A program made the translations under genes and the position numbers. A DNA stretch of 64,000 nt from Burkholderiales bacterium (GTDB taxonomy: Bacteria; Pseudomonadota; Gammaproteobacteria; Burkholderiales; SG8-39). Positions within the stretch are counted from its first letter, which is position 1. Each line of letters starts with the position of its first letter. The notes beneath the pieces were generated by a model. It ran no database searches. It was not told the origin of the DNA and saw nothing but the letters and a program-made list of their open reading frames with translations. This document shows, piece after piece, positions 1-64,000 of the stretch. The stretch lies in contig JADLAV010000061.1 in NCBI GenBank assembly GCA_020848075.1, forward strand, positions 124,001-188,000. Direction: 5' to 3'.

Positions 1-354
1 CGGATCGCGCTCGGTCGCGCGCGCGTAGCTCGCCAGCGCCTCCTCGCCGCGGCCGAGCGCGCGCAGCGCGTTGCCGAGGTTGAGATGGCAGAGCCCGACC
101 GTGCCGTCGCGCACGATCGCCCGTTCGATCAGCGCGACCGCCGCAGCGTCATCGCCGCGCTGGTGTGCGGCAAGCCCCGCGAGGTGCAGCGCCTGCGCGT
201 GATCCGGCGCCGCGGCGAGGATGCGACGGTAGATCGCATCGGCCGCGTCGATGCGCCCCTGCTCGTGCAGCGCGAGCGCTGCCTCGAGCTCGGCCTGGTG
301 CGCGCGGGCGCGCCGCCCCGGGAAGGCATCGCGGAGCCGGCCGAGCAGGCGCAT
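1..354 (-). CDS. TPR-repeat protein, N-terminal part (runs off the window edge)
   Basis: Reverse strand reads MRLLGRLRDAFPGRRARAHQAELEAALALHEQGRIDAADAIYRRILAAAPDHAQALHLAGLAA...NLGNALRALGRGEEALASYARATERDP, typical TPR helices. Confidence 0.75.
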   Translation of the reverse strand, partial: MRLLGRLRDAFPGRRARAHQAELEAALALHEQGRIDAADAIYRRILAAAPDHAQALHLAGLAAHQRGDDAAAVALIERAIVRDGTVGLCHLNLGNALRALGRGEEALASYARATERDP

Positions 355-365
355 CGGTCCGTGCC

Positions 366-1166
366 TCACGCCTTGCGCTGGTGCTCCGCCGAGAGGAGCG
401 GCAGCAGCTGGCCGAAGATCTTCGGCGAGCCGCACACGATGTGCCCCTTGTCGAGGTAACCCTCTTCGCCGTCGAGGTCGGCCACGAGCCCGCCGGCTTC
501 GAGGATGAGCAGGCATCCGGCCGCCATGTCCCACGGCGAGAGCCCGATCTCCCAGAAGCCGTCGAGCCGCCCGGCTGCGACGTAGGCGAGATCGAGCGCG
601 GCGGCGCCGGCGCGCCGCACGCCCGCCGTCCGGCGGACCACGGCCTTGAACATCCGCGTGTACTCCTCGAGATACGCGAGCTCGCGGAACGGGAAGCCCG
701 TGCCGATCAGCGCTTCGCTCATGCGGCTGCGTTTCGCGACGCGGATGCGCCGGTCGTTCAGAAACGCGCCCCGGCCGCGCGAGGCGGTGAAGAGCTCGTT
801 GCGCGTCGGATCGAAGACGACCGCCTGCGCGAGGGTGCCCCGGTGCCGCAGCGCGATCGAGACCGCGTACTGCGGAAAGCCGTGGATGAAGTTGGTGGTG
901 CCGTCGAGCGGATCGATGATCCAGGTGTAGTCCGAGGCGCCGGAGGCGCCGGACTCCTCTGCTAGAATGGCGTGGTCCGGATACGCCTTCGCCAGCACGT
1001 CGATCGCCGCGGCCTCCGCGGCCCGGTCGACTTCGGTCACGAAATCGCTCTGCCGCTTGGTCGTGACCGTGACGGCCTCGATGTCGCGCGACGCGCGGCT
1101 GATCACCGCGCCGGCGCGGCGCGCGGCCTTCACGGCAACGGTGAGCATGGGGTGAAGCTGATGCAT
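366..1166 (-). CDS. suhB: Inositol-1-monophosphatase family protein
   Basis: [22 protein letters not shown]...; motifs AEESG and [17 protein letters not shown]. Confidence 0.95.
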
Positions 1167-1267
1167 GTTCGCTCGAGGGGCGGGAGGCGACGCGCTCGCG
1201 GAAATTCGGAGAACCCACGATTCTAACGAATCTATCCGCCGCAGACCCGCTCGCGCGCATTCGCGTC

Positions 1268-1975
1268 GTGCTCGTCGGCACGACGCACCCCGGGAACATC
1301 GGCGCCGCGGCGCGCGCGCTGAAGACGATGGGGCTCGCGCGGCTCGTGCTCGTCGCGCCGCGCACGTTCCCGGATCCTGAGGCCGAAGCGCGCGCGAGCG
1401 GAGCGGCCGACGTGCTGGCGGAAGCGCGGGTGGTTCCGACGCTCGATCAGGCGCTTGCCGGCACCACGCTCGCGATCGCGCTCTCGGCGCGGCGGCGCGG
1501 GCTCTCCCTGCCGGAGCTCGACGCGCGCGCGGCCGCGGACCTCGCGGTGACGGAGGCGCAGCACGGCGAAGTCGCGCTCGTGTTCGGCACCGAATCGGTC
1601 GGCCTGTCGAACGACGAGACGCTCAAGTGCCAGCGCCTTGCCTGGATCCCGACCGGAGCGAGCTACTCGTCGCTGAACCTGGCGGCGGCCGTGCAGGTGG
1701 TCGCCTACGAGCTGCACATGGCGGCGGGCGCGCCGCCGCGACCGGGCACGGGCTTCGATGCGGCAAGCCTCGAGGAAGTCGAGGCGTTCTTCGCGCACCT
1801 CGAGCGCAACCTCGTGGTGTCGGGGTTTCTCGATCCGGCGCAGCCGAAGCGGCTGATGGAGCGTCTGCGGCGGCTCTTCGGACGGGCACGGCTCGAGCGC
1901 GAGGAGGTCAACATCCTGCGCGGAATCCTCACCGCCTGGGACGGCTTCGGGGCGCGAAAGCGCCGATCGCGGTGA
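1268..1975 (+). CDS. trmJ: tRNA (cytidine/uridine-2'-O-)-methyltransferase, TrmH/SpoU family (start may lie slightly upstream)
   Basis: [47 protein letters not shown]; divergent from suhB. Confidence 0.9.
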
Positions 1976-2032
1976 CGGGCGCCCTGGGAGCGGGGGCGGG
2001 CGCAGGGCGCAACCAGCACACACAGCCCAAAG

Positions 2033-2062
2033 TTGACTGAATCGCTAGGGTTTGGCCATAAT
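2033..2062 (+). promoter_or_regulatory. Sigma70-type promoter upstream of cysE
   Basis: TTGACT (2033-2038), 18-nt spacer, CATAAT (2057-2062), 27 bp before the cysE ATG. Confidence 0.6.
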
Positions 2063-2088
2063 GGCCGGACTCGACAGGATTTTTCGCC

Positions 2089-2838
2089 ATGTTCGCCCGA
2101 CTCCGTGAGGACATCGACTCGGTCTTCGACCGCGACCCGGCGGCGCGCACGCGCTTCGAGGTCCTCACCTGCTACCCGGGGCTGCACGCGATCCTCTTCC
2201 ACCGCCTCAGCCATTGGCTGTGGGGACGCGGGCTGCGCTGGTTCGCCCGCTGGGTCTCGCACTTGGCGCGCTGGCTCACCGGCATCGAGATCCATCCTGG
2301 CGCCACGATCGGGCGCCGCTTTTTCATCGACCACGGCATGGGGATCGTGATCGGCGAGACCGCGATCATCGGCGACGATTGCACGCTCTATCACGGCGTG
2401 ACCCTCGGCGGCACCAGTTGGCGGAAGGGTAAGCGCCACCCGACGCTCGGGAACGGCGTGGTGATCGGCGCGGGCGCGAAAGTGCTCGGACCGATCAACG
2501 TGGGCGACGGTGCGAAGATCGGCTCGAACGCGGTGGTGGTGAAGGACGTGCCGCCGGGTGCCACCGCGGTCGGCATTCCTGCCCGGATCATGGAGACGCC
2601 GGACGAGCTCAAGCGCGAGGTGCACGCCGCGAAGCTCGGCTTCTCGGCGTATGCGCTCTCCGGGCGCGGCGACGACGATCCGGTGGCGAAGGCCATTCGC
2701 GGCCTCACCGATCACACGGCCGAGGTCGAGCAGCAGGTGAAGGCGCTCTCCGAGCAGGTTCGAGTGCTCGAGAGCCGGCTGCGCGCGGCGGACGAGCGCA
2801 CCGAGCCGCCGACGCTGCGCAAAGTCGTGGACAAGTGA
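2089..2838 (+). CDS. cysE: Serine O-acetyltransferase
   Basis: Left-handed beta-helix hexapeptides; [45 protein letters not shown]. Confidence 0.95.
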
Positions 2839-2839
2839 G

Positions 2840-3670
2840 CTAGGGGAAAAGGGCCAGCACGCCGTCCAGCCCGACGTGGTTGAGGCAGTAGGTCGCCTTC
2901 TCGCGCACGAGCGGCTTCGCGCGGTAGGCGATGCTGGTGCCTGCCTCGGCCATCATCACGAGATCGTTGGCGCCGTCGCCGATCGCGAGCACCTGCGCGC
3001 GATCCAGCCCGTGCGCATCGCGCGCCGCGCGTAGGGCGGCGGCTTTCCCCTCGGCGTCGAGGATCGTGCCGACGAGCCGGCCGGTGAGCCGGCCTCCGGC
3101 GATCTCCAGGACGTTCGACGCGGTCTCGTCGAAGCCGAGCCGCGCCTTCAACCGGTCGGTGAAGTAGGTGAAGCCGCCCGAGACGAGCAACGTGTGGATG
3201 CCGAGGCTCCGCAGCCGCGACATCAGGGCCTCGGTCCCGTTCGTGATCCGCAGCCGCTCGGCGTACACGCGCTCGAGCGCGTTCTCCGGGAGCCCCGCGA
3301 GGAGCGAAACGCGACGCCGGAGCGACTCCCGGTACGCGATCTCGCCGCGCATCGCCGCCGCGGTGACCGCGGCGACCTCGCTGCCCGCACCCGCGAGCTC
3401 GGCGAGCTCGTCCACGCACTCGATCGTGATCACCGTCGAGTCCATGTCGAAGACGACCAGCCGGAAGTCGGCGAGCCGCGCCTGCGGCGCCACGAATCCG
3501 AAATCGAGCTGCGCGCCCTCGCAGTACGCCGCGACGCCCTCACGCTCGTGCGCCTCGGGGAGCCGGAACGCGTCCGGGCCGATGCGGACCGCGGCGGTCG
3601 CGCCGGTGATCTTGGCGAGGTTCTCGAGATGGCGGGGCGTAACCGCGGGCCCCTGGACGACGAGGTTCAT
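2840..3670 (-). CDS. serB: Phosphoserine phosphatase
   Basis: VVFDMDSTVITIECVDELA, LLVSGGFTYFTDRL, AIGDGANDLVMMAEAG; start overlaps the aroG stop. Confidence 0.95.
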   Translation of the reverse strand: MNLVVQGPAVTPRHLENLAKITGATAAVRIGPDAFRLPEAHEREGVAAYCEGAQLDFGFVAPQARLADFRLVVFDMDSTVITIECVDELAELAGAGSEVAAVTAAAMRGEIAYRESLRRRVSLLAGLPENALERVYAERLRITNGTEALMSRLRSLGIHTLLVSGGFTYFTDRLKARLGFDETASNVLEIAGGRLTGRLVGTILDAEGKAAALRAARDAHGLDRAQVLAIGDGANDLVMMAEAGTSIAYRAKPLVREKATYCLNHVGLDGVLALFP

Positions 3671-4770
3671 GCCGCCGCGGGGTCTGACTGCGGCTCGCCG
3701 TGCCGGGCGGCGAGCGCATCGTGCAGCGGGCCGCGCGCCTCGCGCAGCACGCGCTCGGTGGTGGCCCAGTCGAGGCAGGCGTCGGTCACCGAGCAACCGT
3801 AGCGGAGCTGCGCGAGATCGGCCGGGATCGGCTGGTTGCCCGCCTCGATGAAGCTCTCGATCATCAGACCCACGATCGATCGGTTGCCCTGGCGGATCTG
3901 GTGCACCACGTCGCGCATCACGAGCGGCTGCAGCTCGGGCCGTTTGTACGAGTTCGCGTGCGAGCAATCGACCACGATGTTGAGCGGGAGCTTCGCCCGC
4001 GCGAGGGTCTGCTCGACGAGCGAGACGCTCACCGTGTCGTAGTTCGGGCGCTCGGCGCCGCCGCGCAGCACGATGTGACCGTAGCGGTTGCCGCGCGTGC
4101 GCACGACTGCCGAGCGGCCCTGCGGGTTGATCCCGAGGAAGCTGTGCGGGAGCGACGCCGAGCGGATCGCGTTCACGGCGGCCTCGATATCGCCGTCGGT
4201 GCCGTTCTTGAAGCCGACCGGGGTGGAGAGCCCGCTCGACATTTCGCGGTGCGTCTGCGACTCGCTCGTGCGTGCGCCGATGGCGGTCCACGAGATGAGA
4301 TCCCCGAGGTACTGCGGCGCGATCGGATCGAGCGCCTCGGTTGCCGCGGGCAGGCCGAGCTCGGCCACGCGAAGCAGGAACTCGCGCGCCTTCTGCATCC
4401 CTTCCTCGATGTGGAAGGAATCGTCCATGCGCGGATCGTTGATGAAGCCCTTCCAGCCGGTCGCCGTGCGCGGCTTCTCGAAGTAGATGCGCATCAGCAG
4501 GAAGAAGGTGTCGGCGAGATCCTCGGCGAGCCGCTTCAGCCGGCCCGCGTAATCGAGCCCGGCCGCCGGGTCGTGGATCGAGCAGGGGCCCACGATGACG
4601 AACATGCGCGGGTCCTTGCGATCCAGGATGCGCTCGATCGTCTCGCGGCCGGTGATCACGGTGCGCGCGGCCGCGGGCGTGAGCGGGAGGCGGTGCTTCA
4701 CGTCCTCGGGCGAGGGCATCAGGTCGAACCCGCCGACGTTGACGTTCTCCATCTGCAGCGTGTGGGTCAT
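3667..4770 (-). CDS. aroG: 3-deoxy-7-phosphoheptulonate (DAHP) synthase, class I
   Basis: VIVGPCSIHDPAAGLDYA, MRIYFEKPRTATGWKGFINDP, IVVDCSHANSYKRPELQ. Confidence 0.95.
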   Translation of the reverse strand: MTHTLQMENVNVGGFDLMPSPEDVKHRLPLTPAAARTVITGRETIERILDRKDPRMFVIVGPCSIHDPAAGLDYAGRLKRLAEDLADTFFLLMRIYFEKPRTATGWKGFINDPRMDDSFHIEEGMQKAREFLLRVAELGLPAATEALDPIAPQYLGDLISWTAIGARTSESQTHREMSSGLSTPVGFKNGTDGDIEAAVNAIRSASLPHSFLGINPQGRSAVVRTRGNRYGHIVLRGGAERPNYDTVSVSLVEQTLARAKLPLNIVVDCSHANSYKRPELQPLVMRDVVHQIRQGNRSIVGLMIESFIEAGNQPIPADLAQLRYGCSVTDACLDWATTERVLREARGPLHDALAARHGEPQSDPAAA

Positions 4771-4795
4771 GGGCGGTCTCGTGCGCGATATTCCA

Positions 4796-7700
4796 TCAAT
4801 GCGTCGTCGGCGCGAGCTGCCGCAGGACCTCGCGCACCCCTTGTGCGCGCTCCCTGAGCGTGGCCGAGGCGCGCTCGATGCGCAGCCTGCTCGGCCCTTG
4901 CAGGCGCCAGCCGCGGTTCTTCTGGATGAGCTCGATGATTCGCGCCGGATCGACGGCGGGGTGCGCCTCGAAGTGGATCACCACGGCCTCGGCGGTCGCG
5001 TCCACCCGCGCGATGCCGAGCGCGCGCGAAAGGATGCGCAGCCGGTGGCTTTCGAGGAGCGCCTGGGCCTGCTCCGGCAGCGGGCCGAAGCGGTCCACCA
5101 GCTCCTCGTGCATCGCGGTGAGCGCTTCGTCGGTCTCGCAGTTCGCCAGGCGCTTGTAGACCACGAGCCGCTCGTGCACGTCGGAGCAGTAACCGGAGGG
5201 CAGCAGCACCGGCCGGTGCAGGTTGATCTCGGTCGCGACCCCGAGCGGCTGCGAGAGGTCGGGCTCGCGCCCCGCCTTCAGCGCGCGCACTGCGTGGTTG
5301 AGCATGTCGGCGTAGAGGTTGAAGCCGACTTCCTGGATCTCGCCGCTCTGCGACTCGCCGAGCACCTCGCCCGCGCCGCGGATCTCGAGGTCGTGCATGG
5401 CGAGATAGAAGCCGGAGCCGAGCTCCTCCATCGTCTGGATCGCCTCGAGCCGTTTCTTCGCGGCGGCCGTGAGCGCCTCCTCGGGCGGAGTCAGCAGGTA
5501 GGCGTAGGCCTGGTGGTGCGAGCGCCCGACGCGGCCGCGCAGCTGGTGCAGCTGCGCGAGCCCGAGCTTGTCGGCGCGGTTGATCACGATCGTGTTCGCG
5601 GTCGGGATGTCGATGCCGGTCTCGATGATCGTCGAGCACACCAGGAGGTTCGTCCGCTGCTGCAGGAACTCGCGCATCACGCGCTCGAGCTCGCGCTCGC
5701 GCATCTGGCCGTGCGCCACCGCGATCCGCGCCTCAGGGAGGAGCTCGCCGAGCTTCTCGCGCATCGCCTCGATCGACTCGACCTCGTTGTGCAGGAAGTA
5801 GACCTGGCCGCCGCGCTTCAGCTCGCGCAGGCAGGCCTCGCGGACGAGGCCGGGCGAGTAGTTGGCGACGAAGGTCTTGATGGCGAGGCGCTTCGCGGGC
5901 GCCGTGGCGATCACCGAGAGATCGCGCAGGCCCTCGAGCGACATGGCGAGCGTGCGCGGGATCGGCGTCGCGGTCAGGGTGAGCACGTCCACCTCCGCGC
6001 GCAGGCGCTTCAGCGCCTCCTTTTGGCGCACGCCGAAGCGGTGCTCCTCGTCCACGATCGCAAGCCCCAGCCGCGCGAACTTCACGTCGCGCGAGAGGAG
6101 CTTGTGGGTGCCGACGACGATGTCGATGCGGCCCGCGGCGAGCGCGTCGAGCGTCGCCCGCTGCTCCTTGCCGGTCCGGAACCGCGAGAGCTCGGCGAGC
6201 CTCACCGGCCAGTCGGCGAACCGGTCGCCGAAGGTGTTGAAGTGCTGCTCGGCGAGCAGCGTCGTCGGCGTGAGGACGGCGACCTGGCGGCCGTCCGCCA
6301 CCGCGATGAACGCGGCGCGCAGCGCCACCTCGGTCTTGCCGAAGCCGACGTCGCCGCACACGAGCCGGTCCATCGGCTTCGCCGAGCGCATATCCTCGGC
6401 CACCGCGGCGATGGTGGCGGCCTGGTCGGGCGTCTCCTCGAAGCCGAAGCCCTCGGCGAAGGCGTCGAGGTCGTGCGCCGCCACCGCGAATGCGTGTCCT
6501 TCGCGCGCGGCGCGCTTCGCGTAGAGCGCGAGGAGTTCGGCGGCGGTGTCGCGCACCTGCTCGGCCGCCTTGCGCTTCGCCTTCTCCCACTGGTCGCCGC
6601 CGAGGCGGTGCAGCGGCGCGGCCTCGGCCGGACCGCCGGAGTAGCGCCCGATGACGTGCAGCTGCGCGACCGGGACGTAGAGCTTGTCGGCGCCCGCGTA
6701 CTCGAGCTGCAGGAACTCGGTCTCGCCCTCGCCGAGGTCGAGGCTCACGAGGCCGCGGTAGCGGCCGATGCCGTGGCTCTCGTGCACCACCGGGTCGCCG
6801 ATCGCGAGCTCCGAGAGGTCGCGCAGCATGCCGTCGACCGAGCTCCGCTTCTCGCGCTCGCGCCCGATGCGGGCACGCGCGGTGCCGGCGTAGAGCTCCG
6901 ATTCGGTGACGATCGCGATGCCCTCCGCCGGCAGAGCGAAGCCGCTCGCAAGGGGTCCGACGCCGAGCATCAGGCGCTCGGACGAGGCGGCGAACTGCCC
7001 GAAGTTCGCGCACGGCGCCGGATGCAACCCGTACTCGGCGAAGTACTCGGTCATGGTCTCGCGGCGCCCGGGCGAGTCCGCGAGCACCAGCGTGCGCGCG
7101 GGGCTCGCGGCGAGATAGGCCTTCAGCGAGTGGAGGGGATCGGCGGCGCGGCGCTCGACGGCGATGCCGGGCAGCGCGTGGGCGGCGAAGGCGTCGGCGT
7201 CGTGCCGTGCGAGGGGGACGGCGTGCAGGTCCACCCGCGCGAAGTCGCGGAGCGCGACGAACAGCTCCTCGGCGCGCAGGAAGAGATCCGACGGTGGCAG
7301 CAGCGGCCGGTCGCGATCGCCGCGCAGCAACTGGTACCGCGAGCCGGTGTCGCGCCAGAATTGGTCGATCGCCCCGTGCACGTCATGGTGCAGGGCGATC
7401 GTCGTGCCGGTGGGCAGGTAGTCGAAGAGGGTGCCCGTCTTCTCGAAAAAGAGCGGCAGGTAGTACTCGACGCCGGGCGGCGGCACGCCGTTCGAGACAT
7501 CCTTGTACACCGGGCTCTTGGTGACGTCGCCCTCGAACGCGTCGCGGAAGCGCTGCCGAAAGCGGTTGCGGCCGGCCTCGTCCATCGGGAACTCGCGCGC
7601 CGGCAGCAGGCGGATCTCCTGCGCCTGGTAGATCGTGCGCTGGGTGTCGACGTCGAAGGTGCGGATCGACTCGATCTCGTCGTCGGCGAGGTCGATGCGA

Positions 7701-8230
7701 TAGGGGACCGCGCTGCCCATCGGGAAGAGGTCGATCAGCCCGCCGCGCACGCAGTACTCGCCGGGCGCCACCACCTGGGTGACGGGGGCGTAGCCGGCGA
7801 GGGTGAGCTGGCTCCGCAGGCGCGCCGCGTCGAGCTTGGCGCTGCGCTGCAGGAAGAACGTGTACGCCGCGAGATACTCGGCAGGCGGCAGGCGGTAGAG
7901 GGCGGTCGTCGCCGGTACGATCAGCGCGTCGCACTCGCCCTGCGTGACCCGGTACAGCGTTTCGAGCCGCTCCGAAACGAGGTCCTGGTGCGGCGAGAAC
8001 GCGTCGTAGGGCAGCGTCTCCCAGTCGGGGAAGAGCGCAACGCGCAGCTCGGGCGCGAACCAGACGATCTCCTCGCGCAGGCGCTGCGCGTCGAGCGCGG
8101 ACGCGCACACGATCGCGAGCGGGCGCGACCGCGCGGCGATGCGCGCGAGCGCGAGCGCATCGGCGGAGCCGTGCAGCTCGCCGGGGCGGATGCGTTGCGG
8201 AGCCGCGGCCGGGGCGGAGTCGGCGAGCAC
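4796..8230 (-). CDS. mfd: Transcription-repair coupling factor
   Basis: 1144 aa; CGDVGFGKTEVALRAAF, VDEEHRFGVRQKE, LTATPIPRTLAMSLEGLRDLSVI, QLRGRVGRSHHQAYAYLL. Confidence 0.97.
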   Translation of the reverse strand: MLADSAPAAAPQRIRPGELHGSADALALARIAARSRPLAIVCASALDAQRLREEIVWFAPELRVALFPDWETLPYDAFSPHQDLVSERLETLYRVTQGECDALIVPATTALYRLPPAEYLAAYTFFLQRSAKLDAARLRSQLTLAGYAPVTQVVAPGEYCVRGGLIDLFPMGSAVPYRIDLADDEIESIRTFDVDTQRTIYQAQEIRLLPAREFPMDEAGRNRFRQRFRDAFEGDVTKSPVYKDVSNGVPPPGVEYYLPLFFEKTGTLFDYLPTGTTIALHHDVHGAIDQFWRDTGSRYQLLRGDRDRPLLPPSDLFLRAEELFVALRDFARVDLHAVPLARHDADAFAAHALPGIAVERRAADPLHSLKAYLAASPARTLVLADSPGRRETMTEYFAEYGLHPAPCANFGQFAASSERLMLGVGPLASGFALPAEGIAIVTESELYAGTARARIGREREKRSSVDGMLRDLSELAIGDPVVHESHGIGRYRGLVSLDLGEGETEFLQLEYAGADKLYVPVAQLHVIGRYSGGPAEAAPLHRLGGDQWEKAKRKAAEQVRDTAAELLALYAKRAAREGHAFAVAAHDLDAFAEGFGFEETPDQAATIAAVAEDMRSAKPMDRLVCGDVGFGKTEVALRAAFIAVADGRQVAVLTPTTLLAEQHFNTFGDRFADWPVRLAELSRFRTGKEQRATLDALAAGRIDIVVGTHKLLSRDVKFARLGLAIVDEEHRFGVRQKEALKRLRAEVDVLTLTATPIPRTLAMSLEGLRDLSVIATAPAKRLAIKTFVANYSPGLVREACLRELKRGGQVYFLHNEVESIEAMREKLGELLPEARIAVAHGQMRERELERVMREFLQQRTNLLVCSTIIETGIDIPTANTIVINRADKLGLAQLHQLRGRVGRSHHQAYAYLLTPPEEALTAAAKKRLEAIQTMEELGSGFYLAMHDLEIRGAGEVLGESQSGEIQEVGFNLYADMLNHAVRALKAGREPDLSQPLGVATEINLHRPVLLPSGYCSDVHERLVVYKRLANCETDEALTAMHEELVDRFGPLPEQAQALLESHRLRILSRALGIARVDATAEAVVIHFEAHPAVDPARIIELIQKNRGWRLQGPSRLRIERASATLRERAQGVREVLRQLAPTTH

Positions 8231-8316
8231 GGCTAGGACGCCGACCGGCCGCGGATCGGCGCCGGGCGCACGCGGACGCGAATGTGGCGGAGAGACGGTC
8301 TGTTCAAGGGCGTTAG

Positions 8317-8322
8317 TATAAT
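8317..8322 (+). promoter_or_regulatory. Candidate -10 box upstream of ispDF
   Basis: Perfect TATAAT in gcgttagTATAATgg, about 35 bp before ispD; no convincing -35. Confidence 0.4.
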
Positions 8323-8357
8323 GGGGTTGCGCTGCACAAAAAACGACCTAACTCCCA

Positions 8358-9053
8358 ATGACATCGCGGCTTTTCGGCCTGATCCCGGCAGCGGGGGCGG
8401 GTGCGCGCTTCGGTGCCGGCACGCCCAAGCAGTACACCGAGATCGCCGGACGGCCGCTCCTGCATCACGCCGCGCGCGCGCTCGCGTCGCACCCGGCGAT
8501 CGAGGCGGTCTTCGTCGTGCTCGCGATCGACGATCAGCGCTTCGGGAGCGTCGACTGGTCGGCCTTCGGCGACCGGATCGCGCCGCTCTTCTGCGGTGGA
8601 CCGACGCGGCGGGACAGCGTGATGAACGGCCTCGTCGCCATGGCGGACACGGTGAATCCCGACGATTGGGTGCTCGTCCACGACGCGGCGCGCCCGTGCC
8701 TGGACGAGGCGGCGCTCGCGCGGCTGATCGACGCGGTCTCCGGCGACGAGGTCGGCGGGATCCTCGCGGTGCCGGTGGCCGACACCCTGAAGCGCGCTGC
8801 GGGCGACGGCCGGATCGCCGCGACGGCGGCGCGCGAAGGCCTCTGGCAGGCGCAAACGCCGCAGATGTTCCGCCACGGCGTGCTCCTGCGTGCCATCGGC
8901 GCCGCGGGCGAGGTGACCGACGAGGCGGCGGCCGTCGAGGCGCTCGGCCTGCGTCCGCGACTCGTCCAGGGCAGCACCCGCAACCTGAAGGTCACCTACC
9001 CCGAGGACGTTGCGGTGGCCGCCGCGCTCGTCGGGAGCGCCGCGCGCCGATGA
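8358..9053 (+). CDS. ispD: 2-C-methyl-D-erythritol 4-phosphate cytidylyltransferase
   Basis: [41 protein letters not shown]; followed by ispF. Confidence 0.95.
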
Positions 9054-9063
9054 GCGACCGCTC

Positions 9064-9549
9064 ATGAGAATCGGCCACGGCTTCGACGTGCACGCGCTCG
9101 TTGCGGGACGGCCTCTGGTGATCGGCGGCGTGGCGATCCCGTTCGATCGCGGCCTTGCCGGCCACTCCGACGCCGACGTGCTGCTGCACGCAATCACCGA
9201 CGCGCTGCTCGGGGCCGCCGGCCTGGGGGACATCGGCCGGCACTTCCCCGACGACGATCCCCGGTTCAAGGACGTCGACAGCCGTGCGCTGCTGCGCACG
9301 GCCGCAGAGCGGGTGCGGCAGGCGGGCTTCGCGGTCGCCAACGTGGACGCGACGATTATCGCGCAGGCGCCGAAGATGGCGCCGCACGTCGCCCGGATGG
9401 TCGCCAACATCGCAGCCGACCTCGGGGTCGCGCCGGGGCAGGTGAACGTGAAAGCGAAGACCACCGAGCGGCTCGGCTTCGCCGGCCGCGGCGAAGGCAT
9501 CGCGGCCGAGGCGGTCGCCGCGCTCGAGGATGTCCGAGCCGGCCGGTGA
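9064..9549 (+). CDS. ispF: 2-C-methyl-D-erythritol 2,4-cyclodiphosphate synthase
   Basis: [12 protein letters not shown]...[55 protein letters not shown]. Confidence 0.96.
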
Positions 9550-10090
9550 GGGCGCGCGCCCGCGCGCCCCATCCCGGGTACGGCTTTTCTTCGCGCTGTG
9601 GCCGGGCGACGATGTGCGCCAGGCGCTCGCGAGCTGGGCGAAGCGACTGCACGAGGCGTGCGGCGGACGCATGACGCGGCCGGAGAACCTGCACGTCACG
9701 CTCGCGTTTCTGGGCGAGACCGAGGCGGGCCAGCTTGCTGCGCTGAAGGCGGCCGCAAGTCGCGTCCCCCCGCAGCGGTTCGAGCTCGTGCTCGACACGC
9801 CCGGCTACTGGAAGCACAACCGGATCGCCTGGGCCGGGGCGGCGCAGGACCCGGAGGCGCTGCTCGCGATGGTTGCCGACCTGCGGGCGGCGCTCCTCGC
9901 GGCGCGGTTCGACTTCGACCCGAAGCCGTTCGTCTCGCACGTGACCCTGCTGCGCAAGGGCAGCCCGCCGCGCGAGCTGCCGCGGCTCGCGCCGATCGTG
10001 TGGCGCGGCAGCGGTTTCGCGCTCATCCGCTCGGTGACGGGGCCGAATGGCAGCGACTACATGGTCGAGGGGCGATGGGCCGCGGAATGA
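9530..10090 (+). CDS. thpR: RNA 2',3'-cyclic phosphodiesterase (2H family)
   Basis: Two HxTx motifs: [10 protein letters not shown] and SHVTLLRKG. Confidence 0.88.
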
Positions 10091-10206
10091 CGGTCGCGGT
10101 GTGCGTCATTCCACGGCAGGGTGTAACGATTTGTAAAGCCGGTGTCCCGAGCGGCCGGCGGCGAGTTATCCTTGGCAACGGCTCGTTACGCGCAAGACGC
10201 TCGACC

Positions 10207-10380
10207 ATGCACAACCTCATCGCCCTCGCCGGCCTCCTCTTCCTGCTGTTCCTCTCGATCCTCTGGGTCTTCGGCGCGCCGAAGCCGAAGCGAGCGCGCG
10301 CGACGACCGTCATCCGCGGCGTGCGCGGCGAAGACGGCAACTGGCGCCGCGACGGACCGCGGGTCCGCGACGACGGCTGA
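10207..10380 (+). CDS. Small single-TM hypothetical protein (57 aa)
   Basis: MHNLIALAGLLFLLFLSILWVFGAPKPKRARATTVIRG...; N-terminal hydrophobic helix. Confidence 0.55.
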   Translation: MHNLIALAGLLFLLFLSILWVFGAPKPKRARATTVIRGVRGEDGNWRRDGPRVRDDG

Positions 10381-10567
10381 ACCGGTGGCCGCGGCGGGCG
10401 CTTGATTCGCCGCGATCCCCTGCTTGCGAACCCGCCGGGTGCGCCGCTCCCGGGCGGCCGACCCGGACACCCCCGGCCAGGACCGTCGTTCCGGGCATAA
10501 TTGCGCGCATGTCCGCGCGCATCCCAGTCGGCATTCGAGCCACCGCGGCCGGGCGTCGGACGCCGCG

Positions 10568-11359
10568 ATGAGAAAGATCACCGCCTACGTCCTCGCCTAC
10601 AACGAGGCGGAGAAGATCGAGGCCGCCGTCGCGAGCGTGCTGTGGGCCGACGAAGTGCTGGTCGCCGACTCGGGCAGCACCGACGGTACCGCGGAGAAGG
10701 CCGAGCGCCTCGGCGCGCGCGTCGTGCAGATCCCGTTCCAGGGCTTCGGCGACCTGCGCAACCGCGCCATCGAGGCGTGCACGCACGAGTGGATCTTCAG
10801 CCTCGACGCGGACGAGCGCTGTACGCCGGAGGTGCGCGACGAGGTCCTCGTGCTCCTCGCCGGCGAGCCCGCGCACGATGCCTACCTCGTGCCGCGGCGC
10901 AACTACTTCATGGGCCGGTGGATCAGGGGCTCCGGCTGGTATCCGAACTTCCGGCAGCCCCAGCTCTTCCGCAAGGGCGCGATGCGCTACACGCTCGAGC
11001 CGGTGCACGAGGGCTACGAGATGCTCACCGGTCGGCCGCCCGGTGAGCTCGCGAGCGCGATCTGGCAGTTTCCGTTCCGCGATCTCGACGAGATCATCCG
11101 CAAGATGAATCGGTACTCCTCGCTCGGCGCGGAGAAGCTCGCCGGGCGCGGGACCGGCATGTCCGCGGCGCTCGCGCACGGCATCTGGGCGTTCGTGAAG
11201 CACTACGTCTTCAAGCGCGGCTTTCTCGACGGCTGGGCGGGATTCGTGATCGCCCTCGGCAATTTCGAGGGCACCTTCTACCGCTACGCGAAGCGCGTGG
11301 AGCTCGACCGCGCCTGGCGCCCGCCCGCGCAGCCGCCGCTCGGCCGGGAGTCGAAATAG
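10568..11359 (+). CDS. Glycosyltransferase family 2 (LPS core type, WaaE/KdtX-like)
   Basis: MRKITAYVLAYNEAEKIEAAVASVLWADEVLVADSGSTDGT; WIFSLDADER. Confidence 0.88.
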   Translation: MRKITAYVLAYNEAEKIEAAVASVLWADEVLVADSGSTDGTAEKAERLGARVVQIPFQGFGDLRNRAIEACTHEWIFSLDADERCTPEVRDEVLVLLAGEPAHDAYLVPRRNYFMGRWIRGSGWYPNFRQPQLFRKGAMRYTLEPVHEGYEMLTGRPPGELASAIWQFPFRDLDEIIRKMNRYSSLGAEKLAGRGTGMSAALAHGIWAFVKHYVFKRGFLDGWAGFVIALGNFEGTFYRYAKRVELDRAWRPPAQPPLGRESK

Positions 11360-11362
11360 CCG

Positions 11363-12184
11363 GTGAAGCCGATCGCGGTCATCGTCACCACGTACAACCG
11401 CCCCGACGCGCTGGCGGCGGTGCTGGAAGGCTATCTCGCGCAGAGCGATCCAGATTTCGAGCTGATCGTTGCCGACGACGGCTCGGGGCCGGAGACGCGC
11501 GCCGTGGTGGAGGCGTTCGCCGCGCACGCGCGCTTTTCCCTGCGGCACGTGTGGCAGGAGGATGCGGGCTTTCGCGCAGCGGCGATCCGGAACAAGGCGC
11601 TCGCGGGCACGGAGGCCGAGTACGTGATCTTCACCGACGGCGACTGCATCCCGGCGCCGGACTTCGTCGCGCAGCACCGCCGGCTCGCCGAGCCGGGCTG
11701 GTTTCTCTCGGCGAACCGCGTGCTGCTTTCGGAGCGATTCACGCCCGAGGTGCTCGCCGGCCGGCTCGCGGTGCATCGCTGGGGCCTCCGGCGTTGGCTG
11801 CGCGCCTGGGTGCGGCGCGACATCAACCGGTGGCTGCCGCTCGTGCGGTTGCCCGACGCCGCCGCGCGCAAGCGTGGAGCGGCGCGCTGGGAGGGTGCGA
11901 AGACCTGCAACCTCTCCGCCTGGCGCTCCGATCTCGCACGGGTGAACGGCCTCGACGAGCGCTACTCGGGCTGGGGGCTCGAGGATTCCGACCTCGTCAT
12001 CCGCCTGCTGCACGCGGGGGTGCGGCACAAGAGCGCGCGCTTCGCGGCGTCCGTGTTCCACCTGTGGCACCCGGAGAACGACCGTACGAGGTTGCCGGAG
12101 AATCAGCGCCGCCTGGACGAACTGCTGCGATCGAACCGGGTGCGCGCGGCCGCGGGCCTCGATCAGTACGCCGCAGTGGCGTAG
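11363..12184 (+). CDS. Glycosyltransferase family 2 with galactosyltransferase-like C-terminal region
   Basis: AVIVTTYNRPDALAAVLEGYLAQ...VIFTDGDCIPAPDFV...GWGLEDSDLVIRLLHAG. Confidence 0.88.
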   Translation: MKPIAVIVTTYNRPDALAAVLEGYLAQSDPDFELIVADDGSGPETRAVVEAFAAHARFSLRHVWQEDAGFRAAAIRNKALAGTEAEYVIFTDGDCIPAPDFVAQHRRLAEPGWFLSANRVLLSERFTPEVLAGRLAVHRWGLRRWLRAWVRRDINRWLPLVRLPDAAARKRGAARWEGAKTCNLSAWRSDLARVNGLDERYSGWGLEDSDLVIRLLHAGVRHKSARFAASVFHLWHPENDRTRLPENQRRLDELLRSNRVRAAAGLDQYAAVA

Positions 12185-12195
12185 CGCGGCGCACG

Positions 12196-13347
12196 ATGGC
12201 ATCGACCGGACTGCTCGCGACGCCGCCGCAAACGGTGCTCGTCGTCGTCACGCGGCGCATCGGTGACGTTCTCCTGGCCACGCCGCTCATTCGATCGGTG
12301 AAGCGCGCCTGGCCGGAGGCCGCGCTCGATTGCCTGGTCTTCGCCGGCACCGAGGGCGTGCTGGCGCGCAATCCGGATCTGCGCGAGGTGCTGACGGTGC
12401 CCGAGCGCGCCTCGCTCGAAACGCAGCGGACGCTCGTGCGCCGGATCCGGCGTCGCTACGACCTCGCGCTCACCACGCTGCCCGGCGATCGCCCCACGCT
12501 CTACGCGTGGCTTGCGGGACGGACGCGCGTCGGGCCCGCGCTGCCCGGAATCAAGCACGCGTGGAAGCGGTGGCTCCTCTCGTGCTGGGCGCCGTTCGAC
12601 GATCGCGCGACGCACGTGGTCGCGCAGAATCTCGCCCTCGCGGCCTTGCTCGGCATTCGGCCGTGCGCCGAGGTCGCGGCGAGCTGGAGCGCCGAGGACG
12701 AGCGCGCGGTTGCCGCCGCGTTGCCCTTCGATGCGCGTGCCACGCGCTACGCCGTGCTCCACCTGTATCCGAAGTTTCGCTACAAGCAGTGGACGTCGGA
12801 CGACTGGACTGCTCTCGCACAGTGGCTGGCAGGCGAGGGCGCGCGGCTCGTGCTCACCGGCAGCGCCGCCCCGGACGAGGTCGAGTACGTCGCGCGGATC
12901 GCACGGGAATTCCCGGACGGAACGGTGAACCTCACCGGGCGGCTCGCCTTTCCGCAGGTGGCCTGCCTGATTGCCGGAGCCGCCGTCTTCGTCGGCCCGG
13001 ACACCGCGACGACGCACCTCGCCGCGGCGACCGGCACGCCGACGATCGCGCTCTTCGGGCCGTCGAGCCCCGTGCGCTGGGGGCCGTGGCCGCGCGGCTA
13101 CGAGGAGACGGCGAGCCCGTTCGCGCTGCGCGGCAGCCGCACCGTCAACAACGTCACGCTCCTGCAGGGCACGAACGCGCGCGGCTGCGTGCCGTGCCTG
13201 CTCGAGGGCTGCGACCGGCATCTCGAGAGCCGCAGCGACTGCCTGGACGAGATGCCCGCCGAGCGCGTGATCGAGACCGTGCGCCGGGTGTTCGCGCGCG
13301 TGGACGTGAGCGAGCGGGCCATCGGAACCCCGCTTGCACGGGAATGA
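12196..13347 (+). CDS. Glycosyltransferase family 9 (heptosyltransferase-like)
   Basis: TVLVVVTRRIGDVLLATPLIRSVKRAWPEA; FVGPDTATTHLAAATGTPTIALFGPSSPVRWGPW. Confidence 0.9.
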   Translation: MASTGLLATPPQTVLVVVTRRIGDVLLATPLIRSVKRAWPEAALDCLVFAGTEGVLARNPDLREVLTVPERASLETQRTLVRRIRRRYDLALTTLPGDRPTLYAWLAGRTRVGPALPGIKHAWKRWLLSCWAPFDDRATHVVAQNLALAALLGIRPCAEVAASWSAEDERAVAAALPFDARATRYAVLHLYPKFRYKQWTSDDWTALAQWLAGEGARLVLTGSAAPDEVEYVARIAREFPDGTVNLTGRLAFPQVACLIAGAAVFVGPDTATTHLAAATGTPTIALFGPSSPVRWGPWPRGYEETASPFALRGSRTVNNVTLLQGTNARGCVPCLLEGCDRHLESRSDCLDEMPAERVIETVRRVFARVDVSERAIGTPLARE

Positions 13348-13349
13348 CG
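13324..13349. repeat. dRS3-like (ATTCCC-N8-GGGAAT family) palindromic element, diverged copy
   Basis: ggaaccccgcttgcacgggaatgacg differs from ggattcccgcctgcgcgggaatgacg (32449-32474) at 4 of 26 positions; overlaps the 3' end of the GT9 gene. Confidence 0.5.
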
Positions 13350-13378
13350 CCGGCTGAGCTTCCCCAGCGGTAACGCGC

Positions 13379-14686
13379 TCAACACCTGTCGGCCGGAAGA
13401 GTGACCCGGGCGATCAGGCCGCCGCCCTCGCGGGGCAGCAGCTCGAAGGTCGCGTCGTGCATCCTGGCAATGCGCTCGACGATCGCGAGACCGAGCCCGG
13501 ACCCGCTGTGCCCGGTGCGCGCGACCTCGAGCCGCGTGAAAGGCTGCTTCAGGCGATCGACCTCGCTCGCCGGGATCCCCGGGCCGCGATCGCGGACCTC
13601 GACCACCGCGTTGGAACCCTCGGCGCGCGTGGCGACGACCACGTCCTTCTCGCCGTAGCGGATCGCGTTGTCGACGAGGTTCACCAGCATGCGCTTGAGC
13701 GCGAGCGCGCGTCCCGCGAGTTCGGGCACGGCGCCGATCTCGGCCTCGACCGCGTATCCGCGCTCGCGGTACTGCTGCACGCACTCGCGCGCGAGCGCCG
13801 CGAGGTCGAGCGGGCCCGCCGGCTCCCCGCCCTCGCTCCGCGCGAAGTCGAGAAACTGCCCGATGATGCGGTCGATCTCGTCGATGTCGGCGTCCATGCC
13901 CTGCTTGAGCGGCGGATCGGCCCGGCTCATCTCGATCGACAGCCGGAGCCGGGCGAGGGGCGTGCGCAGGTCGTGCGAGACGCCCGCCAGGATGAGCGCG
14001 CGGTCGTCCTCGAGGCGCGCGAGATCGCGCGACATCTGGTTGAACGCGTGCGCGAGCGTACGGATCTCGTCCGGCCCGGATTCCGCGACCGGCGCCGGGT
14101 TGCGGCCGCGGCCGACTTCGGCAGCGGCCTGGGTGAGCGCGCGCAGCGGGCGCTTCAGGCGGAACACGATCACGTAGGCGCCGAGCAGCGCGAGCGCGAG
14201 CGCGAGCGCTGCCCAGCCCAGCCACTGCAGCGCGCGTTTGCGCTCGACGCGCTCGCGCGGAAGCATCACCCAGTACTCGTCCTCGGCGATGCGGAAGCTC
14301 ACCCAGAAACCCCGCTGCCCGTCCAGCGCGGTCGCAAGCCGGGTGCCCGGTCCGAGCTGGCGCCGGATCTCCTCGCCGAGGAGCTGCGCACCTGCCCGGC
14401 TCGTATCGAGCGCGGTGACGCGGTCGTCGGGCTCGGCAGGATAGACGCGGATGCCTTCGCTCTGCGCGAGCTCGAGCAGGAGCTCGCGCCGCAGATCGGG
14501 CGCCGCCGTGAGAAGCGCCGCGCGCGTGAGGTTCACCACGCTCGCGACCATGTCCGCGGTCTGGCGCGCACGCGGCCCCCGCTCGACCGCGCGGAAGATC
14601 GTCACCCACGCCGCGAGCGCGAGGACGATGAGGAGCGCGATCAGCGCGAACGTGCGCCAGAGCAGGCTGCGCGGGGCGAGCCTCAC
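13379..14686 (-). CDS. envZ: EnvZ-type sensor histidine kinase (GTG start)
   Basis: Two TMs, HAMP, H-box LAGVSHDLRTPLARLRLSIEM, N-box LVDNAIRYG, GLGLAIVERIARMH; overlaps the upstream response regulator. Confidence 0.88.
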   Translation of the reverse strand: MRLAPRSLLWRTFALIALLIVLALAAWVTIFRAVERGPRARQTADMVASVVNLTRAALLTAAPDLRRELLLELAQSEGIRVYPAEPDDRVTALDTSRAGAQLLGEEIRRQLGPGTRLATALDGQRGFWVSFRIAEDEYWVMLPRERVERKRALQWLGWAALALALALLGAYVIVFRLKRPLRALTQAAAEVGRGRNPAPVAESGPDEIRTLAHAFNQMSRDLARLEDDRALILAGVSHDLRTPLARLRLSIEMSRADPPLKQGMDADIDEIDRIIGQFLDFARSEGGEPAGPLDLAALARECVQQYRERGYAVEAEIGAVPELAGRALALKRMLVNLVDNAIRYGEKDVVVATRAEGSNAVVEVRDRGPGIPASEVDRLKQPFTRLEVARTGHSGSGLGLAIVERIARMHDATFELLPREGGGLIARVTLPADRC

Positions 14687-15414
14687 TGCGGAGCGGCAGC
14701 GCCGTCGGGCACGAACATGTAGCCGAAGCCCCAGACGGTCTGGATGTAGACGGGCTTCCCAGGATCGGGCTCCACGAGCTTGCGCAGGCGCGAGACCTGG
14801 ACGTCGATCGCGCGGTCGAAGACTTCGTACTCGCGGCCGCGCGCGAGCTCCATCAGCTTGTCGCGCGAGAGCGGGGTGCGCGGATGGGTCACCAGCACCT
14901 TGAGTAGCGCGAACTCGCCGGTGGTGAGCGCGACCTCCTGGCCGTGCTTGGTGAGCGTGCGCCGCGCCAGGTCCACAGTCATGCCGCCGAAGCTGACCGG
15001 GCCGGCCTCGTCGGTCGGGGCGCCGGGCGGGGCGGGGGCGGTGCGCCGCCTGAGCACCGCGTGCACGCGCGCGACCAGCTCGCGCGGATTGAACGGCTTC
15101 GGCAGGTAGTCGTCCGCGCCCATCTCCAGGCCCACGATCCGGTCGACGTCCTCGCCCTTCGCCGTGAGCATGATGATCGGGATCGTGTTCTTGGTGCCGC
15201 GCAGGCGCCGGCAGATCGAGAGCCCGTCCTCGCCCGGGAGCATCAGGTCGAGGACCATGAGGTCGAAGCGCTCGTGGGCGAGCTGCTTGTCCATGGCGTG
15301 ACCGTCGGACGCAGTGCGAACGGCGAATCCCTGCTCGCCGAGGTACCGCTGCAGGAGATCGCGCAGGCGGGGGTCGTCGTCCACCACCAGGATCCGGGTC
15401 TTGTGCTCGCTCAT
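14683..15414 (-). CDS. ompR: OmpR-family response regulator
   Basis: MSEHKTRILVVDDDPRLRDLLQRYL...DLMLPGEDG...LTAKGEDVDRIVGLEMGADDYLPKPFNPREL; wHTH C-terminus. Confidence 0.93.
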   Translation of the reverse strand: MSEHKTRILVVDDDPRLRDLLQRYLGEQGFAVRTASDGHAMDKQLAHERFDLMVLDLMLPGEDGLSICRRLRGTKNTIPIIMLTAKGEDVDRIVGLEMGADDYLPKPFNPRELVARVHAVLRRRTAPAPPGAPTDEAGPVSFGGMTVDLARRTLTKHGQEVALTTGEFALLKVLVTHPRTPLSRDKLMELARGREYEVFDRAIDVQVSRLRKLVEPDPGKPVYIQTVWGFGYMFVPDGAAAPQ

Positions 15415-15741
15415 ACGGGGGAATCGTAGCTCCGCCGGCGGCGCCAAGCCAGCGATTCGTAACGGGACTTTGCCGTCCGCGGCTGCGAAACAAAGCGTTA
15501 CAAAGTTCCCGCGTCCGCTCACAGTCGGCTTACACCTTGGCCCCAGAGTGCGTGCATGCGCCGCAGACGGCGCGGACGAGGGACGCGGTAAAGCGGCACG
15601 GAAAAACGGCACGCGGAAGAAGAGAACGGGGAGATGACACCCCGGCGGATCGAGATAACCCGCCAACCGGGAGAGCGAGGCGCTTGACCATCCAGGGGCT
15701 CAGGACCAAGCTGCTCGCGGACAGGGGGATCAGGAAGCGAA

Positions 15742-16098
15742 ATGAAGACCGCATCGGCGAGCCGGAGAATCGGGCAGCGCGTCCTGCGAACCGCAGGCGC
15801 GGCCGCGCTCGCCCTCGTGCTCGCGGGTGCGATGACCGCGGCCTCGGCGCAGTCCGGACGGAACGGCGACCGCGGATCCGGTGACCGCGGGCCGCAGCAG
15901 GTGCAGCCGGGCGACATGAGTCGCCGCGGCGACATGCGGGGCACGCGCGACACGCCCGATCGCGGGCAGATCGGCGGCGGCACATATCGCCAGCTGTCGC
16001 CCGAAGAGCGCGAGCAGCTGCGCCGCGACATCCGCGACCACGGCCGCGACGTCTATGGCGACCGCGAGCAGCGCCGGCGCAGCGGCCCGGCGCGTTGA
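15742..16098 (+). CDS. Secreted Arg/Asp/Gly-rich hypothetical protein
   Basis: 118 aa with signal peptide (LALVLAGAMTAASAQ) and low-complexity charged tail ending PEEREQLRRDIRDHGRDVYGDREQRRR. Confidence 0.65.
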   Translation: MKTASASRRIGQRVLRTAGAAALALVLAGAMTAASAQSGRNGDRGSGDRGPQQVQPGDMSRRGDMRGTRDTPDRGQIGGGTYRQLSPEEREQLRRDIRDHGRDVYGDREQRRRSGPAR

Positions 16099-16343
16099 GC
16101 AGTCGTGAACGGCGCTCGGGGGGCGCGTCTCCTCCTCCCCAGACGCTCGCCTCCTGAGCGCCGTTTCACTTCCGTCCGGATGCCGCCTCGCGCGTGGCGT
16201 CCGGGACCACTGAACGGCGACCGGCTTTCTGCTCTAATGGCGATCCGGCTGCGACGCGCGGCGCGGAGCCGAGCACCGCGCATCGCGGACGCCGGCGGCC
16301 CAGCGCCCGTCGCTGCGCGAGCGCGCCGGCGTGCACTGGATCG

Positions 16344-17672
16344 ATGAACCGCCCCGTCGAAACGCCTGTCGAGGAATCGGCCGTGGCCCGCGCCGGCGCG
16401 CGGCGTCGCTGGCTCTGGACGGCGCTCGCGGCGGCGTTGCTCGTTCTTGCCGCGTACTTCGCCTACCACCGCTTCGGCGGCGCGCCGTCGCCCGAGCCGC
16501 CGCACGGCGCCGGCCGCTTCGGCGGGCCGGCGGGCGCGGGAGGTCCGACGCCGGTCGTCGCGGTCCCGGCGCGCACCGGCAGCATCGACGTCTATCTCAA
16601 CGGGCTTGGCACCGTCACGCCCGACCGCACCGTCACCGTCCGGAGTCGCGTCGACGGGCAGCTCCTGCGAGTCCTGTTCCAGGAAGGCCAGGCGGTCAAG
16701 CCGGGCGAGCTGCTCGCCGAGATCGATCCGCGGCCGTTCGAGGTGCAGCTCGCGCAGGCCGAAGGCCAGCTGCTGCGCGACCGCGCGCTGCTCGACAACG
16801 CGCGGCTCGACCTGGCACGCTACCAGAAGCTCTTCGCGGAGGACTCCATCGCCAAGCAGCAGGTCGACACCCAGGCCGCGCTGGTGCGCCAGTACGAGGG
16901 CACGGTGAAGATCGATCAGAGCCAGATCGACAATGCGCGGCTGCAGATCACGTACTCCCGGGTCACCGCGCCGGTCGGCGGCCGCGTCGGCCTGCGGCTC
17001 GTTGACCCCGGCAACATCGTGCATGCCAGCGACGCGAACGGCATCGTCATCATCACGCAGCTGCAGCCGGTGAGCGTCGTGTTCACAATCCCGCAGGACA
17101 ACGTCCCGGCGGTGATGAAGCGCGTGCGCGCGGGCGATGCGCTTCCGGTCGAGGCGCTGAACCGCGAACAGACCGTGCGCCTGGCCGAGGGGACGCTCGC
17201 CTCGGTCGACAACCTGATCGATCCCACGACCGGCACGGTCAAGCTGAAGGCACGGTTCGCGAACGAGGACAGCGCGCTCTTTCCGAACCAGTTCGTGAAC
17301 GTGCGGATGCGGATCGACACGCTGCACGATGCGACGCTCATCCCGTCTTCGGCGGTGCAGCGCGGGGCGCAGGGGATGTACGTCTACGTCGTCAAGGACG
17401 ACCACACCGTCACCGTGCGCCCGGTGAAGATCGGACCGTCGGATGGCCCGCGCATCGCCGTCACCGAGGGGCTCGCCCCCGGCGAGCAGGTCGTCATCGA
17501 TGGTGTGGACCGGCTGCGCGAGGGCGCCGCGGTCGAGGTGTCGGAGCGCCGGCCGGAGCTGAATGCGCCGCCGGAAGGCCGGGCCGCGAAGGGCGCGCAG
17601 CGCGGGCCGCGCTCCGGCGCCCCGAGTGGCGCGGGCGCCGCGCGCGGCGGCGCCGGCAAGGCGCAGCGGTAA
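16344..17672 (+). CDS. mdtA: RND efflux periplasmic adaptor (MdtA-like)
   Basis: [38 protein letters not shown]...[23 protein letters not shown]; first gene of an efflux operon. Confidence 0.9.
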
Positions 17673-17710
17673 GCAAGAAGCGTCGGCGCCGGACGCGAGC
17701 GCGGTCAGCC

Positions 17711-20700
17711 ATGAACCCTTCGCGGTTGTTCATCCTGCGCCCGGTGGCGACCACGCTCTTGATGTTCGCCATCCTGCTCTCGGGCGTCTTCGCCTATCGC
17801 GAGCTCCCAATCTCCGCGCTGCCGCAGGTCGACTACCCGACCATCCAGGTGTTCACCTTCTATCCCGGCGCGAGCGCCGAGGTGATGGCGTCCTCGGTGA
17901 CCGCGCCGCTCGAGCGCCAGTTCGGGCAGATTCCGGGTCTCAAGCAGATGATCTCGACGAGCTCGGGCGGCGCCTCGGTCATCACGCTGCAATTCGAGCT
18001 CGCCGTGAGGCTCGACGTCGCCGAGCAGGGCGTGCAGGCGGCGATCAACGCCGGGTCCAACCTCCTGCCGCAGGATCTGCCCGCGCCGCCGGTCTACAGC
18101 AAGGTCAACCCGGCCGACGCGCCCATTCTCACGCTGGGGCTCACCTCGGAGACGCTCACGCTGCCCGAGGTGCAGAACTTCGCCGATACGCGGCTCGCGC
18201 AGAAGCTCTCGCAGGTGAGCGGCGTCGGCCTCGTCACGCTGTCGGGCGGCCAGCGGCCCGCGGTGCGGGTGCAGGTGAATCCGAAGGCGCTCGCCGCGAA
18301 CGGCCTCGGCATGGAAGACGTGCGGACCGCGATCACCGCCGCCAACGTCAAGAAGGCGAAGGGCAGCTTCGACGGCCCGAGCCGCGCCTACGCGATCGAC
18401 GCGAACGACCAGCTGCGCTCGGCCGCCGAGTATCGCGGCATCGTGATCGCCTATCGCAACGGCGCGCCGGTGCGGCTGTCGGACGTCGCCGACGTCATCG
18501 ACGACGCCGAGAACGTGCGGCTCGCCGCCTGGATGAACGAGGTCCCGGCGGTCATCCTCAACATTCAGCGCCAGCCCGGCGCCAACGTGATCGAGGTGGT
18601 GGACCGGATCAAGCGCGCGCTGCCGCAGCTGCGCGCCTCGCTCCCGCAGGCGATCGACGTCGCGGTGCTGACCGACCGCACGGTCACGATCCGCGCCTCG
18701 GTGCGCGACGTGCAGATCGAGCTCTTCACCGCGGTGGCCCTGGTGGTGATGGTGATCTTCCTCTTCCTGCGCAACCTGCCGGCGACGGTCATCCCGAGCG
18801 TCGCGGTGCCGCTCTCGCTGGTCGGGACGTTCGGGTTCATGTACCTCGCCGGATTCTCGATCAACAACCTGACGCTGATGGCGCTCGTCGTCGCCACCGG
18901 GTTCGTCGTCGACGACGCGATCGTCGTCATCGAGAACATCGCGCGCTACGTCGAGCAGGGCGAGCCGCCGGCCCAGGCGGCGCTCAAGGGGTCGGCGCAG
19001 ATCGGCTTCACCATCATCTCGCTCACGTTCTCGCTCGTCGCGGTGCTGATCCCGCTCCTCTTCATGGGAGAAGTCGTCGGGCGCCTGTTCCGCGAATTCG
19101 CGGTCACGCTCGCGGTGGCGATCCTGATCTCGGCCGTGGTGTCGCTCACGCTGACGCCGATGATGTGCGCCAAGATCCTGCGGCGCCGCCCGGAGCGGGA
19201 GCAGGGCGCATTCTACCGCGCGAGCGGACGCTTCTTCGAGGCGGTGATCGCCCGCTACGGCCAGGCGCTCGACTGGGTGCTCGACCGGCAGGGCGCGACG
19301 CTCCTCGTCGTGCTCGCGACGCTGGTGTTGACCGTCGCGCTCTACGTCGTGGTGCCGAAGGGGTTCTTCCCGGTGCAGGACACCGGCGTGATCCAGGGCA
19401 TCTCGGAGGCGCCCCAGAGCGTGTCCTTCGCCGCGATGGCGGCGCGCCAGCAGGCGCTCGCGAAGGTCGTGCTGGCGGATCCCGCGGTGGAGAGCCTGTC
19501 CTCCTTCATCGGCGTGGACGGCCAGAACGCCACGATGAACAGCGGCCGGATGCTGATCAACCTGAAGCCGCTCGCCGAGCGGCGCATCAGCGCGAGCGAG
19601 GTGATCCGCCGGCTGCAGCCTGAGCTCGCGCGGGTGCCCGGCATCACGCTCTTCATGCAGCCGGTGCAGGACCTCACCGTCGAGGATCGCGTGAGCCGCA
19701 CGCAGTACCAGTTCACGCTGGCCGCCGCCGATCCCGCGCTCCTCAGCGAGTGGGTGCCTCGGCTCCTCGACCGCTTCCATGCCCTGCCGCAGATCACCGA
19801 CGTCGCGAGCGATCTGCAGGATCGGGGCCCGCAGGCATTCCTCGAGATCGACCGCGACACCGCCGCCCGGCTCGGCGTCACGCCGGCGGCGATCGACACG
19901 GCGCTCTACAACGCGTTCGGCCAGCGCCTGATCTCGACCATCTTCACGCAGTCGAGCCAGTACCGGGTGGTGCTCGAAGTGCAGCCTGAATTCAGTCGCG
20001 GTCCGGAGGCGCTGAATGGCGCCTACGTCGCCACCGCGTCGGGCGCGCAGGTGCCGCTTTCCTCGCTCGGCCGGGTGACCCTCGGGACGGCGCCGCTCGC
20101 GATCAACCAGATCGGACAGTTTCCGGCCGCGACCATCTCGTTCAACGTCGCGCCGGGCGAGTCGCTCGGCAGCGCGGTCCGCGCGATCGAGGCCGCGGAG
20201 CGCGACATCGGCCTGCCGGCAAGCGTGCGGACCGAGTTTCAGGGTGCCGCGGCCTCCTTCCGTGCCTCGCTCAGCGGCACGCTGCTCCTCGTCCTGGCGG
20301 CGGTGGTCACGATGTACATCGTGCTCGGCGTGCTCTACGAGAGCTTCATCCACCCGGTGACGATCCTCTCCACGCTGCCGACCGCGACCGTGGGCGCGCT
20401 CGCCGCGCTGCTGCTCGCCCGCAGCTCGCTCGGGATCATCGCGGTCATCGGGATCATCCTGCTGATCGGGATCGTGAAGAAGAACGCGATCATGATGATC
20501 GACTTCGCGCTCGACGCCGAGCGCCTGGAGGGCAAGCCGCCGCGCGAGGCGATCCACCAGGCCTGTCTGCTCCGCTTCCGGCCGATCATGATGACCACCC
20601 TGGCGGCGCTGTTCGGCGCGCTGCCGCTCATGCTCGGCACCGGCGTCGGCTCCGAGCTTCGCCACCCGCTCGGCATCACCATCGTGGGCGGGCTCATCGT

Positions 20701-20830
20701 GAGCCAGGTGCTCACCCTGTTCACGACGCCGGTGATCTACCTCGCCTTCGACCGGCTCGCGCGCCGGGCCGAGCGCGGCGTCCGCGCTCCGGCGGCCCGC
20801 CCGGCCGGCGGCGAGGCCGAGCCCTCATGA
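17711..20830 (+). CDS. mdtB: RND multidrug efflux permease (MdtB-like)
   Basis: 1039 aa; [47 protein letters not shown]. Confidence 0.92.
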
Positions 20831-23800
20831 GCTTCTCGGACACTTTCATCGACCGGCCGGTCGCGACGACGCTGCTCACGCTCGGGCTCGCGCTGGCGGG
20901 TGCGGTGGCGTTCACGCAGCTGCCGGTGTCGCCGCTGCCGCAGGTGGACTATCCGACGATCGCGGTGTCGGCGAGCCTGCCGGGCGCGAATCCGGAGACG
21001 ATGGCCGCCACCGTGGCGACCCCGCTCGAGCGCCAGCTCGGCCGCATCGCCGGCGTGACCGAGATCACCTCCTCGTCCTCGCTCGGGGCCACACGCATCA
21101 TCCTGCAGTTCGAGCTCGACCGGGACATCAATGCCGCGGCGACCGAGGTGCAGGCCGCGATCAACGCCGCGCGGAGCCAGCTGCCCACCGGCATGCCCGG
21201 CAACCCGACCTATCGCAAGGTCAATCCGGCCGACGCGCCGATCATGGTGCTCACGCTCATCTCGGACGTGATGACGCAAGGCCAGCTCTACGACGCCGCG
21301 TCGACGATCGTCGCGCAGAAGCTCTCCCAGGTGCGCGGCGTGGGCGCCGTGACGGTCGCCGGGAGCGCGCTTCCCGCGGTGCGCGTCGAGCTCAATCCGT
21401 CCGCGCTCAACGCCTACGGCATCGGGCTCGACAGCGTGCGCAGCGCGCTCGCCACGACCAACGCCAACCGGCCGAAGGGGCTGGTGGAGGAGGGCGACCG
21501 GCAATGGTGGATCTATGCGAACGACCAGGCGCGCACCGCGGCCGAGTACGCGCCGCTCATCGTCACCTACCGGAACGGCGCCGCGGTGCGCCTCGCCGAC
21601 GTGGCCGACGTGCGCGACTCGGTGGAGGACGTGCGCAACTCCGGCGAGTTCAACGGCCGGCCGGCAGTGCTGATCATCGTCAGCCGCGAGCCGAACGCGA
21701 ACATCCTCGACACGGTGCAGCGCATCAAGGACGAGTTCCCCTTTCTCGAAGCCTCGCTCCCGGCCGCCATGGAGCTCGGCGTGGCGATGGAGCGCACCTC
21801 CACCATCCGCGCATCGCTGCACGAGGTCGAGAAGACGCTGGTGATCGCGGTGGCGCTGGTGATCCTCGTCGTGTTCGCGTTCCTGCGGCGGGTCCGCGCC
21901 GCACTGATTCCCGCGGCCGCGGTGCCGGTGTCGATCATCTCCACGTTCGGGTTCATGTATCTCGCGGGCTACAGCCTCAACAACCTCTCGCTGATGGCGC
22001 TCATCGTGGCGACGGGCTTCGTCGTGGACGACGCCGTGGTGGTGCTCGAGAACACGATGCGCCACATCGAGGCCGGCATGTCGCCTACGGCGGCGGCGCG
22101 GGCCGGCGCGCGCGAAGTGGGATTCACCGTCCTCTCGATGAGCCTGTCGCTCATCGCGGTCTTCATTCCGATCCTCTTCATGGGGGACATCGTCGGGCGC
22201 TACTTCCGCGAGTTCTCGGTGACGCTCTCGGTCGCGATCCTCGTCTCGTTCGTGGTTTCGCTCACGCTGACGCCGATGATGTGCGCGCGGCTGCTCCCGA
22301 GCGGCCCGCCGCGCCGCCCGAGCCGCGTCTACCTCGCGAGCGAACGCGCCTTCGCGCGCGTCCTGCGCGCCTACGAGCGAAGCGTCGACTGGGCGCTGCG
22401 TCATGCCCCGCTCATGATCGTGCTGCTCGTCGCGGCGGTCGCGCTGAACGTGTATCTCTACATCGCGATCCCCAAGGGTTTCTTCCCGCAGCAGGACACC
22501 GGCCGGTTGCTCGGGTTCATCCGTGCCGACCAGACGAGCTCGTTCGAGGCGACCCGCGGCAAGATCGTGCAGATCGCCGCGATCGTGCGCGCGGACCCGG
22601 CCGTCGAGTCCGTCACGGCCACCACCGGCGGCGGCATCGGCGGCGCCCGCAACTCCGGGGTGATGTTCGTCGCCCTCAAGCCGCTCGCCGAGCGCCGCGC
22701 GAGCGCGGGGCAGGTGGTGGCGCGGCTGCGTGCACAGCTCGCACCCATGCCGGGAGTGCGTCTCTTCCTCGTCCCCGTGCAGGACGTGCGGATCGGCGGC
22801 CGGCAGGGGAGCGGGAGCTACCAGTACACCCTGCAGAGCGAGGACCTCGAGTCCCTGCGGACCTGGACGACGCGGCTGCAGTTCGCGCTGCAGGGCTCAC
22901 CCCAGCTCGTGGACGTGACCACCGACCAGGAGACGCATGGCCTCCAGGTGATGGTGGACATCGACCGCGCGACCGCCTCGCGGCTCGGCGTCACGCCCGA
23001 TCTCATCGACACGACGCTCGGCAACGCGTTCGGCCAGGTGTTCGCCTCGACCATCTACACCACGCGCAACCAGTATCGCGTGGTGATGGAAGTGGATCCG
23101 CGCTATGCGCGCGGGCCCGAGGCGCTGCGGAACGTCTATGTCACCACCGCGGCCGGCGCGCAGGTGCCGCTCACGGCGTTTGCGCGCTACGGCTTCGCGA
23201 GCACGCCGCTCTCGGTCAATCACCAGGGGCAGTTCGCGGCGTCGACCGTCTCCTTCAGTCTCCCGGAGGGCGGGTCGCTCTCGGCGGCATCGGCGGCGAT
23301 CAATGACGCGATGGCGCGCATCGGCGTGCCGGCTGCGATCTACGGCAGCTTCCAGGGCACCGCGCGCGGCTTCCAGCAGACGCTCGCGAAGCAGCCGTGG
23401 CTGATCCTCGCCGCGATCGTCGCGATGTACATCGTGCTCGGCGTGCTCTACGAGAGCTACGTGCACCCGATCACCATCCTCTCGACGCTGCCGTCGGCGG
23501 GGGTCGGCGCGCTGCTCGCGCTCATCGCGTTCCGGGCCGAGTTCACCGTGATCGCGCTGATCGCCGTGTTTCTCCTGATCGGACTGGTCAAGAAGAACGC
23601 GATCATGCTGGTCGACGTCGCGCTCGAGACCGAGCGCACCGGCGGGAAGCCGCCCGCGGAGGCGATCCTGCACGCCTGCACGCTGCGCTTCCGCCCGATC
23701 ATGATGACCACGATGGCGGCAGGGCTCGGCGCGCTGCCGCTCGCGCTCGGCACCGGCGACGGCGCCGAGCTGCGCCAGCCGCTCGGGATCGCGATCGTCG

Positions 23801-23934
23801 GCGGCCTCGCCCTGAGCCAGCTCCTGACCCTCTACACGACGCCTGTCGTCTATCTCTATCTCGACCGCTTCCGGCTGTGGGTGCTGGACCGGCGCCGGCC
23901 GCGCGCGCGGGCGGCCGAGTGGAAGCCGTCATGA
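20827..23934 (+). CDS. mdtC: RND multidrug efflux permease (MdtC-like)
   Basis: 1035 aa; paralogous to the preceding gene; 4-bp overlap. Confidence 0.92.
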
Positions 23935-25376
23935 CCTCGCGCGCGCTCGCGCCGCTGCTCGCTGCGTGGCTGGCTGCCGGCTGCACGGTCGGGTCGGACT
24001 ACGTTCGCCCGGATGCACCCGTCCCCGAGACCTACAGGGAGATGGCGGGCTGGAAGCAGGCCGCCCCGAGCGACGCGATCGCCCGCGGCCCCTGGTGGGA
24101 GGTGTTCGGCGATCCCGAGCTCGATGCCCTCGCCCAGCGCGTCGACGTCTCGAACCAGAACATCAAGAGCGCGGAGGCGCGCTACCGCCAGGCGCAGGCG
24201 TTCGTGCGCCAGGTGCGCGCGGGCCTCTTCCCGGTGGTTGGAGCGAGCGGGTCGGCGAGCCGGGGCACTTCACCCGGCCGCGATGCGCCCGTTGCGTCGA
24301 ACTACCAACTCGCGCTCGCCGCGAGCTGGGAGCCGGATCTCTGGGGACGCGTGCGCCGCTCGGTCGAGTCCGCCGAGGCGTCGCGGCAGGCGAGCGTCGC
24401 GGATCTCGAGTCGGCACGGCTTTCCGCGCAGGCTGCGCTGGTGCAGGCCTATTTCGCGCTTCGCATCACCGACGTGCAGCGCCAGGTGCTCGAGGACACG
24501 GCCGCCGCGTACGCCCGCACGCTCGAGCTCACGCGCAACCGCTATGCCGCGGGCACCGCGGCGCGGGTGGACGTGGTGCAGGCCGAGGTGCAGCTGAAGA
24601 GCACGCAGGCGCGGCTCGTGGATCTCGGCGTCAGCCGGGCGCAGCTCGAGCACGTCATCGCCACGCTGGTGGGCAAGCCGCCCGCGGACCTCTCGATCGC
24701 GCGCGCACCGCTCGCGGCGCGCATCCCGGCGATCCCCGCCGGCGTCCCGTCGGAGCTTCTGGAGCGCCGGCCGGACATCGCGTCGGCCGAGCGGAGCGTC
24801 GCTGCGGCGAACGCCCAGATCGGCGTCGCGCAGGCCGCCTACTACCCGTCGCTCACGCTCTCCGCTACGGCGGGCTTCCTCAGCCCAGCGCTCGCAGACT
24901 GGTTGAGCGCGCCGGCGCGCTACTGGTCGCTTGGCGCGGCGCTCGCCGAGACGCTCTTCGACGGCGGTGTCCGCGCTGCGGTCTCCGACCAAGCGGTCGC
25001 CGCCTACGACGCCGAGGTGGCGCTCTACCGGCAGACCGTGCTCGCCGGATTCCAGGAGGTGGAGGACAACCTGGCCGCGCTGCGCGTGCTCGAGGAAGAG
25101 GCGGCGCTGCAGGACGAGGCACTGCAGGGCGCGCGCAAGGCGGTCGATCTCACGACCAACCAGTACAAGGCCGGCATCGTGAGCTTCCTCAACGTGATCG
25201 CCGCGCAGGCGATCGCGCTCAACAACGAAGCCACCGCCGTCAGCATCCAGGGCCAGCGCCTCCTCGCGAGCGTCGCGCTGGTGAAGGCGCTGGGCGGCGG
25301 ATGGAGCGCGAAAGAGCTCGAGCAGGACTCGCTCTCGCGCGACGGACCCGTGCAGAACGAAGGCACTTCCGATTGA
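23931..25376 (+). CDS. NodT-family outer-membrane efflux lipoprotein
   Basis: Lipobox [24 protein letters not shown]; overlaps the mdtC stop. Confidence 0.9.
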
Positions 25377-25377
25377 G

Positions 25378-25551
25378 TCATCGCCGCAGGAGCGGCGAAC
25401 TGGCATAAGCTATCGCCCCGGACTTCGGCTGCACGAGCTGAAAGGGGATCGCAAGGGCACCTGGTCGGTCACTGTGAGCGGGAATTGGCGCGTGAGCTTT
25501 CGGTTCGAAGGGAAGGACGCGTTGGACGTGAGCTATGTGGATTACCACTGA
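25378..25551 (+). pseudogene. HigB/RelE-type toxin, N-terminally truncated
   Basis: Frame ending at 25551 reads YRPGLRLHELKGDRKGTWSVTVSGNWRVSFRFEGKDALDVSYVDYH*; N-terminal half absent because the frame runs into the NodT gene. Confidence 0.7.
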
Positions 25552-25560
25552 GGTAGAGGC

Positions 25561-25773
25561 ATGAGGATGCACAATCCGCCGCACCCGGGCGCGGTATTGC
25601 GCGAGCTATGCCTTGAGCCGCTCGGGCTGACCGTTTCGGAGGCCGCGAGAGGGCTGGGGGGCAGCCGGAAGACTTTGTCGGCCATCCTGAACGGGCGGGC
25701 CGGGATCAGCCGCGAGATGGCGATTCGTCTTTCGATCGCTGAGCGAGCACACCAGGGGTTACGACAGCGTTGA
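25561..25773 (+). pseudogene. HigA-type antitoxin, C-terminally shortened
   Basis: [58 protein letters not shown] then a non-canonical [12 protein letters not shown]; the usual xWLxLQxxYDLWxA tail is missing. Confidence 0.7.
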
Positions 25774-25823
25774 AGCAGATGGCGCCCAGCGGTGCACGCG
25801 GGCGGGAAACACACGGAGGCCGT

Positions 25824-26225
25824 ATGTTCAAGCGAATCGACCATGTCGAACTGCTCACCGCAGCGCCAGAGCGCACGATCGCGTTTTACGTCGACGTGCT
25901 CGGCTTCCGCGAGCGCGAGCGCGGGCGCGTTCCAGAAACCCCTTCCGGACCGCTGGATCTCGTGTACCTCGAGCTTGGCGATACCACGGTCGAGGTGATG
26001 TGCTACCCGGAAGCGAAGCCCATCCCGCCTCGCGGGACCGGGCCGCGGCTCGGCTGGCAGTGCCTCGCGCTCGAGGTGGATGACATGGACAGGGCGCTGG
26101 ACAGTCTCAAGCAGAAGGGCGTGGATGCGGCGTGGGGGCCGCTGAAGCGGCCTGACTACGCGCGCGCCGAGATTCGCGACCCGGACGGCAATCCGATCGA
26201 GCTTCGCCAGTGGCATCGCCGGTAG
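25824..26225 (+). CDS. VOC (glyoxalase/bleomycin resistance) superfamily protein
   Basis: MFKRIDHVELLTAAPERTIAFYVDVLGFRERERGR...IRDPDGNPIELRQW. Confidence 0.88.
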   Translation: MFKRIDHVELLTAAPERTIAFYVDVLGFRERERGRVPETPSGPLDLVYLELGDTTVEVMCYPEAKPIPPRGTGPRLGWQCLALEVDDMDRALDSLKQKGVDAAWGPLKRPDYARAEIRDPDGNPIELRQWHRR

Positions 26226-26287
26226 CGGTGGGCGAGTTCTTATTGCTATACATATCGGCGGCGCACGGCGGCGGAATCACCCAAACG

Positions 26288-26524
26288 ATGCACGGCTATA
26301 CAAGAAAACAGGGGCAGTATCTCGCGTTTATCTATTACTACACGAAGATCCATGAGGCCGCCCCATCCGAAGCTGACATTCAGCGCTATTTCAAGGTCTC
26401 GCCGCCGACGGTGCACGACACGATCATTGCTCTCGAAAAGCAAGGCTGCATCGAACGCACACCTGGCCGCGCGCGCTCTATCCGGGTGCTGCTGCCAAGA
26501 GAACGCCTGCCGGACTTAGAATGA
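26288..26524 (+). CDS. Solo LexA-like winged-helix DNA-binding protein
   Basis: MHGYTRKQGQYLAFIYYYTKIHEAAPSEADIQRYFKVSPPTVHDTIIALEKQGCIERTPGRARSIRVLLPRERLPDLE; resembles the LexA N-terminal domain, no peptidase domain. Confidence 0.75.
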   Translation: MHGYTRKQGQYLAFIYYYTKIHEAAPSEADIQRYFKVSPPTVHDTIIALEKQGCIERTPGRARSIRVLLPRERLPDLE

Positions 26525-26719
26525 TCGGATGCACGTGACGCGCATGAGGGCCGGGTTCATACCCGCCAGCCGTGATCAGCGCGCCGAGGTGGTCTTTCGC
26601 GCGGGCCTCGGTGCAAAGCGTGCCGATCTGACGGCGCGTCTCCTGCCCGTGATGTGCGTATACCGAAAAGATGCCGCCGGGGGAGTCCGATCGTCGAGCG
26701 CTTGCGCTTCCTTCATCAA

Positions 26720-26953
26720 ATGCGGTCGCATGCCGAGATGCTCGAGTTCCGGGTCGGCGACCGCGTCGAGTTTCGGCCCGAGGGGCGTCCAGCAGTCCTC
26801 GGGATGTTGACCAGATACAACAAAAAGACGGTTACCGTCATCACTGACACCGGCGAACGTTGGAACGTCGCTCCTCGCTTCGTGCGTCGAGCGTCGGCGG
26901 TTGTCGATGAGCCGCCGGCTGATCCGAACGTTATTCGGCTACAGAAGAGGTAG
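26720..26953 (+). CDS. Small SH3/KOW-like hypothetical protein
   Basis: LEFRVGDRVEFRPEGRPAVLGMLTRYNKKTVTVITDTGERWNVAPRFVRR; beta-barrel-like pattern. Confidence 0.55.
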   Translation: MRSHAEMLEFRVGDRVEFRPEGRPAVLGMLTRYNKKTVTVITDTGERWNVAPRFVRRASAVVDEPPADPNVIRLQKR

Positions 26954-26969
26954 GTGGGCTGGAGAAGCT

Positions 26970-27007
26970 GTCGCAACCGCAGTTTCTCCCGCTGCGGTTG
27001 TTGCGAC
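26970..27007. repeat. Bulged inverted repeat (hairpin)
   Basis: GTCG-CAACCGCAG tttctcccg CTGCGGTTG-ttg-CGAC: 9-bp stem, 3-nt bulge, 4-bp stem. Confidence 0.6.
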
Positions 27008-27148
27008 CGGTGTCCTTGACACTTGGGTGTTGCCCTTGTCTCGCCGAAAGCGCCGAAGCGCTGCACCCGGCGTCCTTCGGCCGGCGCTTGCAGGATGGAA
27101 GTCTGTTCTTCGCCTTGGTAACGAGTTGAAAGACCGGAGGTCGACCGA

Positions 27149-27406
27149 ATGCCATACATCACTGCGGATGCAAGGGCGCGCCTCGACGAAGGCGGCACGC
27201 CCGAGACTGCCGGTGAGTTGAACTACGCGATCACGCGGCTCGTCGACGATTACCTGATGCAGAAAGGGGGCGTCAGGTACGCGCACCTCAACGAAGTCGT
27301 GGGGGCGCTGGAGTGCGCCAAGCTCGAGCTCTATCGGCGCGTCGCCGCCCCCTACGAAGATCGGAAGCTCGCGGAGGCGGGCGACGTCTATCGCTCCCCC
27401 GAATAG
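27149..27406 (+). CDS. DUF6899-like small protein
   Basis: [16 protein letters not shown]...[60 protein letters not shown]; assignment from remembered family pattern. Confidence 0.7.
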
Positions 27407-27427
27407 GCGGGCTTGCCGTCGAGCGAT

Positions 27428-27524
27428 GCCTGACGCCCGCGGCAGCCGGAGTCCCCGTGAGCTGCGCTTACGGATCCCCTCGTCGCTTCGCTCTCCGGCG
27501 GCCTGTTGCGCGGTGCGTTAGAAC
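27428..27524 (+). repeat. attC-like imperfect inverted repeat
   Basis: CTGACGC...GCGTTAG outer arms (one G-T wobble), CCGCG/CGCGG inner arms with a T bulge, GCCGGAG/CTCCGGC innermost stem; between two genes. Confidence 0.35.
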
Positions 27525-27526
27525 TC

Positions 27527-28456
27527 ATGTCGAACACGCGCGACGAGAATCTCGGCTATCTGCTCGGGGTCATCGCGGTCGTTGCGTTTGCGATGACGCT
27601 CCCGGCCACGCGCGCTGCCGTTCGCGCATTCGATCCCGTATTCGTCGGTCTCGGCCGGGCGCTCGGTGCGGCGGTCCTGGCGGGTCTCTTCCTGCTGCTC
27701 GCCCGGCAGCGTGCGCCCTCGCGCGAAGAGCTGAAGGGCCTCGTCGTCGTCGCAGCGGGGGTCGTGGTGGGCTTTCCGCTGCTTACCGCCTGGGCAATGC
27801 GCCACGTCGACGCGTCGCACGGCGGTGTCGTGCTCGGGGTTCTTCCCCTGGCAACTGCGGCGGCGGGCGCCTGGTTCTCCGGAGAGCGCCCCTCGACCCG
27901 CTTCTGGGTCTGCGCACTCGCCGGGATGGCGCTCGTCGTTGGCTATGCGATCACGCGGTCGAGGGGAGCCCTCGACTGGGCGGACGTCGCGCTCCTCGGC
28001 GCCATCGCCAGCGCTGGCATCGGGTACGCCGAGGGCGCCCGCCTCTCCAGGACGCTCGGCGGCTTGCAGGTGATCTCGTGGGCGCTCGTCCTCTCCGCAC
28101 CGCTGCTCATCGTTCCCGTGTTGCTGTCCGCGCCGCCGACCATTCGTTTGCCGGTGGAGTCGTGGGCCGGCTTCATCTACGTCACGGTGATCAGCCAATT
28201 TCTCGGTTTCGTTCCCTGGTACCGCGGGCTCGCGCTCGGAGGCATTGCGAAGGTCGGCCAGACCCAGCTGTTGCAGCCGTTCTTGACGATCCTCGCTTCA
28301 GTGCTGCTCCTGGGCGAGGAGAGCGATGTTCTCACTTGGGCCGTCGCCGGTCTGGTCATGGTCGTGGTCGCAATCGGCAAGACGACGCCGGTCACGCGCG
28401 TGAGGCCCGACTCTCCATTGCAGCCGACCGGCCGCAAGCGGTCGGCGCACGAATGA
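27527..28456 (+). CDS. DMT superfamily (EamA) transporter
   Basis: MSNTRDENLGYLLGVIAVVAFAMTLPATRAAVRAFDPVFVGLGRALGAAVLAGLFLLL; about 10 TM segments, two EamA halves. Confidence 0.88.
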   Translation: MSNTRDENLGYLLGVIAVVAFAMTLPATRAAVRAFDPVFVGLGRALGAAVLAGLFLLLARQRAPSREELKGLVVVAAGVVVGFPLLTAWAMRHVDASHGGVVLGVLPLATAAAGAWFSGERPSTRFWVCALAGMALVVGYAITRSRGALDWADVALLGAIASAGIGYAEGARLSRTLGGLQVISWALVLSAPLLIVPVLLSAPPTIRLPVESWAGFIYVTVISQFLGFVPWYRGLALGGIAKVGQTQLLQPFLTILASVLLLGEESDVLTWAVAGLVMVVVAIGKTTPVTRVRPDSPLQPTGRKRSAHE

Positions 28457-28461
28457 GCGCG

Positions 28462-28531
28462 TGACGCCGCAGGGAACTCGCCATGCTTCGGCGCGATGTC
28501 AGCCTTTGCGCTCGGGCGATCTCAAGCGTTA
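28462..28531 (+). repeat. Second attC-like inverted repeat
   Basis: TGACGC (28462-28467)...GCGTTA (28526-28531), inner TCGCC/GGCGA; same outer motifs and orientation as 27428-27524. Confidence 0.25.
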
Positions 28532-28552
28532 TATTCCTCTTTCGAGGCGCGC

Positions 28553-28951
28553 ATGAAACGCGGCAAATCGTTCTGGCTCAGGCTTTCCCTGCTCGCGAGC
28601 TTCCTTGCTGTCGGGATTCCGTACTGGCTCGTACCGTATAACACCATCAAGCTGCCGTACGCGCTCCTGCATCCCGGTCTGTTCGTTGCCGCTGCTGCGG
28701 CGCTGTTGCTGTGCATGTACCGCCTCGCGTCATTCTGGCGGTCCACCGGCATGGTGACGCTATCGGTCGGCGCGTCGGTCTTCGCCCGCGTGCTGGTGGA
28801 TGGCATGCGAGATCCTACCTCCCACAACCTGTGGCCGTTCGAAGTCGTCATCGCATTGGTGGTCGGTTTCGCCTGCGCGCTGCCGGGCGCGATCGTCGGC
28901 AGCCTGATCGCCCGGTGGGTGATAAATCGTTCGGGAGATGCGCAGTCATGA
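28553..28951 (+). CDS. Hypothetical membrane protein (4 TM)
   Basis: MKRGKSFWLRLSLLASFLAVGIPYWLVPYNTIKLPYALLHPGLFVAAAAALLLCMYR... Confidence 0.65.
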   Translation: MKRGKSFWLRLSLLASFLAVGIPYWLVPYNTIKLPYALLHPGLFVAAAAALLLCMYRLASFWRSTGMVTLSVGASVFARVLVDGMRDPTSHNLWPFEVVIALVVGFACALPGAIVGSLIARWVINRSGDAQS

Positions 28952-29190
28952 GCCGAACCGAAGAAGCGGTTCTACGCCGGTTTTCGGGATTGAAAATCGT
29001 GTTCTGGAGCCTCGCGCTCGGAGCCGCGGGCGTGGCGCCTCTGCTGCTCTACATTGCGTTCGGCCCGGCCGACGGGAATCCGATCGGGCTCGGCCTCCTG
29101 GCGGCGCTCGCCGTGCCCGTCGGCGCAGTCGGCGCCGGCATAGGCCTCATCAAAATGCTGGTCGAGTATTTCACCGGCCGCAGGGACTGA
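28948..29190 (+). CDS. Hypothetical membrane protein (2 TM)
   Basis: MSRTEEAVLRRFSGLKIVFWSLALGAAGVAPLLLYIAFGPADGNPIGLGLLAALAV...; ATGA overlap with upstream ORF. Confidence 0.6.
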   Translation: MSRTEEAVLRRFSGLKIVFWSLALGAAGVAPLLLYIAFGPADGNPIGLGLLAALAVPVGAVGAGIGLIKMLVEYFTGRRD

Positions 29191-29193
29191 GTC

Positions 29194-29376
29194 ATGTTCA
29201 AGGTGTTGGGGTTCCTGGTCGGTCTGTACACCCTGTACGCTGCGGTGACGGGCGAGGTGAACGCAAAATCCGGCGCATGGGGCAGAACGGTATCGCGAGC
29301 CGAGTCGCCGGAATACTTCTGGGTCGTGATCGCGATCTATGCGGGCCTCGCGCTCGCGTTGATCACCGTCTTCTGA
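29194..29376 (+). CDS. Hypothetical small membrane protein
   Basis: MFKVLGFLVGLYTLYAAVTGEVNAKSGAWGRTVSRAESPEYFWVVIAIYAGLALALITVF; follows the previous ORF by 3 bp. Confidence 0.55.
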   Translation: MFKVLGFLVGLYTLYAAVTGEVNAKSGAWGRTVSRAESPEYFWVVIAIYAGLALALITVF

Positions 29377-29425
29377 GGATATTCCGCGGCACGATGGCCC
29401 GCCCAGGCGGGCGCCACCGTCGAGC

Positions 29426-30742
29426 CTAGTGCGCCGCGCCCATGAGATGGTCCGGCAGCCAGGTGGCGATTCCGGGGAATATGCACAGGATCACGATGGC
29501 GAGGAACATGCAGAGCACGTAGGGAATGGTGCCCCACATAACCCTGGTGACCGGCACGTCCGGTGCGATCGAGTTGACGATGTAGATGTTGAGGCCGACC
29601 GGCGGGTGAATCAGGCCGACCTCCATGTTGATGGTGAGGATCACGCCGAACCACACCGGGTCGAACCCCGCGGCGCGCACGATGGGCAGGAGGATCGGGC
29701 TCGCCATGAGGATGATCGCCGCGGGCGGGATGAAGAAGCCGCACACCAGCAGGAACACGTTGATGATGCCCATGAGCACCCAGCGATTGACGTGCATGTC
29801 GGCGATCGCCTGGGCGAGCGTCTGCGTGAGGTAGAGCGAGGTCAGCACGTAGCCGAACAGCACCGCTGCGGCGATGATGGTGAGGATCATCACCGATTCG
29901 CGCATGGTGTCGCGCAGGATCGCCCACCAGTCCCTCGCCTTCCACATGCGATAGATCACCACCGCGAGCGCCACGCACAGCGCCGCGCCTACGCCGGCCG
30001 CCTCCGACGGCGTCGCCAGGCCGCCATACAGGGCGTAGATCACGCCGACGATGATGGCGATGAAGGGCGCGATCTTCGGGATCGCCTGGAGTTTCTCGCG
30101 CCAGCTGTAGCGGAAGTGCGCCGCGTGCGCGCGGAATCCCCGCTTCCAGATGATGAACAGCGTCCACAGCATGAAGAGCCCCGTGAGCATCAGCCCGGGC
30201 AGCACACCGGCGAGGAAGAGCCGCCCGATCGAGGTCTCGGTTGCGATGCCGTACAGGATGAAGGTGATCGATGGCGGGATCAGGATGCCGAGCGTGCCGC
30301 CGGCGCAGATCGAGCCCGTCGCGACGTCGTCCGGGTAGCCGCGCCGGCGCATCTCGGGAATGCCCATCTTGCCGATCGCCGCGCAGCACGCGGGCGAGGA
30401 GCCGGTGAGCGCGGCGAAGATCGCGCAGGCGCCGAGGTTGGAGATCGCCAGCCCGCCCGGAACGCGGTAGAGCCAGCGGTCGAGCGCCTCGTACAGGTCC
30501 CTGCCCGCGGGCGAGGAGCCGATCGCCGCGCCCATCATGACGAACATCGGGATCGACACCAGGGTGAAATCGTTCAATCCCGAGTAGAAGGTCTCGGCGA
30601 CGACCTGCAGCGCGTCGAAGCCCTGGAAGATGAGCAGGAAGACGAGCGACACCGCCCCCAGGCCGAACGCGACCGGCGCCCCGGACAGCAGCACGGCGAG
30701 CGTGGCGACGAGGACCACCGTGCCCTGGAGGGTCGGGCTCAT
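29426..30742 (-). CDS. dctM: TRAP transporter large permease
   Basis: GGLAISNLGACAIFAALTGSSPACCAAIGKMGIPEM; GGTLGILIPPSITFILYG. Confidence 0.93.
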   Translation of the reverse strand: MSPTLQGTVVLVATLAVLLSGAPVAFGLGAVSLVFLLIFQGFDALQVVAETFYSGLNDFTLVSIPMFVMMGAAIGSSPAGRDLYEALDRWLYRVPGGLAISNLGACAIFAALTGSSPACCAAIGKMGIPEMRRRGYPDDVATGSICAGGTLGILIPPSITFILYGIATETSIGRLFLAGVLPGLMLTGLFMLWTLFIIWKRGFRAHAAHFRYSWREKLQAIPKIAPFIAIIVGVIYALYGGLATPSEAAGVGAALCVALAVVIYRMWKARDWWAILRDTMRESVMILTIIAAAVLFGYVLTSLYLTQTLAQAIADMHVNRWVLMGIINVFLLVCGFFIPPAAIILMASPILLPIVRAAGFDPVWFGVILTINMEVGLIHPPVGLNIYIVNSIAPDVPVTRVMWGTIPYVLCMFLAIVILCIFPGIATWLPDHLMGAAH

Positions 30743-31290
30743 TCGCGCAACCGGTCCGCGCCGAGGCCGAAAGGCGGCGTGCGCCCGGTGACCAGGCAGA
30801 TGAGCTCGGCGACGTACTGCAGCACGAGCAGCCCGAGACCGATGGGCATCGCGGCGTACGGGATCCACAGCCGCGCGCGCCATACCGTGTCGGAGCGCCA
30901 GTTCTTCGTCCAGGCCTCGTGCCAGTACAACGTGCCGAGGACGAACAGCACGACGCAGAACGCGAGCGCGAGGAGCGTGGTGAACAGCGCGAGCCCGAAC
31001 CGGGCGCGCGGCCCGACGTAGAGCGGCAGCACGTCGACGTTCACGTGGCCGCGGGTCATGAGCACGTAGGCGCTCCCGACGAACGTCGCGGCCACCACGC
31101 AGTAGGTGACGGCGTCGATCTGCCACACGGTGTTGCGTCCGAGCACGTAGCGCTCGATCACCATGTCGCAGATCGCCAGCACGCCGAAGGCGATCAGGCC
31201 GGCGGCGACGGCGCCGGACACGCGCGATAGCATGCGGACGGCCCGGACGTAGCCGTCGACCATCCCGCCGCGGCGGGTTCGCCTCCTCAT
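30739..31290 (-). CDS. dctQ: TRAP transporter small permease
   Basis: 4-TM DctQ pattern, overlaps dctM. Confidence 0.88.
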   Translation of the reverse strand: MRRRTRRGGMVDGYVRAVRMLSRVSGAVAAGLIAFGVLAICDMVIERYVLGRNTVWQIDAVTYCVVAATFVGSAYVLMTRGHVNVDVLPLYVGPRARFGLALFTTLLALAFCVVLFVLGTLYWHEAWTKNWRSDTVWRARLWIPYAAMPIGLGLLVLQYVAELICLVTGRTPPFGLGADRLRE

Positions 31291-31300
31291 GCGCGCCGGC

Positions 31301-32305
31301 TTACTTGACCGACAGCGCCTCGTCGATCAGCCTCTGGCCGTCGGGGACTTCCTTGGCGAACCTCGCGAACGAGCTCTTCTTCGCCACCTCGATCCAGGCC
31401 TCGTATTCCGCATCGCTCAGGGTCACAACCTTGACATTGTGGGTCTCGAAGGTCTTGATCGCCTCGGCGTTCACGGCGTCGGCCTTGCTCTCGTAGTACG
31501 CCTGCGCCGCCTCGCCGGCCTTGATGATCGCGGCCTGCTGGGCCTTGTTCAGCCGGTTGAAGCTCTTCTTCGACATCAGCACCGGCTCGTACATGAACCA
31601 CAGCGCGTTGACGCCCGGCGCGGTGAGGCACTTGGTCACTTCATAGAGGCGCATCGAGGCGAAGCTGCCGAGGCTCGTGTCGGTGCCGTTCACGACGCCG
31701 GTCTGGAAGGCGTTGTAGAGCTCGTTGGACGGTGGGCTGACGATGCTCGCGCCTGCCGCCTGCCACATCGCGGCGAAAGTCGGGCCCGCGGCGCGAAACT
31801 TGACGCCCTTCAGATCGCCCGGCTTGGTGATGCACGCCTGGTTGGAGGCCATCCCCCCGGCGAACCAGGCATCGGAGAGCACCATCACCCCGTGCTTCTC
31901 GATCACCGCGCGGATGTCCTTCATGAACTGCGAGCGGTTGACGCGCTTGGCGCGCTCCTGGCTGCGGATCAGGCCGGGCATCAGCGTGGCGCTGAATTCT
32001 GGCACCTTGCCGCTCGCGTAATCGAGGGGAAACAGCGAGATGTCGAGCTGGCCGTTGACCATCGCGTTCCACTGGTCGTTCGCCTTGAAGAGCGAGGCGC
32101 CGGGATAGACCTGGATGTCGAGCCCGACCCCCGCGGCCTTCGCGTCCTTGGCGATCAACTGCACCATGTCGTCGCGCACATCGCCCTTTCCTCCCGGGAA
32201 CTGGTGCGAGGCGCGCAGGACGAGATCGGCCGCGAACGCGGCGTTCACGAGGGCGCCCGCCGCGACGAGCGCGGCAACGACGCGAATCTTGCGGAGACTA
32301 GCCAT
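31301..32305 (-). CDS. dctP: TRAP transporter substrate-binding protein
   Basis: Signal peptide; ADLVLRASHQFPGGKGDVRDDMVQLIAKD...; GDLKGVKFRAAGPTFAAMWQAAGASIV. Confidence 0.92.
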   Translation of the reverse strand: MASLRKIRVVAALVAAGALVNAAFAADLVLRASHQFPGGKGDVRDDMVQLIAKDAKAAGVGLDIQVYPGASLFKANDQWNAMVNGQLDISLFPLDYASGKVPEFSATLMPGLIRSQERAKRVNRSQFMKDIRAVIEKHGVMVLSDAWFAGGMASNQACITKPGDLKGVKFRAAGPTFAAMWQAAGASIVSPPSNELYNAFQTGVVNGTDTSLGSFASMRLYEVTKCLTAPGVNALWFMYEPVLMSKKSFNRLNKAQQAAIIKAGEAAQAYYESKADAVNAEAIKTFETHNVKVVTLSDAEYEAWIEVAKKSSFARFAKEVPDGQRLIDEALSVK

Positions 32306-32397
32306 TCTTCCCCCCTCCTTGTCGTTGGTAACAGACGAGCTGCCTTGCGGAACGCTAGTTTACTCGCTGCCGGGACCGCTCAGGAACCTCTGCTTGA

Positions 32398-32473
32398 GTC
32401 ATCCCCGGGAAGGCGGGGATCCAGCAAGTCGTTGAATGACCTCGAACTGGATTCCCGCCTGCGCGGGAATGAC
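32398..32473. repeat. Two opposed dRS3-like palindromic repeats
   Basis: gtcatccccgggaaggcggggatccag (32398-32424) and ctggattcccgcctgcgcgggaatgac (32447-32473), inverted relative to each other. Confidence 0.75.
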
Positions 32474-32697
32474 GAGGTTCTTCGGAGTCTCCCTCACACG
32501 CCCCGCGCAAGGCGGCGGTTTGCAGGGCCGGGGTGATTTGCGCAGGAGCGATCATCGGGTCGATGGCGGTCTCGCGGTGCGCCCCGCGTACGCAATTGTC
32601 CTTCACGCCGACGTGGGAAAAGCTCCCGCCGGTCGCCAGAATCCGCGCGGGCTGGTAAATTGAACCGCTGGATGTTCCGGATCGAACGGAGGTGAAA

Positions 32698-33063
32698 ATG
32701 TTCGCAGTGATCTTCGAGGTCCATCCGACCGAATCGGGCAAGGGCGAATATCTCTCCATCGCGGCGAGGTTGCGCGAGATCCTGAAGGATCTTCCCGGCT
32801 TCGTCTCGGTCGAGAGATTCGAAAGCATCACGGACCAGAGCAAGCTGCTGAGCCTGTCCTTCTGGGAAAGCGAAGAGGCCATCGACAAGTGGCGCAACGT
32901 GGTCGAACACAGGATTGCGCAGCAAAAGGGCAAGCGGGAGCTGTTCAGGAAGTACCGGATCCGGGTGGCACGCGTCCTGCGCGATTACACCGAGTCCGAG
33001 CGTACTCACGCGCCGTCCGATTTGAAGGCCGAGTTCGCGGGCTCTCATCCGAAGGGCGCCTGA
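32698..33063 (+). CDS. Antibiotic biosynthesis monooxygenase (ABM) domain protein
   Basis: MFAVIFEVHPTESGKGEYLSIAARLREILKDLPGFVSVERFESITDQSKLLSLSFWESEEAIDKWRN; ggaggtg RBS. Confidence 0.85.
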   Translation: MFAVIFEVHPTESGKGEYLSIAARLREILKDLPGFVSVERFESITDQSKLLSLSFWESEEAIDKWRNVVEHRIAQQKGKRELFRKYRIRVARVLRDYTESERTHAPSDLKAEFAGSHPKGA

Positions 33064-33108
33064 ACGGAACGGCCGGCGCGCAGCCGACCGACTTGGCTGT
33101 GCGGCGGG

Positions 33109-33131
33109 ATGAAGTTTCAAATACACTTCAT
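33109..33131. promoter_or_regulatory. Inverted repeat upstream of aprM, candidate operator
   Basis: ATGAAGT-ttcaaatac-ACTTCAT, perfect 7-bp arms with 9-nt spacer. Confidence 0.4.
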
Positions 33132-33207
33132 GGCCAGATAGCTCGTTTTCGTCCGCCCGCCGTTCGGCCGGCGCCTGCGATGGCCGCCTCCATGGAGGAG
33201 CTATACC

Positions 33208-33984
33208 GTGCTAACCACCAATCCGTTCGCCGGACTCGCGGCGTCCATCTCGCCCGGAGTCATGCAGTGCTACGTCGTCCTCATGGTCGTTCTGGTGGTG
33301 TTGGGAACGCTGGCCGACGTCGCGCACAAGGGGAGCGCCAAGTACTTCTTCGAGAACCTGCGCAAGTCGAAGAGCAGGAAGGGGGTGAGGCCGGTCGGCG
33401 GCGGTGAGTTGCTGTCGATCGCGGTGCAGACGGCGGTCGTCGACGTCATCACCTCCGGCGAGTTCTGCAACCCGCGCCGCCGCGTGGCGCACTTGCTCAC
33501 CATGTACGGCTTCGTGATCTACTGCGTGACCACGGCGATCATGGTGTTCGCGTACCCGGCGCCGGAGACGCCGGCACCCGCCATCCTGCCGCAGCTCTGG
33601 TGGCTCGGCGGGCTGCTGGTCTGCCTGGGCGGGTACTGGTTCTGGTTCTTCATCCGCGTCGACGTCCTCGCGGAGGGACACACCCCCTTCCGCTTCATGC
33701 GCGCGGACCTGTTCGTCGTCTCGCTCGTGGGCAGCGTCACGCTCGGACTGATCTGGGCCGCAGCGGGCGCCGGCGTGGGCGTGCTCTTCGGCCTGTACAT
33801 CCTCACGACGACGGTGCTCTTCGGGTCCGTGTTGTGGTCGAAGTTCGCCCACATGTTCTACAAGCCGGCCGCGGCCTTCGAGAAGAGGATGTCCTACGCG
33901 AACGGCACGCGCAGCAACCTGCCCGCGCCGGCCGACAAGCCCGAGACGTTCGGCAGCGCGCGCGAGCTGCCCCGGCACTACTGA
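33208..33984 (+). CDS. aprM: APS reductase membrane anchor protein (GTG start)
   Basis: Multi-TM protein directly upstream of aprB; MLTTNPFAGLAASISPGVMQCYVVLMVVLVVLGTLADVAHKGSAKYFFENL; ggagg RBS. Confidence 0.82.
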   Translation: MLTTNPFAGLAASISPGVMQCYVVLMVVLVVLGTLADVAHKGSAKYFFENLRKSKSRKGVRPVGGGELLSIAVQTAVVDVITSGEFCNPRRRVAHLLTMYGFVIYCVTTAIMVFAYPAPETPAPAILPQLWWLGGLLVCLGGYWFWFFIRVDVLAEGHTPFRFMRADLFVVSLVGSVTLGLIWAAAGAGVGVLFGLYILTTTVLFGSVLWSKFAHMFYKPAAAFEKRMSYANGTRSNLPAPADKPETFGSARELPRHY

Positions 33985-34011
33985 ACCGAGTCCCCGGAGG
34001 GAAGGAAGACC

Positions 34012-34476
34012 ATGCCGACTTTCGTCTACATGACCCGGTGCGACGGGTGCGGGCACTGCGTCGACATCTGCCCGTCCGACATCATGCACATCGACAAGAC
34101 CTACCGGCGTGCACTGAACATCGAGCCGAACATGTGCTGGGAGTGCTACTCCTGCGTGAAGGCCTGCCCGATGCAAGCCATCGACTGCCGCGGCTATGCC
34201 GACTTCGCCCCGCTCGGCCACAGCGTGCGTGCGCTGCGCGAGGAGAAGAAGGGCACGATCGCCTGGAAGATCAGGTTCCGCGACGGCCGCGAGAAGAACT
34301 TTCTTTCCCCGATCCGTACGACGCCCTGGGGGACGATCAAGGGCCCGGCGGAATACGCTGCCCCGCGCGCGGAGGACTTCAACCGGCAGGAGCTCGCGCA
34401 CGAGCCCGACTCGCTCAAGATCGAGGGCGGACTGCCGGCGCTGCGCCGGGAACAGCTGAAGCAGGGGGTGGTGTGA
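34012..34476 (+). CDS. aprB: Adenylylsulfate reductase subunit beta
   Basis: MPTFVYMTRCDGCGHCVDICPSDIMHIDKTYRRALNIEPNMCWECYSCVKACPMQAIDCRGYADF; two 4Fe-4S motifs. Confidence 0.95.
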   Translation: MPTFVYMTRCDGCGHCVDICPSDIMHIDKTYRRALNIEPNMCWECYSCVKACPMQAIDCRGYADFAPLGHSVRALREEKKGTIAWKIRFRDGREKNFLSPIRTTPWGTIKGPAEYAAPRAEDFNRQELAHEPDSLKIEGGLPALRREQLKQGVV

Positions 34477-36314
34477 TGGGACTGTTCGGAAGGAAGACGG
34501 TTACCGTCGACGCGGACATCCTCGTCATCGGCGGCGGCATGGCCGGCACGGGCGCGACCTACGAGTCACGCTACTGGGGCCGCGATCTGAAGATCGTGTG
34601 CGTGGAGAAGGCGAACATCGAGCGGAGCGGCGCGGTCGCCCAGGGCCTGTACGCCATCAACTGCTACATGGGCATGCAATGGGGCGAGAACCAGCCCGAG
34701 GACCATGTCCGCTACGCGCGCAACGACCTGATGGGCCTCGTGCGCGAGGACTTGGGCTACGACATCGCGCGCCACGTCGACGGCACGGTGCACAAGTTCG
34801 AGGAATGGGGCCTGCCGATGATGCGCGACCCCAAGACCGGCCGCTACCAGCGCGAAGGCAAGTGGCAGATCATGATCCACGGCGAGAGCTACAAGCCGAT
34901 CGTCGCGGAAGCCGCGCGCAAGGCCGCGAGCGAGGTCCACAACCGCATCATGGTCACGCACCTGTTGATGGACCAGAAGGCCAAACGGGTCGCCGGCGCG
35001 GTCGGCTTCAACGTCCGCACGGGTGACTACTGCGTGTTCCGTGCCAAGGCGGTGATCGTCTGCGCGGGCGGAGCGTCGCACATCTTCAAGCCGCGCTCCG
35101 TGGGGGAGGGGATGGGGCGGACCTGGTACGCGCCGTGGTCGAGCGCGTCCGCATACGCATTGCCGATCCAGGTCGGCGCCAAGATGATGCAGATGGAAAA
35201 CCGCATCGTGCTGGCGCGCTTCAAGGACGGCTACGGCCCGGTCGGCGCGTATTTCCTGCACCTCAAGACCTACACGCAAAACGGCTACGGCGAGGAGTAC
35301 GAATCGAAGTGGAAGGAGCACACGCGGGCGCTGGTCGGCGATTACATCGACCACCATCCGACGCCGACCTGCCTGCGCAACCACGCCTTCCTGCAGGAGG
35401 TGGCGGCGGGCCGCGGTCCGATCCGCATGGTGACCACGGAAGCCTTCCAGGATCCGCACAAGGAGACGGTCGGCTGGGAGAACTTTCTCGGTATGACGAT
35501 CGGGCAAGCGGTGGTCTGGGCATCGCAGAACATCGATCCCAAGTACATCAACCCCGAGCTCACCACCTCCGAGCCCTACGTGATGGGCTCACACGCCACT
35601 TGCTCCGGCGCCTGGGCGAGCGGGCCGGAGGACTACGCCCCGTCGGACTATCAGTGGGGCTACAACCGCATGATGACGGTCGACGGGCTGTTCGGTGCCG
35701 GCGACACCATCGGCGGCACGGCGCACAAGTTCTCCTCGGGTTCCTTCACCGAGGGCCGCATCGCGGCCAAGGCGGCGGTCAGGTACGTGATGGAAAAGGG
35801 CAAGGCCCAGCCCGAGGTGAGCGACGAGGAAGTCCGCGAGCTCGAGCGGACGATCTTCCAGCCGCTGGAGACGTATCGCGTCGGGCGCAACGAGATCGTC
35901 GCCGGCACCGTCTCGCCGAGCTACATCCTGCCGCTCCACGGCCTGCAGCGCCTCGAGAAGATCATGGACGAGTACGCCGGCGGCATCAGCACGAACTACA
36001 TGACCAACGACAAGCTGCTCAACCGCGGACTCGAGCTCTTGAAGATGCTGAAGGAAGACATGAGGCAGATCGGTGCGGAAGACCTCCACCAGCTCCAGCG
36101 CGCGTGGGAGCTGCAACACCGGCTGCTTGCCTCGGAGTCCGTGACGCGACACACGCTCTACCGCGAGGAAACGCGCTGGCCCGGGTACTACTACCGCGGC
36201 GACTTCATGAAGCTCGACGATGAGAAGTGGCACTGCTTCACCCTGTCCCGCTACGACCGCAAGACCGGCGAGTGGACGATGGAGAAGGCGCCGGTCTATC
36301 ACATCGTCGACTGA
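34476..36314 (+). CDS. aprA: Adenylylsulfate reductase subunit alpha
   Basis: 612 aa flavoprotein; DILVIGGGMAGTGATYESRYW; SHATCSGAWASGPEDYAPSDYQWGYNRMMTVDGLFGAGDTIGGTAHKFSSGSFTEGRIAAKAAVRYV. Confidence 0.96.
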   Translation: MGLFGRKTVTVDADILVIGGGMAGTGATYESRYWGRDLKIVCVEKANIERSGAVAQGLYAINCYMGMQWGENQPEDHVRYARNDLMGLVREDLGYDIARHVDGTVHKFEEWGLPMMRDPKTGRYQREGKWQIMIHGESYKPIVAEAARKAASEVHNRIMVTHLLMDQKAKRVAGAVGFNVRTGDYCVFRAKAVIVCAGGASHIFKPRSVGEGMGRTWYAPWSSASAYALPIQVGAKMMQMENRIVLARFKDGYGPVGAYFLHLKTYTQNGYGEEYESKWKEHTRALVGDYIDHHPTPTCLRNHAFLQEVAAGRGPIRMVTTEAFQDPHKETVGWENFLGMTIGQAVVWASQNIDPKYINPELTTSEPYVMGSHATCSGAWASGPEDYAPSDYQWGYNRMMTVDGLFGAGDTIGGTAHKFSSGSFTEGRIAAKAAVRYVMEKGKAQPEVSDEEVRELERTIFQPLETYRVGRNEIVAGTVSPSYILPLHGLQRLEKIMDEYAGGISTNYMTNDKLLNRGLELLKMLKEDMRQIGAEDLHQLQRAWELQHRLLASESVTRHTLYREETRWPGYYYRGDFMKLDDEKWHCFTLSRYDRKTGEWTMEKAPVYHIVD

Positions 36315-36417
36315 GCCGGAGGTCGGGGGCGCCTTCGTCCGGCGTGGCTCTCGCGGTGGTGGAAAGGGCGCGGGCGAGCGCCTGCGGCGGATGGATGCCG
36401 CCGAGGAACGGGGAGCC

Positions 36418-36837
36418 TCAGGCGATCCGTTCCCAGAGCCAGATCTCGCTCTCCAGCCGGTCGAGCTCCAGCCCCTTGAAGTCGCCGCGCGACACGATGC
36501 CGACGATCCTGTCGCGATCGACGATGGGCAGGTGGCGGTAGCCGCAGTCGAACATGCGCCGCAGCGCTTCGATGGCGGTGGCTTCGGGAGCGATGGTGTC
36601 GGGTGTCGCGGTCATGGCCGCGGAGAGGGGCGTGTCCGCCGGCGGCCGGCCTTCGGCCAGCGCGCGCACCGCATCGCGGCCGGTGAAGATGCCTACCAGC
36701 CGATCGCCGTCGGCGACCAGCACCGCGCCGACGCGCCGCTCCCACATGCGCTGGCAGGCCTGCTGAACGCTGGTGTCGGGCGGAAGCGTCAACGGATTCT
36801 GGTCCTTGACGATGTAGGCCATGCGGCGATTAGTCAT
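36418..36837 (-). CDS. CBS-domain protein
   Basis: Two CBS motifs: RRVGAVLVADGDRLVGIFTGRDAVRA and CGYRHLPIVDRDRIVGIVSRGDFKG. Confidence 0.9.
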   Translation of the reverse strand: MTNRRMAYIVKDQNPLTLPPDTSVQQACQRMWERRVGAVLVADGDRLVGIFTGRDAVRALAEGRPPADTPLSAAMTATPDTIAPEATAIEALRRMFDCGYRHLPIVDRDRIVGIVSRGDFKGLELDRLESEIWLWERIA

Positions 36838-36999
36838 GATCGATGCCTTCGTGCGATGAAAGATGTCTGCGTCCGGTCCCGATTGCGGACGACCGCGTTG
36901 TTTCGTGGCCCGTCTGTGCAGCCGGCCTGCCCGAGTCGACGTTCTTCGGGCGTCTGTCGTCGTGCGGGACGCTGCCGTTGACCGTGGCTTCGCGGCAGG

Positions 37000-37572
37000 T
37001 CAGCGCGAAGTCTGCTTGGCCGGGACGAAGCGTTCGACCCAGGCGGCGTAGCGCTCCACGAATTTCTGCAGGAATTTGCGGGTGTCGTCGTTGCCGATGT
37101 TGCCGTCGGCGTCGAACAGGCCGTCCTTGACCTGAATGAAGACTTCCGGCTGTGCGAGCACCAGCACGTCCACGAAGACCAGGGAATTCCGCAGGTGCTG
37201 CTGGGCGAGCGCGGTGCCCACCGCGCCGATCGATGCCCCCATGACACCCCCGGGCTTGCCGGCGAAAGAGTTGGTGCCCCAGGGACGCGAGGCGAGATCG
37301 ATGGCGTTCTTGAGCACGCCCGGCATGGAGCGGTTGTACTCGGGGGTGACGAACAGCAGCGCGTCGGCCGCTTCGACGTCCTTCTTCAGCCGGCGTGCCG
37401 CAGGCGGATAGTCGGCCTCCAGATCCTGCGAGAAGAGCGGTAGGTCGTCGATGCGGACGTATTCGAACTGGAATTCCGCAGGCATCAGCTTTTCCACGGC
37501 CTTGGCGAGTTTGCGATTCCAGGAATCCCGGCGCAGGCTGCCCACGAAGACGGCGACTTTAACGGTGCTCAT
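37000..37572 (-). CDS. NADPH-dependent FMN reductase family protein
   Basis: VAVFVGSLRRDSWNRKLAKAV...LFVTPEYNRSMPGVLKNAIDLASRP. Confidence 0.9.
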   Translation of the reverse strand: MSTVKVAVFVGSLRRDSWNRKLAKAVEKLMPAEFQFEYVRIDDLPLFSQDLEADYPPAARRLKKDVEAADALLFVTPEYNRSMPGVLKNAIDLASRPWGTNSFAGKPGGVMGASIGAVGTALAQQHLRNSLVFVDVLVLAQPEVFIQVKDGLFDADGNIGNDDTRKFLQKFVERYAAWVERFVPAKQTSR

Positions 37573-37892
37573 GAGGTTCTCCACGGGTCGTTTGGCGCAA
37601 CTTCCCCGACATTTTGCCTGATTCTCCAGTACCCGAAGCGACCGGCGCCAAGCAGATTCCCGCCGCCGCGGTCCGGTGCGTTGCTATGCCGTGGCCGCTA
37701 TTCTATGACCAGGTGCGGCTGCGAAAGCTCCGGTCAGATGTAGTCTACGCGAGCTGACCAGAGGCGGCGTCGCCGGGGATCCCGAATGGTGACGTACGGG
37801 ATCGGCTGCGCGATCCCACGGGCGGGATTTGACGCGGCATGGCTCGTGGCATAGGGTTGATCGTGATTGCATCGTCACGAGGAGATCACGCT

Positions 37893-38705
37893 ATGTCGGT
37901 TCGCATCGAGAAGAGCGGCGCGGTGTGGACGGTCGTCCACAGCCGGCCCGAGGCGCGCAACGCGATGGACCCCGAATCCGCCGACGCGCTGGTGGAAGCC
38001 TTCGCCGAGTTCGACCGGGACCCGGCCGCCGCCGTCGCGGTGCTGTGGGGCGAGGGCGGTGCCTTCTGCGCCGGCTGGGACCTGAAATACGCCGCCACGC
38101 TCGCCGACCGCGCGCGCTTCGACGAACACATCGTCGAAGGGCTGGGCTTCGGCGTGGGCGCCGCGCCCGCACCGCGCGGTCCGTTGGGGCCGACGCGCCT
38201 CGAGCTGTCGAAGGCGGTGATCGCGGCAGTCGAAGGACCCGCCGTCGCCGGCGGCATGGAGGTCGCGCTCTGGTGCGACTGCAGAGTCATGGCGGAGACG
38301 GCGTATTTCGGCGTCTACTGCCGGCGCTGGGGGATCCCGCTCCTCGACGGTGGCTCGGTGCGCCTGCCGCGGCTGGTCGGGCAGGGCCGGGCCCTCGAGA
38401 TCATCATGACCGGCCGCAAGGTGCCGGCCGAGGAGGCGCTGCGGATCGGCATGTGCGAACAGGTCGTCGCCGAGGGCGAGGCGCGCGCGGCGGCCGAGGC
38501 GATGGCGCACGAGATCGCCCGCTTCCCGCAAGCCGCAGTGCGGGCGGACCGGCGCACCGTGCATGAGAGTTACGGATTGTCGGTGCGCGAGGGCATGCGG
38601 CGCGAATGGGCGAACGGCGTCGAAGCGCATCACCGCGAGGGTGCCGCCGGCGCCGCGCGCTTTGCCTCGGGGCTCGGGCGCCACGGGGATTACGGACGGA
38701 TTTAG
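37893..38705 (+). CDS. Enoyl-CoA hydratase/isomerase (crotonase) family protein
   Basis: VWTVVHSRPEARNAMDPESADALVEAF...GGAFCAGWDLK...AAVEGPAVAGGMEVALWCDCRV. Confidence 0.92.
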   Translation: MSVRIEKSGAVWTVVHSRPEARNAMDPESADALVEAFAEFDRDPAAAVAVLWGEGGAFCAGWDLKYAATLADRARFDEHIVEGLGFGVGAAPAPRGPLGPTRLELSKAVIAAVEGPAVAGGMEVALWCDCRVMAETAYFGVYCRRWGIPLLDGGSVRLPRLVGQGRALEIIMTGRKVPAEEALRIGMCEQVVAEGEARAAAEAMAHEIARFPQAAVRADRRTVHESYGLSVREGMRREWANGVEAHHREGAAGAARFASGLGRHGDYGRI

Positions 38706-38794
38706 AGCGTTTTCCGGTAAAGCGCGAGTCGAACCCGCGTAGCAGGCGCGATCGAGTCCTGCCGCCGGACGGCATCCGCACGAGGAGGCACACC

Positions 38795-39631
38795 ATGGAC
38801 AAGCAGGTGCAGGTCGAGCGGGCCGTGCGGTTCCGCGCGCTGCACGATCGCAGGCAGGTGCTGTTGCTGCCCAATGCCTGGGATGCGGGCAGCGCGCGCG
38901 CGTTCGCCGATCTTGGTTTCTCCGCGATCGCAACCACCAGCGCCGGCGTGGCCTGGTCGCTCGGCTACGCCGACGGCGAGCGGACGCCGCTCGCCGAGGT
39001 CGTCGGGGCAACGCGGCGCATCGCGCATGCGACCGCGCTGCCGGTCAGCGCGGACTTCGAATCGGGCTACGGCGAGACGCCGGCGGCCGTGGCGGCGAGC
39101 GTGCGGGCCGTGATCGAGGCTGGCGTGGCTGGCATCAATCTCGAGGACGGCGTGCGCCACGCGACGTTGCGCGAGGTCGAGGACGCCGCTGAACGGATCG
39201 CGGCCGCGCGCGCAGCGGCGCAGGCGCTGGGTGTGCCGATCGTGATCAATGCGCGCATCGACCTCTGGCTGATCGGCGCCGGCGCGAACGCCGCGGAACG
39301 CTTCGACGAGGCGGTGCGCCGGGCCCACGCGTACCTGGCCGCCGGCGCCGACTGCATCTATCCGATCGGCCTCGCCGATCGCAACACGATTGCCGCGCTG
39401 ACCGCGGCGATCGACGCACCGCTCAACGTCGGCGCGCGGCCCGATCTGCCCGACCTTGCCGAACTCGGCCGCCTCGGCGTCGCGCGCGTCAGCACCGCCA
39501 CCCGGCTTGCCACGCTCGCACTGTCGGCCGCGCGCGAGGCGGCGCGTGCGTTGCGCAGCGGCGGTCGGTTCGATGTCCTCGACGCGCCGTTCGGCTACAC
39601 TGACATGCAGCAGCTGTTTGCGCACGACTGA
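38795..39631 (+). CDS. Isocitrate lyase/PEP mutase family protein
   Basis: LLLPNAWDAGSARAFADLGFSAIATTSAGVAWSLGYADGE; SADFESGYGETP; GINLEDGV. Confidence 0.92.
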   Translation: MDKQVQVERAVRFRALHDRRQVLLLPNAWDAGSARAFADLGFSAIATTSAGVAWSLGYADGERTPLAEVVGATRRIAHATALPVSADFESGYGETPAAVAASVRAVIEAGVAGINLEDGVRHATLREVEDAAERIAAARAAAQALGVPIVINARIDLWLIGAGANAAERFDEAVRRAHAYLAAGADCIYPIGLADRNTIAALTAAIDAPLNVGARPDLPDLAELGRLGVARVSTATRLATLALSAAREAARALRSGGRFDVLDAPFGYTDMQQLFAHD

Positions 39632-39654
39632 CGCGCTTTCGAAAGGAGGGTCTC

Positions 39655-40122
39655 ATGCATCAGCGTCTCGATTACAAACTCGCCTCGCCCAATGCGTTCA
39701 AGGCGATGCTCCACACCGAACACCAGGTTCACCAGAGCGGCCTGGAGCCCTTGCTGCTGGAACTGGTAAAGACGCGCGCGTCGCAGATCAACGGCTGCGC
39801 CTGGTGCCTGGACATGCACACCAAGGATGCGCGGGCGCTGGGTGAGACCGAGCAGCGCCTGTACCTGGTGTCGGCCTGGCGCGAGGCGCCGTTCTACACC
39901 GAGCGCGAGCGCGCGGCGCTCGCCTGGACCGAGGCGATCACGCAGATCGCCGCGCAGGGCGTGCCCGACGCGCTGTACGCCGAGGTGCGGCGCCACTTCG
40001 ACGAAAAGGGGATCGTCGACCTGACGCTCGCCATCATCGCGATCAACGGGTGGAACCGCATGAACGTCGCGTTCCAGACCGAGGTCGGCGGCTATGTCAG
40101 TCCGCATGCCAAGCCGCGCTGA
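39655..40122 (+). CDS. Carboxymuconolactone decarboxylase / AhpD-like protein
   Basis: LLLELVKTRASQINGCAWCLDMHTKDARALGETEQRLY; CxxC peroxidase motif. Confidence 0.92.
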   Translation: MHQRLDYKLASPNAFKAMLHTEHQVHQSGLEPLLLELVKTRASQINGCAWCLDMHTKDARALGETEQRLYLVSAWREAPFYTERERAALAWTEAITQIAAQGVPDALYAEVRRHFDEKGIVDLTLAIIAINGWNRMNVAFQTEVGGYVSPHAKPR

Positions 40123-40329
40123 ACGCCGCGCCTGCGGCCGCGGTGAGGACGCGCCGCCGATGAAGCGGTAGCGAACGCGCGTCGCCTCCGCGGCGTGGCC
40201 GGAGGCGCCTTGACAGTTCGCCGGGCCAAAGCGCAGTATTGCCGCCAGAACCGCGGGTAGCGCATCGGCGGCGGTCGCCGCCGGGGCAGATATGTCGTGA
40301 GTGACGCCGAGCGAGGGAGGAGCCGAGTC

Positions 40330-41547
40330 ATGATCAGTCGATCCCGTTTCGTGGTTGCCGTGATGGTTCTCGCGCTGGTCGCATCGCCGATGACGGCCGG
40401 ACCGGCGATGGCGCAAGGGAAGACCGTGAAGGTCGGCTTCCTGTCCGGGTTCACCAGCGTGTGCGCACCGCTGACGGAGTCGAACCTGAAAGGCGTCCGC
40501 CTGGGCGTCGAGCAGATCAACGCGGCCGGCGGGCTCCTCGGCGACAAGATCGATCTCCTCGTCCGCGATACCAAGACGCAGCCCGACGAGGGCGTCCTGC
40601 AGATGCGGCGGCTGCTGCTCGAGGACAAGGTGCCGTTCGTGCTCGGACCGTGCTCGAGCGCTGTCAACATCGCCATCTCGCAGCTCTCCAAGCAGTTCAA
40701 GCGCATCCAGATCTCGTCGGTCGCGAACACGCACCGTGCGACCGAGGAGCTCGGCCACAAGTACTACTTCCAGGTCGTCCCGAACACCCGCATGGAAGCG
40801 CGCGCGGTCGCCCAGATCGCCGCCAAGCAGCCATGGAAGCGGTGGGTCACCATCGGCCTCGACTACGAGTGGGGCCACGTGGGGATCGAGGCGTTCCTGC
40901 AGAAGATGAAGGAGCTGCGGCCCGACATCGAGGTGGTCAAGCAGTACTGGCCGAAGATCGGCGAGACCGACTACAACACGTTCATCACCGGCATCCAGGC
41001 CGATAAGCCTGACGCCGTCATCGCGTTCCTCTTCGGCCCGGCGCTCATCAACTTCACCCGCCAGGCGCGGGGACTCGGCCTCTACGACCAGGTGAAGAGC
41101 GTGGTGAGCCTCTACTCGGTGGACATGCTGAAGCCGATGGGCGCCGAGACGCCGCTGAATCAGCTGGGCTGGGCGCGGGCGCCGTTCTTCGCCCTCGAGG
41201 GCCCCGCGTTCGAGACCTTCTTCAAGCAGTACCGCGAGCGCTACAACAACGACATCCCCGACGACTGGGCCGTCATGGGCTACGACGCGGTCATGCTCCT
41301 CCGCGCCGGCGTCGAGAAGTCGAAATCGCTCGATCCCGACAAGGTTGCCGACGCGCTGAGCGGCATCACGCTGCAGAGCCTCCGCGGACCGATCACCGTG
41401 CGGGCGGCCGACCACATGGCCTCGGTGCCGGTCTTCGTCGGCTGGACCGCCGAATCGAAGGAGTATCCGTTCCGGGTCTTCCGTGACACCGTACGCGTGC
41501 CGGGCGACCAGCTCTGGCTCAGCGAGTCGGAGCTGAAGAAGCGCTAG
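40330..41547 (+). CDS. livK: Branched-chain amino acid-type ABC transporter substrate-binding protein
   Basis: Signal peptide; KVGFLSGFTSVCAPLTESNLKGVRLGVEQINAAGGLLGDKIDLLVRDTKTQPDEG. Confidence 0.9.
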   Translation: MISRSRFVVAVMVLALVASPMTAGPAMAQGKTVKVGFLSGFTSVCAPLTESNLKGVRLGVEQINAAGGLLGDKIDLLVRDTKTQPDEGVLQMRRLLLEDKVPFVLGPCSSAVNIAISQLSKQFKRIQISSVANTHRATEELGHKYYFQVVPNTRMEARAVAQIAAKQPWKRWVTIGLDYEWGHVGIEAFLQKMKELRPDIEVVKQYWPKIGETDYNTFITGIQADKPDAVIAFLFGPALINFTRQARGLGLYDQVKSVVSLYSVDMLKPMGAETPLNQLGWARAPFFALEGPAFETFFKQYRERYNNDIPDDWAVMGYDAVMLLRAGVEKSKSLDPDKVADALSGITLQSLRGPITVRAADHMASVPVFVGWTAESKEYPFRVFRDTVRVPGDQLWLSESELKKR

Positions 41548-41583
41548 ACACGCGGCGCGCCGCCCGCTCGCAAGAAAGGCGCC

Positions 41584-42465
41584 GTGTCGATCGAGACGCT
41601 GGCGATCCAGGCCGCTGTCGGCCTGGTGAACGCCATGCTGCTCTTCCTGGTGGCGTCGGGCCTGTCGCTGATCTTCGGCGTGAGCCGGATCATCAATTTC
41701 GCCCACGGCTCCTTCTACATGCTGGGCGCATACGCCGCCTTCACGCTCGCGCAGTTCGCGCCCACGCACCCGGGCTGGCTGCTGCTCGCCGTCGCGCTGT
41801 CCGCCCTGGCGGTCGCCGTCGTCGGCGCGCTGGTGGAGACCTCGTTCCTGCGCCGCGTGTACGCGAGTGACGAGCTCTTTCAGCTGCTCGCCACCTTCGC
41901 CGTCGTGCTGGCCGTGAGCGACCTGGTCAAGATCGTGTGGGGATCGGCGAACAAGAGCTTGCCGCTGCCGGCGACCTACCGGCAGGCGCTGCCCATCCTC
42001 GGGCAGCCGTTCCCCGTGTACTACTTCCTGCTGCTCGTGCTCGGTGTCGTCGTCATGGCGGGGCTCTGGTGGCTCGTGTACCGCACGCGGTGGGGCGTCC
42101 AGGTGCGCGCGTGCACCGACGATCGCGACATGGCGAACGCCATCGGCATCAACCAGAAGTGGCTCACCACCAGCGTGTTCCTGCTCGGCACCGGCCTTGC
42201 CGGCCTGGGCGGTGTCTTCGCTGCGGTGATGGGCACGATCACGCCGGTCATGGACTCGGACATGCTGGTCGAGGCGTTCGTGGTCGTCGTGGTCGGCGGG
42301 CTCGGCAGCCTGCTCGGCTCGTTCGTGGCGGCGCTCATCGTGGGCGAGCTGAAGGCGATGGCGATCCTGGTCTTTCCCAGCGCCTCGATGGTCATCGTGT
42401 TCCTGCTGATGGCGGTGATCCTCATCGTGCGGCCGTGGGGTCTCTTCGGCGAGGCGGAGGAGTGA
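41584..42465 (+). CDS. livH: Branched-chain amino acid-type ABC permease
   Basis: LSLIFGVSRIINFAHGSFYMLGAYAAF; RACTDDRDMANAIGINQ. Confidence 0.93.
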   Translation: MSIETLAIQAAVGLVNAMLLFLVASGLSLIFGVSRIINFAHGSFYMLGAYAAFTLAQFAPTHPGWLLLAVALSALAVAVVGALVETSFLRRVYASDELFQLLATFAVVLAVSDLVKIVWGSANKSLPLPATYRQALPILGQPFPVYYFLLLVLGVVVMAGLWWLVYRTRWGVQVRACTDDRDMANAIGINQKWLTTSVFLLGTGLAGLGGVFAAVMGTITPVMDSDMLVEAFVVVVVGGLGSLLGSFVAALIVGELKAMAILVFPSASMVIVFLLMAVILIVRPWGLFGEAEE

Positions 42466-43412
42466 CGGCGGCCGTGCCCGGAGTCCCGGCCGTGCGGTCC
42501 TGGGTGCGGCTGCCCGTCGCCGCGGCGTTTTTCGCGGCACTCGGGGGGGTACTCCTCCTGCCCGAGGTCCTGTCCGTCTATCAGATCTACCTCGCCCTCG
42601 AGGTGCTGATCTTCGGGCTCGCCGCCACGAGCCTCAACCTTCTCGTCGGCTACGCCGGCATGGTGAGCTTCGGCCACGCCGCGTACTTCGGCGCCGCGAG
42701 CTACTGCGCGGCGCTCGCCATGAAGTACGCCGGCGTGTCGATGTGGACGGCGTTGCTCGTGGCCCCGCTCGGGTCCACCGTGCTGGCCTTCGTCTACGGC
42801 ATCTTCTGCGTGCGCCTCTCGCGGATCTACTTCGCGATGCTCACGCTCGCCTTCGCGCAGCTCACCTATACCGTGGCGTTCCAATGGTACGGTGTCACGG
42901 GCGGCGATACCGGCCTCCTGGGCGTGATGCCTGCCGACGCCATCGCCGAGCCGCAGACGTACTTCCGCTTCACCGCGCTCGTCGTGGCCGCATGCATCGC
43001 GGTGCTGTACGCCGTCGTCCGGTCCCCGTTCGGCCTCACGCTGCGGTCGATTCAGCAGAACCGCGTGCGTGTCGAGCTGCTCGGCGTCAATCCGTACCTC
43101 TACCAGCTGGGCGCCTTCGTCATCGCCGGCTTCTTCGCCGGCGTCGCCGGCGCCCTCTACGCGTTCGAGAAGGGCGCGGTCTTCCCCGACTACCTGTCGC
43201 TCGGGCACTCGCTCAAATTCATCCTGATGACGCTGCTCGGCGGGTTCACGGTATTCCTCGGGCCGCTCTTGGGTGCGCTGGTGTTCGAGCTGCTCAACAG
43301 CGTGCTGACGAACTACACCCAGTACTGGCAGCTGCCGCTCGCCGTGTGCCTCGCCGCGGTGATCCTGTTCGCGCCGAGCGGGCTGTCGGGCCTCTTCCTC
43401 CGCAAGCGCTGA
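42462..43412 (+). CDS. livM: Branched-chain amino acid-type ABC permease (GTG start)
   Basis: GLAATSLNLLVGYAGMVSFGHAAYFGAASY; SIQQNRVRVELLGVNPYLYQLGAFVIAG. Confidence 0.93.
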   Translation: MTAAVPGVPAVRSWVRLPVAAAFFAALGGVLLLPEVLSVYQIYLALEVLIFGLAATSLNLLVGYAGMVSFGHAAYFGAASYCAALAMKYAGVSMWTALLVAPLGSTVLAFVYGIFCVRLSRIYFAMLTLAFAQLTYTVAFQWYGVTGGDTGLLGVMPADAIAEPQTYFRFTALVVAACIAVLYAVVRSPFGLTLRSIQQNRVRVELLGVNPYLYQLGAFVIAGFFAGVAGALYAFEKGAVFPDYLSLGHSLKFILMTLLGGFTVFLGPLLGALVFELLNSVLTNYTQYWQLPLAVCLAAVILFAPSGLSGLFLRKR

Positions 43413-44182
43413 TGCCGCCCATTCTCGAGGCGGCCGACGTCGTGAAGCACTTCGGCGGACTGGTCGCCGTCGACTGCGTTTCGTTCGCGGTCGAGGCGGG
43501 CGAGCGCGTCGCGATCATCGGGCCGAACGGTGCGGGCAAGAGCACGCTGTTCAACGTGCTGAACGGCCGCCTGCACGCCGACGCGGGGCGCGTCGTCCTG
43601 GAGGGCGTCGACGTGACGGGCATGCGCGCCTTCGGCGTCGTGCGGCGCGGCGTCGGCCGCACGATGCAGATCACCAGCGTCTTCGGCCGCCTCACCGTGT
43701 TCGAGAACGTGCACATGGCCGTCCTGGCCCGCACGCGGCGTACGCGGAAGCTGCTGCGGCCGGCGAGCGCCTTCGGGCTCGAGGAGACGGACGCGCTGCT
43801 CGAGCGCATCGGGCTCGCCGACCGTGCCGGTCAGGTGTGCGGCACGCTGTCGCACGGGGATCAGAAGCGCGTCGAGGTCGCCATGATGCTCGCGCTGCGC
43901 CCGCGGCTGCTCATGCTCGACGAGCCCGCGGCCGGGTCGCCAGCAACGGAGCGGCAGCGTCTCGCCGAGCTGATCCTGGGCCTGGTCCGGGCCGAGGGTC
44001 TCACGCTGCTCGTCGTCGAGCACGATCTGAACCTCGTCTTCACCGTTGCGGCGCGGATCCTCGTCCTGCACCAGGGCCGGCTCATCGCGGACGGTACGCC
44101 GGACGCCGTGCGCGAGAACGTCGAGGTCCAGCGCATCTACCTGGGCGAGCCCGCGCCGGGCCGCGGCGGCGTGAGGGCGTGA
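43412..44182 (+). CDS. livG: Branched-chain amino acid-type ABC ATP-binding protein
   Basis: IIGPNGAGKSTLFNVLNG, LSHGDQKRVEVAMMLALRPRLLMLDEP. Confidence 0.93.
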   Translation: MPPILEAADVVKHFGGLVAVDCVSFAVEAGERVAIIGPNGAGKSTLFNVLNGRLHADAGRVVLEGVDVTGMRAFGVVRRGVGRTMQITSVFGRLTVFENVHMAVLARTRRTRKLLRPASAFGLEETDALLERIGLADRAGQVCGTLSHGDQKRVEVAMMLALRPRLLMLDEPAAGSPATERQRLAELILGLVRAEGLTLLVVEHDLNLVFTVAARILVLHQGRLIADGTPDAVRENVEVQRIYLGEPAPGRGGVRA

Positions 44183-44883
44183 TGCTCGACGTCAGCGACC
44201 TCCACGTCTACTACGGCCTGAGCCAGGCGCTCTTCGGCGTGAGTCTCCGCGCCGAGCGGGGCGAGCTGATCGCGCTCGTCGGGCGGAACGGCGCGGGCAA
44301 GAGCACGACGCTCAAGGCGATCGTCGGGCTCTGCCGGCCGCGGCGCGGTCGCGTGGTCTTCGGCGGACGCGACGTGACGGGCTGGCCGCCGTACCGCATC
44401 GCGCGCGCCGGGATCGGCTACGTGCCCGAGGACCGGCGGGTGTTCCGGAGTCTCACGGTCCAGGAGAACCTCGAGGCGGCGCGGCTGCCCGAGCGCGAGC
44501 GGGCGGACGGCTGGACGATGGCCGGCGTGTTCGAGCTGTTTCCGGACCTGGCGCGGCTCCGCGGGCACCTGGCCGGGCGGCTGTCCGGCGGCCAGCAGCA
44601 GATGCTGACGATCGGGCGGGCGCTCATGACGAATCCGGATCTTCTGCTCCTCGACGAGCCGTCCGAGGGCCTGGCACCGCTCCTCGTCCAGCTGCTCGCC
44701 GAGCGCGTTGCGCTCATGAAAGAGCGGGGGTTGACGATCGTGCTGTCCGAGCAGAACGTGGAGTTCGTCCGTGAGCTCGCCGACCGCGTCTACACCCTCG
44801 AGAAGGGCGAAGTCCGCTACGAGGGCCGCATGCAGGACTTCCTGGCGAGCGAGGAAATCGCGCGCGCGTATCTCGGCGTGTGA
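44182..44883 (+). CDS. livF: Branched-chain amino acid-type ABC ATP-binding protein
   Basis: LVGRNGAGKSTTLKAIVGL, LSGGQQQMLTIGRALMTNPDLLLLDEPSEGLAP. Confidence 0.94.
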   Translation: MLDVSDLHVYYGLSQALFGVSLRAERGELIALVGRNGAGKSTTLKAIVGLCRPRRGRVVFGGRDVTGWPPYRIARAGIGYVPEDRRVFRSLTVQENLEAARLPERERADGWTMAGVFELFPDLARLRGHLAGRLSGGQQQMLTIGRALMTNPDLLLLDEPSEGLAPLLVQLLAERVALMKERGLTIVLSEQNVEFVRELADRVYTLEKGEVRYEGRMQDFLASEEIARAYLGV

Positions 44884-44913
44884 GGAAGCGCACCCGGGAA
44901 TTTCCGATGCAAC

Positions 44914-44933
44914 GTGGGGCAGGATCGCCCCAC
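44914..44933 (+). terminator. GC-rich hairpin after livF (no T-tract)
   Basis: GTGGGGC-aggatc-GCCCCAC, perfect 7-bp stem 30 bp after the livF stop. Confidence 0.35.
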
Positions 44934-44944
44934 CAGCGAAGTGG

Positions 44945-44972
44945 TTGAAAGAACGCCGCGCGTGTGCATACT
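44945..44972 (+). promoter_or_regulatory. Candidate promoter upstream of the DUF971/radical SAM operon
   Basis: TTGAAA (44945-44950), 16-nt spacer, CATACT (44967-44972). Confidence 0.35.
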
Positions 44973-45114
44973 TCGGGGGATGGCGCGCACGGTCGATTGC
45001 ATCGAGTCCGGGCCCGGGATCGCGGGGACGGCGCGAGTGCCGGATCCGTGCGCGCTCGGTTGGCGCACCCGAGAGCGTGCCTCGAAAGCAGTGCGGCGGA
45101 GATAGGCGGTACCG

Positions 45115-45516
45115 ATGGAGAACAAGGCGCCGCAGCCCACCGAGGTCAAGCTGCACCAGAAGTCGCGCGTGATGGAGATCGCGTTCTCGGACGGCAGCCG
45201 CTTCGAGCTGAGCTACGAGCTTTTGCGGGTGTACTCGCCTTCGGCCGAGGTGCGCGGGCACGGGCCGGGGCGCGAGACGCTGCAGGTCGGCAAGCGCGAC
45301 GTGGAGATCCGCTCGGTCGAGCCGAGCGGGAACTACGCGATCCAGCCGGAGTTTTCCGACGGACACGACTCGGGCATCTATACCTGGGACTACCTCTATT
45401 GGCTGGGCAAGAACCGCGACAAGCTATGGCGGGATTACCTCGAGCGCCTCGAGCAGGCGGGAGCGAGCCGCGCGCCGGGTCCCGCGCCGTTCGAGGCGCG
45501 CCCCAAATCGAAGTAG
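45115..45516 (+). CDS. DUF971 (gamma-butyrobetaine hydroxylase-like N-terminal) domain protein
   Basis: PTEVKLHQKSRVMEIAFSDGSRFELSYELLRVYSPSAEVRGHGPG...YAIQPEFSDGHDSGIYTWDYLYWLG. Confidence 0.92.
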   Translation: MENKAPQPTEVKLHQKSRVMEIAFSDGSRFELSYELLRVYSPSAEVRGHGPGRETLQVGKRDVEIRSVEPSGNYAIQPEFSDGHDSGIYTWDYLYWLGKNRDKLWRDYLERLEQAGASRAPGPAPFEARPKSK

Positions 45517-45533
45517 CGGCGGCGTTCAAGGTC

Positions 45534-46913
45534 GTGCTGGTCAACGCCTACGAGCTCGGGCGGCAGCCGTTCGCGCTCGCGCAGCCCGCCGCGTGGCTCG
45601 AACGCGCAGGCTTCGCGGTGAGCTGCCTCGATCTTTCCCTGCAGAAGCTCGACGCCGAAGTGCTGCGGGAGGCGGGGCTGGTGGCGATCTACGTCGGCAT
45701 GCATACGGCCACGCGGATCGCCGTGGAGGCGTTGCCACGCGTCAGGCAGCTTGCGCCGAACGCGCACCTCTGCGTCTACGGCCTCTACGCCCCGATGAAC
45801 GCGACGCTGCTGCGTACGCTCGGCGTGGAGACCGTGCTCGGCGGAGAGGTGGAGCCCGCGCTCGTTGACCTCGCCCGGCGCCTGCGTAGCGGGGACAGCC
45901 CGGGGGGCCAGCGCGAGCCGATCGTCAGCCTCGAGCGCATCGCGTTCGAGGTGCCCGACCGCACCGCCTTGCCGAAGCTCGTGCGCTACGCCCATCTGGT
46001 GCTGACCGACGGATCGACGCGCGTCGCGGGATTTGCCGAAGGCAGCCGCGGCTGCAAGCACCTGTGCCGGCATTGCCCGATCGTGCCGGTGTACCAGGGA
46101 AAATTCCGCGTCGTTCCGGTCGAAACGGTGCTGGCGGACATCCGCCAGCAGGTGGCCGAAGGCGCCGCCCACATTTCGTTCGGCGATCCGGATTTCCTCA
46201 ACGGACCCAGGCACGGCCTGCGCCTTGCGCGCGCGCTGCACGATGCGTTTCCCGGCGTGACCTTCGATGCGACCATCAAGATCCAGCACCTGATCGAGCA
46301 TCGCGACCTTCTGACCGAGCTCCGCGCGAGCGGATGTCTCTTCGTGACGTCCGCGGTGGAAGCGGTGGACGACGAGATCCTGCGCCTTCTCGGCAAGAAC
46401 CACGGCAGCCGCGACTTCGACCGCGCCGTGGCGCTCACGCGTGCAGCCGGCATTGCGCTCGCGCCGACCTTCGTCGCCTTCACCCCGTGGACGACGCTCG
46501 AGGGCTACATCGCGCTGCTCGAGCGGCTCGTCGCGCTCCGGCTCGTGGAAAGCGTGCCGCCGGTGCAACTCGCCATCCGGCTGCTCGTGCCGGAGGGCTC
46601 GTGGCTGCTCAGGCTGCCCGGCTTTCGGGCGAGTCTGCAAGCCTTCGATCCTGCGCTCCTCGGCTATCCGTGGATCCATCGGGATCCCAGAGTGGATCGG
46701 CTACAGCAGCGCGTGCAGGCGAGGATCGTGGAGTGCGAGCGTGAAGGGCTGCCGCGGCGCGCTGCGTTCGCCGCGATCTGGCGCATGGCGCACGAGGCCG
46801 CCGCGCGCCCCGCGCCGGAACTTCCGGACGACGTCGGTGCACCCATCCCGCACCTTTCCGAGCCCTGGTACTGCTGCGCCGAACCGACCGCACAGCAGCT
46901 CGAGTCGTTCTGA
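45534..46913 (+). CDS. CCAEP-tail radical SAM protein with B12-binding-like N-terminus (GTG start proposed)
   Basis: CxxxCxxC in GSRGCKHLCRHCPIVP; ISFGDPDFLNGP; C-terminal tail SEPWYCCAEPTAQQLESF*. Confidence 0.85.
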   Translation: MLVNAYELGRQPFALAQPAAWLERAGFAVSCLDLSLQKLDAEVLREAGLVAIYVGMHTATRIAVEALPRVRQLAPNAHLCVYGLYAPMNATLLRTLGVETVLGGEVEPALVDLARRLRSGDSPGGQREPIVSLERIAFEVPDRTALPKLVRYAHLVLTDGSTRVAGFAEGSRGCKHLCRHCPIVPVYQGKFRVVPVETVLADIRQQVAEGAAHISFGDPDFLNGPRHGLRLARALHDAFPGVTFDATIKIQHLIEHRDLLTELRASGCLFVTSAVEAVDDEILRLLGKNHGSRDFDRAVALTRAAGIALAPTFVAFTPWTTLEGYIALLERLVALRLVESVPPVQLAIRLLVPEGSWLLRLPGFRASLQAFDPALLGYPWIHRDPRVDRLQQRVQARIVECEREGLPRRAAFAAIWRMAHEAAARPAPELPDDVGAPIPHLSEPWYCCAEPTAQQLESF

Positions 46914-46987
46914 GGCACGCTCGTGCAGACTGCCACCCGGCTCGCATTGGAGCGGCGCCGTGACGAATGGAAGGCAGAGCGCCGGGC

Positions 46988-48247
46988 ATGAAGCGTGTCC
47001 TGCTGCTTCTCCCCGCGAGCGGCTATCGCAACGACGACTTCCTCGCGGCGGCGCGGCGGCTCGGCGTCGAGATCGTCGCCGCGGCGAATTACTGCCGCCG
47101 GCTTGCGCCAGTCTGGGGTCTCGCGCCGATCATGGCGTTGCCTTTCGACCGGCCGCGGGCGGCGGTCGCCACGGTACTGTGCGAAATGACCGCTCTGCCG
47201 GACGCCGTGCTGGCGGTGGACGATTCGGGAGTCGAGCTCGCGGCGATGCTCTCCGAGCGCCTCGGTCTTCCGGGAAACCGCGTCGAGGCGGTGCGCCGGG
47301 TGCGCGACAAGCTCGCCTTCCGCCAGCTGCTGCAGGCGCGCGAATTCTCGCATCCCGCGTTCCAACATCTGTCATACGGCGAAGACGTCGGCGAGCTTCC
47401 GGCCGGGCTGAAGTTCCCGGTGGTCGTGAAGGCGCGGCGCCTGTCCGCCAGCCGGGGCGTCATCCGTGCGGACGACACGCGGGCGCTGCTGCGCGCCGTG
47501 CGCCGGGTGCGGGCGATCCAGTTACGCGCCGACCGCGACGCCGCGCAGCTCGGCATCGTCATCGAGGAGTTCATCCCTGGGCGCGAGTACGCGCTGGAGG
47601 GCAGCCTCCGCGGGGGCGAGCTGACCGTGCTCGCGCTCTTCGACAAGCCCGATCCACTGGACGGACCCTTCTTCGAGGAAACGCTGTACGTCACGCCGTC
47701 GCGGCTGCCGCGAGCGCCCCAGGACGAGATTCGTCAGGAAGTCGCACGCGCCTGCCGCGCCGCCGGACTGGTGAGCGGGCCGGTGCACGCCGAAGTACGG
47801 GTGAACGAGCAGGGCGTCTGGATCCTCGAGATCGCGGCACGCTCCATCGGCGGCCTGTGCGCCCGCGTGTTCGATCATCTGCTGGGAACGAGCCTGGAGG
47901 AGCGCATCCTGCGCCAAGCCGTGGGGGAAGCGCTGCCGGCGCCGACGCTGACAGGCGGAGCGGCGGCGGGCGTCATGATGATCCCGATTCCCCGGCGCGG
48001 CATCTACCGTGGGCTCGAAGGCCTCGAGGCCGCGCAGTCGGTTCCAGGGATCACCGGCCTCACCATGACGGTGGCGCGCGGGCAGCTCATCGCACCGCCT
48101 CCGGAGGGCGCGAGCTACCTCGGATTCATCTTCTGCCGCGCGGCGAGCCCCGCAGAAGCCGAGCGTGCGCTACGCGCCGCGCACGCCCGGCTGCGGATCG
48201 ACATCGTTTCCGAGCATCCGCTGTCGCCGGCGGCCGGAACGGCGTGA
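46988..48247 (+). CDS. ATP-grasp domain protein
   Basis: FPVVVKARRLSASRGVIRADD, IVIEEFIPGREYALEGSL, VHAEVRVNEQGVWILEIAARSIGG. Confidence 0.85.
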   Translation: MKRVLLLLPASGYRNDDFLAAARRLGVEIVAAANYCRRLAPVWGLAPIMALPFDRPRAAVATVLCEMTALPDAVLAVDDSGVELAAMLSERLGLPGNRVEAVRRVRDKLAFRQLLQAREFSHPAFQHLSYGEDVGELPAGLKFPVVVKARRLSASRGVIRADDTRALLRAVRRVRAIQLRADRDAAQLGIVIEEFIPGREYALEGSLRGGELTVLALFDKPDPLDGPFFEETLYVTPSRLPRAPQDEIRQEVARACRAAGLVSGPVHAEVRVNEQGVWILEIAARSIGGLCARVFDHLLGTSLEERILRQAVGEALPAPTLTGGAAAGVMMIPIPRRGIYRGLEGLEAAQSVPGITGLTMTVARGQLIAPPPEGASYLGFIFCRAASPAEAERALRAAHARLRIDIVSEHPLSPAAGTA

Positions 48248-48308
48248 AGAGGCGGTGTCTTCCAGCAGCCCGCGACGGTTTCGATTGATTGCGCGGGCCC
48301 ACAGCAGG

Positions 48309-48722
48309 TCACGGACGTGCGGCCGAGCGAAGCCGGAACGCCGCCCAGCTCAACCACAGCGTTGCGACGATCATCGCCGCGCCGCCGAGAAGGACCAGCG
48401 CCGGCGGTACGCCGAAGAGGACGTGCAGGAGCACGCCGAGCGGCATGAGCAAGCCGGCGAGCGCGAGCCAGGAAATCCAGCGCGCCTCGGCCGCAGCGAT
48501 CGGCAGGTTGAGGAGCGCAAGTCCGGCCACGACGTTGATCAGCCCGAACAGCGCGCCGTGCGCGTGCGCGACACGAGTCTCGAAGTGTGTCCCGCTCGCG
48601 TACTGCGCGATCCACTGCGCCTTCCCGGGCGCGATGTCGTGCATGTAGCCGAGGAAAAAGCCGATGGCCATGAACAGCCCGAGGAACAGGAACCCCCAGC
48701 CGACGTTCTTTCTTCCCTCCAT
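48309..48722 (-). CDS. Hypothetical 4-TM membrane protein
   Basis: MEGRKNVGWGFLFLGLFMAIGFFLGYMHDIAPGKAQWIAQYASGTHFETRVAHAHGALFGLINVVAGLALLNL; GGAGGTG RBS 3 nt before ATG. Confidence 0.75.
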   Translation of the reverse strand: MEGRKNVGWGFLFLGLFMAIGFFLGYMHDIAPGKAQWIAQYASGTHFETRVAHAHGALFGLINVVAGLALLNLPIAAAEARWISWLALAGLLMPLGVLLHVLFGVPPALVLLGGAAMIVATLWLSWAAFRLRSAARP

Positions 48723-49089
48723 GGGCACCTCCGCGAAGTGGATACGCATATGGTAATCCAGGACGCGTCGCCGAAACCCGCGTTGCCGTATCCCCTTTCG
48801 TGGAGTGCTGGCGACGGGGTCTCCCGTGTGCCGTCCCGGCAAGGCGGCCGCGGCGGAAATGCCCACGCACCCGTTCGCCTGCGTGCGATGCCGCGCCGCC
48901 CGGCGACCATCACGCATGCGCTCATGGCAATTGGCCGGCGCACGATGATTCTCGGTTGTTCTGCAATAATGGTCGCAACACCACCAGCTTGAATCCGCTC
49001 GCCGCAATCCCCAGATTACCGACGCGGGGTACGGCTTGCATTCGTCGGCGTACTCCCTTATCCAACCTCAGTTCAAACGGAGATCGATC

Positions 49090-49698
49090 ATGAGACTGTA
49101 TTTCTCGCCAGGCGCCTGCTCGCTCTCGGTGGACATCGTTCTGCGCGAGGCCGGACTGCCGTTCGACCTCGTCAAGGTCGACCTCAGAAGCAAGAAGCTC
49201 GCCGATGGCAGCGATTACCTGCAAGTGAACCCCAAGGGCTACGTGCCGGCGCTCGAGCTCGACGACGGTGAGCGCCTGACCGAAGTCCCTGCGGTCGTCC
49301 AGTATCTCGCCGACCAGAAACCCGAGACGGGTCTCGCGCCGAAGGCCGGAACGATGGAGCGCTACCGCCTCCAGGAGTGGCTCAATTTCCTGAGCACCGA
49401 GGTGCACAAGCAGTTCTCGCCGCTCTTCAATCCCGCCACCTCGGAGGACTGGAAGCAGGCCGTGCGCGGCAACCTCGCGCGCCGCTTCGACTGGCTCGCG
49501 CCGCAGCTCGCCGCGCGACCTCACCTGATGGGCGAGCGCTTCACCGTGGCGGATGCGTATCTGTTCACGCTGCTCAATTGGTGCAGTTTGACCGGCGTCG
49601 ACCTCGGCTGCTGGTCCGCGCTCAAGGAATACCACGCGCGTGTCGGCGCCCGGCCCAAGGTTCACGAAGCGCTTAAGGCCGAGGGTCTCGTGAAGTGA
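49090..49698 (+). CDS. gstA: Glutathione S-transferase
   Basis: MRLYFSPGACSLSVDIVLREAGLPFDLVKVDLRSKKLADGSDYLQVNPKGYVPALELDDG. Confidence 0.94.
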   Translation: MRLYFSPGACSLSVDIVLREAGLPFDLVKVDLRSKKLADGSDYLQVNPKGYVPALELDDGERLTEVPAVVQYLADQKPETGLAPKAGTMERYRLQEWLNFLSTEVHKQFSPLFNPATSEDWKQAVRGNLARRFDWLAPQLAARPHLMGERFTVADAYLFTLLNWCSLTGVDLGCWSALKEYHARVGARPKVHEALKAEGLVK

Positions 49699-49991
49699 GG
49701 GCGCGCCGGGAGCACGTCGCCATCGGCATCACGCCGCACGTGCCATTGGCGATCGTGCGGGCTGCGACCGCAGCGGTGAGTACGTATTTCCGGCAGCACG
49801 GTCACGCCCACCTCACGGTGCCGGTCATCGTGCTCGGCGTCGCGGTATCCGCCACCTTGCCCCCCGCGGTGATCGCGCCGCTGGTTATGCACAGCACCGG
49901 GGGCGCATGGAGCTGATCCAACCCGATCTCGTGATCGCACTGCAGATCGCCCGGAAGGCGACAATGGACCCTGGCCAGTGCGAGGGTGGCG

Positions 49992-51272
49992 TTACAGGTA
50001 ACCGAGCGCGCGCGGCAGATAGAGCGCGATTTCCGGGATGAAAGTGATCGCGAGCAGGCCCGTCAGCATCGCGGCGACGAACCATGCCACCCACGGCACG
50101 GTCGACTCGATCGGCACGTCGGCGATGCGGCTCGTCACCAGCAGGTTCACCGCCATCGGCGGGGTGAACTGGCCGATCGCGAGATTCATGGTGATGATGA
50201 TGCCGAACCACACCAGGTCCCACTGATAGTGGACGGCAATCGGGACCAGGAGCGGGAGGAAGATGAAGTAGATCGAGATCGCATCGAGGAACATGCCGGC
50301 GATGAGCAGCAGAACCGTGATGCCGAGCAGGATCATGGTCTCGGAGCTGCCGGAACCGACCAGGAACCGCGCCATGCGGTCGAAGGTGCCGAGCGTCGAG
50401 CTGGCGTAGGCGAACACGCTGGCGAGCGCGACGATCAGCAGGATCACGGCGGAGATTTCCGCCGCCTCGACCAGGACCTCGTAGATGTCCTCGAGCGAGA
50501 GCGAGCGGTAGACGAGAACGCCCACGGCGAAGCCGTAGAAGGCGGCGACGACGGCGGCTTCGGTCGGCGTGAAGAGGCCCGAGCGCATGCCGCCGAGGAT
50601 GATGACCGGCGCCGCCAGTCCCCAGAGCGCCGCGCGCAGGCTGCGCCAGAACGGCGGGCGCGCTTCGCCCGAGGCGAGCCCGAAGCCGTGGCGCTTGCAC
50701 AGCCAGACCGCGATGACGATCAGCGTCACACCGGCCAGGATGCCGGGAACCAGGCCGCCCGCAAAGAGCGCGTGGACCGTGGCCTGTGGTACCAGCAGGC
50801 TGTAGATGATGAGCGCGATCGACGGCGGAATGAGAATAGCGGTCGAGCCGCCGGCGGCGATCAGGCTCGCGGCGAACGCGCGCGGATAGCCGTCCTTGAC
50901 CATCGCCGGGATCATGATCGTGCCGACGGCGGCGGCGTCGGCCGGCCCCGAGCCGGAGATGCCGCCGAGCACCATGCCGACCAGCACCGCAGTGATCGCG
51001 AGCCCGCCATGCTTGCGGCCGACCATGCTCGCCGCGAACTGCACCATCGAGCGCGCGACGCCGGCGCGCTCGAACACGAGGCCGGCGAGCACGAACATCG
51101 GAATCGCCAGCAGCGGATATTTCGCGATGCCGGTGTAGACGTTGGTCGGTACCGACATGATGCCCAGGTTGGCGGTCGCGATTACCGCAGTGCCGGCAAG
51201 CCCCAGCGCGATGCCGAGCGGCACCCCGGCCAGCATCAGCGCCAGGAACATGCCGAACAGCACCCAGTCCAT
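49992..51272 (-). CDS. dctM: TRAP transporter large permease
   Basis: GMVLGGISGSGPADAAAVGTIMIPAMVKDGYPRAFAASLIAAGGSTAILIPPSIALIIY. Confidence 0.93.
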   Translation of the reverse strand: MDWVLFGMFLALMLAGVPLGIALGLAGTAVIATANLGIMSVPTNVYTGIAKYPLLAIPMFVLAGLVFERAGVARSMVQFAASMVGRKHGGLAITAVLVGMVLGGISGSGPADAAAVGTIMIPAMVKDGYPRAFAASLIAAGGSTAILIPPSIALIIYSLLVPQATVHALFAGGLVPGILAGVTLIVIAVWLCKRHGFGLASGEARPPFWRSLRAALWGLAAPVIILGGMRSGLFTPTEAAVVAAFYGFAVGVLVYRSLSLEDIYEVLVEAAEISAVILLIVALASVFAYASSTLGTFDRMARFLVGSGSSETMILLGITVLLLIAGMFLDAISIYFIFLPLLVPIAVHYQWDLVWFGIIITMNLAIGQFTPPMAVNLLVTSRIADVPIESTVPWVAWFVAAMLTGLLAITFIPEIALYLPRALGYL

Positions 51273-51278
51273 CGCGCT

Positions 51279-51791
51279 CTATTCCCGGCCGCGCAGGTGG
51301 CGCACCGCGAGCTGGGCCACGCGCCCGACGATCAGCAGAGAGAGGAGCGGCAGCCAGACGGTGTAGATCCATTGCGGGATGCCGAGGGCCGGTGAGGAGA
51401 CTTCGTAACGGAAGTCGTCCCACGCCATGCGCCCGCCATACCAGACGAGCAGGGCGAACATGACCGCCGTGGCGAGGATCGCCAGCAGGCCGGCCGTGCG
51501 CTGGATGTTGCGCGGCAGGCGCTCGACCAGGATGACCACGCTGATGTGACGCTTGGTGAAGAACGCGCTCGAAGTGCCGACCAGGGTGAGGAACACGAGC
51601 AGCCACACCGAAACCTCTTCGGTGTAGGCGAACGACTCGTCGGTCAGATAGCGCACCACGACGTTCGCCATGGTGATCACGCACAGCGCGACCATCGCCA
51701 GCGCCATCAGCGCCCGCTCGATGCGCAGCAGGGTGGGGGCCTCTGGTTTCTCGGGTTTCCGATCAGCGACGGCGTCGGACGGACGGGACAT
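51279..51791 (-). CDS. dctQ: TRAP transporter small permease
   Basis: LTDESFAYTEEVSVWLLVFLTLVGTSSAFFTKRHISV; adjacent to dctM. Confidence 0.92.
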   Translation of the reverse strand: MSRPSDAVADRKPEKPEAPTLLRIERALMALAMVALCVITMANVVVRYLTDESFAYTEEVSVWLLVFLTLVGTSSAFFTKRHISVVILVERLPRNIQRTAGLLAILATAVMFALLVWYGGRMAWDDFRYEVSSPALGIPQWIYTVWLPLLSLLIVGRVAQLAVRHLRGRE

Positions 51792-51887
51792 CGAGAGTCA
51801 CGCGGCATGCAGGGCGAAGAGGGACGGGCAAGATCGCCGCGGCTTGCCCTCCACGCGTCCGCCCTGCGCAAGCGTTCTGTCTACGCC

Positions 51888-52910
51888 CTATCGCTTGCTG
51901 ATCGAGGTTTCCGCCTTCTTCACCAGACCGGGACCGATGGTTTTGGTCCAGTTGACGTACACCTTGCGGGTGGCGTCCCGGAACTGCTTGCGCTCGGCAT
52001 CGGTGATGCGCGTGACGGTGACGCCCTTGGCCTCGATTTCCTTGATCGCGGCGTCATCCGGCGGCTCGATGCCTTTGCGCGCATCCTTGACGTTCTCCGC
52101 GCCGGCCTGGATCGCCGCCTGGCGCACGATCTCGCGGTCGGCCGGCGTCCAGCTCGCCCACACCTCCCTGTTGGCGACGAAAATCAGCGGATCGGCGGTG
52201 TACTCCCACAGCGTCAGGTACTTCTGGTTGAGCGTCCACATCTTGGCGTTGACGAACACCGACAGCGGATTCTCCTGGCCGTCGACCGCGCCGCTGGAGA
52301 GCGCGGGCTGCGCGTCGGCGAAGCTCATCTGCGTCGGGTTGGCGCCGAGCGCGCTGAAGGTGTCGATGAAGATGGGCGAGCCGACCACGCGGAACTTCAT
52401 GCCTTTCATGTCGGCGGGCGTGCGGATGACCTTCTTCGAGTTGCTGAGCTCGCGAAAGCCGTTCTCGCCCCAGGCGAGCGGCACCACGCCCTGGCTTTCG
52501 AGGATCTTGAAGATGTCCCTGCCGACTTCGCCGTGGGTGAGCGCGTCGATCGCCTTGTAGTCGGGCATGAGGAACGGCAGCGAGAAGAGATTGAGCTGCT
52601 TGACCTGCGGCGACCAGTTGATGGTGGAGCCGATCGCGAGATCGATCACGCCCTGGCGGATCGCCGTGAACTCGCGCGTCTGATCGCCGCCGACGAGGCT
52701 CGTGCCGGGATACATCTTGATGTTGATGCGTCCGTTCGTCTTTTCCCTGACCAGCTTCGCCCACAGCTCGCCGGCCCGGCCCCAGGGGTAGGACGAGGGC
52801 AGCACGGTGGACAGGCGGTATTCCGATCGGTATTCCTCGGCCTGCGCGGAACTCGCAAGACACAGGCTCGCGCCGAGCAGGGCCGCGGCGCACAGAAGCA
52901 CGCGTTTCAT
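51888..52910 (-). CDS. dctP: TRAP transporter substrate-binding protein
   Basis: Signal peptide; EYRLSTVLPSSYPWGRAGELWAKLVREKTNGRINIKMYPGTSLVGGDQTREFTAIRQGVIDLAIGST. Confidence 0.93.
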   Translation of the reverse strand: MKRVLLCAAALLGASLCLASSAQAEEYRSEYRLSTVLPSSYPWGRAGELWAKLVREKTNGRINIKMYPGTSLVGGDQTREFTAIRQGVIDLAIGSTINWSPQVKQLNLFSLPFLMPDYKAIDALTHGEVGRDIFKILESQGVVPLAWGENGFRELSNSKKVIRTPADMKGMKFRVVGSPIFIDTFSALGANPTQMSFADAQPALSSGAVDGQENPLSVFVNAKMWTLNQKYLTLWEYTADPLIFVANREVWASWTPADREIVRQAAIQAGAENVKDARKGIEPPDDAAIKEIEAKGVTVTRITDAERKQFRDATRKVYVNWTKTIGPGLVKKAETSISKR

Positions 52911-53095
52911 GAGACTCTCCCGAAGAGTTGACCCGGTGTTGGCGCGGCGTGGAGCGATGGAAGTGTAATCGCTCGATTTCGCTCGCGTCAAATCATCCGT
53001 CGTTGCCGAGACGCTTCGACTGGACTGTGCGGACTAGGCTGCGCCGAGCTCACCCGGCGCTGCGTGCGCAGCACTGCGCATCGTGGAGGAGGGAA

Positions 53096-53627
53096 GTGCC
53101 GGCAAGTCCCGGTGAAGGCGGATCGACGGCTCGCGCCGTCCCGACCGCGGAAGTCGCGGCGCCGGCGACGGCGCTGCGAACGATCGCGCTCACCGTGCCC
53201 GCGCTGCTCGCCTTCGCGACGAACTCGTGGCTGTGCCGGTACGCGTTGCAGGAGCCGATGCGCATCGACCCCGCCAGCTTCGGCAGCCTGCGGCTGCTCT
53301 CGGGCGCACTCGTGCTGGCGCTGGTGGTGAGGCTCAAGTCCCGCGCCGGCGCCCCCTTGACGCGAGCAGCGCGGGCCGACTGGCTGGCTGTGTCCTCGTT
53401 GTGGGCCTGCGTTGTCTGCCTCTCGTTCGGATACCTCACGGTGACGGCTGGCAGCGGCGCGTTGATCTCTTTCGGAGCGGTGCAACTGACGATGTTCGCT
53501 GCGGGGCTGCGCGCGGGCGAGCGCTTCCCGCCCGTTGCCTGGGGCGGGCTGTCGCTGGCTCCTGGGCGGCGTCGCGGTGGTGCTGTTGAACCGGTCGCCC
53601 GGAGGGGGCCCGCGACGCCGGGAGTGA
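53096..53627 (+). pseudogene. Truncated, frameshifted EamA/DMT transporter remnant
   Basis: VPASPGEGG...LRTIALTVPALLAFATNSWLCRYALQEPMRIDPASFGSLRLLSGALVLALVV...PPVAWGGLSLA, then reading shifts near 53560 to LLGGVAVVLLNRSPGGGPRRRE*; second half absent. Confidence 0.65.
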
Positions 53628-53831
53628 GGGCGTGCGGGCAGGTGGATGCGACAGGGGCCACACGCTCTTTCGAATCTCCAATGCGTGTCGGCGAGATGGC
53701 CGCGCCGGAGGGGCGCGCTGGGCCGGTCGCCAGACGGGCCGCGAGCGCTCGGACGTGGTGCGCGGTCAGGGGGATTTCTCGTCATTCAAGGCCTTGCCGT
53801 CGCTGCCCCCGCCGCTTCGTATCATCGCTGC

Positions 53832-53859
53832 TTGACAGCGGAGCTTGAAGATGCATAAT
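53832..53859 (+). promoter_or_regulatory. Sigma70-type promoter overlapped by the palindrome
   Basis: TTGACA (53832-53837), 16-nt spacer, CATAAT (53854-53859). Confidence 0.6.
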
Positions 53860-53878
53860 AAATGCATCTTCAAGCTCC
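53840..53878. promoter_or_regulatory. NsrR-type operator within a perfect palindrome
   Basis: GGAGCTTGAAGATGCAT-aataa-ATGCATCTTCAAGCTCC; core AAGATGCAT-N5-ATGCATCTT (53848-53870) matches the NsrR consensus in half-sites and spacing. Confidence 0.75.
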
Positions 53879-55262
53879 CGCCTCGGCGGGGGCACGAAAG
53901 CGCAGGCGACGACTCGTGTTCGGTTCGGCAGTCTCTCGGTGGACAGCGCCGCATTTCGCCGTCGCGCTGGTTGCTTTCGTCGCCGCGCAGGCGCTCATGG
54001 CCGCAGGCGCGGCCTACCCGACGGGGTCGCTCCTCGCCCCCGTGACGCTCGCCGCAGTGCACCTGCTGACGATCGGCTGGCTCACGCTGCTCGTCTTCGG
54101 CGCGCTGCATCAGTTCGTTCCGGTCATCGCGGCGCGATCGCAAGCGACCGGTTGGCCGGCGCTGCTTTCGTTGCTCGTCATCGTCGTGGGGCTCGCCGGG
54201 ATGGAGGCGGGGTTCCTCGCGCTGGCGGACCTGCTCGCACCGCGGGCAATTCCGCTCCTGCCGGCGGGCGGGACACTGGTTCTCGCCGGCGCGGCGCTCG
54301 CCGCGGCGCCGATCGCTCGCACGCTTTGGAGCGCGCGCCCGCTCGCGTTCTCAGCACGGTTCGCGTCGCTGGGGCTCGTCTTCCTGCTGGCGACGCTCGG
54401 CCTCGGGCTCACGTTCGCCCTCGCGCTCGCCTTCTCGGAGACCATCCAATGGGCTGCGATGCCGACCGACGGGCTGCGCCTGCACGTTCTCTCCGGCCTC
54501 CTCGGCTGGTTCACCCTCACCGCCATGGGCGTGAGCTACCGCTTGCTCAGCATGTTCACGCTCGCCCCCGAGGAGCGCGGCGCGCTCGGCAGCGCTGTGC
54601 TCTGGTTGAGCGCCGGCGGCCTGGCGGCTGCGTGGCTCTTGGGCGCAATGGAAGCGTCGGGCCTGGCGGTGCCTGCAGCGCTCAGCACGCTGGCGTATGT
54701 CGCGCTCGCGCTGGGCGGCGCCCTCTACCTCTTCGACATGGGCCGCATGCTCCGTGCGCGCCGCCGCCCGAAGCTCGAGTTGAACGCGGCCGGAGCGATC
54801 GTGGCGCTCGCGGCGTTCAGCCTGTGTCTCCTGGGGGCGGTGCTGGCCACGATCACCGGACGCCTGCAGGAGATGGCGGGCCCGCTGGGATACCTCTTCG
54901 TCTTCGGCTGGCTCTCGGGCCTGGGTCTGAGCCAACTCTACAAGATCGTACCGTTCATCACGTGGCTCGAACGCTACGGCGCCCTGCTCGGCAAGCAGCC
55001 GGTGCCCCGCGTCCAGGACCTCGTCGACGAGCGGCGTGACCGGCCGTGGTTCGTGCTGTATTTCGTGGCCGTCGGGGCGGGCACGCTGTGCGCCGCCCTG
55101 GGCTCGACGCTCGAGTGGCGGATCGCGATCGGCGGGCACCTGCTGGCGACGCTCATGATCGCGAGAGCGCTCTGGCTCGCGCGCAGCGGCAAGCCGCGAC
55201 TCGTGCAACCCCGGCCCACGGCAATCGGCGGGAGCCGGTCCTTGCCAACCACAGGCAGCTGA
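53862..55262 (+). CDS. Multi-TM heme-copper-oxidase-subunit-I-like / NnrS-like membrane protein (start uncertain; GTG 53916 is an alternative)
   Basis: About 12 hydrophobic segments; AAVHLLTIGWLTLLVFGALHQFVPVIA, LRLHVLSGLLGWFTLTAMGVSYRLLSMFTL. Confidence 0.75.
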   Translation: MHLQAPASAGARKRRRRLVFGSAVSRWTAPHFAVALVAFVAAQALMAAGAAYPTGSLLAPVTLAAVHLLTIGWLTLLVFGALHQFVPVIAARSQATGWPALLSLLVIVVGLAGMEAGFLALADLLAPRAIPLLPAGGTLVLAGAALAAAPIARTLWSARPLAFSARFASLGLVFLLATLGLGLTFALALAFSETIQWAAMPTDGLRLHVLSGLLGWFTLTAMGVSYRLLSMFTLAPEERGALGSAVLWLSAGGLAAAWLLGAMEASGLAVPAALSTLAYVALALGGALYLFDMGRMLRARRRPKLELNAAGAIVALAAFSLCLLGAVLATITGRLQEMAGPLGYLFVFGWLSGLGLSQLYKIVPFITWLERYGALLGKQPVPRVQDLVDERRDRPWFVLYFVAVGAGTLCAALGSTLEWRIAIGGHLLATLMIARALWLARSGKPRLVQPRPTAIGGSRSLPTTGS

Positions 55263-55283
55263 TCGATACGGAGGCACAGCGTC

Positions 55284-55787
55284 ATGACGACTTCGGCATC
55301 TCAAGTGACCCTCGATGTCCGCGAAATCCTCAAGGCCGGCGGCGAGCCCTTCGATGAGATCATGCAGGCGGTCGCCGCGCTCGCGCCCGGGCAAGCGCTG
55401 CACCTGCTTGCCACCTTCAAGCCGATGCCGCTATTCGGCGTGATGGCGCAGCGCGGATACACCCATGCCGAACGCGAGATCGGCGACGGCGACTGGGAGG
55501 TGATCTTCTCGCCCGCGGCTGCGAGCGGGACGGCCGCATCGCCCGAAACGTCGCGGCAGGCATTCCTGGACGTCCGGGGCCTCCTGCCGCCCGAGCCGAT
55601 GCAGCGCGCGCTCGAAGCGGTCGAAACCCTGAAGGCGGGCGAGTCGCTGCAGGTCCTCACCGACCGCGAACCGACATTGCTCTACCAGGAGCTCAAACGG
55701 CGATCCCACGCGTACACGAGTGAATCGAGCGGCGAGGGCTACCGCACAACCATCCGGCGCGGCGAAGCCGTTGGAGAGAGCGCATGA
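55284..55787 (+). CDS. Tandem DUF2249-domain protein
   Basis: TLDVREILKAGGEPFDEIMQAVAALAPGQALHLLATFKPMPLFGVMAQRGYTHAE...; second repeat FLDVRGLLPPEPMQRALEAVETLKAGESLQVLTDREPTLLYQEL. Confidence 0.85.
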   Translation: MTTSASQVTLDVREILKAGGEPFDEIMQAVAALAPGQALHLLATFKPMPLFGVMAQRGYTHAEREIGDGDWEVIFSPAAASGTAASPETSRQAFLDVRGLLPPEPMQRALEAVETLKAGESLQVLTDREPTLLYQELKRRSHAYTSESSGEGYRTTIRRGEAVGESA

Positions 55788-56095
55788 GCGACACCGAACT
55801 CGAAGCGACCTTGACCGAGGCCCTGAAGGAGGTGCTCGATCCGGAGCTCGGCTACAACGTCGTCGACCTCGGCCTGATCTACGGCATCGAGGTCCACTCG
55901 GGGCAGGCGCGCATCGCGCTGACGACCACGACCCGCGGCTGCCCGGCCACCGACTACATCCGCGAAGGCGTCGAAAGCTGTGCCGCGTCGGTCGGCGGGA
56001 TCAGCGCGGCGGAGGTCGTCATGACCTGGGAGCCGCCTTGGACTCCCGATCGCATGAGCGCGGAAGCCAAGACCCACTTCGGCGTCGCCGCATGA
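55784..56095 (+). CDS. MIP18/DUF59-family metal-sulfur cluster assembly factor
   Basis: ALKEVLDPELGYNVVDLGLIYGIEVHSGQARIALTTTTRGCPATDYI; ATGA overlap with the DUF2249 gene. Confidence 0.9.
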   Translation: MSDTELEATLTEALKEVLDPELGYNVVDLGLIYGIEVHSGQARIALTTTTRGCPATDYIREGVESCAASVGGISAAEVVMTWEPPWTPDRMSAEAKTHFGVAA

Positions 56096-56462
56096 TCGGG
56101 GGCGTCGGCACGCCGTGAAGCAGGTTCACGCGGCCTCGGAAAGCGATACGCCGAGCGCGGCCGCGTGCCTCGGCGCCTGACCCGGACAATCCGCAAGCCG
56201 CATCGACATCGGCCCTGCCGTCGCGTTGACGGAGCGCGAGTTTCCGGCCGCCCGCTGCGCTGCGAAGGCTTGCGTCCCGTGGGGTTCGTGTGCAGGGTTC
56301 GTGTGCGCGGGAGCGCGCGCTGTCGGTTACGCGTAATGCGTTCGCCGGGCAGTGCCGCCATTCCGAAAGCGATGTGTAAGATGGATGCTTCTCATTGCAT
56401 GCGTTGCGGTCTCGCTCCCGCTCGGGTGAGCGGGCTGCCCGTTTGCACCCCCGGAGGAACCA

Positions 56463-57089
56463 ATGGACTTCCCAGACTTTTTTGCGGCAGCACCGACCAT
56501 CACGCTGCGCGACCCGTTGGCCGCGTTCCTCGGCGCACCGAGAAGCGGCACGATGACCTACACCTATGCTGACGCCGTCAAGCTCGCCGGGCATTCCTGC
56601 CCGACGGTTGCAGGCGCTTATCTCACCGTGCGCCGCGGGCTTGCGTGGCTGTATGGCGACGAGCTCCCCGAGCGCGGGGGCGTGGAGGTTCATCTGCGCG
56701 ACGCGCGCGAGCAGGGCACGACAGGGGTCGTCGCTGCCGTCGCGACGCTCCTCACCGGCGCCGCGCCGGAGACCGGTTTCGGCGGCATCGGCGCAGACGG
56801 ACGCTTCGCGCGCCGCGGGCTCCTGCAGTTCGACGCGGCCATCGACGGTCTCCTCGCCCTCCGGCGGCGCGTTACCGGACGCGGCGTGGTGCTCGACCTG
56901 GATGCGACGGTCGTGCCGTCGGATCCCGCGATGAGACCGCTGTTCCTCAAGGCCGTGGCCGGGCGGGCGGACGCGGACGAGCAGTCTCGCTTCGGGGCGC
57001 TCTGGCAGGATCGCGTGGCGCGCATGCTGCTCGAGCATGCCGATGATCCCGCCCTGGTTCGTGTCTCGGAATGGAGGCGAGCGGGATAG
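56463..57089 (+). CDS. FmdE-family protein
   Basis: MTYTYADAVKLAGHSCPTVAGAYLTVRRGLAWLYGDELPERGGVEVHLRD. Confidence 0.8.
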   Translation: MDFPDFFAAAPTITLRDPLAAFLGAPRSGTMTYTYADAVKLAGHSCPTVAGAYLTVRRGLAWLYGDELPERGGVEVHLRDAREQGTTGVVAAVATLLTGAAPETGFGGIGADGRFARRGLLQFDAAIDGLLALRRRVTGRGVVLDLDATVVPSDPAMRPLFLKAVAGRADADEQSRFGALWQDRVARMLLEHADDPALVRVSEWRRAG

Positions 57090-57107
57090 GCGCGAGGGCA
57101 CGCGACC

Positions 57108-57548
57108 ATGAACCATTTCACGCTGCTCACCCTGCACCTGTTCGCCGCCATCATGTTCGTCGGCACCGTCTTCTTCGAGGTCCTGATCCTCGAAGGCATC
57201 CGCAAGCCGGTCGGACGCGAGGTCATGCGTACGGTCGAGCTTGCCATCGCGCAGCGCGCCCGGCGCCTGATGCCGTATGTCATGCTGGTGCTCTATGCTG
57301 CGGGCTTCGGCATGGCCTGGCAATACCGCGGCGTCCTCGCGCATCCCTTCGCCAGCAGTCTCGGGCTGATGCTCTCGATCAAGATCGTGCTCGCGCTCAG
57401 CGTGCTGGCGCATTTCATCACTGCCATGACGCTCAGCGGCACCGGCAAGCTCAAATCGCGGCATTTCCAGCTGATCCATCTCAGCGTGTTCTGCCACGTC
57501 GTGCTGATCGTTTTTCTGGCGAAGGCGATGTTCTACATCAGGTGGTAA
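57108..57548 (+). CDS. 4-TM membrane protein (CopD/DUF2269-like)
   Basis: MNHFTLLTLHLFAAIMFVGTVFFEVLILEGIRK...; His residues in several TMs. Confidence 0.7.
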   Translation: MNHFTLLTLHLFAAIMFVGTVFFEVLILEGIRKPVGREVMRTVELAIAQRARRLMPYVMLVLYAAGFGMAWQYRGVLAHPFASSLGLMLSIKIVLALSVLAHFITAMTLSGTGKLKSRHFQLIHLSVFCHVVLIVFLAKAMFYIRW

Positions 57549-57676
57549 CGGCCTGATCGGCGCCGCCGCCCGGTTCACAACGCCGGAAAGCTGGCGCATC
57601 ATGTATACGTGAGGTAGCGAAATCCGCGGGCGGGATCGCCGCTCCGGGCCGATCGCATCAACCGAAAGGACGTGAG

Positions 57677-58654
57677 ATGGCCGTGACCAAGAGCGACGCG
57701 AATGTTCAGGTTGCCGTAGTCCAGGCCGGCGCGGTCCCGTTCGATACCCGGGGCTGCGTCGACAAGGCGATTCGACTCGTTGCGGATGCCGCGGCAGCGG
57801 GCGCGAAGGTGATCGTTTTTCCCGAAGCGTTCATCCCCGGTTACCCGAAGGGCCTCAACTACGGTCTCGTCGTGGGCGCGCGCGACCCCGCGGGACGCGA
57901 AGAGTTCCGGCTCTACCTGGACGCGGCAATCGATGTGCCGGGACCGGAGACGGCTCGACTGGGCGAGGCCGCCGCGGCGGCCGGCAGCTACCTCGTGATC
58001 GGCGTCATAGAGCGTGACATCGGTACTTGCTACTGCACGGTTCTTTTTTTCGGACCCGAAGGAGCGCTGCTCGGCAAGCACCGCAAGCTGATGCCTACCG
58101 CGCTCGAACGGATGATCTGGGGCTTCGGCGACGGCTCGACCCTCACCGCCGTCGAGAGCCCCTACGGGCGCATCGGCTCGGTGATCTGCTGGGAAAACTA
58201 CATGCCGATGCTGCGAATGGCGATGTACTCCAAGAACGTCGCGATCTATTGCGCTCCGACCGCAGACGACCGGGACACCTGGCTTGCGTCGATGCGTCAC
58301 GTAGCCCTCGAAGGACGCTGCTTCGTGCTGACGGCTTGCCAGTTTCTCCGGAAGCACGACTTCCCGCCAACGGTCCGTGTCTCGCTAGGCGACTCCGGGG
58401 ACGCTGTCCTGATGCGTGGAGGCAGCGCGATCGTCAGCCCGCTTGGCAAGGTGCTCGCAGGACCGCATTTCGAGGGCGAGACGATCCTGACCGCCGACCT
58501 CGATTTGAACGAGATCGGACGTGGCAAATTCGACTTCGACGTCGTTGGACATTACAGTCGCCCGGACGTGTTTCGGCTCGTGGTCAACGAAGCGCCCATG
58601 GCGGCGGTCACTTGGAACGATGCCGAACGGCGTTCGCGCTCGAATGATGCGTAA
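57677..58654 (+). CDS. Nitrilase-family carbon-nitrogen hydrolase
   Basis: KVIVFPEAFIPGYPKG (Glu), KHRKLMPT (Lys), GSVICWENYMPMLR (Cys) catalytic triad. Confidence 0.94.
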   Translation: MAVTKSDANVQVAVVQAGAVPFDTRGCVDKAIRLVADAAAAGAKVIVFPEAFIPGYPKGLNYGLVVGARDPAGREEFRLYLDAAIDVPGPETARLGEAAAAAGSYLVIGVIERDIGTCYCTVLFFGPEGALLGKHRKLMPTALERMIWGFGDGSTLTAVESPYGRIGSVICWENYMPMLRMAMYSKNVAIYCAPTADDRDTWLASMRHVALEGRCFVLTACQFLRKHDFPPTVRVSLGDSGDAVLMRGGSAIVSPLGKVLAGPHFEGETILTADLDLNEIGRGKFDFDVVGHYSRPDVFRLVVNEAPMAAVTWNDAERRSRSNDA

Positions 58655-58737
58655 CCCCATGGGCAGCTGGACCCGCCGCAGCTGACTTTGGCTTCCTCCG
58701 CGGGCCGATTGCCACCAATTCGCAAATCATCATCGTA

Positions 58738-59010
58738 ATGGTCAAGTGTCCTTACTGCGGACGCCCCGCCATGAGTCTCTGGCGCAAGTCAGCCCTCGGT
58801 CCGGGGCGTGTGGTCCGCTGCGAGTCGTGTGGCAAGAAGATATCGGCGCACTGGGTCGGCATCTTCGCCGCGATCCCGGCCTTCCTGGGCGGTCTCGCGC
58901 TGATGCATTCCGAATCGTTCGCGTTGGGGATACCCGCGGTCGTGGCGGGTGTCCTCGTCATGGGAATGCTTCACACCTTCCTGGTTCCTCTCATGAAGAG
59001 TGACGCCTGA
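58738..59010 (+). CDS. Small zinc-ribbon, two-TM protein
   Basis: MVKCPYCGRPAMSLWRKSALGPGRVVRCESCGKKISAHWVGIFAAIPAFLGGLALMH; two CxxC pairs then TMs. Confidence 0.7.
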   Translation: MVKCPYCGRPAMSLWRKSALGPGRVVRCESCGKKISAHWVGIFAAIPAFLGGLALMHSESFALGIPAVVAGVLVMGMLHTFLVPLMKSDA

Positions 59011-59109
59011 CCCGGCGTTCGAGCGGATGCTTCTGCGCACACGCGCCGCCGTGCATTCCGTTACGCTGCCGGGATTCGAAACATTGGCGGCTTCCGCGTA
59101 GGACGACAC

Positions 59110-59607
59110 ATGGCAGAGCAATTGCCCGATGCCGCACGCCGCGTCCAGGACGCTCTCGCGGCGGCCGGCATCCCGGCGCGCGTCGTTCAGTTGCCTCAGT
59201 CCGCGCGTACCGCGATCGAGGCCGCCGCCGCGATCGGCTGCAGGGTCGAGCAGATCGCCAAATCGCTCGTCTTTCGGCGCGCCGATTCGAATCGGCCCGT
59301 GCTCATCGTCGCGAGCGGCCCGAACAGGGTCGACGAGCGGCTCGCCGCGTCGCACCTGAACGCACCCCTTGCGAAGGCCGACGCCGATTTCGTGCGCTCC
59401 ACCACCGGATTCGCCATTGGCGGCGTTCCCCCGCTCGGGCACGACGTGCCGGTCGAGACGCTGATCGACCAGGATCTGCTGCAGTTCGAAACGGTCTGGG
59501 CTGCGGCCGGCACGCCTCACGCGGTGTTCCCCGTCGACCCACGCGAGCTCGTGCGCGCGACGGGCGGACGCGTGCTAGCCGTCGCCGCCTCACGCCGATC
59601 GCCGTGA
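59110..59607 (+). CDS. YbaK/EbsC (aminoacyl-tRNA deacylase-like) family protein
   Basis: EAAAAIGCRVEQIAKSLVFRRADSNRPVLIVASGPNRVDERLAA...GFAIGGVPPLGH. Confidence 0.92.
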   Translation: MAEQLPDAARRVQDALAAAGIPARVVQLPQSARTAIEAAAAIGCRVEQIAKSLVFRRADSNRPVLIVASGPNRVDERLAASHLNAPLAKADADFVRSTTGFAIGGVPPLGHDVPVETLIDQDLLQFETVWAAAGTPHAVFPVDPRELVRATGGRVLAVAASRRSP

Positions 59608-59770
59608 CGGTTCGAGTGAGCACGCATTGCGGTTGCCGCTCGCTCGGGTGCCGGGCGGACGGGAATGCCGCCCGCGCGGCGTAAGCCGTGAATGCCGGTC
59701 GCGGCACCCCCGCATAGCCGGCATCGTCCGGAGCGCCCCGCTGTGCTTGCCCTCGCGCCCGGTGTAGGGC

Positions 59771-61045
59771 ATGGTGCGGCCGGGGAGGGGACTGCTCACC
59801 ACCGACCGGATGCAGGGGCAAGGACGATCGGCCGCAAGCGCCGCGAAACCGCCGAGCGCTGCGAGCGCCGCACTCGCGGGCGCGGCGATGATGGCGGCGG
59901 CGATGGGGATCGGCCGCTTCGCCTACACGCCGCTTCTCCCTTCGCTCCAGGAGACGCTGGGCTGGTCGGTTTCACAGGCGGGGGATGCCGCGAGCGCGAA
60001 CTTCCTCGGCTACATGCTGGGCGCGTTCGTCGCGGCCGAGCTTGCGCACCGCCCGGCGCGCCGGCTCTGGCTCGCCGCGGGGATGATCGCAAGCGCCTTG
60101 TCCACCGCGGCCGGTGCGGTCGTGGTTGCATTTGCGGCGTGGCTCGGGATCCGCTTCTTGTCGGGCGTCGCGAGCGCGTTCTGCCTCGTGCTCGGCACCG
60201 CCGCCGTCGTGGAGCACATCGCGCTCCGGGGGCGCGCCGAGCTTGCCGCCCTGCATTTCGGAGGCGTCGGCCTCGGGATCGTCGGCTCGGTCGTGGTCAT
60301 CGAACTGGCACGGGTGGCAGGCGCGTCGATGTTTGCTCAATGGGGCGCTCTTGGCGTCGCTGCGACGCTGCTGCTCGCCGGCGCCTGGCGCGCGCTGGGA
60401 CGGTTGCCGCTCCGGCTGCGCGCCGCGGCGCCCGGCGGCGCGCTGGAGCGGCACGCAGCGTACGACGCCCGCACGCTGCGGCGGCTCATCCTGGCCTACG
60501 GGCTCTTCGGATTCGGCTACGTCGTGACCGCGACGTTCATCGTGGCGATCGCACGGCAGCTCGAGCACGCGGCGGTCGTCGAACCCGTGACGTGGATTGC
60601 CGTCGGCCTGTTCGCCGCGCCGTCGGTGCTCGTCTGGCAGGGGATCGCGCGCCGGTTCGGCCTGCTGCGAACGCTCCGCATCGCCTACGCGGTCGAGGCG
60701 GCAGGCGTGCTGCTCGCCGGCGTGACGCCGGGCTACCTCGCGATCGTGCTCGGCGGCGCGCTGCTCGGCGGAACGTTCGTGGGGATCACGGCCCTCGGGC
60801 TTGCTGCGGGGCGGGAAGCAAGCGGCAGCAACCAGGGCCGTGTGATGGGCTTGATGACCGGATCGTTCGGCCTCGGGCAGCTCCTCGGTCCCGCGATTGC
60901 CGGACGGCTCGCCGACGCCACCGGCGGTTTCGTGGTGCCGTCGCTCCTCGCGGCGTCCCTCCTGATCGTGGGCATCGTCCTGCTGCACGGGTTGACGCTG
61001 CCGCAAGGAAGGAGCGAGCCGGAAACGGCGAGCGGCGACGCGTAA
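59771..61045 (+). CDS. YbfB/YjiJ-family MFS transporter
   Basis: GAAMMAAAMGIGRFAYTPLLPSLQETLGWSVSQAGDAASANFLGYMLGAFVA. Confidence 0.88.
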   Translation: MVRPGRGLLTTDRMQGQGRSAASAAKPPSAASAALAGAAMMAAAMGIGRFAYTPLLPSLQETLGWSVSQAGDAASANFLGYMLGAFVAAELAHRPARRLWLAAGMIASALSTAAGAVVVAFAAWLGIRFLSGVASAFCLVLGTAAVVEHIALRGRAELAALHFGGVGLGIVGSVVVIELARVAGASMFAQWGALGVAATLLLAGAWRALGRLPLRLRAAAPGGALERHAAYDARTLRRLILAYGLFGFGYVVTATFIVAIARQLEHAAVVEPVTWIAVGLFAAPSVLVWQGIARRFGLLRTLRIAYAVEAAGVLLAGVTPGYLAIVLGGALLGGTFVGITALGLAAGREASGSNQGRVMGLMTGSFGLGQLLGPAIAGRLADATGGFVVPSLLAASLLIVGIVLLHGLTLPQGRSEPETASGDA

Positions 61046-61128
61046 ACGCGCGTGCGGAATCGACCGCACGCGCTGCCGGCCCGAGCGCGCGTAGAATCGG
61101 CGCGACCCCATTCGCTGCAGGAGGCGAC

Positions 61129-61533
61129 ATGCCCGAGACCGTGTTCAGCAGGATCATCGCCGGGGAGATTCCCTGCGCGAAAGTGTACGAAGATGCCCAC
61201 GTGTTCGCGTTCATGGACGCGGGCCAGGTGAATCCGGGGCACGTCATCGTGGCGACGAGGCAGCCGTTCGAGACGCTCATGGATGCCGATGAGCCAGCGG
61301 CTGCGGCGATGATGGTGGCGGCGCGGCGGATCGCGCAGGCGGTCGAGGCCGCATTCAAGCCGGAAGGCATCACGATCCTGCAGGCGAATCGCGCCGCCGG
61401 GTGGCAGACTGTGCCGCACCTTCATCTGCACGTCCTGCCACGACACAAGGACGATGGCGTCGGGCTCACGTGGCCGCGCAAGGAGCCCGGACTGGATGCG
61501 CTCAAGGCGCTCGCGGCGAAGATCGTGCTGTGA
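61129..61533 (+). CDS. HIT-family protein
   Basis: VFSRIIAGEIPCAKVYEDAHVFAFMDAGQVNPGHVIV...HLHLHVLPR. Confidence 0.94.
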   Translation: MPETVFSRIIAGEIPCAKVYEDAHVFAFMDAGQVNPGHVIVATRQPFETLMDADEPAAAAMMVAARRIAQAVEAAFKPEGITILQANRAAGWQTVPHLHLHVLPRHKDDGVGLTWPRKEPGLDALKALAAKIVL

Positions 61534-61552
61534 GCGCGGTCGGGACGCGCGC

Positions 61553-62317
61553 CTAGCCGAGCAGATCGCGCAGCCCGACGTAGAGGAGCTGGCAGCCGGT
61601 GAGGAACATCGCGGCGTAGATGATCCCGAAGAACACGCGCTTGCTGAGGCGCTTCCGCAGCCAGATGCCGAGCCCGATGCCGAGCGCGCCGACCGGGGCG
61701 AGCGCAACGGAGGTGGCGACGTTGGTCGCGTCGAACAGCCCGAGCAGGAGATAGGGCAGCACCTTCGCGGCGTTGATCGCCGCGAAGAAGACGAGCAGCG
61801 TGCCCGTGAAGGCGACGGTCTCCAGCTTCTGCGGCAGCAAGTAGATGTTGAGCGGCGGGCCGCCGGCATGGGCGATGAAGCTCGTCAGGCCCGCCACGGT
61901 CGCCCAGAAGCGCCCCTTCGCATCCGTCGGACGCGCGAGCTGCGGCGCGCGCGGCAGCACGTTGCAGGCGACGAAGGTGACCGAGATCACGCCCAGCAGG
62001 ATGCGCAGCCAGTAGTCGGGAAGAAACCGGAAGGTGAGCCAGCCGAGCGCCGTGCCCACCAGGCCCGCGGGCAGGATCACGCGCATCAAGCGCCTGTCCC
62101 ACAGCCCCCAGTAGGCGTACAGGCCGAGCGCGTCCGTCACCATCAGGATGGGCAGCATGATCGCAGCCGCCTGCGCCGGCGCGATGGTGAGCGCCATGAG
62201 CGGCACCGCGAAGCCGGCCATGCCGCCGCCGAAGGCGCCCTTGGCGAGTCCCGCGAGCACGACCGTCGGAATGGCGGCCGCGTAGAACCACGGATTGTCG
62301 ACGAGGCTTGCGGACAA
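61553..62317 (-). CDS. Sulfite exporter TauE/SafE family protein
   Basis: AIPTVVLAGLAKGAFGGGMAGFAVPLMAL...GLTSFIAHAGGPPLNIYLLPQ. Confidence 0.92.
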   Translation of the reverse strand: MSASLVDNPWFYAAAIPTVVLAGLAKGAFGGGMAGFAVPLMALTIAPAQAAAIMLPILMVTDALGLYAYWGLWDRRLMRVILPAGLVGTALGWLTFRFLPDYWLRILLGVISVTFVACNVLPRAPQLARPTDAKGRFWATVAGLTSFIAHAGGPPLNIYLLPQKLETVAFTGTLLVFFAAINAAKVLPYLLLGLFDATNVATSVALAPVGALGIGLGIWLRKRLSKRVFFGIIYAAMFLTGCQLLYVGLRDLLG

Positions 62318-62330
62318 CGGCGGTCCGCGC

Positions 62331-63842
62331 TCAGCCGCGACTCGTCTTGACGGCCTGCTCGCGCAGCACGCGCTTCAGGATCTTGCCGGCCGCGCTCTTC
62401 GGCAGCTCGTTCACGATCTCGACCCGTTCGGGCGCCTTGTACACCGCGAGATGGTCGCGGCAGTACTGGATGATCGCGTCCGGCTCCAGCCGCGTGCCTT
62501 CTTTCGGCACGATCGCGACGCGCACCTGCTCGCCCTTCACCGCGTCGGGCGCGCCGTACACCGCAACCTCCTGCACGCCGGGATGGCGGTACAGAACGTG
62601 CTCGACTTCGGCCGGCCAGACCTTGAACCCGGAGACGTTGATCATGTCCTTCACGCGGTCGACGATGAAGACGTAGCCTTCCTCGTCCATGCGTCCGATA
62701 TCGCCGGAGTGCAGCCAGCCGCCGCGCAGCGAGCGGTCGGTGTCCTCGGGCTTCTCCCAGTAGCCCTTCATCACGCCGGGCCCGCGAATCACGATCTCCC
62801 CCCACTCGCCGCGCGGCACCTCCTGATCGGCCTCGTCGAAGATCTTGATGTCGAAGCCCTCCACTGCCGTGCCGACCGAGCCGAACTTGTGGCTGGTGAG
62901 GTGGTTGTAGGCGGCAAACGGCGAGCATTCGGTGAGACCGTAGCCTTCGTAGATCGGCCGGCCGAAGCGCTCGGTCCAGCGCCGGGAGATCTCCTGCGGC
63001 ATGGTCGCCGCCGCGGAAAAATCGTAGCGGATGGACGAAAGATCGTGCTTCGCGAGGTCCATGCCGAGAAGCGCGATGTAGATCGTCGGCACCGCGAAGA
63101 AGAGCGTGATTCGCTGCCGGTGGATCGCCTCGAGCACCGCCTCGGGCACGAAGCGCCGGAAGAGGACGAGCGTCGCGCCCGCCTCGAAGCAGCCGTTCAT
63201 GATGTAGTTCTGCCCGAAGACGTGGAAGAGCGGCAGGAAGCAGGCCAGCCGGTCCTCCTGCCGGTAGCCGGAGTACTTGGCCGCGGTGCGGATGTTGGTG
63301 ACGATGTTGTTGTGCGTGAGCGTCACGCCCTTCGGGAAACCGGTCGTCCCAGAGGAGTAGAGGAGGGCGGCGGGATCGTCGGGCTGCATCTTGTTGGCGC
63401 GGAAGGCGGGCGAACCCTGCGCCAGCCAGTCGTCGACCGGAAGCTCGTCGGGCTCGGCGCCTTCGCACAGCACGGTGTGCTCGATCGACGGGCACGCCGG
63501 ACGCGGCACGTTCGGCAGCAGCTCGGCGGTGGTGAAGAGCACCTTGGCCCGGGAATCGTTCAGGATGTAGCGAACCTCCTCCGACTTGAAGATCGAGTTG
63601 ACCGACACCGCGATCGCGCCGATCTTCTGGACGGCGACATACACGAGCGGGAAGGCTGGAATGTTGGGCAGGTAGAGCGCCACGCGATCGCCGCGTTGCA
63701 CGCCGTGCTTGCGGAGGGAGTCGGCGAGCGCCGACGCGCAGAGGTCGAGCACGCCGTAACTGACCGTCGTGCCCTCGAATACGATCGCCGCGTGATTCGG
63801 ATCGCGCCGCGCCGCGCGCTCGACATGTTCCGCGATGTTCAT
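62331..63842 (-). CDS. AMP-binding acyl-CoA ligase (FadD-like)
   Basis: LLYSSGTTGFPKGVTLTHNNIV, YEGYGLTECSPFAAYN, GWLHSGDIGRMDEEGYVFIVDRVKDMINVSGFKVWPAEVE. Confidence 0.95.
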   Translation of the reverse strand: MNIAEHVERAARRDPNHAAIVFEGTTVSYGVLDLCASALADSLRKHGVQRGDRVALYLPNIPAFPLVYVAVQKIGAIAVSVNSIFKSEEVRYILNDSRAKVLFTTAELLPNVPRPACPSIEHTVLCEGAEPDELPVDDWLAQGSPAFRANKMQPDDPAALLYSSGTTGFPKGVTLTHNNIVTNIRTAAKYSGYRQEDRLACFLPLFHVFGQNYIMNGCFEAGATLVLFRRFVPEAVLEAIHRQRITLFFAVPTIYIALLGMDLAKHDLSSIRYDFSAAATMPQEISRRWTERFGRPIYEGYGLTECSPFAAYNHLTSHKFGSVGTAVEGFDIKIFDEADQEVPRGEWGEIVIRGPGVMKGYWEKPEDTDRSLRGGWLHSGDIGRMDEEGYVFIVDRVKDMINVSGFKVWPAEVEHVLYRHPGVQEVAVYGAPDAVKGEQVRVAIVPKEGTRLEPDAIIQYCRDHLAVYKAPERVEIVNELPKSAAGKILKRVLREQAVKTSRG

Positions 63843-64000
63843 TGCCCTCCCCCTGCTGCGCCCGGCGCGTCAACCGGAAGGCTCGCATTGTAGCGAAGCC
63901 GCGCTGGCGAGGTGCGGCGCCGTGGTGGCGATGCGCATCGTGCTACCGGAGATGCGTCGCGACGGATAGAATGTGGGGTTGCGCGACGATTGCGCCGCGG

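What the first reader, a model, noticed from the sequence alone, without database searches (positions are those of the whole stretch)
45115..48247. DUF971 - CCAEP-tail radical SAM - ATP-grasp cassette: possible uncharacterised modification pathway
Sequence: three co-directional genes (gaps about 17 and 74 bp). The radical SAM protein has CxxxCxxC, a B12-binding-like N-terminal region and a C-terminal WYCCAEP tail. I recall an NCBI family called CUAEP/CCAEP-tail radical SAM (seleno)protein (from memory, needs verification), in which the second Cys can be selenocysteine. An adjacent ATP-grasp ligase suggests a two-step radical/ligation pathway on an unknown substrate, and DUF971 may support Fe-S supply. 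No precursor peptide was obvious to me.
Basis: partly seen in the sequence, partly recalled or inferred. Interest (0 to 1): 0.75.

Follow-up and report, generated by a model that had tools for sequence, protein, structure and literature searches.

The report
Radical enzyme paired with peptide ligase
The window holds a two-gene pathway of unknown product in which a radical enzyme related to the one that makes the arsenic antibiotic arsinothricin is inherited together with an amino-acid ligase, and other bacteria keep the ligase but swap in a different radical enzyme that also ends in a cysteine-pair tail.

Summary
The three genes are real and at the stated coordinates. The radical SAM protein belongs to NCBIfam NF040546 (613 bits, cut-off 500), and its closest relative is the arsinothricin enzyme ArsL. 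The tail SEPWYCCAEP is in the invariant or nearly invariant columns of 42 homologs; Thermomicrobium roseum has an in-frame TGA at the second Cys. The ATP-grasp is an L-amino-acid-ligase type. In 300 genomes of the window's order, the 25 with the radical SAM gene are exactly the 25 with this ATP-grasp. More widely, gammaproteobacteria lacking CUAEP keep the ATP-grasp with a different radical SAM enzyme (AmmeMemo-like, tail KKCAASCCGDEG). That enzyme occurs in 41 of 47 such genomes, in 0 of 43 CUAEP genomes and in 0 of 70 with neither gene, which looks like non-orthologous displacement. No arsenic genes flank the CUAEP loci; iron-sulfur genes (yggX, hesB-like, NifU) recur beside the ATP-grasp. 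DUF971 is a housekeeping neighbour without cysteines, not core. Best guess: the radical enzyme builds a non-standard amino acid by ArsL-like 3-amino-3-carboxypropyl chemistry on a substrate held by the Cys/Sec tail, and the ligase joins it to a second amino acid. The pairing is well supported; chemistry and product are inferred. No description was found in the held papers.

The parts
45534..46913 (+). CUAEP/CCAEP-tail radical SAM protein (459 aa from GTG), ArsL sister family
   Evidence: NF040546 613 bits vs cut-off 500; ArsL model 257 bits; AlphaFold pLDDT 92.8
46053..46076 (+). CxxxCxxC radical SAM [4Fe-4S] motif (residues 174-181, CKHLCRHC)
   Evidence: all three Cys invariant in 42 homologs
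46857..46886 (+). C-terminal tail SEPWYCCAEP with vicinal Cys447-Cys448 (second position is Sec/TGA in Thermomicrobium roseum)
   Evidence: C447 and C448 invariant in 42 homologs; T. roseum TGA
46988..48247 (+). ATP-grasp L-amino-acid-ligase-type enzyme (419 aa), obligate partner of the radical SAM gene in the window's order
   Evidence: PF13535, LAL_C2; PDB 3VOT, E=5.5e-36; identical set of 25/300 genomes
45115..45516 (+). DUF971 / GBBH-like_N protein (133 aa, no Cys): conserved neighbour in many betaproteobacterial loci, probably accessory or hitch-hiking
   Evidence: PF06155 107 bits; 0 Cys; present in 29/30 genomes; linked copies not one clade

Best explanation
The core is a two-enzyme pathway made of the CCAEP-tail radical SAM protein and the ATP-grasp ligase. 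Shown: the two are inherited as a unit in the window's order. Shown: in other gammaproteobacteria the same ligase clade occurs without CUAEP but with a different radical SAM enzyme that also carries a vicinal-Cys tail. Inferred: like its sister ArsL, the radical SAM enzyme cleaves SAM to a 3-amino-3-carboxypropyl radical and transfers it to a thiophilic substrate held by the tail Cys-Cys (or Cys-Sec) pair, giving an unusual alpha-amino acid. Inferred: the ATP-grasp then activates a carboxylate with ATP and joins this amino acid to another one, giving a small dipeptide-like metabolite. The lack of ars, resistance or export genes and the recurrent yggX, hesB-like and NifU neighbours suggest a role in iron or iron-sulfur metabolism rather than an arsenical antibiotic. 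Step probabilities: functional pairing about 0.9; ligase forms a small peptide or amide about 0.65; aminocarboxypropyl chemistry about 0.4; iron/Fe-S role about 0.4.
For: Family and ArsL kinship; ArsL and CUAEP are separated from other radical SAM rows by a 100/100 branch. Obligate pairing: same 25 of 300 genomes (Fisher 5e-37, no correction for phylogeny). Co-evolution of distances: Mantel r 0.76 over 51 loci, 0 of 999 permutations as high; 0.95 in 36 beta loci versus 0.75 for CUAEP-DUF971. Adjacent within 3 kb in 36 of 49 well-flanked loci, in several orientations. In 30 genomes where it is not directly downstream, the ortholog is present in 27, a set that includes a few loci where it lies close by on the other strand. 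Displacement: AmmeMemo-like CC-tail radical SAM in 41/47 ligase+ CUAEP- genomes, 0/43 CUAEP+ genomes, 0/70 with neither (exclusivity p=1e-11). Ligase type. Independent hint for the aminocarboxypropyl group: the genome's second ligase paralog overlaps a cystathionine-gamma-synthase-like/NifU fusion gene, an enzyme class that attaches the same four-carbon amino-acid unit. ArsL clusters of four distant genomes carry their own ATP-grasp ligase. ArsL chemistry: PMC8552651.
Against: The protein falls well under the ArsL cut-off and has a different tail, so the ArsL reaction is not shown. The ArsL-linked ATP-grasps are a separate clade with E-x-N-x-R where this family has E-x-A-x-R, so the two pairings may be independent. 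The displacing radical SAM is from another subfamily not known to do aminocarboxypropyl chemistry. Four of 23 CUAEP+ genomes at class level have no ligase found. Co-occurrence tests ignore phylogeny and MAG gaps. Fe-S neighbours may be positional, since yggX sits beside mutY in many gammas.
Confidence: 0.4

Rival explanations
1. The pair makes or installs something for iron-sulfur proteins: a cofactor, an iron(II) ligand or a modification of an Fe-S carrier. The tail Cys pair binds iron or a cluster fragment rather than a metalloid, and the radical chemistry is not ArsL-like.
For: hesB/IscA-like paralog beside the ATP-grasp in 23/27 and 17/20 loci and yggX in 23/27 and 15/20. NifU domain beside it in L231/L140 and fused to the partner enzyme of the genome's own paralog. 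yggX-DUF971-CUAEP-ligase order in relatives of the window.
Against: The window itself lacks yggX and hesB beside the pair. yggX is next to mutY in many gammas, so part of the linkage may be positional. DUF971 has no Cys.
Confidence: 0.3
2. It is an arsenical pathway: CUAEP is a functional ArsL that makes hydroxyarsinothricin-like amino acids, and the ATP-grasp turns them into arseno-peptides.
For: ArsL is the nearest family. Both tails carry a vicinal Cys pair. ArsL clusters also hold an ATP-grasp.
Against: No arsR, arsN1, ArsL-type MFS or CobW homolog in about 135 CUAEP or ligase loci; only the one true ArsL locus has the cluster's ArsM and MFS. ArsL score under cut-off, RCCLKC tail absent. 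Operons look chromosomal and housekeeping-like.
Confidence: 0.12
3. A conventional radical SAM reaction (5'-deoxyadenosyl radical, H-atom abstraction) on an amino acid or peptide, with the tail Cys pair as redox relay or auxiliary cluster ligand; the ATP-grasp then ligates the product.
For: Structural neighbour AprD4 uses standard 5'-dAdo chemistry (chemistry from general knowledge). The replacing enzyme is close to glycyl-radical activases.
Against: Closest characterised relative by sequence is ArsL, with non-canonical SAM cleavage.
Confidence: 0.2
4. Peptide maturation (RiPP) or chance neighbours: the genes act on a ribosomal peptide, or the three genes have no common function.
For: Radical SAM plus ATP-grasp combinations occur in RiPP pathways (general knowledge).
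Against: No conserved short ORF beside the genes. Exact co-occurrence and displacement speak strongly against chance.
Confidence: 0.04

Closest known systems
CUAEP/CCAEP-tail radical SAM (seleno)protein, NCBIfam NF040546
   Same: Full-length match above cut-off, CxxxCxxC, tail CCAEP; T. roseum relative with TGA at the second Cys.
   Different: Nothing excludes membership. The family has a name but no function, and neither the ATP-grasp partnership nor the displacement was found in the held papers.
ArsL, arsinothricin biosynthesis radical SAM protein, NCBIfam NF040542 (RCCLKC tail)
   Same: Sister family; shared invariant residues; CxxxCxxC; vicinal Cys tail; an ATP-grasp gene in the cluster.
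   Different: 257 bits versus cut-off 450; tail differs; no arsM, MFS, arsR or arsN1 nearby; ligase from another clade.
L-amino acid ligase BL00235 (PDB 3VOT), PF13535 + LAL_C2
   Same: Domain order and the GPFFEE...Y..P and E-x-x-A-R signatures align over 381 residues.
   Different: Distant homolog (128 bits); substrates unknown; partner is a radical SAM enzyme.
AmmeMemoRadiSam system radical SAM enzyme, TIGR04337
   Same: The enzyme that replaces CUAEP as the ligase's partner scores 232 bits (cut-off 220).
   Different: The match stops at model position 285 of 349. The replacing subfamily ends KKCAASCCGDEG.LLKKYE, absent in canonical members.
Phosphonoalamide-type pathways (PMC11867202) and dapdiamide/bacilysin ligases
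   Same: An unusual amino acid is built first, then ATP-grasp ligases make di- or tripeptides.
   Different: No radical SAM enzyme; antibiotic context; of that paper only the title, abstract start and term counts were seen here.

Membership tests
NF040546 rSAM_CUAEP | Score above the curated cut-off (500 bits) | tested here: met
   613 bits, residues 1-457 to model 2-467
NF040546 rSAM_CUAEP | C-terminal C[CU]AEP tail | tested here: met
   WYCCAEP; invariant in 42 homologs; Sec form in T. roseum
NF040542 ArsL | Score above the curated cut-off (450 bits) | tested here: not met
   256.7 bits
NF040542 ArsL | RCCLKC tail | tested here: not met
   tail is CCAEP
NF040542 ArsL | arsM / transporter neighbours (arsQML) | tested here: not met
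   none of the cluster's genes near CUAEP loci beyond weak general methyltransferase matches
NF040542 ArsL | Transfers 3-amino-3-carboxypropyl from SAM to As(III) | not testable with these tools
   needs enzyme assay
L-amino acid ligase (PF13535 + LAL_C2) | ATP-grasp_4 and LAL_C2 domains above cut-off | tested here: met
   97 and 63 bits (cut-offs 27 and 29.4)
L-amino acid ligase (PF13535 + LAL_C2) | Forms a peptide bond between amino acids | not testable with these tools
   needs enzyme assay
B12-dependent radical SAM | B12-binding domain and DxHxxG motif | tested here: not met
   no B12-binding Pfam hit; no DxHxxG; types that bind B12 without the motif are not excluded
RiPP pathway | Conserved precursor peptide gene nearby | tested here: not met
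   no family of 20-70 aa ORFs in 6 or more loci outside known genes
AmmeMemoRadiSam system | The window's radical SAM matches TIGR04337 | tested here: not met
   not among the 12 families hit by the window protein

The most novel reading that the evidence does not exclude
A widespread, non-arsenic metabolic pathway of proteobacteria in which a ligase of one clade is served by either of two radical SAM enzymes from different families. Both have converged on a cysteine-pair tail and make the same unusual amino acid, and the resulting peptide is a new intracellular ligand or cofactor in iron/iron-sulfur metabolism.
Probability: 0.25. Interest if true: 0.87.

Novelty: new variant of a known kind. 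Interest (0 to 1): 0.64.

Why it matters
It gives a named but functionless selenoprotein-type family a tight genetic partner, a characterised sister enzyme (ArsL) and a natural replacement enzyme. Together these make its chemistry directly testable by assay and by complementation. If the ArsL-like reaction holds, carbon-heteroatom bond formation by non-canonical SAM cleavage would reach beyond arsenic antibiotics into ordinary metabolism of environmental proteobacteria, sulfur and iron oxidisers among them. It also points to undescribed arsinothricin peptides in ArsL clusters that carry their own ligase.

Tried and rejected
DUF971 as a core part: rejected, because it is found in almost all genomes tested, carries no Cys, its linked copies are not one clade and its distances track CUAEP less well. 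Arsenic pathway: no ars genes nearby. Precursor peptide: none. Cobalamin dependence: no domain or motif. Viral carriage: no relative in viral contigs. Same origin of CUAEP- and ArsL-linked ligases: not supported, separate clades with long branches. Sec insertion hairpin after the T. roseum TGA: a hairpin folds but not better than shuffles (z -0.67), and Sec machinery of that strain was not checked. One outgroup row (L017) in the radical SAM tree was translated in a wrong frame, so that tree is used only for the branch separating the other outgroups from ArsL+CUAEP. Literature on CUAEP/CCAEP/RCCLKC by name: none held. The AlphaFold tool returned no coordinates, so the distance of the tail to the cluster could not be measured.

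Full report
WHAT IS THERE. The radical SAM protein is a full member of NCBIfam NF040546, 'CUAEP/CCAEP-tail radical SAM (seleno)protein' (613 bits, cut-off 500). The next family is ArsL, NF040542 (257 bits, cut-off 450). The ATP-grasp protein carries PF13535 and the L-amino-acid-ligase C-terminal domain, and its best solved relative is L-amino acid ligase BL00235, PDB 3VOT, E = 5.5e-36.

THE TAIL. In 42 aligned homologs the three cluster cysteines and Cys447-Cys448 are invariant, and the rest of SEPWYCCAEP is invariant or nearly so. The Thermomicrobium roseum relative is annotated as ending at ...LTESWFC, but its DNA continues TGA-GCG-GAG-CCG, that is Sec-Ala-Glu-Pro in frame, so the selenocysteine form is present in sequence. 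I did not check the Sec machinery of that strain, and the hairpin after the TGA is not better than shuffled sequence.

KINSHIP WITH ArsL. T. roseum CUAEP scores 315 bits with the ArsL model, and Alicyclobacillus ArsL scores 364 bits with the CUAEP model; every other radical SAM family is under 80 bits for those two proteins. In a tree, one 100/100 branch separates ArsL plus CUAEP from seven other radical SAM proteins (one outgroup row, L017, was mistranslated and should be ignored). ArsL tails end RCCLKC. [quoted passage not shown] The AlphaFold model (pLDDT 92.8) resembles AprD4, TsrM and OxsB. The N-terminal domain has a B12-binding-like fold but no B12 domain hit and no DxHxxG.

THE LIGASE IS AN OBLIGATE PARTNER IN THE WINDOW'S ORDER. 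Of 300 genomes of the order, 25 hold CUAEP over the cut-off and 25 hold the ATP-grasp ortholog, and they are the same 25 (Fisher 5e-37, not corrected for phylogeny). In 80 named loci from other species (mostly Beta- and Gammaproteobacteria MAGs, with Thiobacillus, Sulfuriferula, Sideroxydans and Sulfuricaulis), the ligase lies within 3 kb in 36 of 49 loci with enough flank, in several orders and orientations. In 30 genomes where it is not directly downstream, 27 carry it somewhere; this set includes a few, such as L091, L092 and L140, where it lies close by on the other strand. Protein distances of the two correlate (Mantel r 0.76 over 51 loci, 0 of 999 permutations; 0.95 in 36 beta loci versus 0.75 for CUAEP-DUF971).

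DISPLACEMENT. In the wider class sample (369 genomes) the picture changes. CUAEP is in 23 genomes and the ligase clade in 66, 19 of them shared (p = 3e-12). The 47 ligase-positive, CUAEP-negative genomes mostly carry the ligase in a hesB-like / ligase / yggX neighbourhood (20 loci examined). In 8 of those 20 loci a different radical SAM gene lies close to the ligase, and in 0 of 30 comparison loci. It scores 232 bits as AmmeMemoRadiSam radical SAM enzyme TIGR04337 (cut-off 220), but the match stops at model position 285 of 349. Its own C-terminus reads KKCAASCCGDEG.LLKKYE, a vicinal-Cys tail that canonical AmmeMemo paralogs do not have (four paralogs read). Genome-wide, orthologs of this enzyme (E at or below 1e-119) occur in 41 of the 47 ligase+ CUAEP- genomes, in none of 23 CUAEP+ genomes of the class and in none of 10 with neither gene. 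A second sample gave none of 60 further genomes with neither gene and none of 20 CUAEP+ genomes of the order. Within the 66 ligase-positive genomes the two radical SAM genes never co-occur (p = 1e-11). Six ligase-positive genomes show neither radical SAM, two of them under 80% complete. The simplest reading is that the ligase needs one CC-tail radical SAM partner, and two different families fill the post.

SURROUNDINGS. Genes of the ArsL clusters (ArsM, ArsN1, MFS, CobW, ArsR, ArsI) are absent from the CUAEP and ligase loci, apart from weak general methyltransferase matches. The exception is the one true ArsL locus in the order (L069), which has ArsM, MFS and its own ATP-grasp, 51% identical to the ATP-grasp of the Alicyclobacillus ars cluster. 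So ArsL clusters of four distant genomes also pair the radical SAM enzyme with an ATP-grasp, although those ligases form a separate clade and differ in the metal-binding motif. Around the CUAEP-type ligase the recurrent neighbours are a hesB/IscA-like gene, yggX and sometimes a NifU domain. The window's genome has a second, 50%-identical ligase on another contig, overlapping by 4 bp a gene that fuses a cystathionine-gamma-synthase-like PLP enzyme to a NifU domain. From general knowledge, such PLP enzymes attach the same four-carbon amino-acid unit (3-amino-3-carboxypropyl) to sulfur. That fits the idea that this ligase clade uses amino acids built on that unit, though it is a single case.

DUF971. 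It is conserved upstream in many beta loci, sometimes with ubiE between. It is, however, present in 29 of 30 genomes tested with or without CUAEP, its linked copies are not one clade, and the window copy has no cysteine. Five of the CUAEP genomes tested, the window's included, carry a second copy. I treat it as accessory or positional.

MECHANISM. Shown by comparison: a two-gene unit, an exchangeable radical SAM partner, a conserved Cys/Sec-pair tail, ligase fold and family, and no arsenic context. Inferred: the tail pair holds a thiophilic substrate; the radical step builds an unusual amino acid, probably by aminocarboxypropyl transfer as in ArsL; the ligase joins it to a second amino acid. 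The role is probably in iron/Fe-S or sulfur metabolism, since resistance, export and regulator genes are missing and Fe-S genes recur. The substrate and product are unknown.

LIMITS. Many genomes are MAGs; the genome search scores only the first few candidates per genome; Fisher tests ignore kinship; no coordinates of the structure model were available; no experiment was possible.

Noticed in passing
L154:2433-3665, L155:2480-3703, L156:7569-8774, L069 about 5213-6424: Arsinothricin (ArsL) clusters of Alicyclobacillus, Priestia, Pantoea and a member of the window's order all carry an ATP-grasp ligase of one clade, not part of the described arsQML cluster, suggesting arsinothricin peptides.
   Followed up: partly
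L291, L294, L295, L297, L300, L305, L306, L308 (near the ATP-grasp gene); L329-L344: An AmmeMemo-like radical SAM subfamily with tail KKC...CCG.EG..LKKYE, found in the samples only in ATP-grasp genomes and never with CUAEP; next to yggX in most loci.
   Followed up: yes
L232:6483-9730 (own genome, contig C65): A cystathionine-gamma-synthase-like/NifU fusion gene overlapping by 4 bp a second ATP-grasp paralog.
   Followed up: partly
L153:7935-9400 (Thermomicrobium roseum plasmid): CUAEP gene annotated as ending at an in-frame TGA that probably encodes Sec (WFC-U-AEP); next to a PLP aminotransferase and an MFS gene.
   Followed up: partly
L143:12597-13484 and other Thiobacillus loci: A fructosamine-kinase family gene follows the ATP-grasp in Thiobacillus-type loci.
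   Followed up: no
window 40297-44883: A branched-chain-amino-acid/urea-type ABC transporter cluster lies just upstream of the cassette.
   Followed up: no
window 49992-52991 (- strand): Frames that look like a TRAP-type transporter set lie downstream, after a glutathione-S-transferase-like frame at 49036-49698; not checked against families.
   Followed up: no
L077 and L137 (one MAG, MERQ01): One betaproteobacterial MAG carries two CUAEP loci, both with DUF971 and ATP-grasp.
   Followed up: no
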